The notes beneath the pieces are model-generated. The model saw only the letters and a program-made list of their open reading frames with translations. It did no database searches and was not told where the DNA came from. This document shows positions 1-64,000 of a stretch of 64,000 bases of DNA, piece after piece; positions within the stretch are counted from its first letter, which is position 1, and each line of letters starts with the position of its first letter. The translations under genes and the position numbers were made by a program. Origin of the DNA: Phycisphaerales bacterium (GTDB lineage: Bacteria; Planctomycetota; Phycisphaerae; Phycisphaerales; UBA1924). The stretch covers positions 1 to 64,000 of the forward strand of contig JAJDDC010000035.1 in assembly GCA_029260515.1 (NCBI GenBank), written 5' to 3'.

Positions 1-968
1 TCGCGCATCCGGCCGATCAGGTGACAGCCCTCGCCGGGCGTGGTCTGGCTGCGCGAGCCCTCGCGGCGCAGGGGTGGCGGGAACGTCGAGAGGTCTACGT
101 CCACGACGCGCTGGTCGTAGGGGTACACACGGCGTGTCGAGCTCTCGATCACGAGACCGGGCATGAGCGGGATCCAGTCGTCGGGCGCCTCGGAGACGCT
201 CGACGGCGGGCGTGTGCGTTTGGCGTGCAGGCTCAGGAGGCGGAAGCCGGCCTTGTCGTCCACCCCCGCGACGATCGCGTGGGCACGGCGCTGCTCGGCG
301 ATCGGCTGGGAGGCCAGCTCGAGTATCCGGCGCATGTCCGCGGCGTCGTTGTCCAGACCCTGCCCGCGTCGTGTGTCCACCTCGCGTTGGATGCGCGCAC
401 GCGTGATGCTCTCGTGCATCGCCTCGACGCGGGTGACGATCTCCTCGCCCCGGGCGCGGAGCAGCGCGGGGTCCGTGTCCAGCTCGCCGCCCAGGCGAGA
501 CCACATCGCGTCCACGTGCTCGTCGAGGCGGGCACGGATCAACGCGGTCAGTCGCTCGCGTTCGTCGTCGGAGAGTGATCGCCAGTCGCCCGAATATGCG
601 CCCCGGGCGAGAGCCCGGGCCTGGGCCTCCTGCCAACGCCCGCTCAGCACGTCGTACTCGACGAGCACGTCGTACCCGGCCCGGTCGTGGGCCAGGACGC
701 GGCCCTTGCGGTCGAGGATCCTCCCCCGGTGGGTCGGGACCCAGCTCTGGCGGACAAGCTTGGCCTCGGCCTGGGCCCGCAGGTCCGCGCCCCGCGCGAC
801 GGTCAGCCAGGCGAGCTTGGCGGAGAGCACGAGCGTCGCGACCAAGAACATCGCCATGAGCAGGGCGACGCGCCGGTGGAACATGCTTGGGATGAGTCGC
901 CTGAGGTCCATCTCGGGCAGTGTTCCCGGCGTCGGGCGGGGGTCCATCCCACGCCGCTCGGGCATCAT
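1..968 (-). CDS. mrdA: Penicillin-binding protein 2 (peptidoglycan transpeptidase), N-terminal part
   Basis: Partial gene: the reverse strand is open from an ATG at 968 to the window edge, giving about 322 N-terminal residues. A short cytoplasmic segment is followed by one transmembrane helix (about residues 34-50). Next comes RGRILDRKGRVLA (80-92), the hallmark start of the class B PBP dimerisation (pedestal) region. The transpeptidase domain with its SxxK serine lies outside the window. Family knowledge: PBP2 cross-links lateral-wall peptidoglycan in the elongasome with RodA. A second ATG follows immediately at 965 and another at 947. No clear Shine-Dalgarno precedes any of them, so the exact start is uncertain. 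FtsI (PBP3) is the main alternative, but the N-terminal spacing fits PBP2 better. Confidence 0.8.
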   Translation of the reverse strand, partial: MMPERRGMDPRPTPGTLPEMDLRRLIPSMFHRRVALLMAMFLVATLVLSAKLAWLTVARGADLRAQAEAKLVRQSWVPTHRGRILDRKGRVLAHDRAGYDVLVEYDVLSGRWQEAQARALARGAYSGDWRSLSDDERERLTALIRARLDEHVDAMWSRLGGELDTDPALLRARGEEIVTRVEAMHESITRARIQREVDTRRGQGLDNDAADMRRILELASQPIAEQRRAHAIVAGVDDKAGFRLLSLHAKRTRPPSSVSEAPDDWIPLMPGLVIESSTRRVYPYDQRVVDVDLSTFPPPLRREGSRSQTTPGEGCHLIGRMR

Positions 969-1033
969 ACGGGGATCGCTCGGCGGGCCCGGGATCCGGG
1001 CCGCTGGGGGCGGCCGGGGGGTTCGGGATGGGC

Positions 1034-1840
1034 TCAGGACTCGCGTTTGTCGCGGGTGATCTGGGCGTAGGCGTTGTGCGAGTGGATCGACTCGAAGTTT
1101 TCCGAGTCGATCTGGTACCAGGTGATCCGGTCGTCGTCGTCGAGCATCATCGCAAGGTCGCGGACGATGTCCTCGACGAACTTGGGGTTGTCGTAGGCCT
1201 TCTCGGTGACAAACTTCTCGTCTGGGCGCTTGAGGACGGCGTACACCGGGTGGCTCGCCGCGTTCTCCAGGTGGGTCACCAGGTCCTCGATCCAGAGGGC
1301 GCCCTCGAAGCGGACCCTCGCGGCGATGCGGCACCGCTGGTTGTGGGCGCCGTACTCGCTGATCTCTTTCGAGCACGGGCACAGGCTCGTCGCGGGCGCC
1401 GAGACGCCCAGGATGAAGTCCTCTTTGCAGTTGGCGGTGCACTCGAAGGTGACGTCGTAGTCCATCAGGCCCGCGGCGTGGGTCACCGGGGCGCGCTTCT
1501 CGATGAAGTAGGTGAAGCTGGCCTCGAAGTGGGCCTCCTCGGCCTCGAGGCGTTCCTTGATCGCCCGGGCGATCTCGGGGATCTGCTCGGGGGTGATGGC
1601 CGAGCACCGGTGCTCGTTGAGCACCTCGAGGAATCGGCTCATGTGGGTGCCCTTCTGCGTGTGCGGGAGGGCGACGTACATGTTGATGCGGGCGATGGTC
1701 GGGCGGTCGCCGCCCTCGGGTGTGCGGAGGATCATGGGGTAGACCACGTCCTTGACTCCGACGCGGTCGATCGCGACGTTCCGCTCGTCACGCGAGGCTT
1801 GGACGTCGGGCATCGCGGCGTTGGCGGGGCGTTCGGGCAT
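1034..1840 (-). CDS. folE2: GTP cyclohydrolase I type B (FolE2)
   Basis: A 268-residue protein converting GTP to 7,8-dihydroneopterin triphosphate, the first step to folate and to queuosine-type 7-deazapurines. The family signature is plain: SLCPCSKEIS (about 152-161), containing the metal-ligand cysteine of GCYH-IB enzymes, then GAHNQR (164-169). The length matches the family. The start chosen is the ATG at 1840 because GGAG lies about 6 bases upstream and the protein family begins near here; the frame stays open much further upstream but that part is compositional read-through. It sits between the PBP2 gene and a membrane-protein gene on the same strand, with loose spacing. FolE2 enzymes can use metals other than zinc, which suggests zinc-limited growth, though no Zur-like site was recognised. 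Confidence 0.93.
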   Translation of the reverse strand: MPERPANAAMPDVQASRDERNVAIDRVGVKDVVYPMILRTPEGGDRPTIARINMYVALPHTQKGTHMSRFLEVLNEHRCSAITPEQIPEIARAIKERLEAEEAHFEASFTYFIEKRAPVTHAAGLMDYDVTFECTANCKEDFILGVSAPATSLCPCSKEISEYGAHNQRCRIAARVRFEGALWIEDLVTHLENAASHPVYAVLKRPDEKFVTEKAYDNPKFVEDIVRDLAMMLDDDDRITWYQIDSENFESIHSHNAYAQITRDKRES

Positions 1841-1925
1841 CGGCGTCTCCGGAGTGGGCGTGCGGGGCTCAGGCGGGAGAACCCCGGACGATGCCCGCGT
1901 ATTCGCCTCGGATGGATACCGGATG

Positions 1926-2807
1926 CTAGGCCCTGGCGGGCTTGGGCTCGTGCCCCTCGGACGAGTCGATCGCGGCGCGGACCCACGAGAGGCCCACGGG
2001 CACGCCGACGAGGGCGCCGACGAGCCAGTCCATGCCCTGGAGGCGCAGCACGCCGAGGATGTCGTCGCCGACAACCGACGGCCCGAGCGCCTCGGCGCCC
2101 GGCACAACGAGCCCGACCAGCGGGGCGGCGAACGCGAGCACGAGCATCGCGAGCATCGGCGCGCCCCGCGGCACGTCGCGGTCGATGAACGACCCGGCCC
2201 AGACACCCACGCCGCCGGCTGCGATGCCCGCGGCGAATGCGGCGAAAATCGACTGCCCGCGTTGCGGCTCGCGCGCCAGCGCCCAGGTGACGAGGGCGGC
2301 GGCGGCGATCGACGCGGCGATGCAGGCGAGCCCGACCGGCGTCGTCAGGCAGCGGCGCAGCTCGAGCCCGCCCTCGCCGATCAGATGGTCGTGCTCGTCG
2401 TCGGCGCGGGCGCCCAGGCGGAAGATGAGCCAGAGCGTGCCCAGCCCGAGCAGGGCGACGATCGCGCCCTCGATCGCGAGCGTGACCAGAAGCGAGCCGG
2501 CGTCGGCGCGGCGCACGAGCATGCTCAGTGGCGACGTGTACCACGAGGCCCACGCGAACGTGACGCCCGCGGTGAGCAGCGCCGAGCGCGGGCCGACGAG
2601 GGCCGCGGCGGGCAGGGCGCCCACGAGCGCGAGCCCGAACACGCCCAGGATCACAGCGATGCCCAGCACGGGCGAGGTGTTGACGAGCAGCGAGACGTCG
2701 CGGCTCCCGTCCGCGGCGTGGAGCAGCACGACCAGACGCGAGGCGGCGGGGCCCAGCACGAACAGCGCGGCCAACGGCAACGCCCAGCGGAGAAAGACCT
2801 TGGTCAT
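1926..2807 (-). CDS. Hypothetical polytopic membrane protein
   Basis: A 293-residue protein beginning MTKVFLRWALPL, with roughly eight hydrophobic segments and a charged cytoplasmic-looking linker in the middle (ARADDEHDHLIGEGG). The first segment could be a signal-anchor. The C-terminus is hydrophilic (SSEGHEPKPARA). No catalytic or transport motif is recognisable and the family is unknown to me. The start is the ATG at 2807, where the first hydrophobic helix begins. The gene lies 85 bases upstream of folE2 on the same strand and is divergent from another membrane-protein gene at 2947, so the 139-base gap probably holds promoters for both directions. Codon use is ordinary for the window. Confidence 0.75.
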   Translation of the reverse strand: MTKVFLRWALPLAALFVLGPAASRLVVLLHAADGSRDVSLLVNTSPVLGIAVILGVFGLALVGALPAAALVGPRSALLTAGVTFAWASWYTSPLSMLVRRADAGSLLVTLAIEGAIVALLGLGTLWLIFRLGARADDEHDHLIGEGGLELRRCLTTPVGLACIAASIAAAALVTWALAREPQRGQSIFAAFAAGIAAGGVGVWAGSFIDRDVPRGAPMLAMLVLAFAAPLVGLVVPGAEALGPSVVGDDILGVLRLQGMDWLVGALVGVPVGLSWVRAAIDSSEGHEPKPARA

Positions 2808-2946
2808 GGCGGGATCATCGGCGCTGTGCGCGCACAGGGCAAGCGGCGCCCGCCAGAGGGCGGGCGGATCCCCGGGCCCGGCGCTGGCGACGCGGGCGCG
2901 GTAGTCTGGGGTCCCACGGACGGGAACACACCAGCGGAGCCTGGAT

Positions 2947-4203
2947 ATGCCGCAGACGACCGAACCGACGGACGGGGCCTTCTCGCGCGAGCCCCGGGTC
3001 CTGCTCGAGGACCTGACCTCGGGCCTCCTGTGGCCCAAGCTGCTGCGGACCGCCGGGCTCGCTCTCCGCCCCGAACGCCTCATCATGGGCACGGTCGCGT
3101 GGGTCGTGATCCTCGCGATCGGGAGCCTCAACGAGTTGTGGTCGGACGAGCCGGCGTTCATCGATGTCGCGGTTGGGCGGAAGCTGGACGCGTTCGGGTC
3201 GTTGTGGGCCGCGGTCTGGACGGGCAACACCGGGTTCATCGCGGAGACAGTGGCGTCGCTCGCCGCGCTGCCGGGTCGTCTCATCGACGACTATCCGGTG
3301 AGCTTCTTCGTGCTCGGGATCCCGATCGTGATCGTGTGGGTGCTCTTCGGCGGGGCGATCAGCCGGTCGGCGGCGGTCGAGTTCTCGTCGGGGCGTGTGA
3401 TCGGGTGGGAGAAGGCCGCGGGGCTCTCGGTCCGTAAGTGGCTCTCGCTGCTGGGCGCGGTGCTCGCGCCCCTGGCGATTGTTGTCGGGATCTCGTTGCT
3501 GTTGGCGGTGTGCGGGCTGCTGTTCGCCGTCCCGGTCGTGCACCTGGCGCCGGCGGCGCTGTACTTCGTCGCGTTGATCCTGGGGCTGGTCGCGGTGGTC
3601 GTGATGGTGCTGTGGATTATCGCGCGCCCGATGCTGATCCCCGGCGTGACGTGCGAGGGGACGGACGCGCTGGACTCGATCCAGCGTGCGTTCGCGTACG
3701 TGTTCGCCAGGCCCGGGCGGCTGGTGCTGTACCTGTTCGTGCTGGTCGTGCAGGGCGCGATCGTCATCGGGCTGTTCAGCGCGGTCGTGGACGGTGTGGG
3801 CTCGTTCACCGCCGCGTCCGCGGGCGCGTTCATCGGCGACGAGCCCCGCGAGATCATCGTGGGCGAGGCTGGCGACGCGGCGGCGGGCTCGGCGTTCGAG
3901 GACGGGTCGATCGCCGATCTCATCGAGCAGCTGCGTGCTGGGGAGGACGAGCAAGAAAACAGCGCGGACGGCTCGCCCGAGGGCGGGGACGGGGACGCCG
4001 CGGGCGAGGATGCCGGGCCGATCATCACCAGGAAATGGGCGAGGTGGCTGGTGTCGCTGTGGACCGGGGCGCTGGAGCTACTCAAGGGTGGGCTGCTCAT
4101 CAGCTTCTACTTCACGGGCGGGACGGTTCTGTACCTCGTGATGCGTCAGCTGTGCGACGGGCAGGACACCGCCGAGCTGTGGACGCCCTCGGGCGAGGGC
4201 TAG
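2947..4203 (+). CDS. Hypothetical multi-spanning membrane protein with acidic loop
   Basis: A 418-residue protein with a hydrophilic N-terminus (about 45 residues), then hydrophobic helices near 48-62, 118-136, 168-230 and 258-280. A long acidic, probably extracytoplasmic or cytosolic loop (about 300-360, rich in E, D, G) precedes a final helix pair around 370-400. GGAG 9 bases ahead of the ATG supports the start. I do not recognise a functional family; repeated GxxI/VW helices suggest a scaffold or transporter-like protein rather than an enzyme. Its TAG stop shares the palindrome CTAG with the stop codon of truB on the other strand, so the two genes are convergent with a 4-base overlap and no room for a terminator between them. 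Confidence 0.75.
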   Translation: MPQTTEPTDGAFSREPRVLLEDLTSGLLWPKLLRTAGLALRPERLIMGTVAWVVILAIGSLNELWSDEPAFIDVAVGRKLDAFGSLWAAVWTGNTGFIAETVASLAALPGRLIDDYPVSFFVLGIPIVIVWVLFGGAISRSAAVEFSSGRVIGWEKAAGLSVRKWLSLLGAVLAPLAIVVGISLLLAVCGLLFAVPVVHLAPAALYFVALILGLVAVVVMVLWIIARPMLIPGVTCEGTDALDSIQRAFAYVFARPGRLVLYLFVLVVQGAIVIGLFSAVVDGVGSFTAASAGAFIGDEPREIIVGEAGDAAAGSAFEDGSIADLIEQLRAGEDEQENSADGSPEGGDGDAAGEDAGPIITRKWARWLVSLWTGALELLKGGLLISFYFTGGTVLYLVMRQLCDGQDTAELWTPSGEG

Positions 4204-4958
4204 GGCGAGGGCGCACTCGCGTACGCGTCGATCCGTCGGCGGGCCTCGTCGAGCCGGATCAGGTCGTGCTCGTTGAGGGGGTCGGGCATCGCGTCGGGCG
4301 TGCGTGATTCGTCGGCGGTGAACGGGCCGACGCGCGTCCGCCTGAGCCCGGCGAGCACGCCCCCAACGCCCAACGCCGTCCCAAGGTCGCGGGCGAGCGA
4401 GCGGATGTAGACGCCCTTGCCGCACGCGACGCGGACGGCAGCGACGGGCCAGTCGTACGAGACCAGCTCGACGGCGCGGATGTCGATGGGCCGGGGCGTG
4501 AGGCCCGCGTCGATCCCGGCGCGGGCGAGCGTGTAGGCCCGCTTGCCCTTGACACGCATCGCCGAGTGGTCGGGAGGGGTCTGCATGATGCGGCCGACGA
4601 AGCGGTGGCACGCGGCCGCGACGTCGGCGCCCGTCGGCGGGCGATCGACGCGGACCCGCTCGAGCTCGCCCTCCATGTCGTCGGTGGGCGAGCGGGCCGA
4701 GAGATCGATCTGCGCCAGGTACTCCTTGCCCGAGGCCATGACGATGTCCGAAAGCTTGGTCGCACGACCCGCGAGCACGACGAGCACGCCCGTTGCCAGT
4801 GGGTCGAGCGTGCCCGCGTGCCCGACCTTGGCTTTGGCGCCCGACCCGGCACGCAGGCGGGCCTTGACGATGGTGCACATGTTGGCCGACGTCGCGCCCA
4901 GGGGCTTGTCCACGACGAGCACGCCCGTGGGTCCGGGCATTGGCGCCCCCCCGCTCAC
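4200..4958 (-). CDS. truB: tRNA pseudouridine(55) synthase TruB
   Basis: A 252-residue enzyme that isomerises U55 in the T-loop of tRNAs. The TruB family core is visible: VLVVDKPLGATS near residues 13-24 and GHAGTLDPLATGVL (47-60), whose aspartate (D52) is the catalytic nucleophile. Further conserved pieces are KRAYTLARAG and KGVYIRSLARDLG. The preferred start is the GTG at 4958, because it overlaps the TGA of the upstream glycosyltransferase gene as GTGA, a translational-coupling arrangement. An ATG six codons later (4940) is possible. The C-terminal PUA-like extension of some homologues is very short here. It is convergent with the membrane-protein gene ending at 4203. Confidence 0.95.
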   Translation of the reverse strand: MSGGAPMPGPTGVLVVDKPLGATSANMCTIVKARLRAGSGAKAKVGHAGTLDPLATGVLVVLAGRATKLSDIVMASGKEYLAQIDLSARSPTDDMEGELERVRVDRPPTGADVAAACHRFVGRIMQTPPDHSAMRVKGKRAYTLARAGIDAGLTPRPIDIRAVELVSYDWPVAAVRVACGKGVYIRSLARDLGTALGVGGVLAGLRRTRVGPFTADESRTPDAMPDPLNEHDLIRLDEARRRIDAYASAPSP

Positions 4959-6829
4959 GGCCCGCGCTCCAACACTTCAAGTGTGAGCACCCGCCCACCC
5001 GCGTAGTTGACGCCCCAGACCTCGCCCCGCGAGCGCCAGCCCTCGGCCAGCAGTTGCGAGGACACACCGAGCGGCGCGATGAGCACGCCCGCGGGGTGTG
5101 CGGCCGCCCACGACTCGGCCTGGTCGGCGTTGATCCACGTGATGTCGGCACGGGTCGCGAAGGGCAGGCTCTGCTCGTGGTAGCCGACGCTGGCGATCGG
5201 GCGGTCGGCGAGCTCGTCGCCCGCGAAGAGCCCTGCCAGGCGGGGGGTGATCCAGAGAGCGCGCGCGCCGGGGAGGATGATCTGCAAGAAGGCGGCCGCG
5301 AACACGACGGCGGCACACACACCCAGCGCCTGCGCCTTGAGCACGCGTCCGGCGTCGAAGGACGCGACGCCCCGCCAGACGAGCAGGGTGCACGCGAGAC
5401 CCGTGATCAGGGCGACCCCAACGACAACCCAGCCCCCGCCCAGCAGCGAGACGCCGATGGGCAGCGCGGCGCACACGAGCACGCCGATGACGCCCCAGAC
5501 GCGCAGGCCCAGCCGCAACCGCCCGACCGAGTCCGAGTCGATCACGCCCCGGGCGGCGTCCACGACCGCCCAGGCGCTGATCAGCGCCAACGCCGGGTAT
5601 ATCGGGAGGGTGTAATGCGGGAGCTTGGTGGCGACGAGCTCGAAGACGATCCACGAGGGCACGATCCAGGCGAGCAGGAAGACCTCGGCGTCGCGCCCGG
5701 GCACGCGCTCTCGCCAGCGCGCCGGAAGCGTGCGCACGCGGGCGACCAGGCCGGGCTTGTCGGGTCTGGGCAGGCGGACGCCCAAGCGCCAGACGCGGAC
5801 GAAGGCCGCCAGGGTGAGCATCGAGCCGGGCCAGAACAGGACCGCGGCGAGCAGCGTGTGGTACCCGGGCGGGCCCCAGTGCCCCTCGTGGACCGACGCG
5901 GAACGCCCGATCGTCTCGCCCATGGCGGACGCCCAGAGCACATCCCAGCCGACGAGGCGACCGGCGGCGACGATCCACGGCACGATGAGCGCCGCGTGCA
6001 CGACGACACCGAGGACCGGGCGAGTGCGCACGAGCCACCGGTATCGCCCGGAGACAACGCACGCGCCCAGCGCACAGAGGGCGACGACCATCGGCGTGAT
6101 CGGCCCCTTGGTCATCACGCCCGCGCCGACCGCGAGCCAGAGCGCCAGGGGAACCCCCCACCGCGACCAGCGCGACCTGGATGTGCGCACGCGCGTGGTC
6201 CAGATGTGCGCCAGCGCCCACATCGCGAGCGTGGTGCACGCGAGCAGGGCCTGGTCGGCGCGGGCCTGGTGGGCGTCCCAGACGAGCATGGGGCAGACGC
6301 CGAGCAGGACGCCGGCGAGCCACGCGGCCCGCGGGTCGATGAGCATGAGCCCCAAGCGCCAGGTCGCGATGCAGGCGACGATGGCGGCGAGCACGGAGGG
6401 CAGTCGGTACATCCAGATCGCGTCGTGGTCGGGGTCACCCCCGGAGAGGACCCACGCCGACGCGCTCTGGAGCCAGTAGATCAGCGGGGGCTTCTTGAGA
6501 CGCGGGACGCCCTGGACCATGGGGACCACCAGGGCGCCGGCGTGGCGCCCGGCTGCGAGGTCGCCCGAGGGCGTTCGGGCAAAGGGGCGGGTGTCGAGGC
6601 GGGAATCGGGGAGGGCGGCGGACTCAAACATCTGGCGGGAGGCCTGGGCGAAGCGGGCCTCGTCGCGGTCCACAGTCGGGATGGAGGCGAGGCCCGGGAG
6701 ATAGACTGCGGCCAGGATCAGCACGAGCAACGCGGCGCCGAGGGGTCCGCGGCACAACCGCTCCCCGCGCGCACCCGCGAGCGGGCCGAGTCCGGACCAG
6801 CCGTCTTTTGTCTCGCTTTTTTCGCGCAT
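4955..6829 (-). CDS. Family-39 (ArnT/PMT-like) membrane glycosyltransferase
   Basis: A 624-residue integral membrane protein. The first periplasmic loop carries VDRDEARFAQ (53-62), the D-x-D/E catalytic motif of GT-C fold family-39 transferases, and PRLKKPPLIYWLQ a little later, a hallmark of ArnT-like enzymes. About twelve hydrophobic segments follow, then a hydrophilic C-terminal domain. Family knowledge: such enzymes move sugars from polyprenyl-phosphate carriers onto lipid A or proteins on the outer face of the membrane; the acceptor cannot be told here. The ATG at 6829 gives a full N-terminus; a TTG at about 6759 preceded by GGGGAG is an alternative. The stop overlaps the truB start. The start codon shares CATG with the divergent PAP2 gene. 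Confidence 0.88.
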   Translation of the reverse strand: MREKSETKDGWSGLGPLAGARGERLCRGPLGAALLVLILAAVYLPGLASIPTVDRDEARFAQASRQMFESAALPDSRLDTRPFARTPSGDLAAGRHAGALVVPMVQGVPRLKKPPLIYWLQSASAWVLSGGDPDHDAIWMYRLPSVLAAIVACIATWRLGLMLIDPRAAWLAGVLLGVCPMLVWDAHQARADQALLACTTLAMWALAHIWTTRVRTSRSRWSRWGVPLALWLAVGAGVMTKGPITPMVVALCALGACVVSGRYRWLVRTRPVLGVVVHAALIVPWIVAAGRLVGWDVLWASAMGETIGRSASVHEGHWGPPGYHTLLAAVLFWPGSMLTLAAFVRVWRLGVRLPRPDKPGLVARVRTLPARWRERVPGRDAEVFLLAWIVPSWIVFELVATKLPHYTLPIYPALALISAWAVVDAARGVIDSDSVGRLRLGLRVWGVIGVLVCAALPIGVSLLGGGWVVVGVALITGLACTLLVWRGVASFDAGRVLKAQALGVCAAVVFAAAFLQIILPGARALWITPRLAGLFAGDELADRPIASVGYHEQSLPFATRADITWINADQAESWAAAHPAGVLIAPLGVSSQLLAEGWRSRGEVWGVNYAGGRVLTLEVLERGP

Positions 6830-7508
6830 GCCCGAACCCGCCCTCAGACCGAACGCCGACTCTACCCCGCGCTGGCGGTGGCTGCTCGCGATCCCGGTCG
6901 GCGCCCTGCTGGCGGGGGCACTGTTCCCCTTCGACGGGGCGATTGCGCTTTGGGCCTCCTCGGCCCGCATTGGTGGCGACATCCGGCGCGAGATGGAGGC
7001 GCTCCAGCAGTTCGGGCAGGGATCGGCGATCGTGCTCGTGGTGCTGCTCATCTGGACTCTCGACCCCGGGCGGCGGGGGCGGCTGGTCTCGTACGTCATG
7101 ACGTTGCTGGCGGCGATCGTGGTCGTGCAACCGATGAAGATGCTCGTCGGGCGCCCGCGTCCGAAGTTCGACGACCCCGGGTACATCCTCGGGCCGTTCG
7201 GGTCGTACCCGGTCGATGGGAAGATGCACAGCGCCCTGGAGATGGGGACAGGGATCTCGAGTGATCTGTGGTCGATGCCGTCGAGCCACACGGCGTACGC
7301 GGTGGTGATGGCGGTCTTCCTGGGGCGGGTATACCCGCGGGCGTGGTGGGTGTTCGCGGGGCTGGCGGTGATCGTGGGCGTGAGCCGCGTGCTGTTCGGG
7401 GCGCACTACCCGTCGGACGTGGTGATGGGCGCGGGGATCGGGATCGGGATGACGCTCATTGCCCCAGAGGCCGGGACAGGGCGTCGGGGGGGCCCGAGGA
7501 CGCGCTGA
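6828..7508 (+). CDS. PAP2-superfamily phosphatase
   Basis: A 226-residue membrane phosphatase. All three PAP2 motifs are present: KMLVGRPRP (104-112), PSSH (151-154) and SRVLFGAHYPSD (186-197). The histidines of the second and third motifs are the phosphate nucleophile and its partner. Hydrophobic helices at about 18-34, 66-78, 90-102, 155-170 and 172-186 match the six-helix fold. The family dephosphorylates lipid phosphates such as undecaprenyl pyrophosphate or phosphatidic acid; substrate is unresolved. Being divergent from a polyprenyl-phosphate-sugar glycosyltransferase, a role in recycling the lipid carrier is a fair inference. The ATG overlaps the start codon of that neighbour; no strong ribosome site is visible. 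Confidence 0.9.
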   Translation: MPEPALRPNADSTPRWRWLLAIPVGALLAGALFPFDGAIALWASSARIGGDIRREMEALQQFGQGSAIVLVVLLIWTLDPGRRGRLVSYVMTLLAAIVVVQPMKMLVGRPRPKFDDPGYILGPFGSYPVDGKMHSALEMGTGISSDLWSMPSSHTAYAVVMAVFLGRVYPRAWWVFAGLAVIVGVSRVLFGAHYPSDVVMGAGIGIGMTLIAPEAGTGRRGGPRTR

Positions 7509-7547
7509 CGGGGTGGGCAGGGGGGGCTAGACTCACGCCCTTGCGCC

Positions 7548-7634
7548 GGAGAGGTGGCTGAGCGGTTTAAGGCGCACGATTGGAATTCGTGTGGGGGCGC
7601 AAGCCCCTCGGGGGTTCGAATCCCCCCCTCTCCG
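7548..7634 (+). tRNA. tRNA-Ser (anticodon GGA)
   Basis: An 87-base cloverleaf. Acceptor arm GGAGAGG pairs with CCTCTCC and the discriminator base is G. Anticodon stem CACGA/TCGTG encloses TTGGAAT, giving anticodon GGA (serine, UCC/UCU). The class II long variable arm forms GGGGC-GCAA-GCCCC and the T arm is GGGGG-TTCGAAT-CCCCC. CCA is not encoded. A recombinase remnant begins about 240 bases downstream, which makes this gene the likely integration target of a lost or decayed element. Confidence 0.96.
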
Positions 7635-7872
7635 CTTGTTTGGTTTCGTGGTCTCATTGACCCTGAAAAACCAGAGGTTTGCGGAGTTCGGTCGGAAGCG
7701 GGTTTTCTGTCTCCGCCAGATCTCCGCCAAATTGCGGCGGCTGTGGCAGGTTGTCGTTGTCCGTGGTCGTCGTGTCGGGCGTGTGCTCCTCTGGTTTTGA
7801 CCCCGGAGTTTCCATCCACCGTGCCGCCCCGGGGTCGTCGGCGGCTCGGCGTGCTTGTTCATGCCGGGGACG

Positions 7873-7983
7873 TCACGAGTCCCCGTCCCCAAGGAAGTCG
7901 ATGTCGTCGAGCCGGCGGGATTGCACCTCGGGGTAGAGGTGGATGTACCGCCGGATGATGTCGGTTGACTCGTGGCCGATCTG
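7873..7983 (-). pseudogene. C-terminal remnant of a tyrosine recombinase (integrase)
   Basis: Only the last 36 codons are left. They read GHESTDIIRRYIHLYPEVQ and then SRRLDDIDFL before the stop. LGHES/T followed by a tyrosine-containing YIHL(Y) segment is the classic end of phage-type integrases: the histidine of GH and the tyrosine nucleophile are both present, but the Arg-box region and the entire N-terminal DNA-binding domains are missing. The fragment is fused in frame to the tail of a glycine-rich lipoprotein gene. Its place just downstream of tRNA-Ser and its direction, reading towards the tRNA, are what is expected of an integrated element's integrase. It cannot be active. Confidence 0.8.
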
Positions 7984-8720
7984 GCCGCCACCGCAGCCTC
8001 CGTCCGGTCGCAGCTCGTCGCTCATGGGGTCCTTCGGAGCGATCCATTTGCTCCCACCGCCTCCACCAGAGCCCGCAGCCGCGGTCTGGCGCAGAGGCCT
8101 CATCCAGACGCCAGATTCCCCCGTCTGTCCGTCGAGCAGCCTCTGTGTGCCTTTCTGCCCACCCCGGAAGCCCTTCCCGTCCATCGAGATGCGACTGCCC
8201 GGCCGGAGCGTGAACTCGCCGCGTGCGCGGATCGCGAGCACGCCCCCCGTGAACGTGTTCTCGTCGTCGTACTGTGCGTCCCACGCCGGGCCGGAGACCA
8301 GAACGTTCGATCCGATCTCCACGTTGTCAAAGTCAAGCACTCGACCACTTGGACGCGGTCCCATGCGGATCGCCATGACGCGTCCGCGGTGGTGATAATC
8401 GTGTGCAACAACGGTTCCGCGAGATGGATCTGATCTGAATCAGGGTCAATGCGATCCACCTTTTTGATCTCGACAACCCCTGCCCGTGCGGCCTCCCGGC
8501 TCTGCAGGATCATCACCAAAACCGTATCGCCCGCATTCAGCCCCGTGACACCATCAAGAGTGATTGTCACCGGAGTGACGATCTCCAGCACGCGGTAGCA
8601 GGCGTCTTGCCCGAGAATCGCGTGTTCATCCGGCGCGATTCTGAGGTTGTGCGTGGTGCATCCGCTGGCGATTGCGAACAGGCCGCATGCGACGGCAAAT
8701 ACTCTTGCGCTGGATAGCAT
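7984..8720 (-). pseudogene. Frameshifted, truncated glycine-rich surface lipoprotein
   Basis: The start at 8720 encodes a signal sequence ending IASGC, a lipobox-like site, then a beta-rich domain (DGVTGLNAGDTVLVM ... HLAEPLLHT). Near 8343 the frame breaks. The first frame reads DRVQVV and then nonsense, while the next frame resumes with RVLDFDNVEIGSNVLVSGPAWD and continues through the family's typical GGVLAIRARGEF, ISMDGKGFRGG and poly-glycine stretch. Restoring one base (GTC-CGA) repairs the frame, so this is a single-base deletion or a sequencing error. The protein then ends abruptly at the junction with an integrase tail, well before the normal C-terminus of such large glycine-rich proteins. 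A good ribosome site (GGGGGAA) precedes the ATG. Confidence 0.75.
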
Positions 8721-9236
8721 CGCATTTCCCCCCTGTTGAGTGCCAATCGTGATCCGGAAGCAAGTAACAAGCCGCTCTGATAGCCCAAGGCATATGCCAT
8801 CATCTGATCGACACTACGTATACGAGCAATCCTATTCCCGCGTTCAGCATGTCTGATCCCAGCACGCGAGACTAACACTCGAACTGGTCCAGGTTAGAGG
8901 GGGCAGGTCAGTCCTGACCTGCCCCCAGGTGTCGTGCCAGAGTTTATGTGAGTCCAGTCCCGCGCTAAAGCGGTGTGCGGAGCGTAGCGGAGCACGGCTG
9001 GTCTTCGAGTGTGCGCTCGGACGCGCCACAGCGATGCCCGAACCTGCAGACGGTAAGTGCAAAGAGCTGGCGGTCTACATCGTGCCGCACGAAAAGCAGG
9101 CGTGGGTGAGGCACCGGACGCTATCCGCTGTTCACTTTGTGTCGGTTGTGCCCGCCCCTGAAGAATCTCCAGTTGCTAGTTCCGGATACAGGACCACACG
9201 CAGGCCGCCTCCGGCACGATCCGAGAGTTGCCTCTG
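8721..9236. other. Intergenic stretch without a convincing gene
   Basis: This 516-base gap separates two accessory genes on the reverse strand. I see no reading frame with coding character. It contains a 28-base perfect palindrome (8899-8926), described separately, and a stretch (about 8960-9130) with slightly coding-like forward composition but no start signal or recognisable product. It may be debris of an older insertion. Confidence 0.5.
8899..8926. repeat. Perfect 28-base palindrome, half of it repeated near 12978
   Basis: GGGGGCAGGTCAG is followed by TC and its exact complement CTGACCTGCCCCC, giving a 13-bp stem with a 2-base loop. The reverse-strand sequence GGGGGCAGGTCAGGAC occurs again in the same orientation at 12978-12993, so the two copies bracket the large LVIVD-repeat gene. 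It could be the footprint of a small mobile repeat or a terminator-like structure. No T-run follows. Confidence 0.7.
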
Positions 9237-12200
9237 TCAGGGGCAGCCTGCGCCGAACGCGACGAGGAACTCGAACACGTCGGAGTAATCGAAGACGCCT
9301 AGCGGCTCGGCGAGGTCTGCGGCTGGTTCTGAGTTGCCGAATGCCACCAGGAACGCAAACACGTCGGAGTAATCTAACACACCGTACGGCTCGGCCAGGT
9401 CGGCCGCGTTGCACGCGCCCCCGCAGGACACGTCGACGATCTGCAACCCGCTCGACCCGTCAACGACGTACGCGACTGATCCAGAGACGCGTATGCCTTG
9501 CGCGGCGTCCGGAGTGTCCACAGAGCCAAGAAACACGGGACTAGCAGGGTCACTCACATCGAGTACTTGGAGTCCATTTGCATAATCTGCTACGTATACC
9601 GTGGTGCCAGAAACTGCGATGCTAGATGCTCTATCCGGCGTCTCGACCGTGGCGATGATCTCTGGCGATGAAGGATCGAACACGTCAATAACGACCAAAC
9701 CCGATCCATGATTCGCCACATATGCGACCGCACCAGAGACCGCAACATCCAGGGCGAGTGATGGTGTGTCCACCGAGCCCAAGATCGTGGGGGTTGTCGG
9801 ATCGCTTACATCAATCACCTGCAGGCCTGCGGTGAGGTCCGTTGCATATACCAGAGATCCTGATACTGCGACGCTGCTCATCGAGGTGGGCGTATCCACT
9901 GAACCGAGTATGGTCGGGTTCGCCGCGTCGCCAATGTCGATCACTTGCAGGCCCGAGCCGCTATCCGCCACGTACGCCACCGAGCCCGAAACCGCTACAC
10001 CCATGGCGCGGTCTGGCGTGACCAGCGAACCGAGAATGGTCGGGTTCGCCGGGTCGCCAACGTCGATCACTTGCAAACCCGAGCCGAAATCGGCCACGTA
10101 CGCCACCGAACCCAAAAGCGCTACGCCTCTGGCGCGGTCTGGCGTGTCCACCGAGCCGAGAATGGTCGGGTTCGCCGGGTCGCTCGCATCAAGTATCTGC
10201 AGGCCCGCTTCGCCATCTGCAATATAGACCTGTGATCCCGAATACGCGACGCCGTACGCATAGTCAGACGAATCGAACGAGGCCAGAATCAACGGATTCA
10301 CTGACTCACAAGACTCGCATGCATCGAGTTGCCCGTTGCCGTCGCTGTCCTCTTCCGATACCCCGAGCGCGTCGGCGAGCAGTTCCAGGTCGATTTGATT
10401 GGCGATCCCATCGCCGTCAAGATCCTGCTCTTGCTCTGGCAGTCTTACATATGTGCAAAGGTCATCCGTGTTCAGTAGGCAGTCGCCGTTGATGTCGGAA
10501 TTAATCCAGGTTCCAGTCCGGACCGTGCCGAAGAACGCGTGAGCGGCCCCGTCAACGCCGGCATCGAGTCGGAATGACAGAACTCGTGTGCCGCCGAGCT
10601 GTGGGATGGAGAGTGAGAAGAACTGACGTACACCCTGCTCGTCGTCAGCTCGCTGATCGAGAGATGTTTGCTGTTGGCCCTGCCAATGTGCCGTGAGAAA
10701 ACCATCGGTTCCGGGCGAGCTGAATCCCGCATCGAACCCGACCGCTGAGATCATCCGATCGATAGGTATCTCGAAGCCAACCCAGTGGCTGTCTGGTCCC
10801 GACTCGAGCTCGAAGAACGGATCGCCGGTCTGGAACGAGACTTCGCCACTTCCCCCATCCGCCATTGTCAGCTCATCGAGCGCGATCGTGTCTCGGTGCA
10901 TTACCAGCACGCGTCCCGAGTCACAATCATCGATGCGTGCTTCGCATCCCAGGTCGAAGTCCCCGTCCCAGTTGAACAGTTCGCCGCTGTCGTCGTAGTG
11001 CCCGCCCTCGACAAGCGGCCAGTTGATCCCTCCGGCGTACGCTCGGCTGGCTTTGAAACCGAGCGGTAGCCTGCTCCCACCGGGGCTCAGGAACGCGTTG
11101 TCGTCGAGCCAGCTGGCCCCAGCATTTGTCACGGAATCCCGAAACCAGACCCACGGCAGGCCGTGATCATGAGCGTTCCCGCCAGGGTTCCAGGGATAAA
11201 TGCTCGCAGTCGGATAGTTCGAGTAGGTCACGTTTCGGCAAGAAATATCTGCGTTAAATGCGTGGTCGAGCTCGATCGGACTTTGTGTGAAGGGCAGCGG
11301 GACCCGAACAATGTACGGAGGGAGACGGACTGGGATCTGTATCGATGGCGTGTCGTCGTAGTAGTTGAACACGTGGGCCGCAAATCGGCCCGCTACTACC
11401 GGAGTACTATCTTCATGAAATATTGGAGGGAGAAACGCGTCGAGTAGGTGTAGTGTGACCTCTGCATCGCTGCCCTGAGACGCCAGTTCACGCGCAAAGG
11501 TATCGCCGATCCAAGACCCAGCGGAGTGCGCAACGATCTCAATATGGGTATACGGCAGACGGGCGTTGATGAACTCGTTCGCAAGACTACGACCGATGAG
11601 CCGTGCGTTTGTGAATGCAGCAGACGGGCTGGAGTTGAGGACGCCGTCGCCTGCATCCGCCGTCCAGTCCAAATACGCGACATCCCACAGTTGGTCATCG
11701 GACGAGGGCGGCCCCGCGATATGGTCCGCGGTATCAGTCGCGATATCCACCACCCACGGATGGAGGTCCAGAAGATCTTGTGAGGCGGGGAGCGGCCCGT
11801 TCCAGCCGTGCGTGACAAGGAATAGTCTGTTCGGACTCGACCCGGCTCGTACAAACGTCAGATACTGCAACGCATCCTCGATCTCAATCGGTTCGATCTC
11901 CACATCCGGCTGGTCCTCGACGGCTGTCTCAACGACAGTGACAAGACCGCCTGCAACTGATCGTTGAGCCAGATCTCCGCCGAGCTGCTCTGCCCACAGG
12001 CTATAGGTGCCGGGAGCGACATCGGCGACGTTGAATGATGTCTGATTGACTGCAGGAGACGTGGCGATTGACGCAGGCAATGGGATTGCAACGCCGGGTT
12101 CGTTCCAGGGATTACTGACCAGGTCCTCATCGAGATAAAACCGGATTTCTTCGAACGCTTGATCGCCGTCAATCCAGTGGATGTCGAACGCATCACCCTG

Positions 12201-12929
12201 GACCACTCCAATACTCACCGAAGGTTCTGTGATCTGGAGCTCGGGCAGCAGCCGGACGTTGTCGATCGTGCCAGAGACGAGCGCCCCGACTGCTTCATCG
12301 CCAGCGAAGCCGATCGCGGAGCCGCCGCTCGTCAGTCTGGAATCAAATACTTCCACCAGTGGCTCAGTAGGTCTCGGCTGAGAGATCTCCCATGCGCGAA
12401 GAGTTAGTTGAGACCCATGCGCCTGCGCCTCGAGAATCCAGGTCTCGCCTGGTGTATATGCAACCGGGAATGAACCAAGCTCCTCTTCAACCCCCATTGT
12501 GTAGTCGAGCAACTCGATGTACGCCCGCCCCTCATCAGAGAGTACGAAACCGAGGTAGGACTCCACTTCCTCGAAGAACGGGTCATACTGGACACGCAAC
12601 CCGATTCCAGCGTCTGTCCCCGGATCGGCACGAACCTCTGCGATCACAGTCCCATTCACGAACAGGTCGGGATACAAAAACGAGTCCACGTAGCCGATGA
12701 AGAGCTCGTCGCCAAAGTTCAGCTGCGATGTCGTGATCGAAACCCTGCCGCCGTCCACGGTAAATGAACCCGATGGGGGAAGCGCGAGTTCGTCCGATTG
12801 CCACTCGGGCAAGAAGCTCCCATCGTCGAAGTCATCGAGAATCGGGAAGTCATGAATTGTGGGCTGGGCAATCGCTGGCCAGCACGCCAGCGCCGAAACG
12901 AAAACCGAGATCAGTAGCCTGCTGTGCAT
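9237..12929 (-). CDS. Secreted alpha/beta-hydrolase-like protein with LVIVD repeats and GC-type dockerin
   Basis: A 1230-residue exported protein. Signal peptide MHSRLLISVFVSALACWPAIAQ sets the start at 12929. Regions in order: a beta-rich lectin-like domain (about 25-265); an alpha/beta-hydrolase-like domain with LVTHGWNG (near 375) and the nucleophile elbow AHSAGS (near 468); a further beta domain; a dockerin/EF-hand-like calcium segment (DINGDCLLNTDD, DLDGDGIANQID) around 825-880; seven 42-residue LVIVD beta-propeller repeats (889-1168); and a C-terminal GC-type dockerin pair (1173-1230) ending GCP. Lipase or esterase activity is plausible but the substrate is unknown. Sequence composition is less GC-rich than the core genes, and the repeat units are highly alike at DNA level, suggesting recent acquisition and duplication. 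Confidence 0.85.
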   Translation of the reverse strand: MHSRLLISVFVSALACWPAIAQPTIHDFPILDDFDDGSFLPEWQSDELALPPSGSFTVDGGRVSITTSQLNFGDELFIGYVDSFLYPDLFVNGTVIAEVRADPGTDAGIGLRVQYDPFFEEVESYLGFVLSDEGRAYIELLDYTMGVEEELGSFPVAYTPGETWILEAQAHGSQLTLRAWEISQPRPTEPLVEVFDSRLTSGGSAIGFAGDEAVGALVSGTIDNVRLLPELQITEPSVSIGVVQGDAFDIHWIDGDQAFEEIRFYLDEDLVSNPWNEPGVAIPLPASIATSPAVNQTSFNVADVAPGTYSLWAEQLGGDLAQRSVAGGLVTVVETAVEDQPDVEIEPIEIEDALQYLTFVRAGSSPNRLFLVTHGWNGPLPASQDLLDLHPWVVDIATDTADHIAGPPSSDDQLWDVAYLDWTADAGDGVLNSSPSAAFTNARLIGRSLANEFINARLPYTHIEIVAHSAGSWIGDTFARELASQGSDAEVTLHLLDAFLPPIFHEDSTPVVAGRFAAHVFNYYDDTPSIQIPVRLPPYIVRVPLPFTQSPIELDHAFNADISCRNVTYSNYPTASIYPWNPGGNAHDHGLPWVWFRDSVTNAGASWLDDNAFLSPGGSRLPLGFKASRAYAGGINWPLVEGGHYDDSGELFNWDGDFDLGCEARIDDCDSGRVLVMHRDTIALDELTMADGGSGEVSFQTGDPFFELESGPDSHWVGFEIPIDRMISAVGFDAGFSSPGTDGFLTAHWQGQQQTSLDQRADDEQGVRQFFSLSIPQLGGTRVLSFRLDAGVDGAAHAFFGTVRTGTWINSDINGDCLLNTDDLCTYVRLPEQEQDLDGDGIANQIDLELLADALGVSEEDSDGNGQLDACESCESVNPLILASFDSSDYAYGVAYSGSQVYIADGEAGLQILDASDPANPTILGSVDTPDRARGVALLGSVAYVADFGSGLQVIDVGDPANPTILGSLVTPDRAMGVAVSGSVAYVADSGSGLQVIDIGDAANPTILGSVDTPTSMSSVAVSGSLVYATDLTAGLQVIDVSDPTTPTILGSVDTPSLALDVAVSGAVAYVANHGSGLVVIDVFDPSSPEIIATVETPDRASSIAVSGTTVYVADYANGLQVLDVSDPASPVFLGSVDTPDAAQGIRVSGSVAYVVDGSSGLQIVDVSCGGACNAADLAEPYGVLDYSDVFAFLVAFGNSEPAADLAEPLGVFDYSDVFEFLVAFGAGCP
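9426..10265 (-). repeat. Seven in-frame 126-base repeats encoding LVIVD blades
   Basis: Each unit encodes 42 residues of the type AVSGSVAYVADxGSGLQVID followed by xxDPANPTILGSVDTP; the last unit stops after 28 residues. Units 2 and 3 are nearly identical in DNA, the outer ones more diverged, which fits tandem growth from the middle of the array. The repeat period equals one LVIVD/beta-propeller blade, so about seven blades would close a propeller. This is protein repeat DNA and not a CRISPR array. Confidence 0.9.
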
Positions 12930-12977
12930 GACAATCACAATATCGTGTGCGAGCCTGGAACAAAAGCGCAAGGGAGG

Positions 12978-12993
12978 TCCTGACCTGCCCCCG
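12978..12993 (-). repeat. Second copy of GGGGGCAGGTCAGGAC
   Basis: Read on the reverse strand this 16-base sequence equals half of the palindrome at 8899-8926. It lies 48 bases upstream of the LVIVD gene start. Both copies have the same orientation relative to the gene they bracket. Confidence 0.7.
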
Positions 12994-13156
12994 GTTGTTG
13001 TACCAATCTCGACAAGTGTCATCAGTTCATCTTCCCCTGCTGCTGAGTCGTGCTGGCGAAGCGAGGACCGGCATTGGAGCCCATGTTTCCGCGGCAGGCA
13101 GCTTGTACCCATGGATTGAGTGAAGCCGCGCCTGGATTTCGCGGAACAGACCCAAT

Positions 13157-13195
13157 CCGGGGGTCGCAGCGGTCACCGCGACCCCCGGTGTTTTC
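13157..13195. terminator. Terminator-like hairpin downstream of a small phage-like gene
   Basis: CCGGGGGTCGC (13157-13167) pairs perfectly with GCGACCCCCGG (13178-13188) over 11 bp. A TTTT run follows on the forward strand. On the reverse strand it sits right after the stop codon at 13194, so it could end that transcript even though the U-run favours the other direction. Confidence 0.5.
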
Positions 13196-13496
13196 AATCA
13201 CCCAGGACGTGATGCGTCACGACGACTTCCACCACACCCTCATAGGCGTAGTACGGTTTGTGGGTGGCCGCGCAGCGTTTCAACGTGTAGCACACGAGGA
13301 CGCCAGACCTCCGAACACCCGCAAGATCTTCGATGCTCGTTGGTGACCGCAGCACATCGCCGTGGTTGGCGAACAGCATGCCCCGCAAGGGCCTGCCCTG
13401 AATAATCAACCCGTCGTGCGGTCCGCCGCGGAGATGCACCTAGTACTCTCCGGCGGCCTCCTCGGCGATCCGCCGATCATGCTCACTCGCTTCCAT
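13194..13496 (-). pseudogene. Small phage-like protein gene interrupted by in-frame TAG
   Basis: From the ATG at 13496 the frame reads MEASEHDRRIAEEAAGEY, then TAG at 13442-13440, then VHLRGGPHDGLIIQG and on to VVTHHVLGD (99 residues plus the stop). The run EY-x-HLRGGPHDG resembles the RGGPxDG motif of small tail- or structure-associated proteins in phages, and the motif straddles the stop codon, so both halves look like one protein. A GTG directly after the TAG could restart translation. The start overlaps the end of the upstream small gene by 14 bases. Either the gene is a recent pseudogene or the amber codon is read through; only one such case is seen in the window. Confidence 0.5.
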
Positions 13497-13650
13497 TGTC
13501 GGTCTCGATGACGTCCTCGTCATCCGCGATCTCGGTTTCTTGCACAAGCTCGTTGACCAGCGGGCAGACCAGAATCTCGAGTAGTTCGCGAAGGACATGC
13601 GGCTGGTGTTCGCCGGCCTCTACTGAATGCCGCGGTGTGTCATCACACAT
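13483..13650 (-). CDS. Small acidic hypothetical protein
   Basis: A 55-residue protein beginning MCDDTPRHSVEAGEHQPHV and ending in an acidic tail (IADDEDVIETDNGSE). The middle (LRELLEILVCPLVNELVQE) would form an amphipathic helix. GGGAG eight bases before the ATG is a good ribosome site. The gene lies directly below a strong terminator hairpin and its end overlaps the next small gene by 14 bases. No family is recognised. Size, spacing and neighbours suggest a phage or mobile-element gene. Confidence 0.55.
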   Translation of the reverse strand: MCDDTPRHSVEAGEHQPHVLRELLEILVCPLVNELVQETEIADDEDVIETDNGSE

Positions 13651-13665
13651 TGTGTTTCTCCCAAT

Positions 13666-13697
13666 GAAAAGGGCCGCCACGCTGAGGTGGCGGCCCT
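13666..13697 (-). terminator. Rho-independent terminator (reverse strand)
   Basis: On the reverse strand AGGGCCGCCAC, a 6-base loop and GTGGCGGCCCT form an 11-bp perfect stem followed by TTTTC. It closes the small membrane-protein gene at 13754 and stands just ahead of the ribosome site of the 55-residue gene. Confidence 0.8.
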
Positions 13698-13753
13698 GAG
13701 GTTGTGCTCGGCGCCGAAGACGCCAGGCAGTTTTCAACACATCGGCGTCGTGG

Positions 13754-13999
13754 TCAGGCGGCGTCCGCCTCCAGGTCCGGGTTCACATGTGACTGGGCCG
13801 AGAGCGGGTCCGCAACGGCGACGACCGCGTGCTTGGCCGCGAGCACACAGGTTACGATCACAAGCAGTGTCGCCAGCACGCTCCAGCGTGACATGGCGTG
13901 CAACTGCAGACTGAGATTTGAGCGCGGCACCAAGTCGATCGTGCTTTGCGAGACGCGGCTGAGCCCGGGTGTGATGCGGGCCATGTGGATCAGCAGCAT
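13754..13999 (-). CDS. Small single-span membrane protein
   Basis: About 81 residues. A polar N-terminus (MARITPGLSRVSQSTIDLV from an internal ATG at 13984) is followed by one strongly hydrophobic helix (WSVLATLLVIVTCVLAAKHA) and a polar tail (DPLSAQSHVNPDLEADAA). No ribosome site settles the start: GTG 14008, ATG 13999 and ATG 13984 are all possible. A clear terminator lies 57 bases downstream, which supports a real transcript. Size and topology recall small phage membrane proteins, but nothing specific can be claimed. Confidence 0.5.
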   Translation of the reverse strand: MLLIHMARITPGLSRVSQSTIDLVPRSNLSLQLHAMSRWSVLATLLVIVTCVLAAKHAVVAVADPLSAQSHVNPDLEADAA

Positions 14000-14389
14000 G
14001 TGCGGCACTCGCGGCGTGCCACAGGTCGCTCCACATGAACGCTAACCGGCCATCACTCTATCTTGACGCGATTCTCTCGTTTCTTTAGCTGCCGAGAACG
14101 AACATCGGACCTACAGCAGCCATGGCACCCATATACCCAGCCGACATCGCGGAATCGCCCACCGCTCAATATCGCAAAGTCGAGGATCGGAGCGGATGGT
14201 GCGGGACAGGAGCGATGCAGGGCGACCGGGATGACACCGCGTGCGAGGAGTAACCCGCGAGGGATAGGTTGACGCCCGATCGCGGCGAGTGGGCGGGAGC
14301 TCGTGGTGGCGCGTTTCTGGCCGACTGCTTTACGACGGGTGCGCGGTCGGCCCAGCTGCCTTCCGCTGGGCAAGGCTAACTCGACGTTT
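14000..14389. other. Stretch without a convincing gene
   Basis: About 390 bases. A 43-codon forward frame (14122-14253, starting MAPIYPADIAESPTAQYRK) has some protein-like character but no ribosome site and no recognised homologue. The rest shows nothing. Confidence 0.4.
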
Positions 14390-14578
14390 CTACCTCGAGT
14401 TCGCGTGCTCGCTCGCGCTCAGCAGAAGCCTGAAGTCGGCCAGATCGATCACACCCGAGAGATCGAAGTCCGCCTGCGGCGAGCCAGAGCTGAGGTTGGA
14501 GAGCAACACTGCAACATCCGCCGAGGTCAACGCGCCGTCGTTGGTCAGATCGAACGCCACAGCCAGAGTTTTCGGTTC
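14390..14578 (-). pseudogene. C-terminal dockerin fragment
   Basis: The frame ends with two dockerin/EF-hand-like repeats: FDLTNDGALTSADVAVLL and FDLSGVIDLADFRLLLSA, then SEHANSR and a stop. Upstream the frame runs into the leader of the flavoprotein gene and encodes nothing sensible, so this is the surviving tail of a secreted protein whose body has been lost. It is of the classical dockerin type (D-x-T/N-x-D-G), unlike the GC-type tails elsewhere here. Confidence 0.65.
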
Positions 14579-14668
14579 AAGCAGCGACCTTTGTTGCGCA
14601 TGCCCGAGTGTGTATGCTGGGCGTTCCCGCCCTCCCCCCGAGGGGCGGCGCCCGGCCCGGAGGATGTG

Positions 14669-16405
14669 ATGCATACCAGACGTGACTTTGTAAAAACCGG
14701 TCTCGGCGCCGTCATGGGCGCCATGACGGGCGGTGGCCTAGCGCACGCGGGCCTCGGCATGCGGGCGATACCGGGGCTGCCCCCCGGGTGCGACACCGGC
14801 TCGCTGCCCCTGGCAGGGACGCGGCCGCTGATCTCGGCGCCGCTGTCGACAAAGCCTCTGGTCTACGGCGGGTTCAACTTCGCGCCCTGGTTCACTGGCG
14901 ACGCGTTCCCCGACGGGAACATCCCGTTTCACTCGGCGCAGAACGTGTTCCCGCCCGGGCGATTCCCGCGGGCGACCGAGCACGTCGAGGTCGCGGTCAT
15001 CGGCGGCGGCATCTCGGGCCTCTCCGCGGCGTACCTGCTGCGCCGGTTCAACCCGGTCGTGTTCGAGCTGCGCGATCGGTTCGGTGGATCGGCGCAGGGT
15101 GAACACTGGGATGGATCGCCCTACTCGCTCGGCGGCGCCTACGTCATCACGCCCGACCCGGGCACGAATCTGCACACGCTGTACCACAACATCAACCTGC
15201 ACCAGCAGGTCCGCGTCGATAACGACGATCTGACGGTCGAGCTCAACGGCGAGGTGCTCGCCGACTTCATGAAGGGCGCGGGCTTCCCGCCCGAGGACCT
15301 GCCCGGGCTCGAGGCGTACCTGCAAGTGCTCAACCAGATGGCGAACGTGTCGTACCCCGACGTCCCCTTCGACCAGCCATGGATGCAGGCGCTGGACCTC
15401 AAGACGTTCAAGAACGACATCGAGCAGCAGATGGGCGTGCCCGTGCCGCCGCTGCTCGCCTCGGCGATCCAGGCGTACTGCTACTCGTCGTTTGGCGCGG
15501 GCTGGGAGGAGATCTCGGCGGCGAGCGGGTGGAACTTCCTGGCCGCGGAGGTCTTCGGGCGCTGGGTCTTCCCGGGCGGCAACGCGTACATGGCCGACCG
15601 CCTGTGGGAGGAGCTGTCTCTGCTCGACGCCAAGACGCCGCCCGGCTGCACGCCCAAGCACATCCGCGGCGGGTGCCGCGCGGTGGACGTGCGGATGGCC
15701 CCCAGCGGTCGCGTGCACGTGACGTACCGGGACCGCAACGGGCGCGGGCGGGCGCTCGAAGCCGAACGGGTGGTCATGGCGTGCTCGAAGCACATCGCCA
15801 AGCACATGCTGCACAACATCGAGCACCTGGACCCGGCCAAGCTCGCGGCGATGGACATCGAGTACCGGGCGTACGTCGTCGTCAACGTGCTGCTCGACCA
15901 GGAGATCCCGCCCGAGTTTTATGACATCTTCCTGCTCCGCGACGGGCAGTTCCCGCACGACGTCGGCGAGGCCCGAGAGTATTTCTACTCGACCGACGTG
16001 CTCGACGGGAGCTTCACGCCCTCGCACCTGCCGCCGGCCCCGGGCCCGCGGAATGTGCTGACGTTCTACTGGCCCCTGTCGTACCCGCAGGGGCGGTTCG
16101 AGATTATTCTGCACGACCCGTTCGAGCGGTTCGCCGAGGCGTTCGCGGCCCAGCTGCGCGACGAGGTGCTCCCCCTGCTCGGGATGCCCGAGTCGGCGGT
16201 CCGCGAGATCCGCCTGACGCGCTGGGGGCACGCGATGCCGCTGGCCGAGCCGGGGTTCATCGCCTCGGGCAAGCCCCAGGAACTGCTCCGCCCCTTCGAG
16301 GGCAAGGTGTACTTCGTCAACCAGGACAACTGGGCGCTGCCGGCGGTCGAGAACTGCGTGATCGATGCGCATAACGTCGCCGACGAGATCGCGACCGATC
16401 TCTAG
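14669..16405 (+). CDS. Tat-exported FAD-dependent oxidoreductase (amine-oxidase-like)
   Basis: A 578-residue flavoprotein. The N-terminus MHTRRDFVKTGLGAVMG has the twin-arginine pattern RRDFVK followed by a hydrophobic stretch ending AHA, so the folded, cofactor-loaded protein is probably exported by Tat. VAVIGGGISGLSAAYLL (108-124) is the dinucleotide-binding fold, with ELRDRFGGSAQG behind it as in flavin amine oxidases. The C-terminus FVNQDNWALPAVENC ... DAHNVADEI fits the second FAD-contact segment. GGAGG five bases before the ATG fixes the start. The substrate is unknown. The GH13 gene follows after 25 bases, so the two are probably cotranscribed. Confidence 0.85.
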   Translation: MHTRRDFVKTGLGAVMGAMTGGGLAHAGLGMRAIPGLPPGCDTGSLPLAGTRPLISAPLSTKPLVYGGFNFAPWFTGDAFPDGNIPFHSAQNVFPPGRFPRATEHVEVAVIGGGISGLSAAYLLRRFNPVVFELRDRFGGSAQGEHWDGSPYSLGGAYVITPDPGTNLHTLYHNINLHQQVRVDNDDLTVELNGEVLADFMKGAGFPPEDLPGLEAYLQVLNQMANVSYPDVPFDQPWMQALDLKTFKNDIEQQMGVPVPPLLASAIQAYCYSSFGAGWEEISAASGWNFLAAEVFGRWVFPGGNAYMADRLWEELSLLDAKTPPGCTPKHIRGGCRAVDVRMAPSGRVHVTYRDRNGRGRALEAERVVMACSKHIAKHMLHNIEHLDPAKLAAMDIEYRAYVVVNVLLDQEIPPEFYDIFLLRDGQFPHDVGEAREYFYSTDVLDGSFTPSHLPPAPGPRNVLTFYWPLSYPQGRFEIILHDPFERFAEAFAAQLRDEVLPLLGMPESAVREIRLTRWGHAMPLAEPGFIASGKPQELLRPFEGKVYFVNQDNWALPAVENCVIDAHNVADEIATDL

Positions 16406-16430
16406 AGCCCCGACGACGCGAGGACAACGC

Positions 16431-18032
16431 ATGACACGCACCGGGATCTGCGCCGCGATCGTGGCCGCTACCGCGACCAGCCCGTGCCTTGCCGGCCCCG
16501 AATGGTGGCACGAGGCGGTCTTCTACGAGGTTTTCGTCCGCTCGTTCGCCGACTCGCAGACGGGTCCGCTCGCGGGCGACGGCGTGGGCGACATCCGCGG
16601 CCTCATCGACAAGCTCGACTATCTCAACGACGGCGACCCGGGCACCGACGACGACCTGGGCGTCACCGCCCTCTGGCTCATGCCCGTCTTCCAGTCACCC
16701 AGCTACCACGGGTACGACGTCGTGGACTACGAGAAGATCGACGACGAATACGGCGACAACGCTGTCTTCGCAGAGCTGCTCGACGCGTGCGAGGACCGGG
16801 GCATCCGCGTGATCGTGGACATGATCCCCAACCACTGCTCGTGGCAGCACCACTGGTTCAAGGAGGCCCGAGACCCCGCGTCGCCGCGCCACGACTGGTT
16901 TGTCTGGGAAGACGAGCCGCTCACCGGCGAGGGGGCGCCCAACCACAGTGTCTGGCACGACGAGGCGATCGGCACGACCGGGAAGTACTACTACGGCTTC
17001 TTCTGGCACGGGATGCCGGACCTCGATCTTCGCGAGCCGGGCCCGACGCTGGCGATGTACGACGCCGCCCGACACTGGATCGAGATGGGCGTGGACGGCT
17101 TCCGCCTCGACGCGGTCAAGCACCTCATCGAGGACGGCGTGGTCTTCGAGAACACCGACGAGACCATCGCCTGGCTCGAGAAGTACAACACACACGTGCA
17201 CGACGTCGGCGAGGGCGTGTTCACCGTCGGCGAGGTCTGGGACACGACCGAGCAGGTCAAGCGGTACGTGCCCGACGGGCTCGACTCCGCCTTCGAGTTC
17301 TCGACGTGCTTCGCGATCGAGAAAGGGATCAACGAGTCGGACGCCGCCCACATCCGCGCGGCGCTCGACGAGGCCTGGGTAGCCTACGCGGGCGACCAAT
17401 CTACTTTCATCGGCAACCACGACATGGACCGCCTCGCCAACCGCCTTGGCGGTGACCGCGCCCGCATGGCGTGCGCGGCGACGGTCCTGCTGACTACCCC
17501 TGGAGTTCCGTTCATCTACTACGGCGAGGAGATCGGCATGCAGGGCGCCAAGCCCGACCCCGACATCCGCACGCCCATGCAGTGGTCCGACGACCCCGCG
17601 ACCGGCGGGTTCACCACCGGCGAGCCGTGGCGGGCGGTCAACGCGGACGTCTCGCAGGTCAACGTCGCGGCGCAGGAAACGTCGTCCGACTCTCTGCTCT
17701 CGCACTACCGCAAGCTGATCCGGCTCCGGGGCGAGCACGCCGCCCTCTCGGTCGGCGATTACGAGTCCGTGGACACGGGCGACGAGCGCGTGCTCGCGTT
17801 CGTGCGCAGCCGCCAGGGCGAGCGATTGCTCGTGGTCGTCAACATCTCGGGCGACGCGGTCACCGGCGGCTGGGGCGTGGACGCGGGGGCCCTGGGCGTC
17901 GGACCCGACGCACAGCCCGAGGAGATCCTCAACACCGCAACGGTCACCGCGCCCGGTATCGCCGATCAGACCGACTGGCGCCCGCTGGGCACGCTCGCCC
18001 CTCGGACGGGCTACGTCGTACGCCTGCCATAG
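16431..18032 (+). CDS. Secreted GH13 alpha-amylase-family glycosidase
   Basis: A 533-residue protein with a short signal peptide (cleavage near CLAG-PEWW). All four GH13 regions are readable: VDMIPNH (129-135), DGFRLDAVKH (222-231) with nucleophile D227, GEVWD (267-271) with acid/base E268, and IGNHDMDR (327-334) with D331. The opening WWHEAVFYEVFVRSFAD and the late TPMQWSDDPATGGFTTGEPW segment resemble oligo-1,6-glucosidase or trehalose-type members more than classical endo-amylases, so exo- or transglycosylating action on short alpha-glucans is a fair guess. AGGA lies nine bases before the ATG. It follows the flavoprotein gene and converges with a second GH13 gene ten bases away. Confidence 0.92.
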   Translation: MTRTGICAAIVAATATSPCLAGPEWWHEAVFYEVFVRSFADSQTGPLAGDGVGDIRGLIDKLDYLNDGDPGTDDDLGVTALWLMPVFQSPSYHGYDVVDYEKIDDEYGDNAVFAELLDACEDRGIRVIVDMIPNHCSWQHHWFKEARDPASPRHDWFVWEDEPLTGEGAPNHSVWHDEAIGTTGKYYYGFFWHGMPDLDLREPGPTLAMYDAARHWIEMGVDGFRLDAVKHLIEDGVVFENTDETIAWLEKYNTHVHDVGEGVFTVGEVWDTTEQVKRYVPDGLDSAFEFSTCFAIEKGINESDAAHIRAALDEAWVAYAGDQSTFIGNHDMDRLANRLGGDRARMACAATVLLTTPGVPFIYYGEEIGMQGAKPDPDIRTPMQWSDDPATGGFTTGEPWRAVNADVSQVNVAAQETSSDSLLSHYRKLIRLRGEHAALSVGDYESVDTGDERVLAFVRSRQGERLLVVVNISGDAVTGGWGVDAGALGVGPDAQPEEILNTATVTAPGIADQTDWRPLGTLAPRTGYVVRLP

Positions 18033-18042
18033 GGCCCGCGCA

Positions 18043-20796
18043 TTAGGGGCAGCCGGCGCCGAACGAGGCGAGGAACGCGATCACGTCGGAGAAGTCGAAC
18101 TGACCGATGGGCTCGGCCAGGTCCGCCGCCGCGTCCATCGAGCCGAACGCGGTCAGAAAAGCGATCACGTCGGAGAAGTCGAGCACGCCGAACGGCTCGG
18201 CGAGGTCCGCGGGGCAATCCGAGGCGCCGAAGGGTAGCTGCACGACGATCGCCCGCCCCGAGTGCTCGAACGCGACGAGCGTGATCACGTGCGCCCCATC
18301 GCCCGGGTTCGTGAACGTCTTGCGCCACTCGAGCCGGTCCCAACGCGAGGCGGCGTTGAAGATGTCCGCCTCATCGACCGGGTCGAGCCCGGGCGCCAGG
18401 TCGAGCATCGCGTGCACCGCGGTGACGGTCCGGTCGGGCGTGCGGATCTGCAGCTCGACGTCGCCGCCCCCGCCGCGTCCCTCAAGGCCGGTGACCTCCA
18501 GGGGCGCCTCCTCGCGGTCGATGAACACGACCTCGCGGAACTCACGGTACAGGGGCGAGCCCGATGTCCGGTGGCGGAAGGCGATCACGGAGATGTAGTG
18601 GAAGCCCTCGGCGAGCTGTGTCGCGTCGATCTCCTGCGAGTACACGCCGGTCGTCCCGCCCGAGCCAAACGTGGGCTGGTTGATCGTCGTGAACTCCTCG
18701 TACGCGCCGATGACGGCGGCAGACGGTGCGTAGTCGATCACGCCGTTGCCGTTCCAGTCCTGGGTCCCGGCGTCGATCTTGAAGAGTGCGTTGTCGTCGG
18801 TGTTCGCATCCAGCCCGTCGGTCTGCGACGTGTTGAGCGTGATGCGGAAGGTGTCGGCGGAGACAACGGGGATGTCGTTGAGACGCCGGAAATATGCCGG
18901 GAAGTTGGTCGGGTCGGCGGGGATGACGCCCGACTGGTTCGTGATGACCAGCGTCCCCGTGGGCAGCGCCTCTGAGTAGACAACGTACCCCTTGGCGTGC
19001 TCGGTCCCTGTCGTCGAGAGGTTCCGCGGCACGACGAGGTTCACCGCGCCCCCCGGGCCGACCGTGATCACGTCCGGGATCGCGTTGATCGGGTCCACGA
19101 TGGGGTCGGCGGCGTTGCCCGTCTGCTCGTGCAGGCGCGTGCCCTGTGGGTAGCTCGTCGTGACGCTGATCGCGTTGACGCCCGCGTCGTACCGATCATT
19201 CACGGCGACCAGGCAGTTTGCCTGCCCGTTGATCGCACGCTCGAAGACCAGCACGTCCGAGATCGAGGCGTTGAGCTGGAAGTACTGGCCCCGCCCGACC
19301 TCGTTGTGCAGGCGGACGAGGGTCGTGATCGTGTCATCAAGCAGGTTCGCGGATGGGTCGAGGCCCAGGGCGATGGACACGCCCTCGCGTGGGAAGAAGC
19401 CGGACGAGCGCGGCACGCCCCGGGCGTGGTGGTACACGAGCGACCGGCCCGGGGCGAGCAGGGTGAACGCGTGCTGCGGGTAGCCCTGCTGGCGGGCGGT
19501 GGGCAGGACGGGCATCGACGACCCGTTGCCCGTCGTGCCGTTGTCGTGGCTGAAGACGTGGTTGACACCCAGCGAGCCATTAATCAGCCCGTCGTCGGCA
19601 AGGTCCAGGCGCCCGGAGTCGGCGTTGGAGAACAGGCCGTTCCAGGAGCCGAACCCCGCCGCGTTGAGCACGTCGCGGAGGCGCCCGGCGCCGTTGAGGT
19701 CCAGCGCGTCGCGGTTGGCGAACGCGTCCTTTCGGGTCTGGTTGTCGCGGATGTCAAAGTTGCCTGTCACGTTCTCGCCGAACATGAAGGGCACGACCTT
19801 GTCGCCCCACGGGTCTGTCCGCGCGTCATGGACCGCGGCGTCAAAGAATGTGTCCCAGAACCACGTCTCCTGGTGCTTGTGCGCGTCGAGGCGGAACCCG
19901 TCGATCCTCTGGACCTGGAGCATCCACTGCGCCCAGCGCATGAGCATTCCGGTCGCGTTGTCGGTCACGGCGTCGCCCGCGAGCGGGTCCGCGTCGTTGA
20001 AGGGGAAGCGTGTGTAGTTGAAGACGGTCGGGTTGCGCGACGTGCCCGGGTTGCTGATCGCGTCAGGCGTGAGCGCGTCATCGGGGTAGAAGCGGGCGTT
20101 GCCCGCGTCGGGCATGTTCCAGATCGTCCCCGCCGGGATGTTGTCCGGGTCGCCCGGCGTCACCGGCTGGCGGATGTACTGGTTGTTCTCTTCGGGTGCG
20201 ATGTCGATCAGCGCGACCAGGTCGCCCTTGGTCAGGTTGTAGTTCGCGCCGCCCGGGTTCTCCGACTGGAGGTATCCCAGGGCGTTGCCCGCGTGGAAAT
20301 CACCCCAGTCGTCTGTTGGCAGTTTGTTGCGGGGCGGGGACTCGCGCGGGATCCAGAACCCGGGCCAGCCGCCCTGGGCCAGGAAGACGTCGGAGGTGGT
20401 CCTGCCCGAGTTGTGGTTGAAGATGCCGTCAACGAAGACCTGGGCGTTGGCCCGGTGCATTTCGGCGATCATGGCGCCGAAGGACTCCTCGGTGCCGTAC
20501 GTCGTCCGCTCGCGCCCAGAACCGGTCGCGTTGATCGGCGGCTTGCCCAGGTCGAAGCGGTCGAACGGGTCGTACCCCGGGCTCTGGTAGCTCGCCTTGG
20601 AGGGCGGGGGCAGCCAGACCGCGTTGTACCCCGCCAGGAAGAAGTCGGGTGTGCGCCGCTCGATGTCGTCCCACTCCACCTCGAACCACTGCAAGAACGC
20701 CGGGTTGTCCTGGCCCGTGGCGGGCGGCGTGAATCCTGCGATCAGGGCGAGGGCGCCCACCGCTGACAGACCGATCCTGGCACGATTCACATGCAT
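18043..20796 (-). CDS. Secreted GH13 alpha-amylase with GC-type dockerin
   Basis: A 917-residue exported enzyme. The signal peptide ends near PPATGQ. The catalytic barrel carries VDGIFNH (122-128), DGFRLDAHKH (299-308; nucleophile D304), FGEN (339-342; acid/base E341) and FSHDNG near 413. A C-terminal half of beta-sandwich character follows, and residues 861-917 form the duplicated GC-type dockerin, CPADLAEPFG ... GAGCP. The tail implies that the enzyme is anchored or assembled at the cell surface. The start at 20796 has GGAG ten bases upstream. Transcribed divergently from the GH31 gene, with a shared 271-base control region. Confidence 0.92.
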   Translation of the reverse strand: MHVNRARIGLSAVGALALIAGFTPPATGQDNPAFLQWFEVEWDDIERRTPDFFLAGYNAVWLPPPSKASYQSPGYDPFDRFDLGKPPINATGSGRERTTYGTEESFGAMIAEMHRANAQVFVDGIFNHNSGRTTSDVFLAQGGWPGFWIPRESPPRNKLPTDDWGDFHAGNALGYLQSENPGGANYNLTKGDLVALIDIAPEENNQYIRQPVTPGDPDNIPAGTIWNMPDAGNARFYPDDALTPDAISNPGTSRNPTVFNYTRFPFNDADPLAGDAVTDNATGMLMRWAQWMLQVQRIDGFRLDAHKHQETWFWDTFFDAAVHDARTDPWGDKVVPFMFGENVTGNFDIRDNQTRKDAFANRDALDLNGAGRLRDVLNAAGFGSWNGLFSNADSGRLDLADDGLINGSLGVNHVFSHDNGTTGNGSSMPVLPTARQQGYPQHAFTLLAPGRSLVYHHARGVPRSSGFFPREGVSIALGLDPSANLLDDTITTLVRLHNEVGRGQYFQLNASISDVLVFERAINGQANCLVAVNDRYDAGVNAISVTTSYPQGTRLHEQTGNAADPIVDPINAIPDVITVGPGGAVNLVVPRNLSTTGTEHAKGYVVYSEALPTGTLVITNQSGVIPADPTNFPAYFRRLNDIPVVSADTFRITLNTSQTDGLDANTDDNALFKIDAGTQDWNGNGVIDYAPSAAVIGAYEEFTTINQPTFGSGGTTGVYSQEIDATQLAEGFHYISVIAFRHRTSGSPLYREFREVVFIDREEAPLEVTGLEGRGGGGDVELQIRTPDRTVTAVHAMLDLAPGLDPVDEADIFNAASRWDRLEWRKTFTNPGDGAHVITLVAFEHSGRAIVVQLPFGASDCPADLAEPFGVLDFSDVIAFLTAFGSMDAAADLAEPIGQFDFSDVIAFLASFGAGCP

Positions 20797-20863
20797 CTGG
20801 CGAGGGCTCCGTGCTTGCGTCTCGCCCGCGACAGACGGGTCGCGGACGCTCCGGGTGAGTATG

Positions 20864-20877
20864 CCGCCGATCGGCGG
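20864..20877. promoter_or_regulatory. Candidate operator palindrome in a divergent promoter region
   Basis: CCGCCGATCGGCGG is a perfect 14-base palindrome lying roughly a quarter of the way into the gap between the dockerin amylase and the GH31 gene. A shared repressor or activator site for both enzymes would fit there. In GC-rich DNA such palindromes also arise by chance and no promoter boxes are evident, so this is only a candidate. Confidence 0.3.
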
Positions 20878-21067
20878 GCGGTTGAAGGGCTCTGTGAGGA
20901 TTCGCACCGAGCGGGCGCCGGGATGCCCGTCTCGGGCACAATCGGGGTGATCGCCGCACGCCAGGCATTGCCCGGGGCGTCCGGGAACGCGATACTCCCC
21001 CGGGCCGCTGGCAGGACCAGCCCCCGAACAGAACTTCAGCACAGGCCCCGCCAGGAGTGGATTCACG

Positions 21068-23263
21068 ATGAGCCCCAACCAGCCGGCAAGCCGCCGCGCC
21101 CGCCCCCTCGCCGCCCTCCTCGTGCTCGCCCTGGCCTCCGGTGTCGGGTGCGCCCAGGTCGTGACCGAGTCCATCGGCGACGGGATCGTCCGCTTCCATG
21201 CCAGCGACGACGCCCGGGACAACCGCCTGCCTTCGATGGCCCTCGAGACACCCCGCGACGCCGACGGCGACGCGCCCGCGGGCTTCCCCAGCAACGTCGT
21301 GTTCGGGCGCGACGGCGACCGCTGGACCGCGACCATCGACATCGAGCCGGGCACGAGCCTCTACGGCACTGGCGAAGTCGCAGGCCCCCTGCGCCGCAAC
21401 GGGCGCGTCGTCGAGACCTGGAACACCGACGCATACGGCTACCAGGACGACGCCGCCAGCCTCTACACCGCACACCCCTGGGTCCTGGGCGTCCGCGCTG
21501 ACGGCAGCGCGTTCGGCGTCCTGTGCGACACGACCTACAGGTGCGAGATCGACCTGACGAGCGGCATCGCCTTCCGGGCCGCCGGGCAGGAGCAGCCCGT
21601 CATCGTCATCGAGCGCGACACGCCCCTGGCGGTCTGCGAGGCCCTCGGCGAGCTGACCGGCACGATCACACTGCCCCCGAAGTGGGCGATCGGGTACCAC
21701 CAGTGCCGCTACTCGTACGACCCGGCGGACCGCGTCATGGAGGTCGCCCGCGAGTTCCGCGACCGCGACATCCCCGCCGACGTCATCTGGATGGACATCG
21801 ACTACATGGACGCGTACCGCGTGTTCACGTTCGACTCTGCCGACTTCCCCGACCCGGCGCGACTCAACGCGGACCTGGCCGACATCGGCTTCCACAACGT
21901 CTGGATGATCGACCCGGGCGTCAAGGACGAGGACGGGTACGCGATCCACGACTCGGGCGAAGCGGGCGACGTCTGGGTCAAGCGGGCGGACAAGACCACG
22001 ACGTTCCAGGGCGAGGTCTGGCCAGGCGTGTGCGTCTTCCCCGACTACACCAACGCCGCGGTCCGCGAGTGGTGGGCGGGGCTCTACGAGCCGTTTATGG
22101 CGAATGGCATCTCGGGCGTCTGGAACGACATGAACGAGCCGGCCGTGTTCAACACACCCACCAAGACCATGCCCGAGAACAACTGGCACCGGGCGGATCC
22201 CGACATCGGCGGCCCCGGCACGCACGCACGCTACCACAACGTCTACGGCATGCTCATGGTCCGCGCCACACGCGAGGGCGTCATGGACGCCAACCCGGAC
22301 GTCCGCCCCTTCGTCCTCTCCCGCGCCAACTACATCGGCGGGCACCGCTACGCCGCCACCTGGACCGGCGACAACTCCGCCGACTGGTACCACGTGGACG
22401 TCTCCATCCCGATGACCCTCAACCTGAGCCTCTCGGGCCAGCCCTTCTGCGGCCCCGACGTCGGCGGCTTCGCGGGCAACGGCGACGCCGAAATGTTCTC
22501 ACGCTGGATGGGCTTCGGGGCGCTCTTCCCCTTCTCGCGCGGGCACACGGCCAAGGGCAACATCGACAAGGAACCCTGGGCGTACGGCGAGGCGGTCGAG
22601 GCGACCAGCCGCCGCGCCCTCGAGCGCCGCTACCGCCTGATCCCGTTCCTGTACACGCTCTTCGAAGAGTCGTCGCGGACGGGCGCCCCCATCGCCCGCC
22701 CGACGTTCTTCGCCGACGCGACCGACCCGGCGCTCCGGTCCGAGGACGACTCGTTCCTGCTCGGCGCCGACCTGCTCGTCTCCGCCCAGCTCCAGCCCGC
22801 GCGCGACCGCGCCCGCGTCCTGCCCCGCCCTGTCGCGGGCGTCGCGTGGCGCGAGTTCGACTTCGAGAGCTTCGACGGCGGACGCGACTCCAAGGACCCC
22901 GACCAGCCACGCCTGTACCTCCGCCCGGGATCGATACTCCCGACCGGCCCGGTCATGGAGTTCGTGGACGAGAAGCCCCTCGACCCGGTCACGCTCATCG
23001 TCTGCCTCGACGCCGACGGCTCCGCGTTGGGCGAGTTGTACGAGGACGCGGGCGATGGCTGGGACTACCTCAACGGCGTCTACCGACGCACGACCTACGA
23101 GGCCCAACGCCGAGGCGACGTCGTCCGCCTGAGCGTCGCGGACACCGAGGGCGACATGCCGCGCCCGGAGCGTCTAGTCCGCGTCCGACTGCTCATGCCC
23201 GATGGGTCCGAGGTCCGGGCGACGGGTAAGGACGGCCAGACAATCGAGATCCCGTTGCGATAA
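21068..23263 (+). CDS. Secreted GH31 alpha-glucosidase
   Basis: A 731-residue enzyme. The family signature GVWNDMNEPAVF has its nucleophile aspartate at D354, and WTGDNSADWYH further on carries the acid/base region. The N-terminal beta domain with SLYGTGEVAGPLRRNG and the C-terminal beta domains match full-length GH31 proteins. The leader (ARPLAALLVLALASGVGCAQ) is a signal peptide; the cysteine is only weakly lipobox-like. GGAG precedes the ATG. The enzyme would release glucose from the non-reducing ends of maltodextrins. It lies head-to-head with the dockerin amylase and tail-to-tail with the sugar importer ATPase, so a joint role in glucan use is likely. Confidence 0.93.
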   Translation: MSPNQPASRRARPLAALLVLALASGVGCAQVVTESIGDGIVRFHASDDARDNRLPSMALETPRDADGDAPAGFPSNVVFGRDGDRWTATIDIEPGTSLYGTGEVAGPLRRNGRVVETWNTDAYGYQDDAASLYTAHPWVLGVRADGSAFGVLCDTTYRCEIDLTSGIAFRAAGQEQPVIVIERDTPLAVCEALGELTGTITLPPKWAIGYHQCRYSYDPADRVMEVAREFRDRDIPADVIWMDIDYMDAYRVFTFDSADFPDPARLNADLADIGFHNVWMIDPGVKDEDGYAIHDSGEAGDVWVKRADKTTTFQGEVWPGVCVFPDYTNAAVREWWAGLYEPFMANGISGVWNDMNEPAVFNTPTKTMPENNWHRADPDIGGPGTHARYHNVYGMLMVRATREGVMDANPDVRPFVLSRANYIGGHRYAATWTGDNSADWYHVDVSIPMTLNLSLSGQPFCGPDVGGFAGNGDAEMFSRWMGFGALFPFSRGHTAKGNIDKEPWAYGEAVEATSRRALERRYRLIPFLYTLFEESSRTGAPIARPTFFADATDPALRSEDDSFLLGADLLVSAQLQPARDRARVLPRPVAGVAWREFDFESFDGGRDSKDPDQPRLYLRPGSILPTGPVMEFVDEKPLDPVTLIVCLDADGSALGELYEDAGDGWDYLNGVYRRTTYEAQRRGDVVRLSVADTEGDMPRPERLVRVRLLMPDGSEVRATGKDGQTIEIPLR

Positions 23264-23282
23264 CGGCGCCGCGTTCGGGTTA

Positions 23283-24878
23283 TCAGACGGCCGCACCATC
23301 GCGCGTCGCCAGCGTCAGGATGTTCGACTGTGTCATCGCCTCGCCCGTCAGCTCCCCGCGGACCTCGCCCTCGCCCATGACGAGCACGCGGTCCGAGAGC
23401 GCCAGCAGTTCGGGCATCTCCGACGAGACGAGTACGACCGCAGCCCCGCCCGCCGCGGCCTTGTGGATGAGCTTGTAGATCTCCGACTTCGCGCCGATGT
23501 CCACGCCCCGCGTCGGCTCGTCGAGCAGCAGCACCTTCGCGTTCTCGTGCATCCACCTGGCGATGAGCAGCTTCTGCTGGTTCCCGCCCGAGAGCTCGCC
23601 CGGCAGGCTCCGCGCCGACGCGGCCTTGACGCGGAAGTCTTCGATCCGAGTCGTCACCATCTCGCGTTCCGCGCCGATACGGCGCACCCCCGCCGCACGG
23701 GCCAGCCGTCGCATGAACGGCACGACGATGTTCTCCGCCACGCTCAGGTTGAAGAACAGGCCCTGCTGGCGCCGGTCCTCGGGCACATAGCCCGCCCCCG
23801 CGCGGATCATCCCACGCGGCGACGACCGGTCCACCTCGAACCCGTCCACGCGCACGCGCCCCGAGGCCCGGGCGTCCACCGCGAAGATCGCGTCGAGCAG
23901 CTCCGACCGCCCCGCGCCCACGAGCCCCCCGATCCCGAGCACCTCGCCCGGGCGGACGCTAAACGAGACGCCCGCGACCTTGCCCGGCGAACTGATCCCC
24001 TCGACCTCAAGACGCGGCGGCGCGTCCTGGGGCCCCGCCGCGTGCCCGTTCTCGCCGCCGAGCCCGCGCAGCGCCGCCGCCTCGCCCCCGGGCGAACGCT
24101 CACCGCCCCCGGGCGTCTGCAGGCGCCGCCCGATCATCTGTTCGACCAGATCCGGCTCGGTGATGTCCGCGACATTCGACGTGGCGACGAACTTCCCGTC
24201 GCGCAGGACAGTCACCCGGTCGCAGCACGCGAAGATTTCGCTCATCCTGTGCGACACGTAGATAATCGTCAGGCCGGACGCCGCCAGATCCCGGACGATC
24301 TGGAGCAGACGCTCGGTCTCCGCGATAGACAGGGAACTCGTCGGCTCGTCGAAGACGATCACGCGGGCCGGCTCGGCGCCCGGACGGGCCTCCTCGTCCA
24401 GGGCCGCGGCGATCTGGCAAATCTGCCTGTGCCCGGGCGAGAGCCTCCCCAGCTCGCGCTCGACGTCGATCGAAGGCTCGAGCGTGTGCACCAGACGCCG
24501 CGCCCGCGTCCGCATCGCCTCGCGGTCGATCGTGCCCCGCCTCGTACACGGGATGTCGTGCAGGCACAGGTTCTCGGCGACCGACAGGTTGTGGCACTGG
24601 GCCAGTTCCTGGTGCACGATCCGCACGCCCGCGTTGAACGCATCGTCCAGCGAACCGGGCTTGAGCTCCCGCCCGCCTACGCGGACCGCCCCCTGGTCCT
24701 GCTTGTGCAGCCCCGCGATGACCTTGCCCAGGGTGCTCTTGCCCGCGCCGTTCTCACCCATCAGCGCGTGCACCTCGCCCGCGCGCATCGCCACCGACAC
24801 GTCGTCGAGCGCCTGCGTGGGCCCGAACCGCTTGCTGATTCGCTCGGCGACGAGGAGGGCGTTCGGATCGTCGGTCAT
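23283..24878 (-). CDS. CUT2-type sugar ABC importer, double ATPase subunit (RbsA/MglA-like)
   Basis: A 531-residue protein with two nucleotide-binding halves. The first has GENGAGKST (41-49) and VFDEPTSSL; the signature is the degenerate SPGHRQ usual for this family. The second half has a divergent Walker A (GLVGAGRSE), LSGGNQQK and LLLDEPTRGVD. Duplicated halves define CUT2 importers, which bring in monosaccharides such as ribose, xylose, galactose or glucose. The linker between halves is longer than usual and glycine-rich (GGGERSPGGEAAALRG). Third gene of the transporter set, 96 bases below the binding-protein gene and separated from it by a strong hairpin. Confidence 0.93.
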   Translation of the reverse strand: MTDDPNALLVAERISKRFGPTQALDDVSVAMRAGEVHALMGENGAGKSTLGKVIAGLHKQDQGAVRVGGRELKPGSLDDAFNAGVRIVHQELAQCHNLSVAENLCLHDIPCTRRGTIDREAMRTRARRLVHTLEPSIDVERELGRLSPGHRQICQIAAALDEEARPGAEPARVIVFDEPTSSLSIAETERLLQIVRDLAASGLTIIYVSHRMSEIFACCDRVTVLRDGKFVATSNVADITEPDLVEQMIGRRLQTPGGGERSPGGEAAALRGLGGENGHAAGPQDAPPRLEVEGISSPGKVAGVSFSVRPGEVLGIGGLVGAGRSELLDAIFAVDARASGRVRVDGFEVDRSSPRGMIRAGAGYVPEDRRQQGLFFNLSVAENIVVPFMRRLARAAGVRRIGAEREMVTTRIEDFRVKAASARSLPGELSGGNQQKLLIARWMHENAKVLLLDEPTRGVDIGAKSEIYKLIHKAAAGGAAVVLVSSEMPELLALSDRVLVMGEGEVRGELTGEAMTQSNILTLATRDGAAV

Positions 24879-24920
24879 GCGCGGCGCCGTCGGAGAAGGG
24901 AGTGTGGCTGGGACAAAGAC

Positions 24921-24946
24921 GCGGCGGGCCTCGTGGGGCCCGCCGC
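24921..24946 (-). terminator. Intercistronic hairpin between binding-protein and ATPase genes
   Basis: On the reverse strand GCGGCGGGCC, a 6-base loop and GGCCCGCCGC form a perfect 10-bp stem followed by GTCTTTGT. The weak U-run suggests partial termination or protection of the upstream mRNA, a common way of making more binding protein than ATPase. Confidence 0.65.
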
Positions 24947-24974
24947 ATGATTCATCCGAGAGTGTCGGCGCCGA

Positions 24975-26024
24975 TCAGGGCGCCGCGTCCTTGTTGCGGG
25001 CCAGCCAGTCTTCCCACTGGCCCTTGAAGTCCGCGAGGTTGTCCCCGGTGACCACGTCGAAGTCCGCATAGATCATCTCGCTGGGCGGGTTCTTCTCGTT
25101 GTGCAGCTTCTCGACGATGTACGTCACGGACTCGTACCCCCAGCCGTAGTACGGCTGCCCGATGAGCACCTGGACCTGCCCCTTCTCGAGGTAGTTCAGG
25201 GGCAGGGGCAGCGGGTCGAGCGAGACGACCTTCGCGTTCTCGTAGATCCCGTCGAGGGCGTTGTCGGTGTACAGGGGCCAGCCGCCGACCAGGGCCCAGC
25301 CCGTGATCTCCGGGTTGGTGTTCTGGACCGACTGCATCTTCGACGCCGCGTCGTTGGCGGTCTCGGGGTGGTAGTACGTCGCCTTGACCGTGATCCCCGG
25401 GTACTTGGCGGCCTCCTCGCGGACGCCGGCGACGCGGGCCTGCAGGTTGGTCGCGGCCTCGTTGCCGGCGAGGATGGCGACGACGCCGTTCTCGCCCATG
25501 ACCTTCGCCAGCTCGCGCATGACGGCGGCGCCCGCGGCCTTGTCGTCCACGCCGTAGTACGCCATCCGCCCCGAGTCTGGCGCATCAGAGTCGAAGGTCA
25601 TGACGGTCACGCCCTGCTCGACCGCGTCGGAGAGCGCGCCGTTGAGCACGTCCGCGTTGATGACGCTGATCGCGATGCCGTCCACTCCAGACGCGACGAG
25701 CTGCTCGACGTACTGGGCCTGGACCTGGGCGTCCTCGGAGTTTGGCGTCTGCCAACGGACGTCCACCGTGATCCCGTACTCCGCTTCCAGGTCGTTGGCC
25801 GCGTCCTCGGCGCCGACGCGTGCGGCCTTGAACACCGGGTTGCCCTGGCTCTTCGCGACGACGCCGATGACGTACGTCTCGCCCTCCCCCGAACCGCCCG
25901 ACGCCGAGCCCCCGTTGGGGGTCGTGCCGGTTTCCTCGCACCCGCCGAGGGCGAGCAGGCACGCGACCGCGCCCGCCGTGACCCAGTTCCGACCCGTCAG
26001 ATTCTGCAAAGCCTCGAAGCTCAT
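24975..26024 (-). CDS. Sugar-binding lipoprotein of a CUT2 ABC importer
   Basis: A 349-residue lipoprotein. The leader ends LLALGGC with the acylated cysteine at residue 29, followed by a flexible SGGSGEGE linker. The body YVIGVVAKSQGNPVFKAAR ... GVDGIAISVINADVLNGAL ... VMTFDSDAPDSGRMAYYGVD is a Peripla_BP_4 (RbsB-like) fold, in which the DSDAP region lines the sugar pocket. GGAG precedes the ATG at 26024. It follows the permease gene by 107 bases in the same operon. The sugar cannot be read from sequence; context with GH13 and GH31 enzymes suggests glucose or a related product. Confidence 0.92.
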   Translation of the reverse strand: MSFEALQNLTGRNWVTAGAVACLLALGGCEETGTTPNGGSASGGSGEGETYVIGVVAKSQGNPVFKAARVGAEDAANDLEAEYGITVDVRWQTPNSEDAQVQAQYVEQLVASGVDGIAISVINADVLNGALSDAVEQGVTVMTFDSDAPDSGRMAYYGVDDKAAGAAVMRELAKVMGENGVVAILAGNEAATNLQARVAGVREEAAKYPGITVKATYYHPETANDAASKMQSVQNTNPEITGWALVGGWPLYTDNALDGIYENAKVVSLDPLPLPLNYLEKGQVQVLIGQPYYGWGYESVTYIVEKLHNEKNPPSEMIYADFDVVTGDNLADFKGQWEDWLARNKDAAP

Positions 26025-26131
26025 GTCGCGCTCCAGATGTCGTGGTGCTGCCCGGCCCCCCGTGGCCTCGCCCGGTCGATCCGTCCGTCTCGGAGTGTAG
26101 CTGGACACACCGCGACGGGGCGGGGCTGGGC

Positions 26132-27409
26132 CTACCCGGGCGAGAGGCGGGCCTTGGTCTGGTCGATCACGACCGCGACGATGATCGCCCCGCCCATCAC
26201 AACCTGGTTCCAGGACTGGTCGATGTCGAAGATGATCATCGAGTTGCCGATCAGCTTGATGACGACCGCGCCCAGCACCGCCCCCAGCGCCGAGCCCCGC
26301 CCACCCATCAGCGACGCGCCCCCGATCACCGCCGCGGCGATCACCTCGAGCTCGTACGCCGCCCCCGCGCTCGTCTCTGCCGCCCCGAGGTACCCGATCG
26401 CCATGCAGGCGCTCAATCCTGCCAGAGCGCCCATCAGCGTGAACACGATCACCTTGACACGCCCGACCGGGATGCCGGCGTACTTCGCCGCGATCTCGTT
26501 GCCCCCGATCGCGTACACGCGCCGACCGAGCACCGTCCGCGAGAGGACGAACCATCCCGCGATAGCGATCAGCACCATGATGACGATCGGCACCGGGTAG
26601 ACGCCCATGATCTCGCGCTTGAAGAAGCCCGACTGGAACCCTGGCGGGAAGCCCGAGATCGACTGCTCGCCGCTGACCGCCTGGGGGATGATGATCGTCA
26701 GCCCCCGCAGCGCCGCCATCATGCCCAGCGTGATGACGAACGGGTGGACCCGCAGGCCCACCGTCATCACCCCGTTGGCCGCCCCGCACAGCGCCCCCAC
26801 CCCGACACACACGCCCAGCCCCACGAGCACACCCGCCAGCCCGGTCAGGTCCATCCCGAGCACGACCAGCGAGAGGTCCGAGCCCATCCGGTTGAGCACC
26901 AGCGCCCCGAGGATCGCCGCGAAAGCGAAGATCGAGCCCACCGACAGGTCGATGCCCGCCAGGATGATGACGGCGGTCATCCCGACCGCCATGACCGCGA
27001 AGAAGCTCGCGTCCTTGAGCACGAGCGTGATGTTCTCTTTCTCCAGGAACTTGTTGACCCGGCGCTCGACGAGCACGCTCGCAACGCCCCCCGACTCGGT
27101 GTACCGCACCGGGGCCGCGTGCTCGCGGGCCGTCCCGTCGGGCGCGGTCACGACCACCCGGGCGATCAGGCGCCCGGGCAGCGTCCCCGGCGCGTGCACC
27201 GCGCCGTCGGCGTCGAAGATCTCGATCGTCGATCCCGGCGCGATGTCAACCGGCTTGTAAACCGTCTTGGTCCCGCCGAACATGGTCAGCGCCGTGACCA
27301 TCAGCGCGATGACCAGCAGCAGGCCGGCCTCCTGGGCGCCCGCGAGCCGCGTGACGGCTCGCCGTGCGCCTGGCGATGGCTTCGGGCTCTCGGGGGCGCC
27401 GTCTGTCAT
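26132..27409 (-). CDS. Sugar ABC importer permease (RbsC-like) with an inserted domain
   Basis: A 425-residue permease of the BPD_transp_2 (RbsC/XylH) family. Recognisable pieces are TAVIILAGIDLSVGSI (145-160), the GALCGAANG segment, TLGMMAALRGL and the cytosolic YAIGGNEIAAKYAGI coupling region. After the first helix (27-43) there is an extra segment of about 70 residues (46-118) with beta-strand character (GSTIEIFDADG, GRLIARVVVTAPDG, VASVLVERRVNKFL). Normal family members have a short loop there. The insertion should face the periplasm, where the binding protein docks. The gene starts 45 bases below a pseudopilin gene on the same strand. Confidence 0.92.
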   Translation of the reverse strand: MTDGAPESPKPSPGARRAVTRLAGAQEAGLLLVIALMVTALTMFGGTKTVYKPVDIAPGSTIEIFDADGAVHAPGTLPGRLIARVVVTAPDGTAREHAAPVRYTESGGVASVLVERRVNKFLEKENITLVLKDASFFAVMAVGMTAVIILAGIDLSVGSIFAFAAILGALVLNRMGSDLSLVVLGMDLTGLAGVLVGLGVCVGVGALCGAANGVMTVGLRVHPFVITLGMMAALRGLTIIIPQAVSGEQSISGFPPGFQSGFFKREIMGVYPVPIVIMVLIAIAGWFVLSRTVLGRRVYAIGGNEIAAKYAGIPVGRVKVIVFTLMGALAGLSACMAIGYLGAAETSAGAAYELEVIAAAVIGGASLMGGRGSALGAVLGAVVIKLIGNSMIIFDIDQSWNQVVMGGAIIVAVVIDQTKARLSPG

Positions 27410-27454
27410 GGGGCGGGGAGTCTAGCACCACCCCCGCGCGGGGGGCGCCCTGCG

Positions 27455-28426
27455 TCAGTCGATCGTCTGCGTGTAGCTGTCCCGGTCCGGGTTGATGAGG
27501 TTGATGCTCAGGGGGTTGTCGCGCGGGCGGTCGGGCTCGCCGTCTCCGTTGTCGTCGAAGTCGTCGTAAAACGTCCGCGCGATGTTGCCCCTGAGGAACT
27601 CGGCGTGCCCATCGGTGAACGAGAAGTTCGCCCCGTCCGAGCCGTGGTTGTCCGCGTCGGTGTAGCTCGAGTTCGACCCGGGCTGCCACACGTCCGGGAT
27701 CCCCGCGTCCATCCACTGGTTGTTCGAATACCACGACCCGAACTTGTTGTCGTTGCCGTTGGTCTCGTCGCCCCACATCGGCGGGGGCGCCACGATCACC
27801 GGGTCGTCCTGTCGCAGACCCGCGACGTACATGTAGCTGATGTTGTACGAGATCACGTCCTGCTCGCCCGCGGGCGCGTGGGGCGTCTTGAACTTCCCGT
27901 TGGGGAACAGCGTGTTGAGCGAGAGCGTGGGCGGGCGCCCGTAGTAGTAATCCTCGCGGTCCGACGGGCAATAGAGGATCTCGAACCCCTGCACGTAGTT
28001 GCGGAGCAGCGGCTCGTCGTTGCCGTCCACGTACTCGTGGATGTGACCGGGGACACCGAAGTACCCGATGTCGCCCATCGGCGGCGTGCCCGCCATGCCG
28101 TCGCCCACCTGGTTGAGGCTGAACAAGCCCGCGACCCCGCCGTACACCCACTGCCCGTCGAGGTAGATCGGGCTCTGGTAGCTCGGCGGGATCGGCTGAA
28201 TGGGATACCAGCCACGCGAGTCGTGGGCGTACCCGTTCATCGCGAGGCTGATCTGTCGGACGTTTGACAGGCACTGCGCCGTCCTGGCCGAGTTCCGCGC
28301 CTTGCCCAGCGCCGGCAGCAGGATGCCGATCAGCAACGCGATGATCGCGATCACGACCAGCAGCTCGATGAGCGTGAAACCCAGCGGCGTTCGGCGTGCC
28401 TCGGGGCGGGGGCGTCTGGTACGCAT
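27455..28426 (-). CDS. Type II-secretion/prepilin-like protein (H-X9-DG type), copy 1
   Basis: A 323-residue pseudopilin. The positive leader ends PLG, the prepilin peptidase site, followed by [18 protein letters not shown] and an 'LLPALGKAR' helix end. The globular part contains [18 protein letters not shown] and [14 protein letters not shown], the DGH motif typical of planctomycete prepilin-like families. An Asp-rich C-terminal segment ([14 protein letters not shown]) may bind calcium. GGAG lies six bases before the ATG. It is a close paralogue of the gene at 28471 and stands between that gene and the sugar permease, with gaps of only 44-45 bases, suggesting one operon. The pilus-like assembly it belongs to is unknown. 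Confidence 0.9.
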
Positions 28427-28470
28427 GGAAGCTCCGTTCCCGGGGACCGGGCGGATTCAAGGAGGGGGGC

Positions 28471-29469
28471 TCAGTCGATCGTCATCAGCTGCCCGCTCCG
28501 CGGGCGACCGGGCTGGCTGAGCATATTCACGCTGAGCGACCCGGTCGTGGGGCGGTCGGGGCGCCCGTCGCCGTCGTCGTCGAACGAGTCGAAGAAGGTC
28601 GCGTGGATGTTGCCGCTGAGGAACTCGGCGTGCCCGTCGAAGAAGACCCAGTTCCCGCCTCGCTCGCCGTGGTTGTCGTCCTTCGCGTACGACCGGTCGA
28701 TGTAGTCCGCCTGGCCCGGGTACGCGCCCGGGTTGCCGTCCAGCCCGATCGCACGCCACTGCTCCTCCTGGTAGAAGGAGTTGGTGCGGATGTCGTTCCC
28801 GTTGGTCTCGTCGCCCCACAGGGGCGCCGAGGCGATGACGGTCGGCTCGTTGGTCTTGAACCCGGCGATGTACATGTAGCTGATGTTGTACGAGACGCAG
28901 TCCACCTCGCCCTCGGGTACGCGCGGCACCTTCGCGGTGCCGTTGGGCAGACGCGTGTTGATCTGGTTGGGCGGCCTGCCGAAGTAGTAGTCGAGCCTGT
29001 CCGACGGGTCGTAGAGCACGTCCAGGCCCTGCAGATACGTCCGCATGATCGGCTCGTCGTTGCCGTCGGCGTACTCGTTGATGTGCCCCGGCGCCCCGAT
29101 GTAACCGATCTCGCCCGACCCGCCCAGGCCCATCGGCGTGCCGTCACCGATCTGGCGGAGGCTGAACATCCCCGCAACCCCGCCGTGGACCCACTGCGCC
29201 TCGGACGCCTTGTTCGACGAGTTCTGGAACTGCGCGTTGTCCGGGATCGGCTGCACCGGGTACCACCCGCGCCAGTCGTCGGCGTACACCGACATCGCGA
29301 TCCCCATCTGTCGCACGTTCGACAGGCACTTGGCGTTCTGCGCCGCCTCGCGAGCCTTACCCAGCGCCGGCAGCAGGATCCCGATCAGCAGCGCGATGAT
29401 CGCGATCACCACGAGCAGCTCGATCAGTGTGAAGCCACGCGGGGCACGTCGCGGATGGGTGGGGCGCAT
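28471..29469 (-). CDS. Type II-secretion/prepilin-like protein (H-X9-DG type), copy 2
   Basis: A 332-residue paralogue of the next gene downstream. The leader [12 protein letters not shown] is followed by [18 protein letters not shown], then [20 protein letters not shown] and [15 protein letters not shown], with an Asp-rich tail ([14 protein letters not shown]). GGGAG six bases before the ATG at 29469 fixes the start; the open frame upstream is proline and arginine-rich read-through. It is the first gene of the apparent pseudopilin-importer operon. The two copies match over their whole length but differ in the loops after the first helix and around the middle, so they may form distinct subunits of one fibre. 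Confidence 0.9.
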
Positions 29470-29870
29470 CGGGTCTCCCGCGCCGCCCGGGGGCGGCGGT
29501 GGGCGTTCTCGGACCGGGGGCGGGCGGCGCCCGCCCGGTTGCTCATCGACCAATGTAGAAATCATTCACGAGCCCCGTCAACAGCCCGCCCGAGTCGTGC
29601 GCCGGCGCCGCCCGCGGATCGAGGCGGACCCCGCCTGGGGCAAACGCCCCGTGCCCCTGTTTTCTTGACACGATCTGAACGCAAATGCCCCACGGTTCCC
29701 CCGGAACTTCGCGGATCTGCGCTAGTGTCATCCCACGCGTCCCGCTATCGTCAACCGGTTCACGTGAGCCCGGTTCCGACAAATGTCTGTTGTTTGTACG
29801 GGTAGCCGGGTGGTTGTCGCACAGCTGCTCCCCACCAAGGGCGGGGGAGCACATCGAGGGAGACACGGAC
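29470..29870. other. Divergent control region between the pseudopilin operon and a dockerin surface-protein gene
   Basis: About 400 bases without a gene. The composition is less GC-rich around 29650-29820, where promoters for both directions are expected. It contains the nested palindrome at 29753-29775. Confidence 0.5.
29753..29775. promoter_or_regulatory. Candidate operator with nested palindromes
   Basis: AACCGG and CCGGTT flank a perfect TCACGTGA core. The site lies about 100 bases upstream of the forward gene at 29871 and 280 bases upstream of the pseudopilin operon. A regulator site is plausible but unproven. Confidence 0.25.
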
Positions 29871-31979
29871 ATGCGATTGAGAACTCTGACCCCGGCCGCC
29901 ATTCTCGCGGCCCTCGCGGGCGGCGCGATCGCGCAGCCCACAATCGACGGCATCTACGACCCGGGCACGGAGGGGGCCTTCTACTCCGACGTCCTCTGGG
30001 TCCAGAACCAGCCCACCGGCTTCGGCGACAACCAGACCGGCGACTTCACCGGCGGCGACTTCGGCGCCCCCCCGGAAGACGTCATGACCGGCGTCGAGAT
30101 CTGCATCCCGCTGACCGCCATCGGCGGCGCGCTCGAGGGCTCGGGCGGCACTTCCGCATTCCAGCTCGCGGGCTGGGTCAACTCAGGTGACCGCACGTTC
30201 ATGTCGAACCAGATGATCCACGACGGTGGCCTGCCCATCGACACCGCCAACATCGGCAACGCGCCCGACTTCACCGCCCTCGGCGGTGTCCAGCACGTCG
30301 CGATCACCGCCAACGCCGGCGCGATCGTTGTCGACGGCACTCTCGACGCCAACTACGGCCTCCCGCAGATGCTCCAGACCAACTTCACCGGTTTCGGCGA
30401 CTCGACCGACGGCACCGAGATCGGCGGCGGCGGCTCCGAGGCCGACGCGGTCTACGCCGCGACCGACGGCGTCAACCTGTACCTCTTCATCGCCGGCAAT
30501 CTCGAGGCCAATGGCAACGGGCTCGACCTGTACATCGACTCCGACGCCAACGGCGCCACGGGCGACGTCGTCCTGGGCGCGGGCGCCGGCGCGGGCGCCT
30601 TCATCATCGACGGCCAAACCGGCCTCGCCTTCGACGCCGGCTTCGGCGCCGAGTTCGTCGTCTCCGCCGATTCCTGGAACGACGACGGCGACGACGGCAC
30701 CACCCCCAACATCCCCCGTCTCCACGCCGGGCCCATCGGCGGCGCGATCGCCGACATCGGCTCGCTCGCCGGCTTCGGCGCCGCCAACGCCGGGGCGCTC
30801 ACCGCCGGCTACTCCATGGGCGTCGACAACTCCAACGCCCTGGGCGTCATCGGCAGCCCCTCGCTCGCCTCGCCCGTCGCGCCCGACGCCAACTGGGCGT
30901 ACGGCTCCGAGCTGTGCAACGTCCGCTCGTACCTGGACATGGACGAGGGCCCCGTCGTCTCCGGCAGGCTGTACATCTTCATCGGCGGCAACATGGAGTC
31001 CTCTTACAACAAGCTGAGCCTCTTCATCGACTCGCAGCCCGGCGGGCAGAATGTCCTCCGCAACGACAACGTCGACATCTCCTTCAACGGCATCAACCGA
31101 CAGTCCGACCTCGTCTGGGACGAGGCCTTCAGCCCCGACATGTGGTTCAACGTCAACAACGGCGTCAACGGCGGCTCGGGCAACCTCGAGAACTTCGCCG
31201 ACTCCACCACCCTCCGCACCGACGGCCCCATCTTCGACCCCTTCTTCGGGCTGCTGGCCGATTACGGCTCCTTCTCCGGCGGTGACCTCACCGACGGCCA
31301 GGGCAACCCCGTCGCCATGCCCGTTGAGCTGATCGACTTCTCCGGCCCCCAGTTCGACGAGCAGGACGGCTTCCTCGCCGCCCTCTACGCCGGCTACGCC
31401 CCGCGCAAGAGCTCGCAGGTCGGCCTCGACATCCTCAAGGGCAACCTCCCCTCGGGCTCCCTGCCCCCCGAGGGCCTGCTCCAGGTCTCCATGAACAACT
31501 CCAACGTCGATGGCGTCACCGCTTCCGACGCCGCGGTCCCCAGCGTTGCCGACGCCCCTAATGTGAACACGGGCATCGAGATCTGCATCGACCTGTGCGA
31601 GCTCGGCTGGGACGGCGTCCAGGACATCCTCTTGGGCGGCTACATCACCGACGGCGGATTCGGCTTCGTCTCCAACCAGGTCCTCGGCGGCCTGCCCGAT
31701 TCCGAGGCCCCCGCGGTCAACCTTGGCGAGGTCCACGACATCGACTTCACCACCATCGTCGGCGACCAGTACGTCAACCTCACCCCGCCGACGCCCGGCG
31801 GGTGCAACGGCGCCGACCTGGCAGTCCCCTTCGGCACACTCAACTTCGACGACGTCGTCGCCTTCCTTGTGTCCTTCGGCGGCAACACGGCCGAGTCCGA
31901 CCTCGCCGTCCCCTTCGGCACCTGGAACTTCGACGACGTGATCGCCTTCCTGACCCTGTTCGGCGGCGGTTGCCCGTAA
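29871..31979 (+). CDS. Secreted surface protein with DOMON/CBM9-like domains and GC-type dockerin
   Basis: A 702-residue exported protein. The signal peptide MRLRTLTPAAILAALAGGAIAQ sets the start, with GGGAG upstream. Two related beta-sandwich units are visible: VVDGTLDANYG ... LYLFIAGNLEANGNGLDLYID, and LYIFIGGNMESSYNKLSLFID. They resemble carbohydrate-binding CBM9/DOMON folds of planctomycete surface proteins. A third theme (GVEICIPLTAIGG, GIEICIDLCELGW) opens and closes the body. Residues 645-702 are a GC-type dockerin variant (ADLAVPFGTLNFDD) bracketed by cysteines and ending GCP. No enzyme motif is seen, so a binding or structural role is likely. A strong terminator follows. Confidence 0.85.
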   Translation: MRLRTLTPAAILAALAGGAIAQPTIDGIYDPGTEGAFYSDVLWVQNQPTGFGDNQTGDFTGGDFGAPPEDVMTGVEICIPLTAIGGALEGSGGTSAFQLAGWVNSGDRTFMSNQMIHDGGLPIDTANIGNAPDFTALGGVQHVAITANAGAIVVDGTLDANYGLPQMLQTNFTGFGDSTDGTEIGGGGSEADAVYAATDGVNLYLFIAGNLEANGNGLDLYIDSDANGATGDVVLGAGAGAGAFIIDGQTGLAFDAGFGAEFVVSADSWNDDGDDGTTPNIPRLHAGPIGGAIADIGSLAGFGAANAGALTAGYSMGVDNSNALGVIGSPSLASPVAPDANWAYGSELCNVRSYLDMDEGPVVSGRLYIFIGGNMESSYNKLSLFIDSQPGGQNVLRNDNVDISFNGINRQSDLVWDEAFSPDMWFNVNNGVNGGSGNLENFADSTTLRTDGPIFDPFFGLLADYGSFSGGDLTDGQGNPVAMPVELIDFSGPQFDEQDGFLAALYAGYAPRKSSQVGLDILKGNLPSGSLPPEGLLQVSMNNSNVDGVTASDAAVPSVADAPNVNTGIEICIDLCELGWDGVQDILLGGYITDGGFGFVSNQVLGGLPDSEAPAVNLGEVHDIDFTTIVGDQYVNLTPPTPGGCNGADLAVPFGTLNFDDVVAFLVSFGGNTAESDLAVPFGTWNFDDVIAFLTLFGGGCP

Positions 31980-32016
31980 CCCTCGCCGCACGCTCACGCT
32001 GATCGCAGCATCCCAC

Positions 32017-32053
32017 GCCGCCCGCGTCGCCAGACGCGGGCGGCTTTCGTTTT
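32017..32053 (+). terminator. Rho-independent terminator
   Basis: GCCGCCCGCGTC and GACGCGGGCGGC form a perfect 12-bp stem around a GCCA loop, followed by TTTCGTTTT. It closes the dockerin surface-protein gene ahead of the esterase gene. Confidence 0.88.
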
Positions 32054-32084
32054 GTCCGCGGTCGGCCCGAGCTACACTCGCCGC

Positions 32085-33332
32085 ATGACACGCACGATCA
32101 CCGCTCTGCTCGTACTCGGCACGACGCCCGCCCACACGCTCGCGCAGCTCGTCCAGCCCGAGGAGCTGCCTCAGGGCTTCGTCGTGGTCGTAGACGACGT
32201 CGCCCGCATGGGCACGACCGACATGCCCATGTTCCTCGCCTCCAACTGGGGCGGCTGGGACCCGGCAAAGCCCGAGTTCAAGATGACCCAACGCTCCGAC
32301 GGACGCTGGCAGTTCGTCGCCGAGCACGACCCCGAGCGCACCGGCACCCTCCAGTTCAAGTTCACGCTCGGCTCGTGGGACCGCGTCGAAACTACCCCAG
32401 ACGGCGCGGACATCGACAACCGCACGCTCGCCAAGGTTGACGCCTCCGGGCTCGACGGCGAGGCCCCCGTCATCGAGCTGACAGTCCCCCGCTTCCGCTC
32501 GCCCGCCGACATCTCACAGCAGCGCCAGTCCACGCAGTACCGCGACCTGGAGATCACCGGCACGGCCCGGCGCCTGCAGGTCGCCGGCGGCGCGGGCGGC
32601 GCAGCCGGCGCGATGCGCGACCTCATCGTCTGGCTCCCCCCGGGCTACGACGTCAACCCCGAAAAGACCTACCCCGTCCTCTACCTCTTCGACGGGCAGA
32701 ACATCTTCGAGGACCATCCGGGCGTCCCCGGCGAGTGGCACGCCGACGAGACCGCGACAAAGCTCATCACGTCGGGCCTCATCCGCGACCTCGTCATCGT
32801 CGGCGTCCCGCACGCCGGCGAGTTCCGTGCCCAGGAATACCTCGCGTTCGACGGCGGGCGCGGCGCCGAGCCCCACGGCGACCGGTTTGCCGCCTGGTTC
32901 ATGGGCGAGGTCATGCCCCGCGTCGAGCGGGCGTTCCGCGTCTCGACCAGGCCCGAGGACACGGGCGTCGGCGGGGCGTCCTACGGCGCCGCGATCTCGC
33001 TCTACATCGCCACCCAACGCCCCGATCGCTTCGGGCGCCTCCTGCTCGAGAGCATGCCCCCCATCGGCGACGCGTACATCGAAACCGTCGGCGCCTGGCC
33101 CGAGCGGGTCTACATCGGTGTCGGCGGGCGTGAGCTGGGCGAGAACGCCTCGGTCCAGGCCCGCAACCAGGCCTACGAGACCTGGACGCGCGAACTCGAC
33201 GCCCGCCTCGAGGGCGACGGGCTCGCCGACGACCGACGCCTCCTCGTCGTCTCCCCGCACGCCCACCACAACGAGGCCGCCTGGGCCGACCGCCTGCCCG
33301 CAGCTCTTCGGTTCCTGTTCGAGGCCCAATAA
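32085..33332 (+). CDS. Secreted esterase (EstD/enterochelin-esterase-like) with starch-binding-like N-terminus
   Basis: A 415-residue exported protein. After a signal peptide (ending HTLAQ) comes a domain of about 100 residues (MFLASNWGGWDPAKPEFKM ... FKFTLGSWDRVE) that resembles the CBM20/CBM48 glycogen- and starch-binding sandwich. From about residue 185 it has the esterase D fold: RDLIVWLPPGYD, YPVLYLFDGQNIFED, the nucleophile in GASYG (Ser299), and a late histidine in SPHAHHNEAAW. Similar enzymes remove acyl groups from sugars or siderophores. The combination with amylases nearby suggests de-acylation of alpha-glucan, as an inference. Starts with ATG at 32085; no strong ribosome site. Confidence 0.85.
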   Translation: MTRTITALLVLGTTPAHTLAQLVQPEELPQGFVVVVDDVARMGTTDMPMFLASNWGGWDPAKPEFKMTQRSDGRWQFVAEHDPERTGTLQFKFTLGSWDRVETTPDGADIDNRTLAKVDASGLDGEAPVIELTVPRFRSPADISQQRQSTQYRDLEITGTARRLQVAGGAGGAAGAMRDLIVWLPPGYDVNPEKTYPVLYLFDGQNIFEDHPGVPGEWHADETATKLITSGLIRDLVIVGVPHAGEFRAQEYLAFDGGRGAEPHGDRFAAWFMGEVMPRVERAFRVSTRPEDTGVGGASYGAAISLYIATQRPDRFGRLLLESMPPIGDAYIETVGAWPERVYIGVGGRELGENASVQARNQAYETWTRELDARLEGDGLADDRRLLVVSPHAHHNEAAWADRLPAALRFLFEAQ

Positions 33333-33493
33333 CCCCAGGCCCGAATCCTGCTCGCACCGGGGATCCCCCCACCCGGTTTTTTCCCCTTCCGGCGCCCGTC
33401 ATACACCTGTAAGCTGTCTGTGAGAATGAGACGCCCTCCCCGTGGGAGAGGCGCGAGAGAGAATTTGTATCTTTGAGTCGTAGGAGAAGAGAG

Positions 33494-34216
33494 ATGAAGC
33501 GAGCCATCATCGCGGCCGCGGTCGCCGGGCTGGCGTGTTCCGCCGCCTCCGCGGACGTGTACAACGACAACGTGGGTGGGACCGCTGGCGGCGGCGACCT
33601 GCACCAGTTCTTCGCCGACCAGGGATTCAACCATCTCGACATCTCGAGTGTCGAGATCACCAACGACAACCAGTTCCTCTACATCAACATCTCCACCGAT
33701 GGCCTCGTCTCCGATCAGAACTGGGGCAAGTACATCGTCGGCATCGACACCGGCGCCAACGCCGGCGACAACTCCACCGATCCCGGCTCCTGGAACCGCA
33801 ACGTCGACTGGGGCCGTGGCATCACCCACTTCGCCGGCACGTGGGCCGACGATGGTGGCGCCCTCCAGTTCGGCGGCGAGCTGCGTGGATTCGACGGCGT
33901 CGGCTGGAACCTTCTCGGCGCCACGTACAACGGCGACACCAACATCGCCGGCACGTCCGCCTCCGGGCAGATGATCCAGATCGAGTACGCCGCCCTCGGG
34001 CTCTCGATCGGCGATACCTTCGAGTTTGACGTCTTCTCGTCCGGCGGAGGCGCTGACCCCGGTGTCGATCACCTCTCACGCTCGGACGCCGCCACCACAG
34101 ACTGGGGCACCACCTCCGTCGCGGGCAACTTCCTCAGCTACCGCATCGTCCCCGCCCCGGGCACGCTCGCGCTGCTGGGCCTCGGCGCCCTCGCCGGCGT
34201 CCGTCGTCGCCGCTGA
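33494..34216 (+). CDS. PEP-CTERM exported protein
   Basis: A 240-residue secreted protein. The signal peptide ends near SAASA. The C-terminus VPAPGTLALLGLGALAG followed by VRRRR is a PEP-CTERM sorting signal: a VPAP motif, a hydrophobic helix and an Arg cluster. Such proteins are cut and released or anchored by an exosortase, which is not in the window. The mature part has no cysteine and shows repeated D/N/G-rich turns typical of beta-sandwich surface proteins. GGAG precedes the ATG. A long leader (from about 33400) and a strong terminator downstream suggest an abundant, separately transcribed mRNA. Confidence 0.87.
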   Translation: MKRAIIAAAVAGLACSAASADVYNDNVGGTAGGGDLHQFFADQGFNHLDISSVEITNDNQFLYINISTDGLVSDQNWGKYIVGIDTGANAGDNSTDPGSWNRNVDWGRGITHFAGTWADDGGALQFGGELRGFDGVGWNLLGATYNGDTNIAGTSASGQMIQIEYAALGLSIGDTFEFDVFSSGGGADPGVDHLSRSDAATTDWGTTSVAGNFLSYRIVPAPGTLALLGLGALAGVRRRR

Positions 34217-34246
34217 TCCTCGCGACAACAACCTCTTGAAGCACCG

Positions 34247-34276
34247 AAGGCCCGGGGTGTACGCCCCGGGCCTTTT
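34247..34276 (+). terminator. Rho-independent terminator of the PEP-CTERM gene
   Basis: AAGGCCCGGGG pairs with CCCCGGGCCTT around a 6-base loop and TTTT follows. The same 11-base stem recurs at 35079. Confidence 0.92.
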
Positions 34277-34418
34277 CATTGCGCCCGGAGAGAAACGGGC
34301 CTTCACGAGCCAACCCGCGCCCGCCCCGCATCTACGATCAGTCAGCGTCATACGGGGCGGAGTTGGCCCGGCGCATCGCGCCGGGCGATCGCCCGGACCC
34401 CGAGCAAGGGAGCCGATT

Positions 34419-34970
34419 ATGCCCAACACCCCAGCACCGATCGACGTGTCGCCCGAGCAACTCGAGCAATGGCTCGAGACGGGCGAGGGAGTGCTGATCG
34501 ATGTCCGCGAGGACTTCGAGCACGCCGCGGAGAGGATCGAGGGCGCGCACCACCACCCGCTCACCAACCTCGACCCGGGCGACCTCCGCGCACAGCACCC
34601 GGGCAAGAAGCTGGTGTTCCATTGTCGTTCTGGCGGGCGTTCCGCCCAGGGCGCCACGTGTGTGGGAGCGCACGAGGGCGAGTGCTACCACCTGGCGGGC
34701 GGGCTGGAGGCGTGGAAGGCGAGCGGGCGACGCACGATACGTCCCGCGGGCGCGCCACGCCTCGACGTGATGCGCCAGGTGCAGATCACCGCCGGCTCGC
34801 TGGTCGTGCTGGGCGTGTTGCTCGGTCTGCTCGTCACCCCGTGGCTGCTCGCCCTCAGCGCCTTCGTTGGCGCCGGGCTCGTCTTCGCGGGCGCGTCCGG
34901 CTGGTGCGGGATGGCGCGGCTCCTCTCGCGCATGCCATGGAACCGCGTCAGCGTGTCGCCCGCCCGGTAG
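34419..34970 (+). CDS. Rhodanese-domain protein with two C-terminal membrane helices (YgaP-like)
   Basis: A 183-residue protein. Residues 8-110 form a rhodanese domain with the active-site loop FHCRSGGRSA (C69), which carries a persulfide and transfers sulfur. The opening VLIDVREDFEHAAERIEGA is the usual first strand-helix pair. Residues 130-165 form a DUF2892-like hairpin of two helices (SLVVLGVLLGLLVTPWLLA, FVGAGLVFAGASGWCGMA), with a cysteine that may accept the sulfur. The combination is known from E. coli YgaP. GGAG precedes the ATG at 34419. The gene stands alone between two near-identical terminators. Confidence 0.92.
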   Translation: MPNTPAPIDVSPEQLEQWLETGEGVLIDVREDFEHAAERIEGAHHHPLTNLDPGDLRAQHPGKKLVFHCRSGGRSAQGATCVGAHEGECYHLAGGLEAWKASGRRTIRPAGAPRLDVMRQVQITAGSLVVLGVLLGLLVTPWLLALSAFVGAGLVFAGASGWCGMARLLSRMPWNRVSVSPAR

Positions 34971-35078
34971 GCGCACCGCGCCCCCACCACCATCACAGGC
35001 TCGAACACCTCCTTCAAACTCGGCGAGGCCTGTCCCGTACGTGTCGGCCGCCGCACGCGTCCGACCGCGGACAAAGCG

Positions 35079-35115
35079 AAGGCCCGGGGCCATTACACCC
35101 CGGGCCTTCTCTCTT
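35079..35115 (+). terminator. Rho-independent terminator of the rhodanese gene
   Basis: AAGGCCCGGGG and CCCCGGGCCTT, with an 8-base loop, then CTCTCTTTCT. Same stem as at 34247. Confidence 0.88.
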
Positions 35116-35194
35116 TCTCCGCACGCCAAGGAGTCTTGCAGCCCCCCCCGAGGTCCGATGCGCCCGGGGCCAGATCAGCCGCGACGTTGTGGGA

Positions 35195-35224
35195 GAAAAA
35201 AGGCCCGCCCCGTGGGGGCGGACC
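35195..35224 (-). terminator. Rho-independent terminator (reverse strand)
   Basis: On the reverse strand GGTCCGCCCC, CAC and GGGGCGGGCC form a 10-bp stem with one G-T pair, followed by a run of six or more T. It ends the PEP-CTERM gene at 35259. Confidence 0.9.
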
Positions 35225-35258
35225 CGTGTTGTTCAACACCGTGCGTCCGAACCGTGTC

Positions 35259-36074
35259 CTATCGCCGGCGTCGCCTGGCGCCCAGCATCGCGAGCCCGAT
35301 CACGCCGGTCGCCAACGCGCCGGGCGCCGGCACGATGAGCATCACGCCGTCGAAATCGCCGAAGTCGTCCTTGTGCTGGTTGTCGCTGACGATCCCGAAC
35401 TGGGTGGGGTCATCGATGAGGTCGAACCGGTTGAGATCCTCATAGATGAGCGCGCCGCCGTAGTAGTACCGGGCCGTGGCCTGGCCATTGCCCGTGTAGT
35501 CCAGCTCGATGCGCAGCTGCTTCCACTCGGCGACCGACCACTCCACGCCCGTATCACGGAACGCGAGGTCATCGACGATCAGAATCCGCCCGGAGAAGTC
35601 GAACTTCACTTTGGCCGCCAGGGCCGAGTCCGACTGCAGGTAGACATCGTAGTCCGCCCCGCCCTTCTCGCTGATGTACACGCCCATCTTGAGCGTCAGG
35701 ATCTCCAACTCCTCCTTGGCCGGCAGCTTGATGTGCGGCGAGAGCACGCCCACGTCCTGGCCAGCGCCCACACCGGGCTCGTCCACGATCCGCAGGTGCT
35801 GCGACCCGACCCACGGGTTCAGATTCGAGACGATCGGGCTCGTGTTCGCCCCGAGCACGCCCCATCCGGGAGGGGCGGCCCCGTTGGCAAGACCGAGGTT
35901 CCACCCCTCGCTTTGCTCGAATCCCGACATCAGCATCTGCGTGTTGCGGTACCCGATGCTGCCGGGGTCCGGCGCGTTGAGGATCCCGTTCGGATCGTCT
36001 CCGCCAGATGCAATGCCCGCACTGAGCATGATTCCGCACGCCGCAGCGATGCGAGCCGCTGTTGAAGCCTTCAT
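35259..36074 (-). CDS. PEP-CTERM exported protein
   Basis: A 271-residue secreted protein. The signal peptide ends near AGIASG. The body is of concanavalin/laminin-G-like beta-sandwich character (GVYISEKGGADYDVYLQSD, WSVAEWKQLRIELDYTGNG, LIYEDLNRFDL), a frequent carbohydrate-binding fold. The C-terminus VPAPGALATGVIGLAML then GARRRR is a PEP-CTERM signal. GGAGG stands eight bases before the ATG at 36074. Its own terminator lies just downstream. The protein shares its sorting tail but little else with the one at 33494. Confidence 0.87.
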   Translation of the reverse strand: MKASTAARIAAACGIMLSAGIASGGDDPNGILNAPDPGSIGYRNTQMLMSGFEQSEGWNLGLANGAAPPGWGVLGANTSPIVSNLNPWVGSQHLRIVDEPGVGAGQDVGVLSPHIKLPAKEELEILTLKMGVYISEKGGADYDVYLQSDSALAAKVKFDFSGRILIVDDLAFRDTGVEWSVAEWKQLRIELDYTGNGQATARYYYGGALIYEDLNRFDLIDDPTQFGIVSDNQHKDDFGDFDGVMLIVPAPGALATGVIGLAMLGARRRRR

Positions 36075-36473
36075 GTCCTCACCCTCCATCACCCACGAGC
36101 TGGGGGAGGTACGGCGTCGGCGTCGTCTGTACCGCGGCGTCAACCCCGTGACACGTCGCGATCTATCGCCGATCCGTCCGCTGTCCACCCGACGCGGGTC
36201 AAGTAACCGATGTCCTTCTCGGAATCGTGGCACTCCCCCCGATCCCGGATCGTCCGGCGCGGCCCAACCCGCCTCACCGGTACGACCGTCACAAACAGAC
36301 CACCCGGATGCCGATGGAGCCACCGTATCCAGGGGATTTTTGCGCCCACGCCCCCCAGATCACGTGATCTTCGGACCCAACCTCTCGCCGGCCCGCCGGT
36401 TGCGCCCGCGCCCCGCCCGGTCGACGCAATGACGCCCCCCACAACGCACTGTCGTGCTGGACCGGGCGCATGA
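36075..36473. other. Upstream region of the PEP-CTERM gene, no gene seen
   Basis: About 400 bases without a coding frame that I would trust. Promoters for the PEP-CTERM gene should lie here, but no clear boxes or operators stand out. Confidence 0.4.
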
Positions 36474-36504
36474 AAAACGGCCCGCCCCCCTGAGGGGACG
36501 GGCC
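36474..36504 (-). terminator. Rho-independent terminator (reverse strand)
   Basis: On the reverse strand GGCCCGTCCCC and GGGGGGCGGGCC pair with one mismatch, followed by GTTTTTC. It ends the Cys-rich secreted protein gene at 36565. Confidence 0.85.
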
Positions 36505-36564
36505 GGTACGGATTCTCGTCCGCCGCGTGCCCGGCACGCGGTCGGCCGGACTGATCAGCTCAGA

Positions 36565-38061
36565 TCACGGACGGCGGATGGTCGTGCGACCAAAGCCGGC
36601 GCTGCCCTTGCTGCCAGCCGTCCCGCCAATCGAGGCCTGGGGCGTCTGGGCTCCGCCGGGCACGGTCGCCTCGACGTCGCGGGTCCAGATGCGGAAGGCG
36701 AACTCACGCGGCTCGCCGGGACCGCCATCGATCTCGCTGACCGGGGTGAAGTCGTCGTAGCCGAAGAACTTGTTCTTGTACTTGCCTTCGCGGATGTAGA
36801 TGTCGCAGGAAGCCTCCTGCGTCTTGAACAGGAAGACGGCCCGCTCGCCGGCAACGCCCTGGCCCTCGCCGGCGGCGGCGAACCAGTAGTTGCAGCCGGC
36901 CTGCAGGGTCACGTCGGGGCAGCTCCAGACGAAGCAGTAGACGTCAAGGCCGTCGAACTGCTCGCCGGTCATGTAGACCTTGTCGTAGTCCACCCGACGG
37001 TTGGTGCCGTCGACCGGGCAATCGCAAAGGTTGTCCCAGATCTCCATGAACCACTCGTGGTCATCGAAGCAGTTCGTGGCGATGTAGGCCTCGACGCGGC
37101 ACAGGACCTGGTCCTCGCCCGGCGGGACCTGGAACTGATCGACCGAACGCGAGCTGAAGAGCGAGGTGCTCGGGAAGTCGAGCGAGCTCATGCCCATCAG
37201 GTCGTACTCGCCCTGATCGCGGAGCAGGCAGCAGACCTTGGCGTCGATGGTGAAGCAGAAGTCCTGGCAATCGATCTTGCCGGAGGGGATGTCATCGACG
37301 TCGATCCAGCTCGGGAACCCGAGGTGGGGGCTGTAGAACTTGCCCTGCGAGCCCTGGACCTTGTAGTTGTTGGCGGTCACCCAGTAGTACACGCCGTTCG
37401 AGCCGCCGCGGGGCGAGACCCAGTAGCGCGTGTCGCCGTTCAGGAAGAGCGGGCAGGTGTTGCCGAAGAAGTCCGGGTTGACCTCGGGATCGAAGCAGAT
37501 TTCCCAGAAGTTCGTGTCGGCGAAGTCGCCGGTGCCGGCGCCGAGCATGCGGGCCTGGATCGTGCAGATATCCGCGTCGGGGTTGTCCGGATCGTTCGGA
37601 TCGGGCACGCAATCGACCTGGATCGGGAACGTGTACTGGATCATCTCCGGGCAGCCGTCGCAGTCCGACCAGATGTCCAGGTTGACGTCGAGGTCCTCGA
37701 CGTCGGTGATGTTGTCCGAGATCGCCATGATCACGGTGATCTTCTCGATGCTCCACCACTCGCAGTCGCGAATGAAGAAGTCATCAGCAACCCGCGCCTC
37801 GAAGGGCGAAGGGATGCCGGGCCAGACCTGAGACTGAACGCCGGCCGCCGCGTCGGGCGCCACGTCCCAGTCGCACGGGCCGTTGTCCCAGACGGTGTTG
37901 ATGCCGTCGCCGTCCGTCTCGGCGCCGCGCGCCGCGGAGTTCTGGTAGACGGTGACGCTATCCCAGTTGATCACAACCGGGGCTGTGGGCTCGGCGATGG
38001 CGACGCCGGTGCACGCCAGCAACGCCGCGGCCGAGCTACAAAGGCCGTTCTTCATGTTCAT
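36565..38061 (-). CDS. Cysteine-rich secreted protein of unknown function
   Basis: A 498-residue exported protein with signal peptide MNMKNGLCSSAAALLAC ... AIA. About twenty cysteines are spread through the mature chain, often in pairs (DCEWW, DCDGCPE, CLL, CDCPVD), suggesting many disulfides or surface cross-links. Two halves share a theme: an ADDFFIRDCEWWSIEKI segment in the first, and CFDDHEWFMEIWDNLCDCP in the second. Asp-rich turns (DPNDPDNPDADIC) could bind calcium. The C-terminus (GSAGFGRTTIRRP) lacks any PEP-CTERM or dockerin tail. AGGAG nine bases before the ATG supports the start. No family known to me. Confidence 0.8.
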   Translation of the reverse strand: MNMKNGLCSSAAALLACTGVAIAEPTAPVVINWDSVTVYQNSAARGAETDGDGINTVWDNGPCDWDVAPDAAAGVQSQVWPGIPSPFEARVADDFFIRDCEWWSIEKITVIMAISDNITDVEDLDVNLDIWSDCDGCPEMIQYTFPIQVDCVPDPNDPDNPDADICTIQARMLGAGTGDFADTNFWEICFDPEVNPDFFGNTCPLFLNGDTRYWVSPRGGSNGVYYWVTANNYKVQGSQGKFYSPHLGFPSWIDVDDIPSGKIDCQDFCFTIDAKVCCLLRDQGEYDLMGMSSLDFPSTSLFSSRSVDQFQVPPGEDQVLCRVEAYIATNCFDDHEWFMEIWDNLCDCPVDGTNRRVDYDKVYMTGEQFDGLDVYCFVWSCPDVTLQAGCNYWFAAAGEGQGVAGERAVFLFKTQEASCDIYIREGKYKNKFFGYDDFTPVSEIDGGPGEPREFAFRIWTRDVEATVPGGAQTPQASIGGTAGSKGSAGFGRTTIRRP

Positions 38062-38740
38062 TGCAGTTACTCCTCGCAAAGTCACGACACTCGTTAAAAA
38101 CAACATCTCTCCGCCCCGAATGGGCAGAGCGTCTTCGTTCGCACGGAAACCTGCCGGATTGGTCTCGCCCCTGCAGATGGAACCGAACTCCCCTGACCGG
38201 TCCCCGTGACACTCCCATGTACGTACTAGTGATAGTGCCACACGGTTTGAGGGGCAAGACCCCACCTGTGAATTCGCGCAAATCCTCTGCGACGCGTACG
38301 CAACGAGAACGCACACACCACACGCGTGAACAGAACACGACGCCGCGAAACAGCCTATTTTGAACCGGAACAACGCACGAATCCTCGTCTGATGACGTGA
38401 TTTCAATCCCGCACGGCCTGCGACTTGCGCGGTTGATCGCGATCGATCACCACCGCGGCGATACACGGACCGCCATTTCATCACGGCGAATCAACGCAAG
38501 CATGTGACACACAATGGCTTACGAGATTTTGCCGTGGCGACGCCGCGGCCCCCATCGCAGAGGTCGCGCGCGAGCTGTGAAAATGGGCAGTTTCGTACTC
38601 GCGCTGCCGTCCGCGGCGGCCCCGCTGGAACTGGTCCGAGAATCCGGCCCACGCATTCGGCCGACCTCGCCGACGCACATTTCAACCGCCCGCGCCCACG
38701 CCCGTACCCTCACCCGGGCCGCAGGTCCCCGGAGCCCCGC
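38062..38740. other. Long gene-free region with lower GC content
   Basis: About 680 bases between divergent genes. The central part (about 38060-38500) is visibly richer in A and T than the surroundings, as expected for a strong promoter region or for old inserted DNA. I see no gene, repeat or convincing operator in it. Confidence 0.45.
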
Positions 38741-40252
38741 ATGACACGCGAACACAGACGACCGATCGCACCTCTCGTGGCCGCCATCTTCTCGCTGCTG
38801 GCCCTGCCCGCGAGCGCCCAGCCGGTCGAGGCGCCCCCCGTCGCGCCGCCGTCTCTCCACACGCGAACGTTCGAGGCCGCGTGGCGCCTCGTCCGCGATA
38901 CCCATTTCGACACGACGTACAATGGTGTGGACTGGGACGCGGTTCACGACGAGTTCGCCCCACGCGCCCGCGAGGCCCAGACCACCGCGCAGGTCCGCGG
39001 CATCATCTCGGACATGCTCTCGCGCCTGGGCGAATCGCACTTCGCGCTGATCCCCGCGGACGTCGCCGACGTCCTGCCCGGCGAGGACGACGTCGAGCCA
39101 GCGGCCGACACGGACCCGGCGCCGAACACAGACACGAGCGGGCCGGACGGCGCCACCGACGGGCGGCCCGGCGGACAGGGCGAGTCCGGCGGCGAGGGCA
39201 CGGACCCGGGCTCCGACTGGCTCGACGAGCCCCTGGACAACGAGTCCTACGGCGGCGGTGACGCCTGGCTCGGCCTCGACGTACGCACCATCGACGGGCG
39301 TCTGGTCGTCACCCGCGTCGAGCCCGGCTCGCCCGCCGAACAGGCCGGCGTCCACCCCGGCTGGATCATCGAGATGATCGGGCGCCGCGACGTCGCCCGA
39401 CGCCTCGAGGCGCTCTCGAGGCTCGACGCCGGCTCCGACGAGATCATCGCGTGGCAGATCTTCACCAGCATGCTCGCTGGCAATCCACGCACGGCCGCCC
39501 GCCTCACGCTTCTCGACGCCGACGACACCACGCGCCGCCTCACGCTCGAGCGCGTCCGACAGCCGGGCCAGATGGCAAAGTTCGGCAACCTCCCCACCAT
39601 GAACTCCCACCTCGAGTGGTCGTGGCTCGACGCGGACGAGTTCGACATCCCCGACAACGCACGCGTCGGACTCATCCGCTTCAACATCTTCATGATGCCG
39701 ACGTCTCGACAGTTCGAGCGAGCGGTCTTCGAGCTCCGCGGGGCCGACGGCATCATCATCGATGTCCGGGGCAACCTCGGCGGTATCGGCGCCCTCGCCA
39801 TCGGCATGGGCGGGCGACTCATCGACAAGCCCGTCAGCCTCGGCACCATGCAGATGCGCGGCGCCGCCCTCAAGTTCAACATCTCCCCCCAATACGTCAC
39901 CAGCTGGGGCGAGCCCACCGAACCGTTCAAGGGGCGTGTCGCCGTCCTCACCGACCCCGTCTCCGCCTCGACCTCCGAGGTATTCGCCGGCGGACTCCAG
40001 GCCGTCGGGCGGGCCCGGGTGTTCGGCCAGACGACGGCGGGCATGGCCCTCCCCGCCGCCATGGACCGCCTGCCCAACGGCGACGTCCTCCTGCACGCAA
40101 TCGCCGACTACCACACCTCCAAGGGCGACCGCCTCGAAAAGACCGGTGTCATCCCCGACGTCCCCGTCCCGCTGACCCGCGAAGACCTCCTCGCCGGCAT
40201 CGACGCCCCCCTCGCCCGCGCCGCCGCCTGGGCCGCGACCGGCGAAGAATGA
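38741..40252 (+). CDS. S41-family peptidase with PDZ domain
   Basis: A 503-residue exported protein. After a signal peptide (ending ASAQ) comes a helical N-terminal domain with AAWRLVRDTHFDTTYNGVDW, typical of S41 proteases. An acidic, glycine-rich linker (about 105-160) leads to a PDZ domain (WLGLDVRTIDGRLVVTRVEPG, residues about 170-260). The protease core has GIIIDVRGNLGG and DPVSASTSEVFAGG (405-418) with the catalytic serine. The Lys of CtpA-type enzymes is replaced by FGQTTAG, as in the S41B/tricorn-like branch. GGAG precedes the ATG. The target is unknown; processing of exported proteins is the family role. Confidence 0.88.
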   Translation: MTREHRRPIAPLVAAIFSLLALPASAQPVEAPPVAPPSLHTRTFEAAWRLVRDTHFDTTYNGVDWDAVHDEFAPRAREAQTTAQVRGIISDMLSRLGESHFALIPADVADVLPGEDDVEPAADTDPAPNTDTSGPDGATDGRPGGQGESGGEGTDPGSDWLDEPLDNESYGGGDAWLGLDVRTIDGRLVVTRVEPGSPAEQAGVHPGWIIEMIGRRDVARRLEALSRLDAGSDEIIAWQIFTSMLAGNPRTAARLTLLDADDTTRRLTLERVRQPGQMAKFGNLPTMNSHLEWSWLDADEFDIPDNARVGLIRFNIFMMPTSRQFERAVFELRGADGIIIDVRGNLGGIGALAIGMGGRLIDKPVSLGTMQMRGAALKFNISPQYVTSWGEPTEPFKGRVAVLTDPVSASTSEVFAGGLQAVGRARVFGQTTAGMALPAAMDRLPNGDVLLHAIADYHTSKGDRLEKTGVIPDVPVPLTREDLLAGIDAPLARAAAWAATGEE

Positions 40253-40298
40253 CACCCACGGGCGCACAGCGCTCACCCGCCCCGCAAGGAGCCACGCC

Positions 40299-41171
40299 AT
40301 GAACCGCCGACTCACCGGATTGCTCGCCCTCGTGACCGTCACCGTCCTCGCGGGCGCGACCCACGCGACCGCGCTGCCCGCACAGCCCGCCGACCAGGCC
40401 GAGGACGCGCGCGCGAAGGCCCTCGAGATCATCGCCCGTCACGTCGAGGCCAGCGGCGGAGAGGCCGCCATCCGCGCGCACAAGAACGTGACGTCGGAGG
40501 GCTCCCTCGCCGTCCCGTCCATCGGCATCCGCGGCACGCTCGTGTCCTACCTGCAGGCGCCCGACAAGGCACTCACGCGGATCGACCTGCCCGATCTCGG
40601 CCTGACGATGAACGGATTCGACGGCGAGACCGCGTGGATGATCGACCCCACCCTCGGCGCACTGCTGATGGAAGACGACATGCGCGACTCGTTCATCCGC
40701 GCCTCGCGGATCGACGCCGACCTCCGCATGACCGAGGAATACACCAGCATCACCTACACAGGCGAGGAAGAGATCGACGCCCGCCCGGTGTCCGTGATCC
40801 GACTCGTAGACTCCAACGGCCGCGAGACCACGCAGTACTACGACACACAGACGGGCCTCCGCACCGCGTCCGACACGCTGGAGCCCACCCCGTACGGCGA
40901 CCTCCAGGTCCGCTACGTGTTCAGCGACTACAAGTCCTTCCAGGGCGTCAAGTTCCCCATGAAGACCATCCAGCACGTCGGCCCGCAGTCGATCGTACTC
41001 ACCATCGAGACCGTCTCGTTCGACCCGATCCCCGACGAGACCTTCGACCCGCCCGCGGCGATCAAAGTCCTCGTCGATCGCCAGGCCGACAACGACGACG
41101 CAGACGACGACGATGATGCGACCGATGATGACGAGGACGACGGTGACGATGACGAAGCGGACGACGACTAA
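40299..41171 (+). CDS. Exported LolA/LppX-like protein with acidic tail
   Basis: A 290-residue protein beginning with a signal peptide (ending near TALPA). The core (ASGGEAAIRAHKNVTSEGSL ... TRIDLPDLGLTMNGFDGETAW ... RYVFSDYKSFQGVKFPMK) fits the half-barrel fold of outer-membrane lipoprotein-sorting-like proteins that hold a lipid or lipoprotein. The last 30 residues are almost only aspartate and glutamate. GGAG precedes the ATG. It follows the S41 protease gene by 46 bases, probably in one operon. The acidic tail may bind metal ions or mask the barrel; both are guesses. Confidence 0.75.
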   Translation: MNRRLTGLLALVTVTVLAGATHATALPAQPADQAEDARAKALEIIARHVEASGGEAAIRAHKNVTSEGSLAVPSIGIRGTLVSYLQAPDKALTRIDLPDLGLTMNGFDGETAWMIDPTLGALLMEDDMRDSFIRASRIDADLRMTEEYTSITYTGEEEIDARPVSVIRLVDSNGRETTQYYDTQTGLRTASDTLEPTPYGDLQVRYVFSDYKSFQGVKFPMKTIQHVGPQSIVLTIETVSFDPIPDETFDPPAAIKVLVDRQADNDDADDDDDATDDDEDDGDDDEADDD

Positions 41172-41204
41172 GCCGCGCGTCTGACGCCCGGGGCCGCGCG
41201 TCCG

Positions 41205-41669
41205 TCAGAGAATCTCGAGAATCTCGAACGCCTTGACGCCACGCGGCGCACGCACGCGGATGGTCTCGCCCACGCGCGCCTTCATCAGCGCCTCGCCCAT
41301 CGGGCTCGTGGTCGTGACCTCGAAGACGTCGCCCTCCTCGTCGCCCGAGCTCTCGCCCACGAGTCTGCACAGCTCCTCTTCCTTGGAGCCCACCTCGCGG
41401 ATCTTGACCGTCGAGCCGATGAACACGACGTCCGCCGCCTGCTTGTCCTCGCTCACCACCTGCGCATGCGATAGGCGGTCCTGGATCCGCCGGATCTCCG
41501 CTTCCTCGAGCCCCTGCTGCTCGCGGACCGCGTGGTACTCGGCGTTCTCCTTCAGGTCCCCCAGCGCACGCGCCTCTGCGATCCGCTCGCTGATCACCGA
41601 CCGGTTCGCGAGCAGCTCGTTGAGCCGACGCTCGAGCTTCTCTTTGTCTCCCGAGGTGATCAGATCCAT
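41205..41669 (-). CDS. greA: Transcription elongation factor GreA
   Basis: A 154-residue factor that rescues backtracked RNA polymerase by stimulating transcript cleavage. The N-terminal coiled coil contains RIAEARALGDLKENAEYHAV (about 30-49) with the acidic tip residues D and E that act in cleavage. The C-terminal FKBP-like domain ends in SPMGEALMKARVGETIRV. The length matches the family. GGAAGGA precedes the ATG at 41669. It is convergent with the LolA-like gene 33 bases away and lies just downstream of the cell-wall cluster on the same strand. Confidence 0.96.
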   Translation of the reverse strand: MDLITSGDKEKLERRLNELLANRSVISERIAEARALGDLKENAEYHAVREQQGLEEAEIRRIQDRLSHAQVVSEDKQAADVVFIGSTVKIREVGSKEEELCRLVGESSGDEEGDVFEVTTTSPMGEALMKARVGETIRVRAPRGVKAFEILEIL

Positions 41670-41718
41670 CCTGTGTCCTTCCCCCGCCGGCCCACGCGCC
41701 GCCGGTCAAGACGCCAAT

Positions 41719-42531
41719 CTAGGCGCTCCGCCCCCGCCGTGCCAAGCCCACCGCCCAGGCGCCCGCCCAGCACCCCGCCCCGACACACAGCGTCCACACG
41801 ATCGCCGCCCAGTGCATGCCCCCGATCGAGGCCGGGCGCCCGGTCCACACCCGCGCCCTCGTCAGCTCCGCGACCGACGTCGGCGCCGAAAACATCCACC
41901 CCATCGTCGTCCCGGGCGACGCCCCGTCGATCCCATCAACCCGAAGCAATCCCAGCACGCCCATCGCCAGGGGCGCCCCCACCACCATCCCGACAAACAC
42001 AAGCATCCACACCCAACGCAGCGCCAGCCCTGCCCACGCGCCACTCGGCGCCGACACCTGCGCCAACGCCAGCACCCCACCCGCCACCACCCCCCACGCG
42101 ATCATCGAGCACGACAGCCCCGCGACCACCTCGACGGGCCACCCCGCGAGCATCCGCAGCGCGTGAGGCCACACCAACGCCTGCACCGGCGCGATCACCA
42201 CGACCATGTCCTTGAACGTCGCCCACACCGCCCGCTCGCGCGGCGGCGCCTGGCACAGCCGCGTCATGGGCCACAGCACCACCACCCCAACCGACACCAC
42301 CATCAGCAGCGACCGAGCCGCCGGGCGATACGCCTCGGGCGATACCACCCACGCCGCGCTCAGCGATGCGAACATCAGAAGCGTCGCCGCCATCAGGAAC
42401 GCGGTCCACAGCAGTGCAAAGACCCGAGGCTCACCCTTACGGTGCGACCAGTCCGCGCGGTCCTTCGGGACCTTCCCGAAGATGTCGCGCTCCTTCTCGA
42501 CCGCCGCGCCAGTGTCCTCGGAGGGTTCCAC
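41719..42531 (-). CDS. Hypothetical six-helix membrane protein
   Basis: About 270 residues from a GTG at 42531. The N-terminus is polar (EPSEDTGAAVEKERDIFGK). Hydrophobic helices then follow at about 45-65, 70-88, 105-120, 128-155, 165-187 and 240-262. The start is uncertain: no ribosome site is clear, and the open frame upstream overlaps the ftsQ-like gene. No known family. It follows that gene by 17 bases and therefore probably belongs to the murC-murB-ddl operon, where a cell-envelope role is likely. Confidence 0.65.
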   Translation of the reverse strand: MEPSEDTGAAVEKERDIFGKVPKDRADWSHRKGEPRVFALLWTAFLMAATLLMFASLSAAWVVSPEAYRPAARSLLMVVSVGVVVLWPMTRLCQAPPRERAVWATFKDMVVVIAPVQALVWPHALRMLAGWPVEVVAGLSCSMIAWGVVAGGVLALAQVSAPSGAWAGLALRWVWMLVFVGMVVGAPLAMGVLGLLRVDGIDGASPGTTMGWMFSAPTSVAELTRARVWTGRPASIGGMHWAAIVWTLCVGAGCWAGAWAVGLARRGRSA

Positions 42532-42548
42532 GCAAAAGCCTACGCGCG

Positions 42549-43439
42549 TCAGCCGCCGCGCCGGTCGATCTCGACCCGCGGGCCGTAGATCTCCACGCGT
42601 GACTCGCCGGCGTCGAGCATGCCCGTCCGACCCAGCAGCGCCCGCAGCACGTCCACACGCTCGCCGTCGGACTTCTGCCCTGGCGCATACCGCCCGACGG
42701 GCGAGCCCCACACGATCCGACCGCCGCGGGTTGTCACGATCTCGAGCATCCCGTCCTTGAACACGCGCCCGGCATCCACCGCCGCGACCTGGTCGTCGAG
42801 CCCCTCGACCCGCAGGAGGTCGAGCAGCGCCAAACCCGCCGCGACGTCCTCGCCTGGCCACGCACGCGACGGATCGATCACGCCCCCCTCGCCCGGCCCG
42901 AAGCTCGCGCCCAGGATCACCCGCAGCCCGCTCTGGCCCCGCGGGTACCGGAGGGGCAACGCCGCCCCGTCCCAGGCGATGAGCTGGTCGCGCCCGTCGA
43001 ACCGGACCGCCGCGGCCGGCACGCGCCACCGCGCCTCGACGACGACCACGCCCCCACCCGTGCGCCGGACGGTCGGGCGCTCGCTGAACCACCCCTGTGA
43101 CCACAACTCGGTGCTCACGCTCCGGACGCCGTCAACGCCGAGCGAGCCGCCGTTGGCCAGGGCCGTGCGCGCGATCTCCGTCAGCCGTGCGCGTTCGCCC
43201 GCGGGCAGCCACGTGACCCGGTCACCCTCGCCCCCGCCGCCCAGCGCGGGCCAGAGGATCCGCACCGTCGGCTCGGCGTCCCCGACGAACGCCTCGGCCC
43301 GCGACTCGAGATACCTCGAGCCATAGACCGACCCCGCGCCCAGCCCGCCGACGCATGCGATCATGCCCAGCGCCATCGCGATCCGCCTGGTCATGACCGA
43401 TTCGATCGCCCGGCCGCCTGTTTTCTTCTTTTTCGCCAT
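42549..43439 (-). CDS. Divergent FtsQ-like cell-division protein (by position and shape)
   Basis: A 296-residue bitopic protein. A short basic cytosolic segment (MAKKKKTGG) is followed by one helix (19-40) and a large extracytoplasmic part. The C-terminus RALLGRTGMLDAGESRVEIYG recalls the end of FtsQ, where strands pair with FtsB. The order murC-murB-ddl-ftsQ is conserved in many bacteria, and this gene stands exactly in that place, three bases after ddl. The POTRA domain cannot be confirmed by eye, so the assignment rests mostly on context. Confidence 0.6.
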   Translation of the reverse strand: MAKKKKTGGRAIESVMTRRIAMALGMIACVGGLGAGSVYGSRYLESRAEAFVGDAEPTVRILWPALGGGGEGDRVTWLPAGERARLTEIARTALANGGSLGVDGVRSVSTELWSQGWFSERPTVRRTGGGVVVVEARWRVPAAAVRFDGRDQLIAWDGAALPLRYPRGQSGLRVILGASFGPGEGGVIDPSRAWPGEDVAAGLALLDLLRVEGLDDQVAAVDAGRVFKDGMLEIVTTRGGRIVWGSPVGRYAPGQKSDGERVDVLRALLGRTGMLDAGESRVEIYGPRVEIDRRGG

Positions 43440-43442
43440 CGT

Positions 43443-44396
43443 TCACACCCTCTGTGCCGGGACGTGCGCGCCCAGCGCCGCGTCCACCAGCCGTGCGCAC
43501 AACACCGGCAGGTCCATACCCCGCTCGCGTGCCGCCATCGGCAGCAGGCTGTGTGCCGTAAAGCCGGGCATCGTGTTCAGCTCCAGCAGCGTCGGCTGGC
43601 CCGCCTCGTCGTCGAGCATGAAGTCCACACGCGCCAGGTGGCGCACCCCGAGCGCAGAACACAGCCGGGCAGACCAGTCGCGGATCGTGCCGTCAACGCC
43701 GCCGAGCAGCGCCGGATCGACGGTGTACCGCGTGTCGTTGCGTTCGTACTTGGCGCTGTAGTCGTACACCCCGCTCGCCGGCGCGATCTCGACCACGCCC
43801 GCCGGCGCCAGCCCGTCTGCGCCCTCGACCATCGCGACCGTCAGCTCACGCCCCGCGACCATCCGCTCGACCATCCACGCCCGGTCGGGTCTGGCCGCCA
43901 GGTCAGCGCGCACGTGTGCCAGCGCCGCGCCCCAGTCCCCCGCGCGCCGGCAGAGCATCAGCCCTACGCTCGAGCCCTCGTGCACGGGCTTCACGACGCA
44001 CGGCGCGCCGATCGGGCAGACCGGGTCCATCGCGTTGATCACCGCCGCCTCGGGCGTCGGGACACCGATCGACGCCGCGAGCAGCTTCGTCGCCAGCTTG
44101 TCCATCGCGATCCGCGCCGCGCGAGGGCGTGAGCCCACGTAGGGCCGCCCGTCCATCTCCAGGATGTCCTGCATCGGGCCGCCCTCGCCGAACGCCCCGT
44201 GCAGGACCGGGAACACGACGTCCCCCGCCATCGCCCGCACGTCGCACGGCCCGACCGACCCGATCAGCTCGTAGTTCACCTCGAAGCGCCCGCCGTCCAT
44301 CAGCGCCTGCGCCACCGCCCGCGAGCTGACGATCGAGACGTCGCGCTCCGCGTCGGGCCCGCCCCCAAGCACGAGCACGGTCGGGCGGGCGCTCAA
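43443..44396 (-). CDS. ddl: D-alanine--D-alanine ligase
   Basis: A 317-residue ATP-grasp enzyme that joins two D-alanines for the peptidoglycan stem. Conserved pieces are VLVLGGGPDAERDVSIVSS (start), PVLHGAFGEGG with the substrate-binding His and Glu, CVVKPVHEGSSVGL (ATP-grasp), and LARVDFMLD ... LLELNTMPGFT (magnesium site, NTMPG). Its ATG overlaps the murB stop as ATGA, so translation is coupled. The N-terminal domain is slightly shorter than in E. coli DdlB. Confidence 0.96.
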   Translation of the reverse strand: MSARPTVLVLGGGPDAERDVSIVSSRAVAQALMDGGRFEVNYELIGSVGPCDVRAMAGDVVFPVLHGAFGEGGPMQDILEMDGRPYVGSRPRAARIAMDKLATKLLAASIGVPTPEAAVINAMDPVCPIGAPCVVKPVHEGSSVGLMLCRRAGDWGAALAHVRADLAARPDRAWMVERMVAGRELTVAMVEGADGLAPAGVVEIAPASGVYDYSAKYERNDTRYTVDPALLGGVDGTIRDWSARLCSALGVRHLARVDFMLDDEAGQPTLLELNTMPGFTAHSLLPMAARERGMDLPVLCARLVDAALGAHVPAQRV

Positions 44397-45310
44397 GACG
44401 ACCGCTCCCAGACCACGACCTCGCGCTCGAGGGTGACGCCAAACCGTTGCTCGACGCCCTCCCGGACCCGGGCGATCAGCTCGATGACGTCGCGCGCCGT
44501 CGCGCCCTCGCGCGTGACGACGAAGTTGCCGTGCCGGGCCGAGACCTCCGCCCCACCGACCCGGGCGCCCTTGAGCCCCGCCCGGTCGATGAGCATCCCG
44601 GCGCTGACCCGCTGGCCTTCATCGCCGACACCCTCGATCGCGCCCGCGAGCGTGGGGTTCTTGAACACGCACCCGGCCGAGTCGTCCTTCAGGGGCTGCG
44701 TGTTCTTCTTGTATTCCATGCACTCGCGCAGGCGTTTGCGCAGTGTCTCGGGATCGCCGGGCGAGAGCGTGAACTCCACGCTCGTGATGATCAGGTGGTT
44801 GAGGCGGCTGCGCCGGTACCCGAAGTCGATGTGCGTCCGGTCGATCGCGTGCTCGCGGCCCGCCCGGTCCATCGCGTGGACCCGCAGCACCGTCTCGCGG
44901 ATCTCGCCGAACGCGCCGCCCGCGTTCATCACGACCGCGCCCCCGACACTGGCCGGGATACCCGCCAGCGCCTCGAGCCCGCCGAGCCCGCGGCGCACGC
45001 ACTCGTTGATCAACTGGGGCAGTCTCACCCCCGAGCCCGCGACAACGAAGCCGGTCTCGTCGTGGACCGCGACCTCTTTGAACACGCCCCCCGACAGGTC
45101 CACGACAAGCTCACGCACGCCCGCGTCATCGACGAGCAGGTTCGCCCCATCGCCGAGGATGTGCAGGTCCGGGTCCAGCCCGACGCACTGGCGCAGCTCC
45201 TCGATCGACGAGGGTCTCGCGAGGCGGTCGGCCGTCCCGCCAACCCCGAACCATGTCGGGATCGGCGCGTCCGTTTCGATCGCGACCGATGGCGCCCGCG
45301 TGGACATCAT
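44393..45310 (-). CDS. murB: UDP-N-acetylenolpyruvoylglucosamine reductase
   Basis: A 305-residue FAD enzyme making UDP-MurNAc with NADPH. The FAD-binding segments ILGDGANLLVDD and GIPASVGGAVVMNAGGAFG are typical. The proton-donor motif reads SAGCVFKNP (211-219) with cysteine 214 in place of the usual serine, a substitution seen in some natural MurB groups. The short form without the extra YTxGK loop indicates a type II enzyme. The ATG at 45310 overlaps the murC TGA; a second ATG follows directly. Confidence 0.96.
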   Translation of the reverse strand: MMSTRAPSVAIETDAPIPTWFGVGGTADRLARPSSIEELRQCVGLDPDLHILGDGANLLVDDAGVRELVVDLSGGVFKEVAVHDETGFVVAGSGVRLPQLINECVRRGLGGLEALAGIPASVGGAVVMNAGGAFGEIRETVLRVHAMDRAGREHAIDRTHIDFGYRRSRLNHLIITSVEFTLSPGDPETLRKRLRECMEYKKNTQPLKDDSAGCVFKNPTLAGAIEGVGDEGQRVSAGMLIDRAGLKGARVGGAEVSARHGNFVVTREGATARDVIELIARVREGVEQRFGVTLEREVVVWERSS

Positions 45311-46803
45311 GACCCGCCGTCCTTCAGGTATCCGCGCCCGACCTGCCACACAGGACCCGCCCCCATCACCACCAGCAGGTCGCCCGGGCGGCACAGGTTC
45401 TCGAGCTGCTCCACAATCGCCTCGAACGGGTACAGGTGCATCGCGCGCACACCGCGGCCACGCAGACGGTCCACCAGGTCCGACGCGCTCACCCGCTGCT
45501 TCTCGGCCTCGGAATCACGCACAAAGTAAATATGCGGCACGATCACCACGTCAGCCTGCTCGAAGCTTGTCGCGAACTCCTCCAACAGATGCCTCGTCCG
45601 CGAGTGCTGGTGCGGCTGGAACACACAAATCAGGCGCCCACCCTTCTCGTGCGGGCGCTCCGCCTGACGCAGCGCCCGGAGCGTGACTTCAACCTCAGTC
45701 GGGTGGTGCCCGTAGTCGTCGTAGACGCGCACTCCGTCTCGCGTGCCGAGCATCTGCATCCGCCGGTCGAGCCCCCGGAAGTTCCCGAGCGCATCGGCAA
45801 GTCTGCCCGCGTCGGCGCCGCAGATCCGACCCAGGGCGTACGCCGTCGCCGCGTTGATCGCGTTGTGCTCGCCCGCCATCTGGTTGACCCAGCCGACCGA
45901 CGCCTCGCCCGCGCGCGCGACGTACACCTCGCGTGTGCCCGGGTCGTACCCGATCGTCCAGTCCGCCGAGGGAGAGAACCCGATCGTCTGCACGTCGCAG
46001 GCGAGGCCAGACGCGATCACGCGCCGGTGCGCCCCCTCGTGGGCGATCAGCAGTGTCCCGTTGTCGGGGACCAGCCTCGCGAAACCCGCGAACGCCTCGA
46101 CGACCGCGTCCAGCGACCCATACACATCCAGGTGGTCCGCCTCGACCTTCCCGATGCTCGCGATCGTCGGGCGCAGGTGGTGGAACGACCGGTTGAACTC
46201 GCACGCCTCGGCCAGCACGATCCCCGCCTCGCCCGACCGCTCGCCCTCCGGGATCGTCTCCCCGCCCATGCGGAAGCCCACGCCCGACGCGCCCGCCGAG
46301 CCGCCGCCCGCACCGGCGAGCTGGGTGCACGTCGCGCCGACGATGACCGAGGGGTCGAGCCCCGCGTCGGCCAGCGCGACGCCCAGCATCGCCGTCGTCG
46401 TTGACTTGCCGTGCGTGCCCGCGACCGCGACCCCGGTGCGACCGAGCATGCACGCGCCCAGCGCCTCGGGGTACGTCATCACGGACAGGCCCCGTTCTTG
46501 GGCGCACAGCGCCTGCGGGTGGTCGGGGCGGATCGCCGCCGAGAGGATGACCGCGTCCGCATCCTCCGGGATCGGCGCCGTCTCCTGATCCAGATCGACC
46601 GCGATGCCCGAGGACCGGAGCGACTCGACCAGCGCCGAGCCCGTGCAGTCCGAGCCCGCCGGGCTCGCCCCGCGGGCGGCCAGCATCCGCGCCAGTCCCG
46701 ACATCCCGCACCCGCCGATGCCGACGAGGTACGGGCGCGACCACACCACGGCGCCGCGCGCCGTCGCCACCCCCGCCTCCGTGCCGGGTGTTGTCGGGGT
46801 CAT
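45307..46803 (-). CDS. murC: UDP-N-acetylmuramate--L-alanine ligase
   Basis: A 498-residue Mur ligase adding L-alanine to UDP-MurNAc. The N-terminal Rossmann domain has YLVGIGGCGMSGLARM (25-40), the ATP loop is AVAGTHGKSTTTAM (126-139), and the central AEACEFNRSFHHLRP and C-terminal VYDDYGHHPTEV motifs are complete. The ATG at 46803 is preferred over the adjacent GTG at 46806. It is the first gene of the murC-murB-ddl cluster and divergent from the Nudix gene. Confidence 0.96.
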   Translation of the reverse strand: MTPTTPGTEAGVATARGAVVWSRPYLVGIGGCGMSGLARMLAARGASPAGSDCTGSALVESLRSSGIAVDLDQETAPIPEDADAVILSAAIRPDHPQALCAQERGLSVMTYPEALGACMLGRTGVAVAGTHGKSTTTAMLGVALADAGLDPSVIVGATCTQLAGAGGGSAGASGVGFRMGGETIPEGERSGEAGIVLAEACEFNRSFHHLRPTIASIGKVEADHLDVYGSLDAVVEAFAGFARLVPDNGTLLIAHEGAHRRVIASGLACDVQTIGFSPSADWTIGYDPGTREVYVARAGEASVGWVNQMAGEHNAINAATAYALGRICGADAGRLADALGNFRGLDRRMQMLGTRDGVRVYDDYGHHPTEVEVTLRALRQAERPHEKGGRLICVFQPHQHSRTRHLLEEFATSFEQADVVIVPHIYFVRDSEAEKQRVSASDLVDRLRGRGVRAMHLYPFEAIVEQLENLCRPGDLLVVMGAGPVWQVGRGYLKDGGS

Positions 46804-46979
46804 CACCGGGAGCGTATCGGCCCGTCGCGAGCCCCGGCGTGAATCGCCAGGTTCCGGGCAAATCCCGCGATCCGCCCTGGGTCACGCGATATTCATTCGT
46901 TCCGAACGTGCCCCGACCCGCCGCCCACGATCACATAACCGACAGGTCGTCGCGGGGGCCGGGCCTATCGTCGCAACGC

Positions 46980-47543
46980 GTGAGCGATCCAGCCAACATC
47001 CTGCCCGACCTCGACGAACAGGGCGCCCTGCCCTACCGCCTCGCGTGCCTGTGCGACCTCCGCGACGCACAGGGGCGGCTCCTGCTTCTCCACCGTCTCA
47101 AGTCGCCCAACAAAGGCCTGTGCTCGCCAATAGGCGGCAAGCTGGAGATGGACAGCGGTGAGTCGCCCGCCCAGTGCGCCCAGCGCGAGATCCGCGAGGA
47201 GGCGGGCATCGACGTCCCCATCGAGCGATTGCACTTGATGGGAGTCATCTCCGAGGCCTCGTTCGAGAACGCCGGGCACTGGCTGCTCTTCTATTACCGC
47301 GTCCTGGGGCCCGTCGAAGTGAAACCGGGCCCGATGGACGAGGGGCGCCTGGGCTGGCACCACCCCGACGAGCTCGACGACCTGCCCGTGCCCGAGACAG
47401 ACCGCCAGATCATCTGGCCCCTGGTGCGTCGGCACGAGACCTCGGGCCCGGGGGGCTCCCCGGGCTTCTTCGCCCTGCACATCGACTGCGCCGGGGGGGA
47501 GCTGACCTGGCACATCGAGCAGGAATCCCCGATCAAGACCTGA
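46980..47543 (+). CDS. Nudix hydrolase
   Basis: A 187-residue protein from a GTG at 46980. The Nudix box GGKLEMDSGESPAQCAQREI followed by REEAGI (about 66-91) contains the metal-binding REIREE core but has two more residues than usual between the glycines and the first glutamate. Such enzymes cleave nucleoside diphosphates linked to another moiety; the substrate cannot be told. The final 40 residues are unusually polar for the family. The start is chosen at the edge of conserved sequence; an upstream frame stays open. Confidence 0.85.
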   Translation: MSDPANILPDLDEQGALPYRLACLCDLRDAQGRLLLLHRLKSPNKGLCSPIGGKLEMDSGESPAQCAQREIREEAGIDVPIERLHLMGVISEASFENAGHWLLFYYRVLGPVEVKPGPMDEGRLGWHHPDELDDLPVPETDRQIIWPLVRRHETSGPGGSPGFFALHIDCAGGELTWHIEQESPIKT

Positions 47544-47578
47544 ATACGGGTCGCGCCCTCCCGAATCTATACTTGTTC

Positions 47579-49471
47579 GTGCACCGACAGACCCCCAGAA
47601 CGCCGCCGCGCCGCCCGCGAACCCCGCTCCGAGCCCTGGCGTGGGCGTCGCTGCTCGTCTCCGCCGCGCTGGCGCTCGCCCAACCCGGCGCGCCCGACCC
47701 GGGCGTCCTGGCCGCCGTCCCCGCGAGCCGACAAGCGGACAACGTCGCGGTCCTGACCGTCAAGGGCCCCATCGACCGCCTGACCGCGATCTCGATGCAG
47801 CGCCGCATCGCAGAGGCGACAGACGCGGGCGCGGGCGCGATGGTCATCGAGATCGACTCGCCAGGCGGCGAGATCGGCGCGGTCCTCGAGATCTCCGCCG
47901 CCATCAAGTCCGCCGCGATCCCCAACACGGTCGCGTGGGTCAACCCGCAGGCGTACTCGGGTGGGGCGATCATCGCCCTGGCCTGCCGCGAGATTGTCGC
48001 CTCGGACCCCGCCGCGATGGGCGACGCGTTCCCCGTCACCATCGGCACGCAGGGCCTCCAGGCCCTCACCCCCGACCAGCGCACCAAGCTCCTGCCCCCG
48101 CTGCTCCAGGACGTCACGGATTCGGCTCGGCGTAACGGGTACGACGAGTTTCTCGTCCAGGTCATGGTGACCGACGGCATCGAGCTCTGGGCCGCACGCG
48201 ACACACGCACCGGACGCCTGCTGCTCGTAAACGAGGACGAGTACCGCGCGCTCTTCGGCGAGGCGCCCGAACGCGGGACGCCGATCCTCGGCTCGGTCCC
48301 GGGCGCGCGCACGCGTCCGCTCGCAGATCGGGCCCGCGCGAACGACGACGACACCGCGGGCGATCCCGCGGGCCCCGGGCCCGATGACACGGGCGCCGAG
48401 CCAGGCACACCCGAGGAGGGCGTGCCCGAGGACGAGGACACAATCCTCGACCCCGACCTCCGCCCCGAAGCGCAGTTCAAGCCCGCGGGCCCCGCCGTCG
48501 CCGACCTGTCCCAGAACGTCACCGACCTGCTCGACGTCTCCACCAACCGGCCGGACGTCGCGACACTCGACCCCGCCAACTGGGAGCCGGCGGGCTACGT
48601 GACCGACGGGACCGCGGCCGTCGTCCTGGGCGCGGGCCAGCTCGCCGACTTCGGGCTCACCGCCACCACGATCAAGAACGACCAGGAACTCATGGCCTTC
48701 TTCGGCGCCAAGAACCTCATCCGCCTCGACCAGTCCTGGTCCGAGACGCTCGCCGGCTTCCTCACGTCGCTTCCCGTCCGCGGCCTGCTGATCGTCGTAT
48801 TCCTGCTGGCGCTGTTCATCGAGATGACCAGCCCGGGCCTGGTCGTGCCCGGGGGGGTCGCCGTCGTCGCCCTTATCGCGCTGATCGCCCCACCCATGCT
48901 CGTGGGCATGGCCGGGTGGTGGGAGCTCGGCGCGATCGTCCTGGGCATCCTCCTGCTGGCGATGGAGATCCTCGTCCTGCCCGGGTTCGGCGTGTTCGGC
49001 GTCCTCGGCCTGCTGTTCCTGTTCGGCGGGCTCGTGGGCACCTTTGTCCCCAACGCCCCCGCATTCCCGGGCACGCCCGGGCGCGGCGAGGACATGCTCT
49101 ACGGCGTCGTGACCGTCGCGCTGGCGGCCGTCACCGCGGGCGTCGGGATGTACTTCGTGGGCAAACACTTCGGAAGCCTGCCGGTGCTCTCTCGCCTCGT
49201 CCTGACCAACGCAACGCCCGACGAGGAGGCCTCGATGAGCCTCGAGAACCTGATGGCCCAGACGCCGCACACCGTTCGCGCGGGCGACACGGGGAGGGCG
49301 CTCTCCTCGCTCCGACCGAGCGGGACCGCGGAGATCAACGGCGAGGTCGTGGACGTCGTCGCCGACATGGGCATCATCGATCGTGGCGCGCCCATCCGCG
49401 TCCTGGCGATCGACGGCTACAGAGTCGTCGTCGAGCCCGACACGCACATGCACGGAGGCGAGAACGCGTGA
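47579..49471 (+). CDS. Long NfeD-family membrane serine protease
   Basis: A 630-residue protein. Signal sequence, then a ClpP/crotonase-like domain (53-220) with MVIEIDSPGGEIGAVLEI and the nucleophile in AYSGGA (S127). A long acidic linker (about 270-330) leads to a four-helix membrane region (about 415-545) and a C-terminal OB-like NfeD domain ending RVLAIDGYRVVVEP. Long NfeD proteins act with flotillin/stomatin-like partners, and floA follows two genes later. The GTG at 47579 is chosen as start; a TTG lies two codons upstream. The end overlaps the next gene as GTGA. Confidence 0.88.
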   Translation: MHRQTPRTPPRRPRTPLRALAWASLLVSAALALAQPGAPDPGVLAAVPASRQADNVAVLTVKGPIDRLTAISMQRRIAEATDAGAGAMVIEIDSPGGEIGAVLEISAAIKSAAIPNTVAWVNPQAYSGGAIIALACREIVASDPAAMGDAFPVTIGTQGLQALTPDQRTKLLPPLLQDVTDSARRNGYDEFLVQVMVTDGIELWAARDTRTGRLLLVNEDEYRALFGEAPERGTPILGSVPGARTRPLADRARANDDDTAGDPAGPGPDDTGAEPGTPEEGVPEDEDTILDPDLRPEAQFKPAGPAVADLSQNVTDLLDVSTNRPDVATLDPANWEPAGYVTDGTAAVVLGAGQLADFGLTATTIKNDQELMAFFGAKNLIRLDQSWSETLAGFLTSLPVRGLLIVVFLLALFIEMTSPGLVVPGGVAVVALIALIAPPMLVGMAGWWELGAIVLGILLLAMEILVLPGFGVFGVLGLLFLFGGLVGTFVPNAPAFPGTPGRGEDMLYGVVTVALAAVTAGVGMYFVGKHFGSLPVLSRLVLTNATPDEEASMSLENLMAQTPHTVRAGDTGRALSSLRPSGTAEINGEVVDVVADMGIIDRGAPIRVLAIDGYRVVVEPDTHMHGGENA

Positions 49472-49977
49472 CCGAGACAATGCTAATCTGGGGCCTCGCC
49501 CTGCTGGCCGCGGCCCTGCTCATCACGATCATCGAGGTGCTCGTGCCATCGGGCGGGATCCTGGGCCTCGTCGCCGCGGGCGTCGCGATCGCGGGCGTCG
49601 TGTGCCTGTTCCGACACTCGACGACCTGGGGTCTCATCGGCTCGGTCCTGGTCATCGTCGGCGGGCCGTGCATGTTCTTCTTCGCGCTCAATATCCTGCC
49701 GCACACACCGACCGGTCGCGCGATGCTGGGCGAGGTGGACGACGACGCGAAGGCGGAGGCCGAGCTGCTCAAGCGCGAGGCCCGTGAGCGCCTGCACGCG
49801 CTGGTTGACGCCGAGGGCGAGGCGCTGACGGACCTGCGCCCGGTGGGCACGGTCCGCGTGGAAGGGCAGAAGCACGAGGCGGTCGCGGTCGCGTCGCTCG
49901 TGGAAAAGGGCCAACGCGTCCGCGTGGTCGGCATCGATATGACGACCCTGCGTGTCCGCCCGGTCGAGGACGCCTGA
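49468..49977 (+). CDS. Short NfeD-family membrane protein
   Basis: A 169-residue protein with two or three helices at the start (LLAAALLITIIEVLVPSGGI, VAAGVAIAGVVCLF, VLVIVGGPCMFFFAL), a charged linker, and a C-terminal OB-like domain (GTVRVEGQKHEAVAV ... VRVVGIDMTTLRVRP). It lacks the protease domain of its upstream partner. The GTG start overlaps the upstream stop codon. The set long NfeD, short NfeD, FloA is a conserved membrane-microdomain unit. Confidence 0.88.
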   Translation: MTETMLIWGLALLAAALLITIIEVLVPSGGILGLVAAGVAIAGVVCLFRHSTTWGLIGSVLVIVGGPCMFFFALNILPHTPTGRAMLGEVDDDAKAEAELLKREARERLHALVDAEGEALTDLRPVGTVRVEGQKHEAVAVASLVEKGQRVRVVGIDMTTLRVRPVEDA

Positions 49978-50061
49978 GGCCCCGCCCGTCTCCCTATCTC
50001 GCCCAGCTATACTCACGCGTCACGCGCCCAGGCCAGCAACACCGCCCCGATTGGAGACCTC

Positions 50062-51057
50062 ATGGCCAACTGGATCTTCATCACCATCGGCATCGTCGCC
50101 GCCCTCTTCCTGCTCATCATCATCGCCGTCGTCGGGCAGTTCATCAACCTCTACATCCAGGCGCTGCTCTCGAACGCGAAGGTCGGCCTGCTCGAGATCA
50201 TCGGCATGCGCCTGCGCAAGGTGGACATCCGTTCGGTGGTCTACGCACGCATCCGCGCCGTCAAGGCGGGCATCCCGATCTCGACCGCCCAGCTCGAGAC
50301 GCACTACCTCGCCGGCGGGCGGATCAACAACGTCGTCAGCGCCCTCATCGCCGCGATGCGGGCGAAGATCGCCCTCGACTTCGACACCGCCTGCTCGATC
50401 GACCTGGCGGGGCGCGACATCCTCGACGCCGTCCAGACCTCGGTGAACCCAAAGGTCATCGACTGCCCGAACCCGGCCCTCGGGCGAGCCACCATCGACG
50501 CCGTCGCCAAGGACGGCATCCAGCTCAAGGCCCGCGCCCGCGTCACGGTCCGCACGAACCTGCCCAGGCTCGTCGGCGGCGCGACCGAGGAGACCATCAT
50601 CGCCCGCGTGGGCGAGGGCATCGTCTCCTCGATCGGCTCCGCGGACTCACACAAGGTCGTGCTCGAGAACCCGGACAACATCTCCAAGGCCGTCATCAAC
50701 CGCGGGCTCGACGCGGGCACCGCATTCGAGATCCTCTCGATCGACATCGCGGACGTGGACGTGGGCGACAACATCGGCGCGAAGCTCCAGGCCGACCAGG
50801 CCGAGGCCGACAAGCGTCGATTCCAGGCCGAGGCCGAGAAGCGCCGCGCCCTGGCCGTCGCGCTCGAGCAGGAAAACCGGGCGGACATCGAGAAGAACCG
50901 GGCGCTGGTCGTGCTCGCCGAGGCCGAGATCCCCAAGGCGATGGCCGATGCGTTCCGCAACGGCAACTTCGGCATCATGGACTACTACCGGATGAAGAAC
51001 GTCATGGCCGACACGGACATGCGTGAGTCCATCGCCAAGCCAGAGCAGAACTCGTAG
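50062..51057 (+). CDS. floA: Flotillin-like protein FloA
   Basis: A 331-residue protein with one N-terminal membrane helix (4-26), then the SPFH/UPF0365 core ([57 protein letters not shown]) and a coiled coil of the [20 protein letters not shown] type (about 240-290). The length and order match B. subtilis FloA (YqfA). It organises membrane microdomains. GGAG precedes the ATG. Together with two NfeD genes it forms a likely operon. Confidence 0.95.
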
Positions 51058-51064
51058 CGTCGGG

Positions 51065-51709
51065 TTACTCGTCCGTTGTCGAGGCCGCGGCCAGCAACCG
51101 CGAGACGCGCCGGGCGCGATCTCTGTCGGACGCCCAGGGCATATGCGACTCGCCGTCGCGGGCCGAGCGATCATCGCCCGTTTCTTCAACGCGTGGCCGT
51201 TGGTCGGACGCCACTCGTGATCCCGCTCCAGACGCGGGGGCCGACGCCGATCCGCCGCTCGGGCGGCTCGCCGCGCTCGTGTCGATCCGCTGGCGCACCG
51301 CCAGGTCGGACTGCCCCGCGTCGTCGCCGGGATCCGCGAAGCCGAACTGGCGCGCCTGCGCCCCGGTGGGGTCGCCGATGAGGAACCACGTGCCCGCGGG
51401 GATCGCCGCCAGGGGGCCGTACCCGGTCAGGATGTAGTCCGAGCGCGGGAAGACCGCGATGATCGCCCCGTCGCGCCGGTAGAACCGCTCCCGCCCGTTC
51501 TCGTCGGTCACGCTGTACACATTCTCGAAGCCGTCGGACACCCGCATATCGATCGGCGCCAGACGCAGGCTCGTCGCCAGCGGACCCACGTCGCTCGTCC
51601 CGGCGTCGATCGGCTTCGCCCCCTCCTGGGCACGGGCCGCGCCCGCGGCCGCCAGGGCCAGCACGAGGCCGATCCTTGCCAACACCGGGATTGCGCTCTT
51701 GGTCGTCAT
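51065..51709 (-). CDS. Hypothetical secreted protein
   Basis: A 214-residue protein with a signal peptide (ending GAARAQ). The first half contains a compact beta-like region (FENVYSVTDENGRERFYRRDG, IAVFPRSDYILTGYGPLAAIPAGTWFLIG), and the second half is a low-complexity, serine- and alanine-rich tail with many charged residues. No family is recognised. It follows the TonB-like gene by 43 bases on the same strand, so it may belong to that operon. Confidence 0.7.
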   Translation of the reverse strand: MTTKSAIPVLARIGLVLALAAAGAARAQEGAKPIDAGTSDVGPLATSLRLAPIDMRVSDGFENVYSVTDENGRERFYRRDGAIIAVFPRSDYILTGYGPLAAIPAGTWFLIGDPTGAQARQFGFADPGDDAGQSDLAVRQRIDTSAASRPSGGSASAPASGAGSRVASDQRPRVEETGDDRSARDGESHMPWASDRDRARRVSRLLAAASTTDE

Positions 51710-51752
51710 GGTGGCGCCTTCGTTATCGGCTCATCGCCGGTGTCTCTTTGGC

Positions 51753-52712
51753 TCAACGCCGCAGAACCACGCGGACCGAGATCTGGTGCTCCCCGCCCTC
51801 GCCCAGGGCCTCGATCGCCCTGCCCTGTGCCCGCCACCTGTAGACCGCGTCCAGCAGCGGCCCGTCAACGTCGGAGAACCCGGTCGAGAAAATCATCCGC
51901 TTGTCCCGGAGGAACTCGGCCGAGCGGACCGCCCCGTCGGCGCCGAACCGGATGATGAGCACCGGGTTGCGGGGCGATCGGGCCAGGCGCGTCGTCACGC
52001 TCCATCGCGGCCGCACCGTCTTGACCTCCAGCCCCTCACGCGCCAAGGGGCGCCCCCACTCGCTCAGGTCGATCGCCTCGCGCAACGCCGTCGCGACCGA
52101 TTCGCGGTCGCTGGGCTCGCCGGGCTGGTCGTCCCCGCCCACCGGCGCGCCCTCGGGGCCCCGCCCACCACCACCGCCCTCGCCCGCCAGCGGGTCACGG
52201 GCCGAGGGAAGCGCCGGGCGCCCGACCTCCACCGCCGCGGGCACGTCCGCCTCCTCCGATTCGTGGGGGCGCACGACCAGTGCACGGCTCGGCTCGCTGG
52301 GCGCGGGCGGGCCGACCTCGCCCCCGGGTGCGCCCTCGGCCTCGGCCGGCGCAACAGGCGCGCGCGCCGTCCGACCTTCGCCCGTCGTCGCGGACGCGGG
52401 CTGGTCGAGGGGCTCGCCCATCGGCGCCATCGACAACGCCGCCTGCTCGGTCTCGGCGAGCTGTGCCCGGTGCTCGGTCGGCGTCTCGAACCCGAGCCAG
52501 TTGATCGACACCGACCGCGAGTTCTGGATGCCCAGCGACGGCTTGGATTCATCGCGTTCGAGCAGGGGCTCGTCAGCGGACACCAACGCGTCGGTGCCCG
52601 CCGGATCGCCCCCCGCCCACGCAATCGCCAGCAGCCCGCCCGCGACGTGCACGAGCACGCTGAACGCCCCGCCAGCCGCGAGCCAACCGCGAGATGCCCG
52701 CGCGAGTCTCAC
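51753..52712 (-). CDS. TonB-like energy-transducer protein
   Basis: A 319-residue protein with one N-terminal membrane helix (about 12-32), a long proline-, glutamate- and glycine-rich periplasmic spacer, and a C-terminal domain (SVTTRLARSPRNPVLIIRFG ... SEFLRD-type strands, VDGPLLDAVYRWRAQGRA, QISVRVVLRR). This layout is that of TonB/TolA-type transducers. The GTG start overlaps the stop codon of the ExbD gene, which supports the pairing. The exact C-terminal family match is uncertain by eye. Confidence 0.75.
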   Translation of the reverse strand: MRLARASRGWLAAGGAFSVLVHVAGGLLAIAWAGGDPAGTDALVSADEPLLERDESKPSLGIQNSRSVSINWLGFETPTEHRAQLAETEQAALSMAPMGEPLDQPASATTGEGRTARAPVAPAEAEGAPGGEVGPPAPSEPSRALVVRPHESEEADVPAAVEVGRPALPSARDPLAGEGGGGGRGPEGAPVGGDDQPGEPSDRESVATALREAIDLSEWGRPLAREGLEVKTVRPRWSVTTRLARSPRNPVLIIRFGADGAVRSAEFLRDKRMIFSTGFSDVDGPLLDAVYRWRAQGRAIEALGEGGEHQISVRVVLRR

Positions 52713-53179
52713 GGCGTATCCCCCCCGGGGGCCGAGCCAGCATCAAAAGCCGCGTTGCCCTCCGCCCCCGCCCCGCCCGGGCGCCCGAGCACGCTGAACT
52801 CGCCAAGCCCGGCGCCAGAGAGTTCGTCGGCCAGTCGGATCAGGTCGCCGGCGCGCCCGCCCTCATCGACCGCGAGCAGGATCTTGGCGTCCGCGCCACG
52901 CTCGTCGCGCAGCTCGCGCACGCGGGCGGCCACCATCCCGCGCTCGACCGCGTCGCCCTCGACAAACACGGCGCCAGTCTCGTCGATCGCGACCGTGATC
53001 GTCCTCGCCCCGTCCGCCGCGCGCCCCGCCGTCAGCTCGGGCAGGCGCACATCCAGGACATCGGCACGCACCATCAGCACGACCGAGAAGACAAAGAATG
53101 TCAGCAGCAGGAACACGACGTCGATCAGCGGCGTCAGCTCCAGGCGGACCCCCGCGCTGCTCCGTCGGACGCGTCTCAT
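52709..53179 (-). CDS. Biopolymer transporter ExbD/TolR-family protein
   Basis: A 156-residue protein. The basic N-terminus is followed by LELTPLIDVVFLLLTFFVFS, the single helix with the conserved aspartate (in LIDVVF) that takes part in proton flow. The periplasmic part contains ITVAIDETGAVFVEGD and ILLAVDEGGRAGDLIRLADE, the usual ExbD/TolR strands. The ATG at 53179 is chosen; an in-frame TTG lies two codons upstream. It starts nine bases after the glycosyltransferase stop. No ExbB/TolQ gene, its obligatory partner, is adjacent. Confidence 0.92.
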   Translation of the reverse strand: MRRVRRSSAGVRLELTPLIDVVFLLLTFFVFSVVLMVRADVLDVRLPELTAGRAADGARTITVAIDETGAVFVEGDAVERGMVAARVRELRDERGADAKILLAVDEGGRAGDLIRLADELSGAGLGEFSVLGRPGGAGAEGNAAFDAGSAPGGDTP

Positions 53180-53188
53180 AGACAAACA

Positions 53189-54418
53189 CTAGCGTGCCTG
53201 GCGCGCGTACTCCCGCCCGCCCCAGCTCGTCGGGCGTCCACGCTCCAGATCGCGGGCGGCATCGAGCAGGATCGAACCGGTCAACCACCCGCCGACGCCC
53301 GCCAGGGGCGCCCACCAGGCGGACCCGCCGCCCTCGCGGGCGCTGACGCCCATCACCGCCAGCCACAACCCCAGGGCGACGACGCCGACCCCCACGCACG
53401 CCCAGCCCCACACGCGCCCCTGGGCGAGGTGCCAGACCCCGAGCCCGACGCACGCGGCCGCCAGCGCCGGAAGCACGCACACGGTCAGCCGCACCCGCCA
53501 CGCGTGCTTGCGCAGGCGCGACGCCTTGCGGTTGGCCGCCTCGGTGTAGATCCGCTTCCAGCCCTTTCCGAACTCCGCCCAGTCGTCGTACATCGCGCAC
53601 GAGAGCATCCCGTCGGCCAGCAGCATCGACGCGCCCGCCCCCCCATCGCGTACCCGGCGCGACAACGCGATGTCCTCAAGCAGCTCGCCCTTCACACCCT
53701 CGTGCCCGCCGATCGTGTCGTACACATCGCGTGAGAAGAGCATGAACTGCCCGTTGGCGAACGGGCGCCGCTGCGGGGCGTCCGCGAGCGACGCCTTGAG
53801 GGGAGGGTACTGGCGTACCAGCTCCAGCCCGCACGCGGCCTGGACAATGCGCTCGTACCACCGTTTCGTCGTGAGTGTGCTCAGAAGGCTCAGCAGCCCG
53901 TCGCCGCGCTGCTGGGCGATCGCCAGTGTCGCCCGCACGCACGAGGGATGGAACGTGGTGTCGGCGTCGGTGAACAGGAGCCACTGTGCGCCCGCCGCCC
54001 CGCCAGACCGTGCCACGCCCTCGTGCACGGCGTGCACCTTGCCCGCCCACCCCTCCGGGCACGCGTCGATCTCGACGATCTCGAACCGGTCGTCACCCCC
54101 GATCGCCGCCCGCGCCTCGTCGGCGGTCGCGTCAGAGCACCGGTCCAGGGCGAGCACCACACGCAGGTCCGCGTGGTCCTGGGTCCGCAACGATGTGATC
54201 AAGGCGCCGATCTTGTCCACCTCGTTGTGCGCCGGCACGACGACGCACACACGCCCGATCGGCGGGCGCTCCTCCGCGATCGCGATCCCGTCGCGCGCCG
54301 TCGGCAGGCCCCGGCGCGTGCGCACCACCTGCCCCAGCCCGGCCCCCCAGTACACACCCAGCGCGACCGACGCGACCAGCAACGCGACGGCGATAATGAG
54401 ATGGGCGTCCGCGCTCAC
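53189..54418 (-). CDS. Family-2 membrane glycosyltransferase
   Basis: A 409-residue protein with a first helix (8-25), then a GT-A domain: VCVVVPAHNEVDKIGALI, LVVALDRCSDATADEA-like acceptor strands, and TDADTTFHPSC with the D-x-D metal site. LLEDIALSRRVRD is the ED acid-base motif followed by an RR-like helix. Three helices close the chain. The profile resembles hopanoid- or carotenoid-related glycosyltransferases (HpnB-like). The GTG at 54418 is the best start. Its downstream neighbours are exbD and tonB-like genes. Confidence 0.85.
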   Translation of the reverse strand: MSADAHLIIAVALLVASVALGVYWGAGLGQVVRTRRGLPTARDGIAIAEERPPIGRVCVVVPAHNEVDKIGALITSLRTQDHADLRVVLALDRCSDATADEARAAIGGDDRFEIVEIDACPEGWAGKVHAVHEGVARSGGAAGAQWLLFTDADTTFHPSCVRATLAIAQQRGDGLLSLLSTLTTKRWYERIVQAACGLELVRQYPPLKASLADAPQRRPFANGQFMLFSRDVYDTIGGHEGVKGELLEDIALSRRVRDGGAGASMLLADGMLSCAMYDDWAEFGKGWKRIYTEAANRKASRLRKHAWRVRLTVCVLPALAAACVGLGVWHLAQGRVWGWACVGVGVVALGLWLAVMGVSAREGGGSAWWAPLAGVGGWLTGSILLDAARDLERGRPTSWGGREYARQAR

Positions 54419-54451
54419 GCGCCCAAGCCTAGCCGCCCGTACACTCGGACG

Positions 54452-55174
54452 ATGGACGGGGGCGACAACACGCCGACGCTCTCGCGCGATGCGCTCCGCG
54501 AGCTCGACCGCCTGTGCGTCGAGAACTTTGCGATCCCCTCGATCGTGCTCATGGAGAACGCGGCCCGGGGGATCGCCCGCCACGCCCTCGCGATGATCGA
54601 GGAACGGGGGCTCGGCGCCGTCGACATCGTCTGCGGCCCCGGGAACAACGCCGGCGACGGGCTCGCCCTCGCCCGACACCTCCACAACGCACGCGCCGGC
54701 GTCCGCGTCCTGCTCGCCCGAGCGCCGGAGACTTACAAGGGCGACGCCCTGACGAACCTGACGATCTGCCAGCGCATGGGCCTGGCGATCGTGCCCCCGC
54801 CCGCAAACGACGCGGACCACGGCGCGTGGCTCGATGATGCGATCGCCCGCGCCGGCGCGCCGGCACTGCTCGTGGATGCCCTCCTGGGCACGGGCCTCGA
54901 CCGCCCGGTCGGGGGCCAGCTTCTGGCGCTCATCGGCGCGATCAACGCCCGGCGCCCGCGCTGCCCGGTCCTGAGCGTGGACATACCCTCGGGCCTCGAC
55001 GCCGACACGGGCCGGGTCCTGGGCGACGCGGTCAGGGCCGATCTGACCGTCACGCTCGGCGCCCGCAAGCGTGGGTTCGGCGTCCCCGGGGCCCACGACC
55101 TCCTGGGGCGGGTGGTCGTCGCGGGCATCGGGGCGCCCCGGGAACTGATCGAGCGCCTCGCGGATCCCGCGTGA
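54452..55174 (+). CDS. nnrE: NAD(P)H-hydrate epimerase (YjeF N-domain)
   Basis: A 240-residue enzyme repairing damaged NAD(P)H by epimerising R- and S-hydrates. Typical pieces are ENFAIPSIVLMENAARG (the substrate loop), VDIVCGPGNNAGDGLALARHL (NNGGDG-like, with A in place of G) and VLSVDIPSGLDADTG. The ADP-hydratase (C-terminal) domain of fused versions is absent. The ATG at 54452 begins the conserved sequence. The gene is divergent from the glycosyltransferase with only 33 bases between starts. Confidence 0.92.
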   Translation: MDGGDNTPTLSRDALRELDRLCVENFAIPSIVLMENAARGIARHALAMIEERGLGAVDIVCGPGNNAGDGLALARHLHNARAGVRVLLARAPETYKGDALTNLTICQRMGLAIVPPPANDADHGAWLDDAIARAGAPALLVDALLGTGLDRPVGGQLLALIGAINARRPRCPVLSVDIPSGLDADTGRVLGDAVRADLTVTLGARKRGFGVPGAHDLLGRVVVAGIGAPRELIERLADPA

Positions 55175-55251
55175 GAGCCCCCCAACAGGGCGTCCCGGTT
55201 GACTCGCCGCCCGCTCTGGCGGACGATCAGGCGTCCGACGGGAGAAGTGCG

Positions 55252-55755
55252 ATGTCCGTGCGCATGGAACTCAGCCGCATCTTCATCCGCGAGCTTGTGG
55301 ACTACCAGATCATCGAGCTCCGCGAGGCCGAGGAGTTCGTCGACGACGACGGCAAGCCCCAGGTCCGCCAGATCGAGGACGGGCGCACCTTCCCGATCGT
55401 GATCGGGCTGCCCGAGGCCCAGGCGATCGAACGCCGCCTCGCGGGCGTCGAGATCAAGCGCCCCCAGACCCACGACCTGCTCGCGAGCATCGTGACGTCG
55501 CTGGACGCGACGCTCGAGAGCATCGCGATCACGGACCTGCAGGAGCACACGTTCTTCGCCGAGCTGCGCCTGCGCAAGGGCGACGGCACGGTCGTCAGCG
55601 TGGACTCGCGCCCCAGCGACGCGATCGCCCTGGGCATCACGGAGCAGATCCCGATCTACGTCGCCGAGCACGTGCTCGAGGAGGCGACACGCGAGTCGCC
55701 CGACGAGCCGGGCTCGTTCATCGACGACGAGGACGACGACGAGGACGAGGCCTGA
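55252..55755 (+). CDS. Bifunctional-nuclease (BFN/DUF151) domain protein
   Basis: A 167-residue protein. The core is the BFN/DUF151 fold: FPIVIGLPEAQAIERRLAG, KRPQTHDLLASIVTSLDA, SVDSRPSDAIALGI. Its tail is a run of aspartate and glutamate (DDEDDDEDEA). Family members have been tied to nucleolytic activity, but not shown for all. The ATG at 55252 is chosen because GGAG lies seven bases upstream. The start codon of truD overlaps the TGA stop as TGATG, indicating coupling. Confidence 0.9.
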   Translation: MSVRMELSRIFIRELVDYQIIELREAEEFVDDDGKPQVRQIEDGRTFPIVIGLPEAQAIERRLAGVEIKRPQTHDLLASIVTSLDATLESIAITDLQEHTFFAELRLRKGDGTVVSVDSRPSDAIALGITEQIPIYVAEHVLEEATRESPDEPGSFIDDEDDDEDEA

Positions 55756-57092
55756 TGGACGCCCACCAGGGCGGACAGGGGCGCCACGCCGTCCCCGACA
55801 CGGACCCCCACGTCCGCCCCGCCCGCTACCTCACCCACGACCAGCCCCCGATCGGCGGCGTGCTCAAACAGCGCCCCGAGGACTTCATCGTCGAGGAGCT
55901 GCCCCTGTTCGCGCTCAAGGGCGAGGGCGAGCACATCTACCTCTTCGTCGAGAAGCGCGGCCTGGGCGCCATCGACATGATCAACGCCATCGCCCGCCAT
56001 TTCCGCGTCCGACCAGACGCCGTCGGCTCGGCGGGTCTCAAGGACAGGCACGCGATCACGCGACAGCTCGTCTCTGTCCACGCCCCGGGCAAGACGCCCG
56101 AGGACTTCCCCATGCTCGACCGCGAGGACATGCACGTCCTCTGGGCGGACCTGCACACCGAGAAACTCAAGCGGGGCGCCCTCCAGGGCAACCGCTTCGT
56201 CATCCGCCTGCGGGGCGTCGAGGCGACCAGCGCAATCGTCGCCGACAAGGTGCTCGAACGCCTGGCGCGTGAGGGCGTGCCCAACCGCTTCGGCGAGCAG
56301 CGATTCGGGTACGTCGGCAACAACCACCTGATCGGGCGGGCGATCGTCCTGCGAAACTACCAGGAGGCGGTGGATCGCCTGCTGGGGCCCGACGAACGCG
56401 CCCCGCGCTCGCAGGAAGAGGCCAGGGCCAGGTACGCCGCGGGCGACATCGAGGGCGCGTGGAAGATCTTCCCCCGCTCGTTCCGGACCGAGCAGGTCGT
56501 CATCAACGCCCTGCTCAAGGGCAAGAGCCCCGAGGCCGCGCTCCGCGCTGTGCCCAAGAACGTGCGCTCGTACTACATCAGCGCGTTCCAGTCGGCGATC
56601 TTCAACGCCATCCTCGACCAGCGCCTCATCGACGCGACGCTCGATCAGCTCCTCCCGGGCGACCTGGCCTACCACCACGAGCACCGCTCGACGTTCGCGA
56701 TCGACCAGTCCCACCTCGCCGGCGACCCGGGCGATGACGCGGGCGTGCCCGCGATGCTCGCACGCTTCGAGATCAGCCCCTCGGGCCCCTTGTGGGGACG
56801 CGAGATGACACGCCCGACCGGGCGCGCGGGCGAGGTCGAGCTCGACCGCCTCCGCGCCTTCGGCCTCGACACCGACGACCTGGACCGGGCCGACGGGTCG
56901 ATCGCCGAGATGATCGGGGGCGCGCGCCGCCCGCTGCGCGTGCCACTGACCGACCCCGACGTCGAGGGCGGGATGGACGAGCACGGCCCGTACATCAAGT
57001 GCGCGTTCGAGCTGCCCCGCGGCGCGTTCGCGACGACCGTCATGGAGGAGGTCTGCAAGACCCGCATCGACCAGGGCGAGGAACGTTCCTGA
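55755..57092 (+). CDS. truD: tRNA pseudouridine(13) synthase TruD
   Basis: A 445-residue enzyme modifying U13 of tRNAs. The catalytic motif GSAGLKDRHAITRQ has nucleophile D97. Other TruD pieces are QRPEDFIVEELP near the start, NRFGEQRFG (the family's NYFGxQRFG), and SAFQSAIFNAILDQRL. The C-terminus FELPRGAFATTVMEEV matches the family end. It starts within the stop codon of the preceding gene. The second tRNA pseudouridine synthase of the window. Confidence 0.95.
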   Translation: MDAHQGGQGRHAVPDTDPHVRPARYLTHDQPPIGGVLKQRPEDFIVEELPLFALKGEGEHIYLFVEKRGLGAIDMINAIARHFRVRPDAVGSAGLKDRHAITRQLVSVHAPGKTPEDFPMLDREDMHVLWADLHTEKLKRGALQGNRFVIRLRGVEATSAIVADKVLERLAREGVPNRFGEQRFGYVGNNHLIGRAIVLRNYQEAVDRLLGPDERAPRSQEEARARYAAGDIEGAWKIFPRSFRTEQVVINALLKGKSPEAALRAVPKNVRSYYISAFQSAIFNAILDQRLIDATLDQLLPGDLAYHHEHRSTFAIDQSHLAGDPGDDAGVPAMLARFEISPSGPLWGREMTRPTGRAGEVELDRLRAFGLDTDDLDRADGSIAEMIGGARRPLRVPLTDPDVEGGMDEHGPYIKCAFELPRGAFATTVMEEVCKTRIDQGEERS

Positions 57093-57113
57093 TCAGTGCT
57101 CGACGCACGCGCG

Positions 57114-59462
57114 TCAGTCCAGCAGATCGATCCCGACGCCCAGCTCCAGTGTCCCGGGCGCAAGGCACTCGGTGTCGGTGCACGCCTGGAACGTGATCCC
57201 GAGCACCGGGTCTCCCGTGCTGGGCCCGACACCCGGGGCGTGCTCGACCGCGACGTCGAACTCGATCGTGCCCTTGTGAACCAGGATCGACTCGATGCCG
57301 GGGATGTCGGGCGCGTAGACCTCGCCCTCGGGGTAGTCGGCGTAGACCGCGACGCCCTGGCCACGCACCAGCCCCACGCGCAGCGGGATCAGCCCCTCGC
57401 CCCCCGGGCCCGGGTCGGCCGCGACGATGTGGTAGCCGTCCTTGACCACCATGCGCAGCCGCACCGACGCGGGGTGGTCCGCCCCGACCTCGAGTACCTC
57501 GGCGCTGGCGAAGACATCGACGGGCGAGTCCTCGGGCGCCGCGGGCGCGGGCGCGTCGCGTTCGTCGAACTCGATGCGCCCAGCAAGCCCCCCCGGGTCG
57601 CGCAGCATGACGAGCAGATGGCGTGTCGCCTCGACGACCGCCGCGGGCGACTCGCTCAGGCGCGGGCTCAGCGAGGCCAGCGTCCCGATCGCCCGGTCGA
57701 GGTGCTGCTCCTCGCCCGTCGCCCGGTGCAAGGCGAGCAGGGCGGCGAGCATCAGCGACGACCCGCAAGGGACCGCCCCGTCGTAGGTCGAACGCGTGCG
57801 CACGAACAGGTCGGACTGGCCCGCGCGCGTATCGAAGTACCCGCCGTCGGGGTCGGCGAAGGCTGAATGCGCGAGCTCGGCGATCTGTGACGCGGCCGTG
57901 AGGCGCTCGTCGCCCCGCGCGAACTCCGATTCGTGCAACGCGACGAGCCCGCGGATCAAGGCGGCGTGGTCCTCAAGGAAGGCGGGTGTCTTGGCCCGCC
58001 CGCCGCGTTCGACGCGGAGGAGCGTGCCGTCGGGCGCCCGCATCTGCGAGAGGATGTGCTTGGCGGCGTGGTCGGCGGCCTCGTGGTACCGCGCCTCTCC
58101 CGTCAGCTCCGCCCCCGCGACGAGCGCCTCGATCAGCAACCCGTTCCACGCGACGAGGACCTTGTCGTCCAGGTGCGGCTGCTCGCGCTGTGCGCGCGCC
58201 GCGTACAGCGCCGCGTTGATCGCGTCGATGCGCCCGAACAAGTCTTCGGGCGACATCCCCAGCCCGCCGGCGAGGTTCTCGGGGCGGTCGCGGAGGAACA
58301 GGATGTTCCGGGCCTCGTCGTCGGGATGGTGCGGGTCCTGGAAGTTCGGGCCCTTGTCCAGTGCGTAGAGCGTGATCGCCAACTCGGCGTCGGACTCGGG
58401 CAATATCCCTCGCATCTGCTCCGGCGTCCACAGGTAGTTGAGCCCCTCGCGTCCGTCCACCTCCGCGTCCTGGGCGGAGTAGAACCCCGTCGCGCCGGGC
58501 TCGGGCGGGGCGGTCATCTCGCGGATCGTGTAGTCGAGCGTCCGGACGACGACGCGTCGGTACAGGTCGTCGTCGTAGACGCCAGCCGCGCGCGCGTACA
58601 GCGTCACCAGCTGCGCCTGGTCGTAGAGCATCTTCTCGAAGTGCGGCACGAGCCAGATCGCGTCGGTCGAGTACCGGTGGAACCCGCCGCCGACCTGGTC
58701 GAACATCCCGCCAAGGGCCATGCGGTCGAGTGTGGTGCGCACGGCCGCGTCGATCGCTGTTCGTGTGTCGCCATCGCTCCCCTCGCGGGCCTCGAGCAGG
58801 AGCATGAGGTTGGCGGGCTGGGGAAACTTGGGGGCGCCCCCGAAGCCGCCGTTGGTCCGATCGAACGAGCGGAGCAGCGACTCGACGGCGCTCGTCACGT
58901 GCGCGCGCCCGACGGGCGTCGGCTTCGCGTCGGACGCAAGCGCCGCGCGGACGCCCTGGGCGACCTGCTCGGCCTGGGCTTCGATCTCGTCACGCCGATC
59001 GCGCCACGCGTCGGAGATGCCCGTGAGCACCTGTGTGAACGCGGGCATGCCGTGCCTGGGTTCCTTGGGAAAGTACGTGCCGCACCAGAACGGGCGGAGG
59101 AGTTCGGGCTCGAGGAAGCAGCTCATGGGCCAGCCGCCGCGGCCTGTCATGATCTGGGTCGCGGTCATGTACAGGTCGTCGATGTCTGGGCGTTCCTCGC
59201 GGTCCACCTTGACGCAGACGAACCGCTCGTTCATAACCGCCGCGGTCGCCTCGTCCTCGAAGCTCTCGCGCTCCATGACGTGGCACCAGTAGCATGTGGA
59301 GTAGCCGATCGAGAGGAACACGGGCACGCCGCGTCGCCTGGCCTCGGTGAACGCGTCATCGCCCCAGGGGCGCCAGTCCACCGGGTTGTGCGCGTGCTGG
59401 AGGAGGTAGGGACTGGTCTCGCCCACGAGCTTGTTGGTGTGTCGGGGCTGGAGTTCTTGCAT
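57114..59462 (-). CDS. DUF255/YyaL-type thioredoxin-fold protein with nDsbD-like C-terminal domain
   Basis: A 782-residue protein. The N-terminal thioredoxin-like domain has [15 protein letters not shown] (54-68; CxxC at 57-60) and begins [19 protein letters not shown], the SSP411/YyaL signature. A six-hairpin glycosidase-like (alpha/alpha-toroid) middle follows. Residues from about 620 form an added beta domain ([37 protein letters not shown]) with CTDTEC, which resembles the N-terminal disulfide-handling domain of DsbD. Most family members end before it. No signal peptide is seen, so a periplasmic role for the tail is puzzling. Confidence 0.85.
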
Positions 59463-59514
59463 CGGCGTCTCGCGATTCAGTTCGGCGGCGGGCGTCGCGC
59501 GATGCTAGGTATGC

Positions 59515-60498
59515 TCAGCGCCCGATCCGCCGGAAGACGAGCGAGGCCATCCACCCGGGCGCCGAGGCGTCCGGGGCGACCGGGACGCGCCCGCGTGAGC
59601 ACCCCCTGGCGCGGCGGAGGGCGGTCAGGCTGGAGCGGACGGCCGCGTCTGTCGGCAGGACCACGCCCGTGACCGAGACCATCGCGTCCAGGATCCGCGG
59701 GTCGTCCTCGTCATCGGGCGGGCGCGTGAGCCGTTCGCGGGCGTCGTCGAATGCCCGGCCGTACGCGTCTGCGGCCAGGCGCAGGGGAGCGTCGAGCCCG
59801 GGCGATGCCTCACCCGCGTCGATGGCGGCGGCGAAACACTCGGACACGCGCGCGCGCAGGGCGCCAAGGGGCGCGTGCAGCGTCTCGCGCGCCTCGATAA
59901 GGCGCTCGCCCGGCGCCTGGACAAGCATGGGCGCGGCGAACGCGAAGACGCGGCGCGTGAGGCGCTCCTCGGCGCGCTGTGCGAGCGATGCGGGCGCGGC
60001 CCGGGCCGCCGCCAGACCGCTCCTCGCCGCGAACCTGTCCATAGCCGCAGACAGGGGCACGCACCATCCGGGGTCGGGCCCGCCTCGGACGAGGTCGCGG
60101 GCGACGCTCTCGAGCCAGCGGTGCGGGTCGAGACCGCCGGCGCGGGCGCCGAGGAACGGGCGGAGTTCGGCCAGTTCCTCGCGCTGCTCGAACTGCGCGA
60201 GGATGTCGAGCAGGTCCTGGCCCGCGTCGTCGTCGTTGAGGCGGGCGCCCACCACGCCTTCATCCCATAGAGGCGCCGACCACGACCACGCCTCCATGAA
60301 ACGGGCGTACGCGGGGCTCTGCTTGGCGCGTTCATGGGCGAACGCGTCGCCCGGGGGCAGCGGGAGCATGGTGACGACGCGGTCGGCGAGGACCGCCGCC
60401 CCCAGCGCGGGCAGTTCTTGTGTCGCAAGGTGGTAGGGGCTGAGCGCGACGCCAAGCTGGGCGCGGGCCGCGACCGGGACGGGCAACGCCCGGCTCAC
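59515..60498 (-). CDS. Hypothetical protein
   Basis: A 327-residue, mostly helical protein without signal peptide or membrane segments. Its GTG start overlaps the stop codon of the alpha/beta-hydrolase gene as GTGA, so the two are probably made together. Only short hydrophobic patches are seen (LGVALSPYHLATQELPALG at the start, DRVVTMLPLPPGD). No family or catalytic motif is recognised. Confidence 0.7.
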   Translation of the reverse strand: MSRALPVPVAARAQLGVALSPYHLATQELPALGAAVLADRVVTMLPLPPGDAFAHERAKQSPAYARFMEAWSWSAPLWDEGVVGARLNDDDAGQDLLDILAQFEQREELAELRPFLGARAGGLDPHRWLESVARDLVRGGPDPGWCVPLSAAMDRFAARSGLAAARAAPASLAQRAEERLTRRVFAFAAPMLVQAPGERLIEARETLHAPLGALRARVSECFAAAIDAGEASPGLDAPLRLAADAYGRAFDDARERLTRPPDDEDDPRILDAMVSVTGVVLPTDAAVRSSLTALRRARGCSRGRVPVAPDASAPGWMASLVFRRIGR

Positions 60499-61898
60499 GC
60501 GTCGGGCTCGGGCGAGAGCTCGGGGACCACGGACTCGAGCCACCGGCTGATCCGGTCGAGCTGTGTGGGCAGGAACAGAAAGATCAGCTCGTGCCCGACC
60601 GGATAGACCCAGCGCTCGGGGCGCCCGAGGCGGCGCCAGAGCTGCTCGCCTGATTCGGCGGGGACGGCCTTGTCCTTGGCGGCGTGCAGCATCAGCACGG
60701 GCTTGTCGCGCATCGCCTCGGCCGTGTGGTACGGGTCGAAGGGCGCGAACCGGAGGTAGGCCTCGCACCACTCGTCGATCTCGCGCTTCGACGGATGGCG
60801 CCCCTTCCACTTCACTCGGAGCGAATCGATGCTGCTCGAGTAGTTGCTGTCCAGGATGATCTCGAGGATGTTGCTCCCGCCCGCGATCAGGACGGCGGCG
60901 TCGTACAGGTCCGGCGCGCGCGCGTGGACGGTCGGCGTGAGCATCGCGCCCCCGCTCATCGTGACCAGCACGCGCGGGCGGTCCTCCAGTTCCGGGAGTT
61001 CTTCGAGCGTGTGCAGGACTGCGCCCTCGGTCGCGTAGGCCATCTCGGCGGCCTTGTCCTTGAACATCGCCGCAACCAGGCGGGCCCAACGTTGCGTCCA
61101 CCCCCCCGATTCGTCGGGCTCGATCTCCAGCGAGATGAGCTGCGTGAACCGCGAGGGGTGCGAGAGCATGCGGAGCACCTCCCAGCCCTGGGCGCGGAAG
61201 TAGCGGACGGTGGACTCGACGACGGGCTCGGGCGTGCCGAACATGCCGGGCAGGAGGACGATCAGGCCCTTGGGTCGGGCGCCGAACGGCTCGTAGCGTG
61301 CGAACCAGGTCCGGTCGATCTCGATGTGCGGGACGCCGTCGATGTGCGAGACCGTCTCGCCCGAGACGAACCGGAAGATCTCGCCCGGCTCGTCGGCGTC
61401 GGCGAGCAGACGCTCGGTCTCTTCTGCCGGGCGCGGGTTGTTGGGGTCCTCGAATCGCCGGACGAAGACGTACGCCCCCGCGCCCTCGGCGCGGAAGCGG
61501 TACAGGCCGATCCCGTTCTCGCCCGCGGCCAGGCGCTCGACTGGCTCGCGCTCCTCCTCGGGCGTCCGCATCTGGTGGTGCTCGCCCAGGCGGACACCCC
61601 GCAGGTCGTCGATCGGGCCCTCGACCCGGGCGATCACGCCCTGGGCACGCTGGCCGGACCTCCCCCACCGCTTCGGCCACTCGAGCGGGGAGTCGGGCTC
61701 GATCGCGTCCTCGTCGGACGGGGCGGCGCCCTCGACCACCGCCATCCGCGATGGCGCCTGGATCGCGACGCACGCGGGCAGGGCCGCCATCGCGATCACA
61801 AAAACGCCCGCGAGCACGCGGGTCGCCAGAACCGATATCTCGTCGCGTCGGGTGCGCAATCTCACGCCTTTGCACCAGCAAACAATGGCCCGCTCCAT
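60495..61898 (-). CDS. Exported alpha/beta-hydrolase-fold protein
   Basis: A 467-residue protein. A hydrophobic signal segment near the start ends AALPAC, perhaps a lipoprotein site. The hydrolase fold starts at about 210: LIVLLPGMFGTPEPVV (oxyanion loop), RVLVTMSGGAMLTP (possible nucleophile in MSGGA, an atypical elbow), VLMLHAAKDKAVPA (acid) and VYPVGHELIF (histidine). Two starts (61901, 61898) are adjacent and no ribosome site is clear. The gene is divergent from the DUF368 transporter gene with a 25-base gap. The substrate is unknown. Confidence 0.78.
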   Translation of the reverse strand: MERAIVCWCKGVRLRTRRDEISVLATRVLAGVFVIAMAALPACVAIQAPSRMAVVEGAAPSDEDAIEPDSPLEWPKRWGRSGQRAQGVIARVEGPIDDLRGVRLGEHHQMRTPEEEREPVERLAAGENGIGLYRFRAEGAGAYVFVRRFEDPNNPRPAEETERLLADADEPGEIFRFVSGETVSHIDGVPHIEIDRTWFARYEPFGARPKGLIVLLPGMFGTPEPVVESTVRYFRAQGWEVLRMLSHPSRFTQLISLEIEPDESGGWTQRWARLVAAMFKDKAAEMAYATEGAVLHTLEELPELEDRPRVLVTMSGGAMLTPTVHARAPDLYDAAVLIAGGSNILEIILDSNYSSSIDSLRVKWKGRHPSKREIDEWCEAYLRFAPFDPYHTAEAMRDKPVLMLHAAKDKAVPAESGEQLWRRLGRPERWVYPVGHELIFLFLPTQLDRISRWLESVVPELSPEPDA

Positions 61899-61925
61899 CA
61901 TCGGCCGATCATAGAGAGCAGACGC

Positions 61926-62975
61926 ATGGGCGACACACACGAATCATCCGATCGCCCCGCACAGGGCGCCAGCGACGCCACCTCGCGGGAGGGCGCGGAC
62001 CACCTGTCCGCCGGCCTGATCGCCCGGGCGGCGGTCGGGGGCGCCCTTATGGGCCTTGCCAACCTCGTGCCCGGGATCTCGGGCGGGACCATGCTCGTCG
62101 CAACGGGCGTCTACAGGCGGTTCATCGACGCGATCAGCGATCTGACCCGCCTGCGTCTGGGGCGGGACCCAATCATCCTCGTCGCCGTCATCGTCGTCTC
62201 GGCGCTGCTGGCGATTGTCGCCCTCGCGTCCAGCGTGTCGGCGGCGCTGGTCCACTTCCGCTGGGGGATGTACGCGCTGTTCATCGGGCTGACGCTCGGC
62301 GGTGCGCCCGTGCTCGTGCGCATGGCCAGGCCTTTCACGCGTTCGGTCTGGCTCGGGCTCTTCGTCGGCGCGGTCCTGATGGCGGGCGTGGTGCTCGTCC
62401 AGGAGCTGGGCGGCGTGGGCGGGGGCGGGCGGACGAACAGCGTGCTGCTCGTCGTCGCGGGGGCCGCGGGCGCCAGCGCCATGATCCTGCCAGGCGTCTC
62501 GGGCGCGTACCTGCTGCTCATCCTGGGCCAGTACCGTCCCGTGCTCGACGCGATCGGGTCGGCCAAGGACGCGGCGACCTCGGGCGACGTGGGCGGCGTG
62601 CTCGACCAGCTGCACGTCATCATCCCCGTCGGCGTCGGTGTGGTGCTGGGCGTGGTCGTGGTCGCCAACGTCCTGCGTGTCGTCTTCCACAAGTACGAGA
62701 AAGCAACGCTGGGCGTGCTGCTCGGGCTGCTGCTCGCCGCGCCCCTGGGTCTGTACCCCTTTAAACAGGGCGTCGCGCCCGAGGTCGGGCAGGCGTTCCG
62801 GGGCGAGGTCGTCACCGAGGAATCGCTTGGCGAGATCGATCCGAAAGACTGGGACGAGCGGCTCTTCACACCCAGCGCGATGCAGGTGGGCGTGGCGCTG
62901 GGGCTCTTGCTCGTCGGGTTCGGCGCGACCCTGGGCGTGGCGCGGCTCGGGCGGGACGGTCAGTCGGAGGACTGA
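61926..62975 (+). CDS. popT: DUF368 polyprenyl-phosphate transporter (PopT-like)
   Basis: A 349-residue membrane protein. The first helix carries GLANLVPGISGGTMLVATG, and a later one GASAMILPGVSGAYLLLILG: the paired P-G-x-S-G motifs of DUF368 proteins. About eight helices are seen. Family knowledge: members flip undecaprenyl phosphate back to the cytosolic face for re-use in wall and glycan synthesis. The ATG at 61926 follows a short gap. The last 16 bases overlap the convergent lgt gene. Confidence 0.88.
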   Translation: MGDTHESSDRPAQGASDATSREGADHLSAGLIARAAVGGALMGLANLVPGISGGTMLVATGVYRRFIDAISDLTRLRLGRDPIILVAVIVVSALLAIVALASSVSAALVHFRWGMYALFIGLTLGGAPVLVRMARPFTRSVWLGLFVGAVLMAGVVLVQELGGVGGGGRTNSVLLVVAGAAGASAMILPGVSGAYLLLILGQYRPVLDAIGSAKDAATSGDVGGVLDQLHVIIPVGVGVVLGVVVVANVLRVVFHKYEKATLGVLLGLLLAAPLGLYPFKQGVAPEVGQAFRGEVVTEESLGEIDPKDWDERLFTPSAMQVGVALGLLLVGFGATLGVARLGRDGQSED

Positions 62976-64000
62976 CCCGCCGGCTCGGTTGCGGACGCGG
63001 GCGGTGTTGTGCGCGTCGCCCACCCGCCCATCTTTGCGCCGCCCCGACGTGTGATGACGACGAGGATGACGGCGCCCGCGATCATCATCGCGGCGCTGAG
63101 CCACTGGCCGCGCGACAGGCCCAGCGGGCGTTGGACCGCCAGGTGGTCGTCGGGCAGGCGCCAGAGCTCGGTCGTGATACGGGCGGCGCCGTAGCTGATG
63201 AGGAACCAGCACCCCACCACGCCCGGCACGCGGGGCTTGCGGGCGATCCACCAGACCAGCAGTCCCACGAGCACACCCTCGATCGCCTGGTAGAGCTGCG
63301 ACGGGTGTCGGGCGGCGACGAGCGGCTCGAGGCGGGCGTGCACGTCCGGCGCGCCGCGCCACAAGGCCTCGAGCACGCGCTCGTAGGCACGCGCGTAGCT
63401 GTCGCCCTCGCGCGCAAACTCGGCCACCAGCGTGTCGAGCTGGAACCCCTGGTCGGCGTTCAGGACCGGGTGGTGGTCGGTGAGGACTTCTTGCGGGAAG
63501 CGGACGGCCCACCAGGGCGCGGGCTCGCCCGGCTGTGCGACAAGCTTGCCCAGCAGCTCGCCGTTGACGAAGTTGGCGACGCGTCCGATCGCGTAGCCGG
63601 GCATGGCGAGCATCGGGAGCAGGTCCATGACGTGCAGGGGCGGGATCCTGGCAACGCGCTGGCCTTGCTCGTCCCTGAACCCCCGGGACACCCACCAGGC
63701 GGCGAGGACGAGGCCGACGATGGCGCCGTGCGAGGCCATGCCCCCGTTGTTGATCGCCAGCAAGCCCCACCAGGGGGGCGAGTCGGAGAAATACCAGAGA
63801 AGGCTGGGCTGGTAGATGAGCACGTAGCCGAGGCGCCCGCCCAGGACCGTGCCCAGGACGAGCACGACGATGGCGTCGAAGACGCGCTGGCGCGGGATGG
63901 GGGTAAAGCCGCGCTTCGAGAGCCAGCGGAGCAGGACATAGGCGATGGAGAAGCCGGCGATGTACGACAGGCCGTACCAGCGGATTCCGAAGCCCTCGGA
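62960..64000 (-). CDS. lgt: Prolipoprotein diacylglyceryl transferase (Lgt), C-terminal part
   Basis: Partial gene: the reverse strand is open from the right edge to 62960. About 346 residues remain. Recognisable features are GFGIRWYGLSYIAGF near the edge (family start region), MASHGAIVGLVLAAWW, and the signature GRVANFVNGELLGK, in which the asparagine and arginine contact the lipid. Several helices close the chain. The enzyme attaches diacylglycerol to the lipobox cysteine, the first step in lipoprotein maturation; lipoproteins are also coded in this window. The N-terminal codons lie outside. It overlaps the convergent transporter gene by 16 bases. Confidence 0.95.
   Translation of the reverse strand, partial: SEGFGIRWYGLSYIAGFSIAYVLLRWLSKRGFTPIPRQRVFDAIVVLVLGTVLGGRLGYVLIYQPSLLWYFSDSPPWWGLLAINNGGMASHGAIVGLVLAAWWVSRGFRDEQGQRVARIPPLHVMDLLPMLAMPGYAIGRVANFVNGELLGKLVAQPGEPAPWWAVRFPQEVLTDHHPVLNADQGFQLDTLVAEFAREGDSYARAYERVLEALWRGAPDVHARLEPLVAARHPSQLYQAIEGVLVGLLVWWIARKPRVPGVVGCWFLISYGAARITTELWRLPDDHLAVQRPLGLSRGQWLSAAMMIAGAVILVVITRRGGAKMGGWATRTTPPASATEPAGQSSD

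Follow-up and report, generated by a model that had tools for sequence, protein, structure and literature searches.

Dockerins are known mostly through cohesins and cellulosomes. In cellulosomal dockerins, the residues at positions 11 and 12 (module numbering) are pivotal for cohesin recognition, and symmetric residue pairs permit dual binding (PMC5301203); in the dockerins of R. flavefaciens, hydrophobic residues dominate at module positions 11 and 15 (PMC5429695). By our own reading of these two papers (PMC5301203, PMC5429695), module position 11 corresponds to loop position 10 in the numbering used here. A further family, the "GC-type dockerin" (dockerin_GC; NF041540.1, curated cut-off 29 bits), is named in NCBIfam; no paper using this name was found in the literature searched, and as far as that literature shows the family has a name there and no description.

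Three secreted proteins encoded in the window (the whole stretch of DNA that was analysed, 64,000 nucleotides) carry tails of this family (Table 1). With a probability of about 0.6, we read the tail as a dockerin-like plug, clasped by a disulfide and two-faced, that would fit a partner matched to the species and not recognisable as a cohesin. At the level of sequence, the comparisons below establish the homology of the tails to others with canonical calcium loops, a conserved cysteine pair, dialects peculiar to individual lineages, coupling between the two repeats of a tail, and the lack of a recognisable cohesin.

Tail-bearing proteins and the search for a partner

Table 1. Tail-bearing genes of the window and the features of their tails.
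Feature	Coordinates	Strand	Basis
P0002, secreted alpha-amylase-family protein with tail	18043..20796	-	Translation, PF00128, orthologues up to 73% identity; likely start 20796
P0002 tail CPADLAEPFGVLDFSDVIAFLTAFGSMDAAADLAEPIGQFDFSDVIAFLASFGAGCP, GC-type dockerin	18046..18216	-	NF041540.1, 44.0 bits
P0002 repeat 1, P-x-G loop of 13 residues, ligands 3 and 5 lost	18169..18207	-	Alignment with canonical orthologue
P0002 repeat 2, P-x-G loop of 13 residues	18085..18123	-	Translation and comparison of amylase tails
P0002 tail, N-terminal bracket Cys codon	18214..18216	-	Conserved in relatives, whether calcium loops are present or absent
P0002 tail, C-terminal bracket Cys codon (GCP end)	18049..18051	-	Penultimate Cys in 149/158 tails of the genome
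P0001, secreted, LVIVD beta-propeller and hydrolase-like part, with tail	9237..12938	-	Translation, Pfam
P0001 tail	9240..9413	-	NF041540.1, 38.3 bits
P0003, secreted, no other family match, with tail	29871..31979	+	Translation, profile searches
P0003 tail	31803..31976	+	NF041540.1, 30.2 bits
Weak dockerin-like frame lacking the Cys pair, outside the tail set	14390..14674	-	Dockerin_1 14.8 bits, below 22.9

The earlier note had described a duplicated motif (D-L-A-E/V-P-x-G-x-x-D/N-F/Y-S/D-D) in P0001, P0002 and P0003, with a cysteine near the start of each tail and a closing GCP. The motif is indeed present in six of six repeats (DLAEPYGVLDYSD and DLAEPLGVFDYSD in P0001, DLAEPFGVLDFSD and DLAEPIGQFDFSD in P0002, DLAVPFGTLNFDD and DLAVPFGTWNFDD in P0003, by translation), and each of the three tails begins at the cysteine and has GCP directly before the stop. 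All three score above the NF041540.1 cut-off. None of the three proteins matches Pfam Dockerin_1 (PF00404) up to E 1, and a PDB sequence search with the tail profile returned no match. What had been called a classical dockerin fragment at 14390 proved to be a 94-amino-acid frame that scores below the Dockerin_1 cut-off (Table 1) and is probably a remnant. A second alpha-amylase-family gene, which has no tail (16365-18032, +), meets the tail end of P0002 (18043) head-on across a gap of about 10 bases.

The window's genome (3.83 Mb) contains at least 150 NF041540 matches (150 of 211 candidates scored), so the three window tails are not a chance occurrence. Among 158 distinct tails read, 149 have the closing Gly-Cys of the family, with Cys as the last residue but one, and 132 end exactly in GCP; a Cys stands 2-4 residues ahead of the first Asp in 130 of 137 two-repeat tails. 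Ten named relatives have from 34 to more than 150 tails per genome. The tails are attached to a wide range of proteins: FG-GAP and LVIVD propellers, subtilases, M12, M14 and M64 peptidases, GH16, amylases, and the choice-of-anchor B, Q and Y families. A signal-like N-terminus is predicted for 112/155 tail frames, compared with 40/584 of the remaining long frames in that DNA and 1/155 reversed tail proteins. The carriers are thus unrelated and mostly secreted, which supports a tag for docking or anchoring of general use, in line with the sorting or docking tag of the earlier note.

The position of the module bears on the first alternative, in which the tail is a C-terminal sorting signal comparable to those of type IX or PEP-CTERM systems, read and perhaps cleaved by a dedicated machine. 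Most of the 166 modules parsed in the window's genome are C-terminal (159), with the stop codon usually only a few residues on, commonly after the exact GCP noted above; among the carriers, moreover, are choice-of-anchor families that use other C-terminal signals elsewhere. Four modules of this genome, however, are N-terminal and directly behind a signal peptide, with copies also in the relatives G013 and G046, and six of seven such N-terminal modules have the closing Cys; the tail is therefore not an obligate C-terminal signal. Further points against a sorting signal are that the tails have neither a hydrophobic segment nor a basic end, that two equivalent faces (see below) would be unexpected in a linear signal, and that exosortase occurs in tail-rich and tail-less genomes alike. 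We consider a sorting signal unlikely. The N-terminal modules (L056, with three frames; L064; L172; L180) precede metallopeptidase-like or alpha/beta-hydrolase-like domains.

Exosortase, examined as possible tail machinery, was found in 48/48 genomes of the order, tail-bearing or tail-less, and was rejected in that role. For type IX, SprA/Sov was found in 0/48 genomes by a search whose control was likewise silent everywhere. Adjoining the tail genes in the window is a PEP-CTERM protein (33473-34216, +; TIGR02595 19.5 bits, cut-off 16), and because exosortase is also universal in the order, two C-terminal anchoring systems coexist. A PEP-CTERM-like hydrophobic segment or basic cluster is absent from the GCP-ending tails; the exceptions are three proteins in which such a segment comes behind the tail. 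These three are LVIVD-propeller proteins (L031:2858-4606, +, and two minus-strand frames of L062) whose tail is extended by GRY[FL]Y[RH]P and then by a hydrophobic end rich in Arg. This end looks like a membrane anchor, which would make them candidate membrane-held members; the one such protein tested had no NCBIfam match to PEP-CTERM.

The earlier note had found no obvious partner in the window, and the same applies to the whole genome: the cohesin family (PF00963) has no match even at E 10, at a completeness of 94.45% that leaves a small gap. At E 0.001, cohesin is absent from 15 of the 16 tail-rich genomes of the family, and the sole match is below the cut-off. Cohesin was rejected as the partner on a search of PF00963 across 248 genomes of the class, in which cohesins are mostly found in other families with few tails.

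The lack of a cohesin at any threshold in the window's genome would also suit tails that bind each other, with a symmetric face making homotypic contacts in a surface layer and no separate receptor. Such a face would likewise force both repeats, and all carriers of a species, to change together, and the few single-repeat tails with both cysteines could pair between chains. Known dockerins, however, bind a different module, and we regard self-binding as quite improbable.

Loop form and the cysteine pair

The tail of P0002 was compared with that of its orthologue in G225 (54% identical), in which DLAEPFGVLDFSD aligns to DVNGDTRT-DTLD. Relative to this canonical loop, one residue is inserted and ligands 3 and 5 are replaced, while Asp 1, 9 and 12 are kept. 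The earlier comparison with the classical D-x-N-x-D-G loop was thus right about the replacement of two calcium ligands, and needs correcting as to length: the tail loop has 13 residues, one more than the classical form. In the window's genome, 132 of 156 tails have 13-residue loops in both repeats. We infer that calcium may have been lost in the P-x-G tails, which might still bind it through, for example, backbone carbonyls.

The history of the loop was followed in 51 parsed amylase tails (from 50 Phycisphaerales-type MAGs and the window). Two canonical loops occur in 38 of these and at least one P-x-G loop in 13; the L206 tail, read by eye, has two P-x-G loops. A quick tree implies a minimum of two changes of loop type in repeat 1 and of five in repeat 2 (at least seven changes in total), and the helix face next to the loop was unchanged while the loop type switched. 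In L192, for instance, repeat 1 has a calcium loop and repeat 2 a P-x-G loop, with the helix face NLQDVFAYL in both. The face is therefore not determined by the loop type. The family also has a third class of loop, which is much longer (ADIANTDGDPTPDGVIDNGDF, AGNPDGTPDGLLNFFDV) and was seen in L090 and L186 (G119) and in L246, L256 and L266 (G251). One record titled "Cyanobacteria bacterium CYA" (L207; RHKP01000005.1) contains an amylase and tail of Phycisphaerales type, which the tree places inside the Phycisphaerales, and is probably a mislabelled or contaminated MAG.

Two cysteines bracket the module, as the earlier note had proposed and as far as sequence can support: both are present in 271 of 291 modules from nine genomes, and they tend to vanish together (Fisher p 1.4e-4), a few of the 291 rows being parser misses. 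Their joint loss fits a bond between them, and the two probably form a disulfide clasp. Single-repeat tails are rare in the window's genome (about five) and keep both cysteines; those of L052, L059 and L082 (e.g., CSAADLAPPFGVLDFSDVFDFLVAFGTGCP) might link one chain to another. Additional cysteines, in many cases a further pair, occur in some tails (L037, L065, L079, L082), either elsewhere inside the module or at its second repeat.

The earlier note went further and suggested that a disulfide could have taken over from the calcium clamp, the ligands having been lost. The near-universal pair and the joint behaviour of its two cysteines are in keeping with this, but the same pair is found with full calcium loops: relatives with complete DxNGDG loops have it, as do 50 of the 51 amylase tails, even though 38 have two canonical loops. 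P0002 and its G225 orthologue share the two cysteines despite differing in loop type, and the switches of loop type in single repeats of the amylase tree left the cysteines unchanged. The pair is therefore independent of the loop change. As the cause, replacement of calcium by a disulfide is contradicted and has very little probability left; it would survive only in the form that an older disulfide tolerated the loss.

Species dialects and the paired repeats

Within a genome, tails are alike regardless of the protein that carries them; between genomes they differ. The dialect of the window's genome is DLAEPxGxLDFSDVxAFL; that of the genus g2 is DGDGxLTIFDFLAFQNLF, that of G225 is NGDTVVNTLDVLAFLNAF, and G189 and G185 share DGxLDFFDVQAFLN. 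When orthologous carriers from different lineages are paired (39 pairs that share proteins and are not fully independent; the carriers are on average 44% identical), tail identity is 0.47. Compared with unrelated tails from within their own genome, the tails of these carriers reach 0.66 and 0.65, and 37 of the 39 pairs show this direction.

The dialects were also put to a test of prediction in genomes new to the analysis (the three best loci of each of ten): if a dialect belongs to the genome, the amylase tail should indicate which residues unrelated tails carry there. In nine genomes (28 tails), the residue agreed with that of the genome's own amylase in 79% of repeats at position 10 and in 82% at position 11, compared with 18% and 17% under shuffled genome labels, and none of 2000 shuffles reached the observed match. 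Many tails of relatives, those of this test included, are top profile hits, a sampling that favours uniform tails. The tenth genome, G251, stands outside this count, with agreement in 8/8 repeats at position 10 and in 0/8 at position 11.

Codon usage was examined for traces of copying. Same-residue codon identity among tails is 0.645, compared with 0.581 expected from the codon usage of the carriers, and exceeds 0.9 in only 58 of 9180 tail pairs (9 expected from shuffles). These near-equilibrated synonymous codons point to constraint on the protein rather than recent copying, and gene conversion was judged a minor cause of the dialects at the codon level.

In each of the two repeats, loop positions 10 and 11 carry the most information on lineage (1.33 to 1.36 bits), the sole rival being position 3, a lost ligand. 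Within the 51 amylase tails, the same residue occupies both repeats in 92-94% at position 10, 80-82% at position 11, and 86-92% at positions 13 and 14. This matching exceeds shuffles with an overall z of 10 to 14 (13.7, 12.4 and 13.7 at positions 10, 11 and 14), and no matching above shuffles was seen at positions 2, 4 and 8. On the tree, the changes at position 10 coincide (13 in repeat 1, 14 in repeat 2, 14 jointly); the corresponding counts at position 4 are 18, 24 and 35. Conservation and coupling together point to recognition residues of the type I dockerin style at positions 10 and 11, with the two repeats symmetric in this respect. Positions 13, 17 and 20 may belong to the core, in which case part of the coupling may reflect packing between the repeats.

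Conversion between the two repeats was rejected as the main cause of their coupling, the codon excess within tails being too small: in the window's genome, codon identity is 0.70 between the repeats of one tail versus 0.65 between different tails, and the difference in other genomes is 0.02 to 0.09. That the dialects are a mere by-product of copying, through gene conversion or the spread of one tail with no partner involved, draws on the small excess of tail pairs that are near-identical in their codons but conflicts with synonymous codons close to the carriers' usage and with the divergence of positions 2, 4, 15 and 19 while 10, 11, 13 and 14 are locked between repeats, and we give it hardly any credence.

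Proposed mechanism and comparison with known systems

In the mechanism that we favor, that of a dockerin-like plug, two loop-helix repeats would pack as a symmetric pair, probably clasped by the disulfide between the bracketing cysteines. Each repeat would present the same face, made up of positions 10 and 11 in the loop and 13, 14, 17 and 20-21 in the helix, and the plug would probably be bound in two orientations, as are cellulosomal dockerins. The face would be read by a partner, probably on the outer surface and in a version of its own in each species. This putative partner would hold more than 100 unrelated secreted proteins to one residue code, and a change in it would change both repeats together. 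The loop beside the face would have a structural role in which calcium and P-x-G loops are interchangeable, the P-x-G form having spread to nearly all tails in the lineage of the window.

We advance more tentatively, at somewhat short of even odds, the broader proposal of a cohesin-independent docking system of the Phycisphaerales, in which at least 100 secreted proteins per genome would carry a disulfide-clasped, two-faced plug for a surface receptor of another fold, with a species code at the classical recognition sites and dispensable calcium loops. A dockerin recognition face is seemingly used here on well over 100 unrelated proteins per genome although no cohesin can be recognised, and the tail set of an entire genome has undergone loss of calcium ligands. 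The dialects offer a ready test for a candidate receptor, which must discriminate residues 10 and 11. Such a receptor, if found, would explain the surface display of secreted enzymes in these uncultured bacteria, and could yield calcium-independent docking pairs.

Among known systems, PEP-CTERM/exosortase serves a different group of secreted proteins of the window's genome and shares choice-of-anchor carriers with the tails, which differ from it in having no hydrophobic segment or basic end. The "Planctosome" of freshwater Planctomycetes is likewise a proposed non-cellulolytic cohesin-dockerin system in this phylum, although that proposal includes cohesins, whereas the window's genome has none that is recognisable and a far larger tail set (PMC6461901). 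Like type I dockerins (PF00404), the tails have two loop-helix repeats with invariant D1 and D12, and like those with a dual binding mode they have symmetric residues at positions 10 and 11 (PMC5301203, PMC5429695). They differ from PF00404 in the absence of a Pfam match, in the loss of ligands 3 and 5 and a loop one residue longer, in place of two 12-residue DxNxDGxxDxxD calcium loops, in the Cys bracket, and in having more than 150 carriers of varied function in a genome where no cohesin was found. With NF041540 dockerin_GC the window tails share duplicated repeats and a closing GC motif, and they score above its curated cut-off; its members in relatives have mostly canonical calcium loops, whereas nearly all loops in the window's genome have the 13-residue P-x-G form. 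Three features appear to be novel: the P-x-G loop, the repeated switching between it and calcium loops, and the dialects by which species differ at the sites of recognition.
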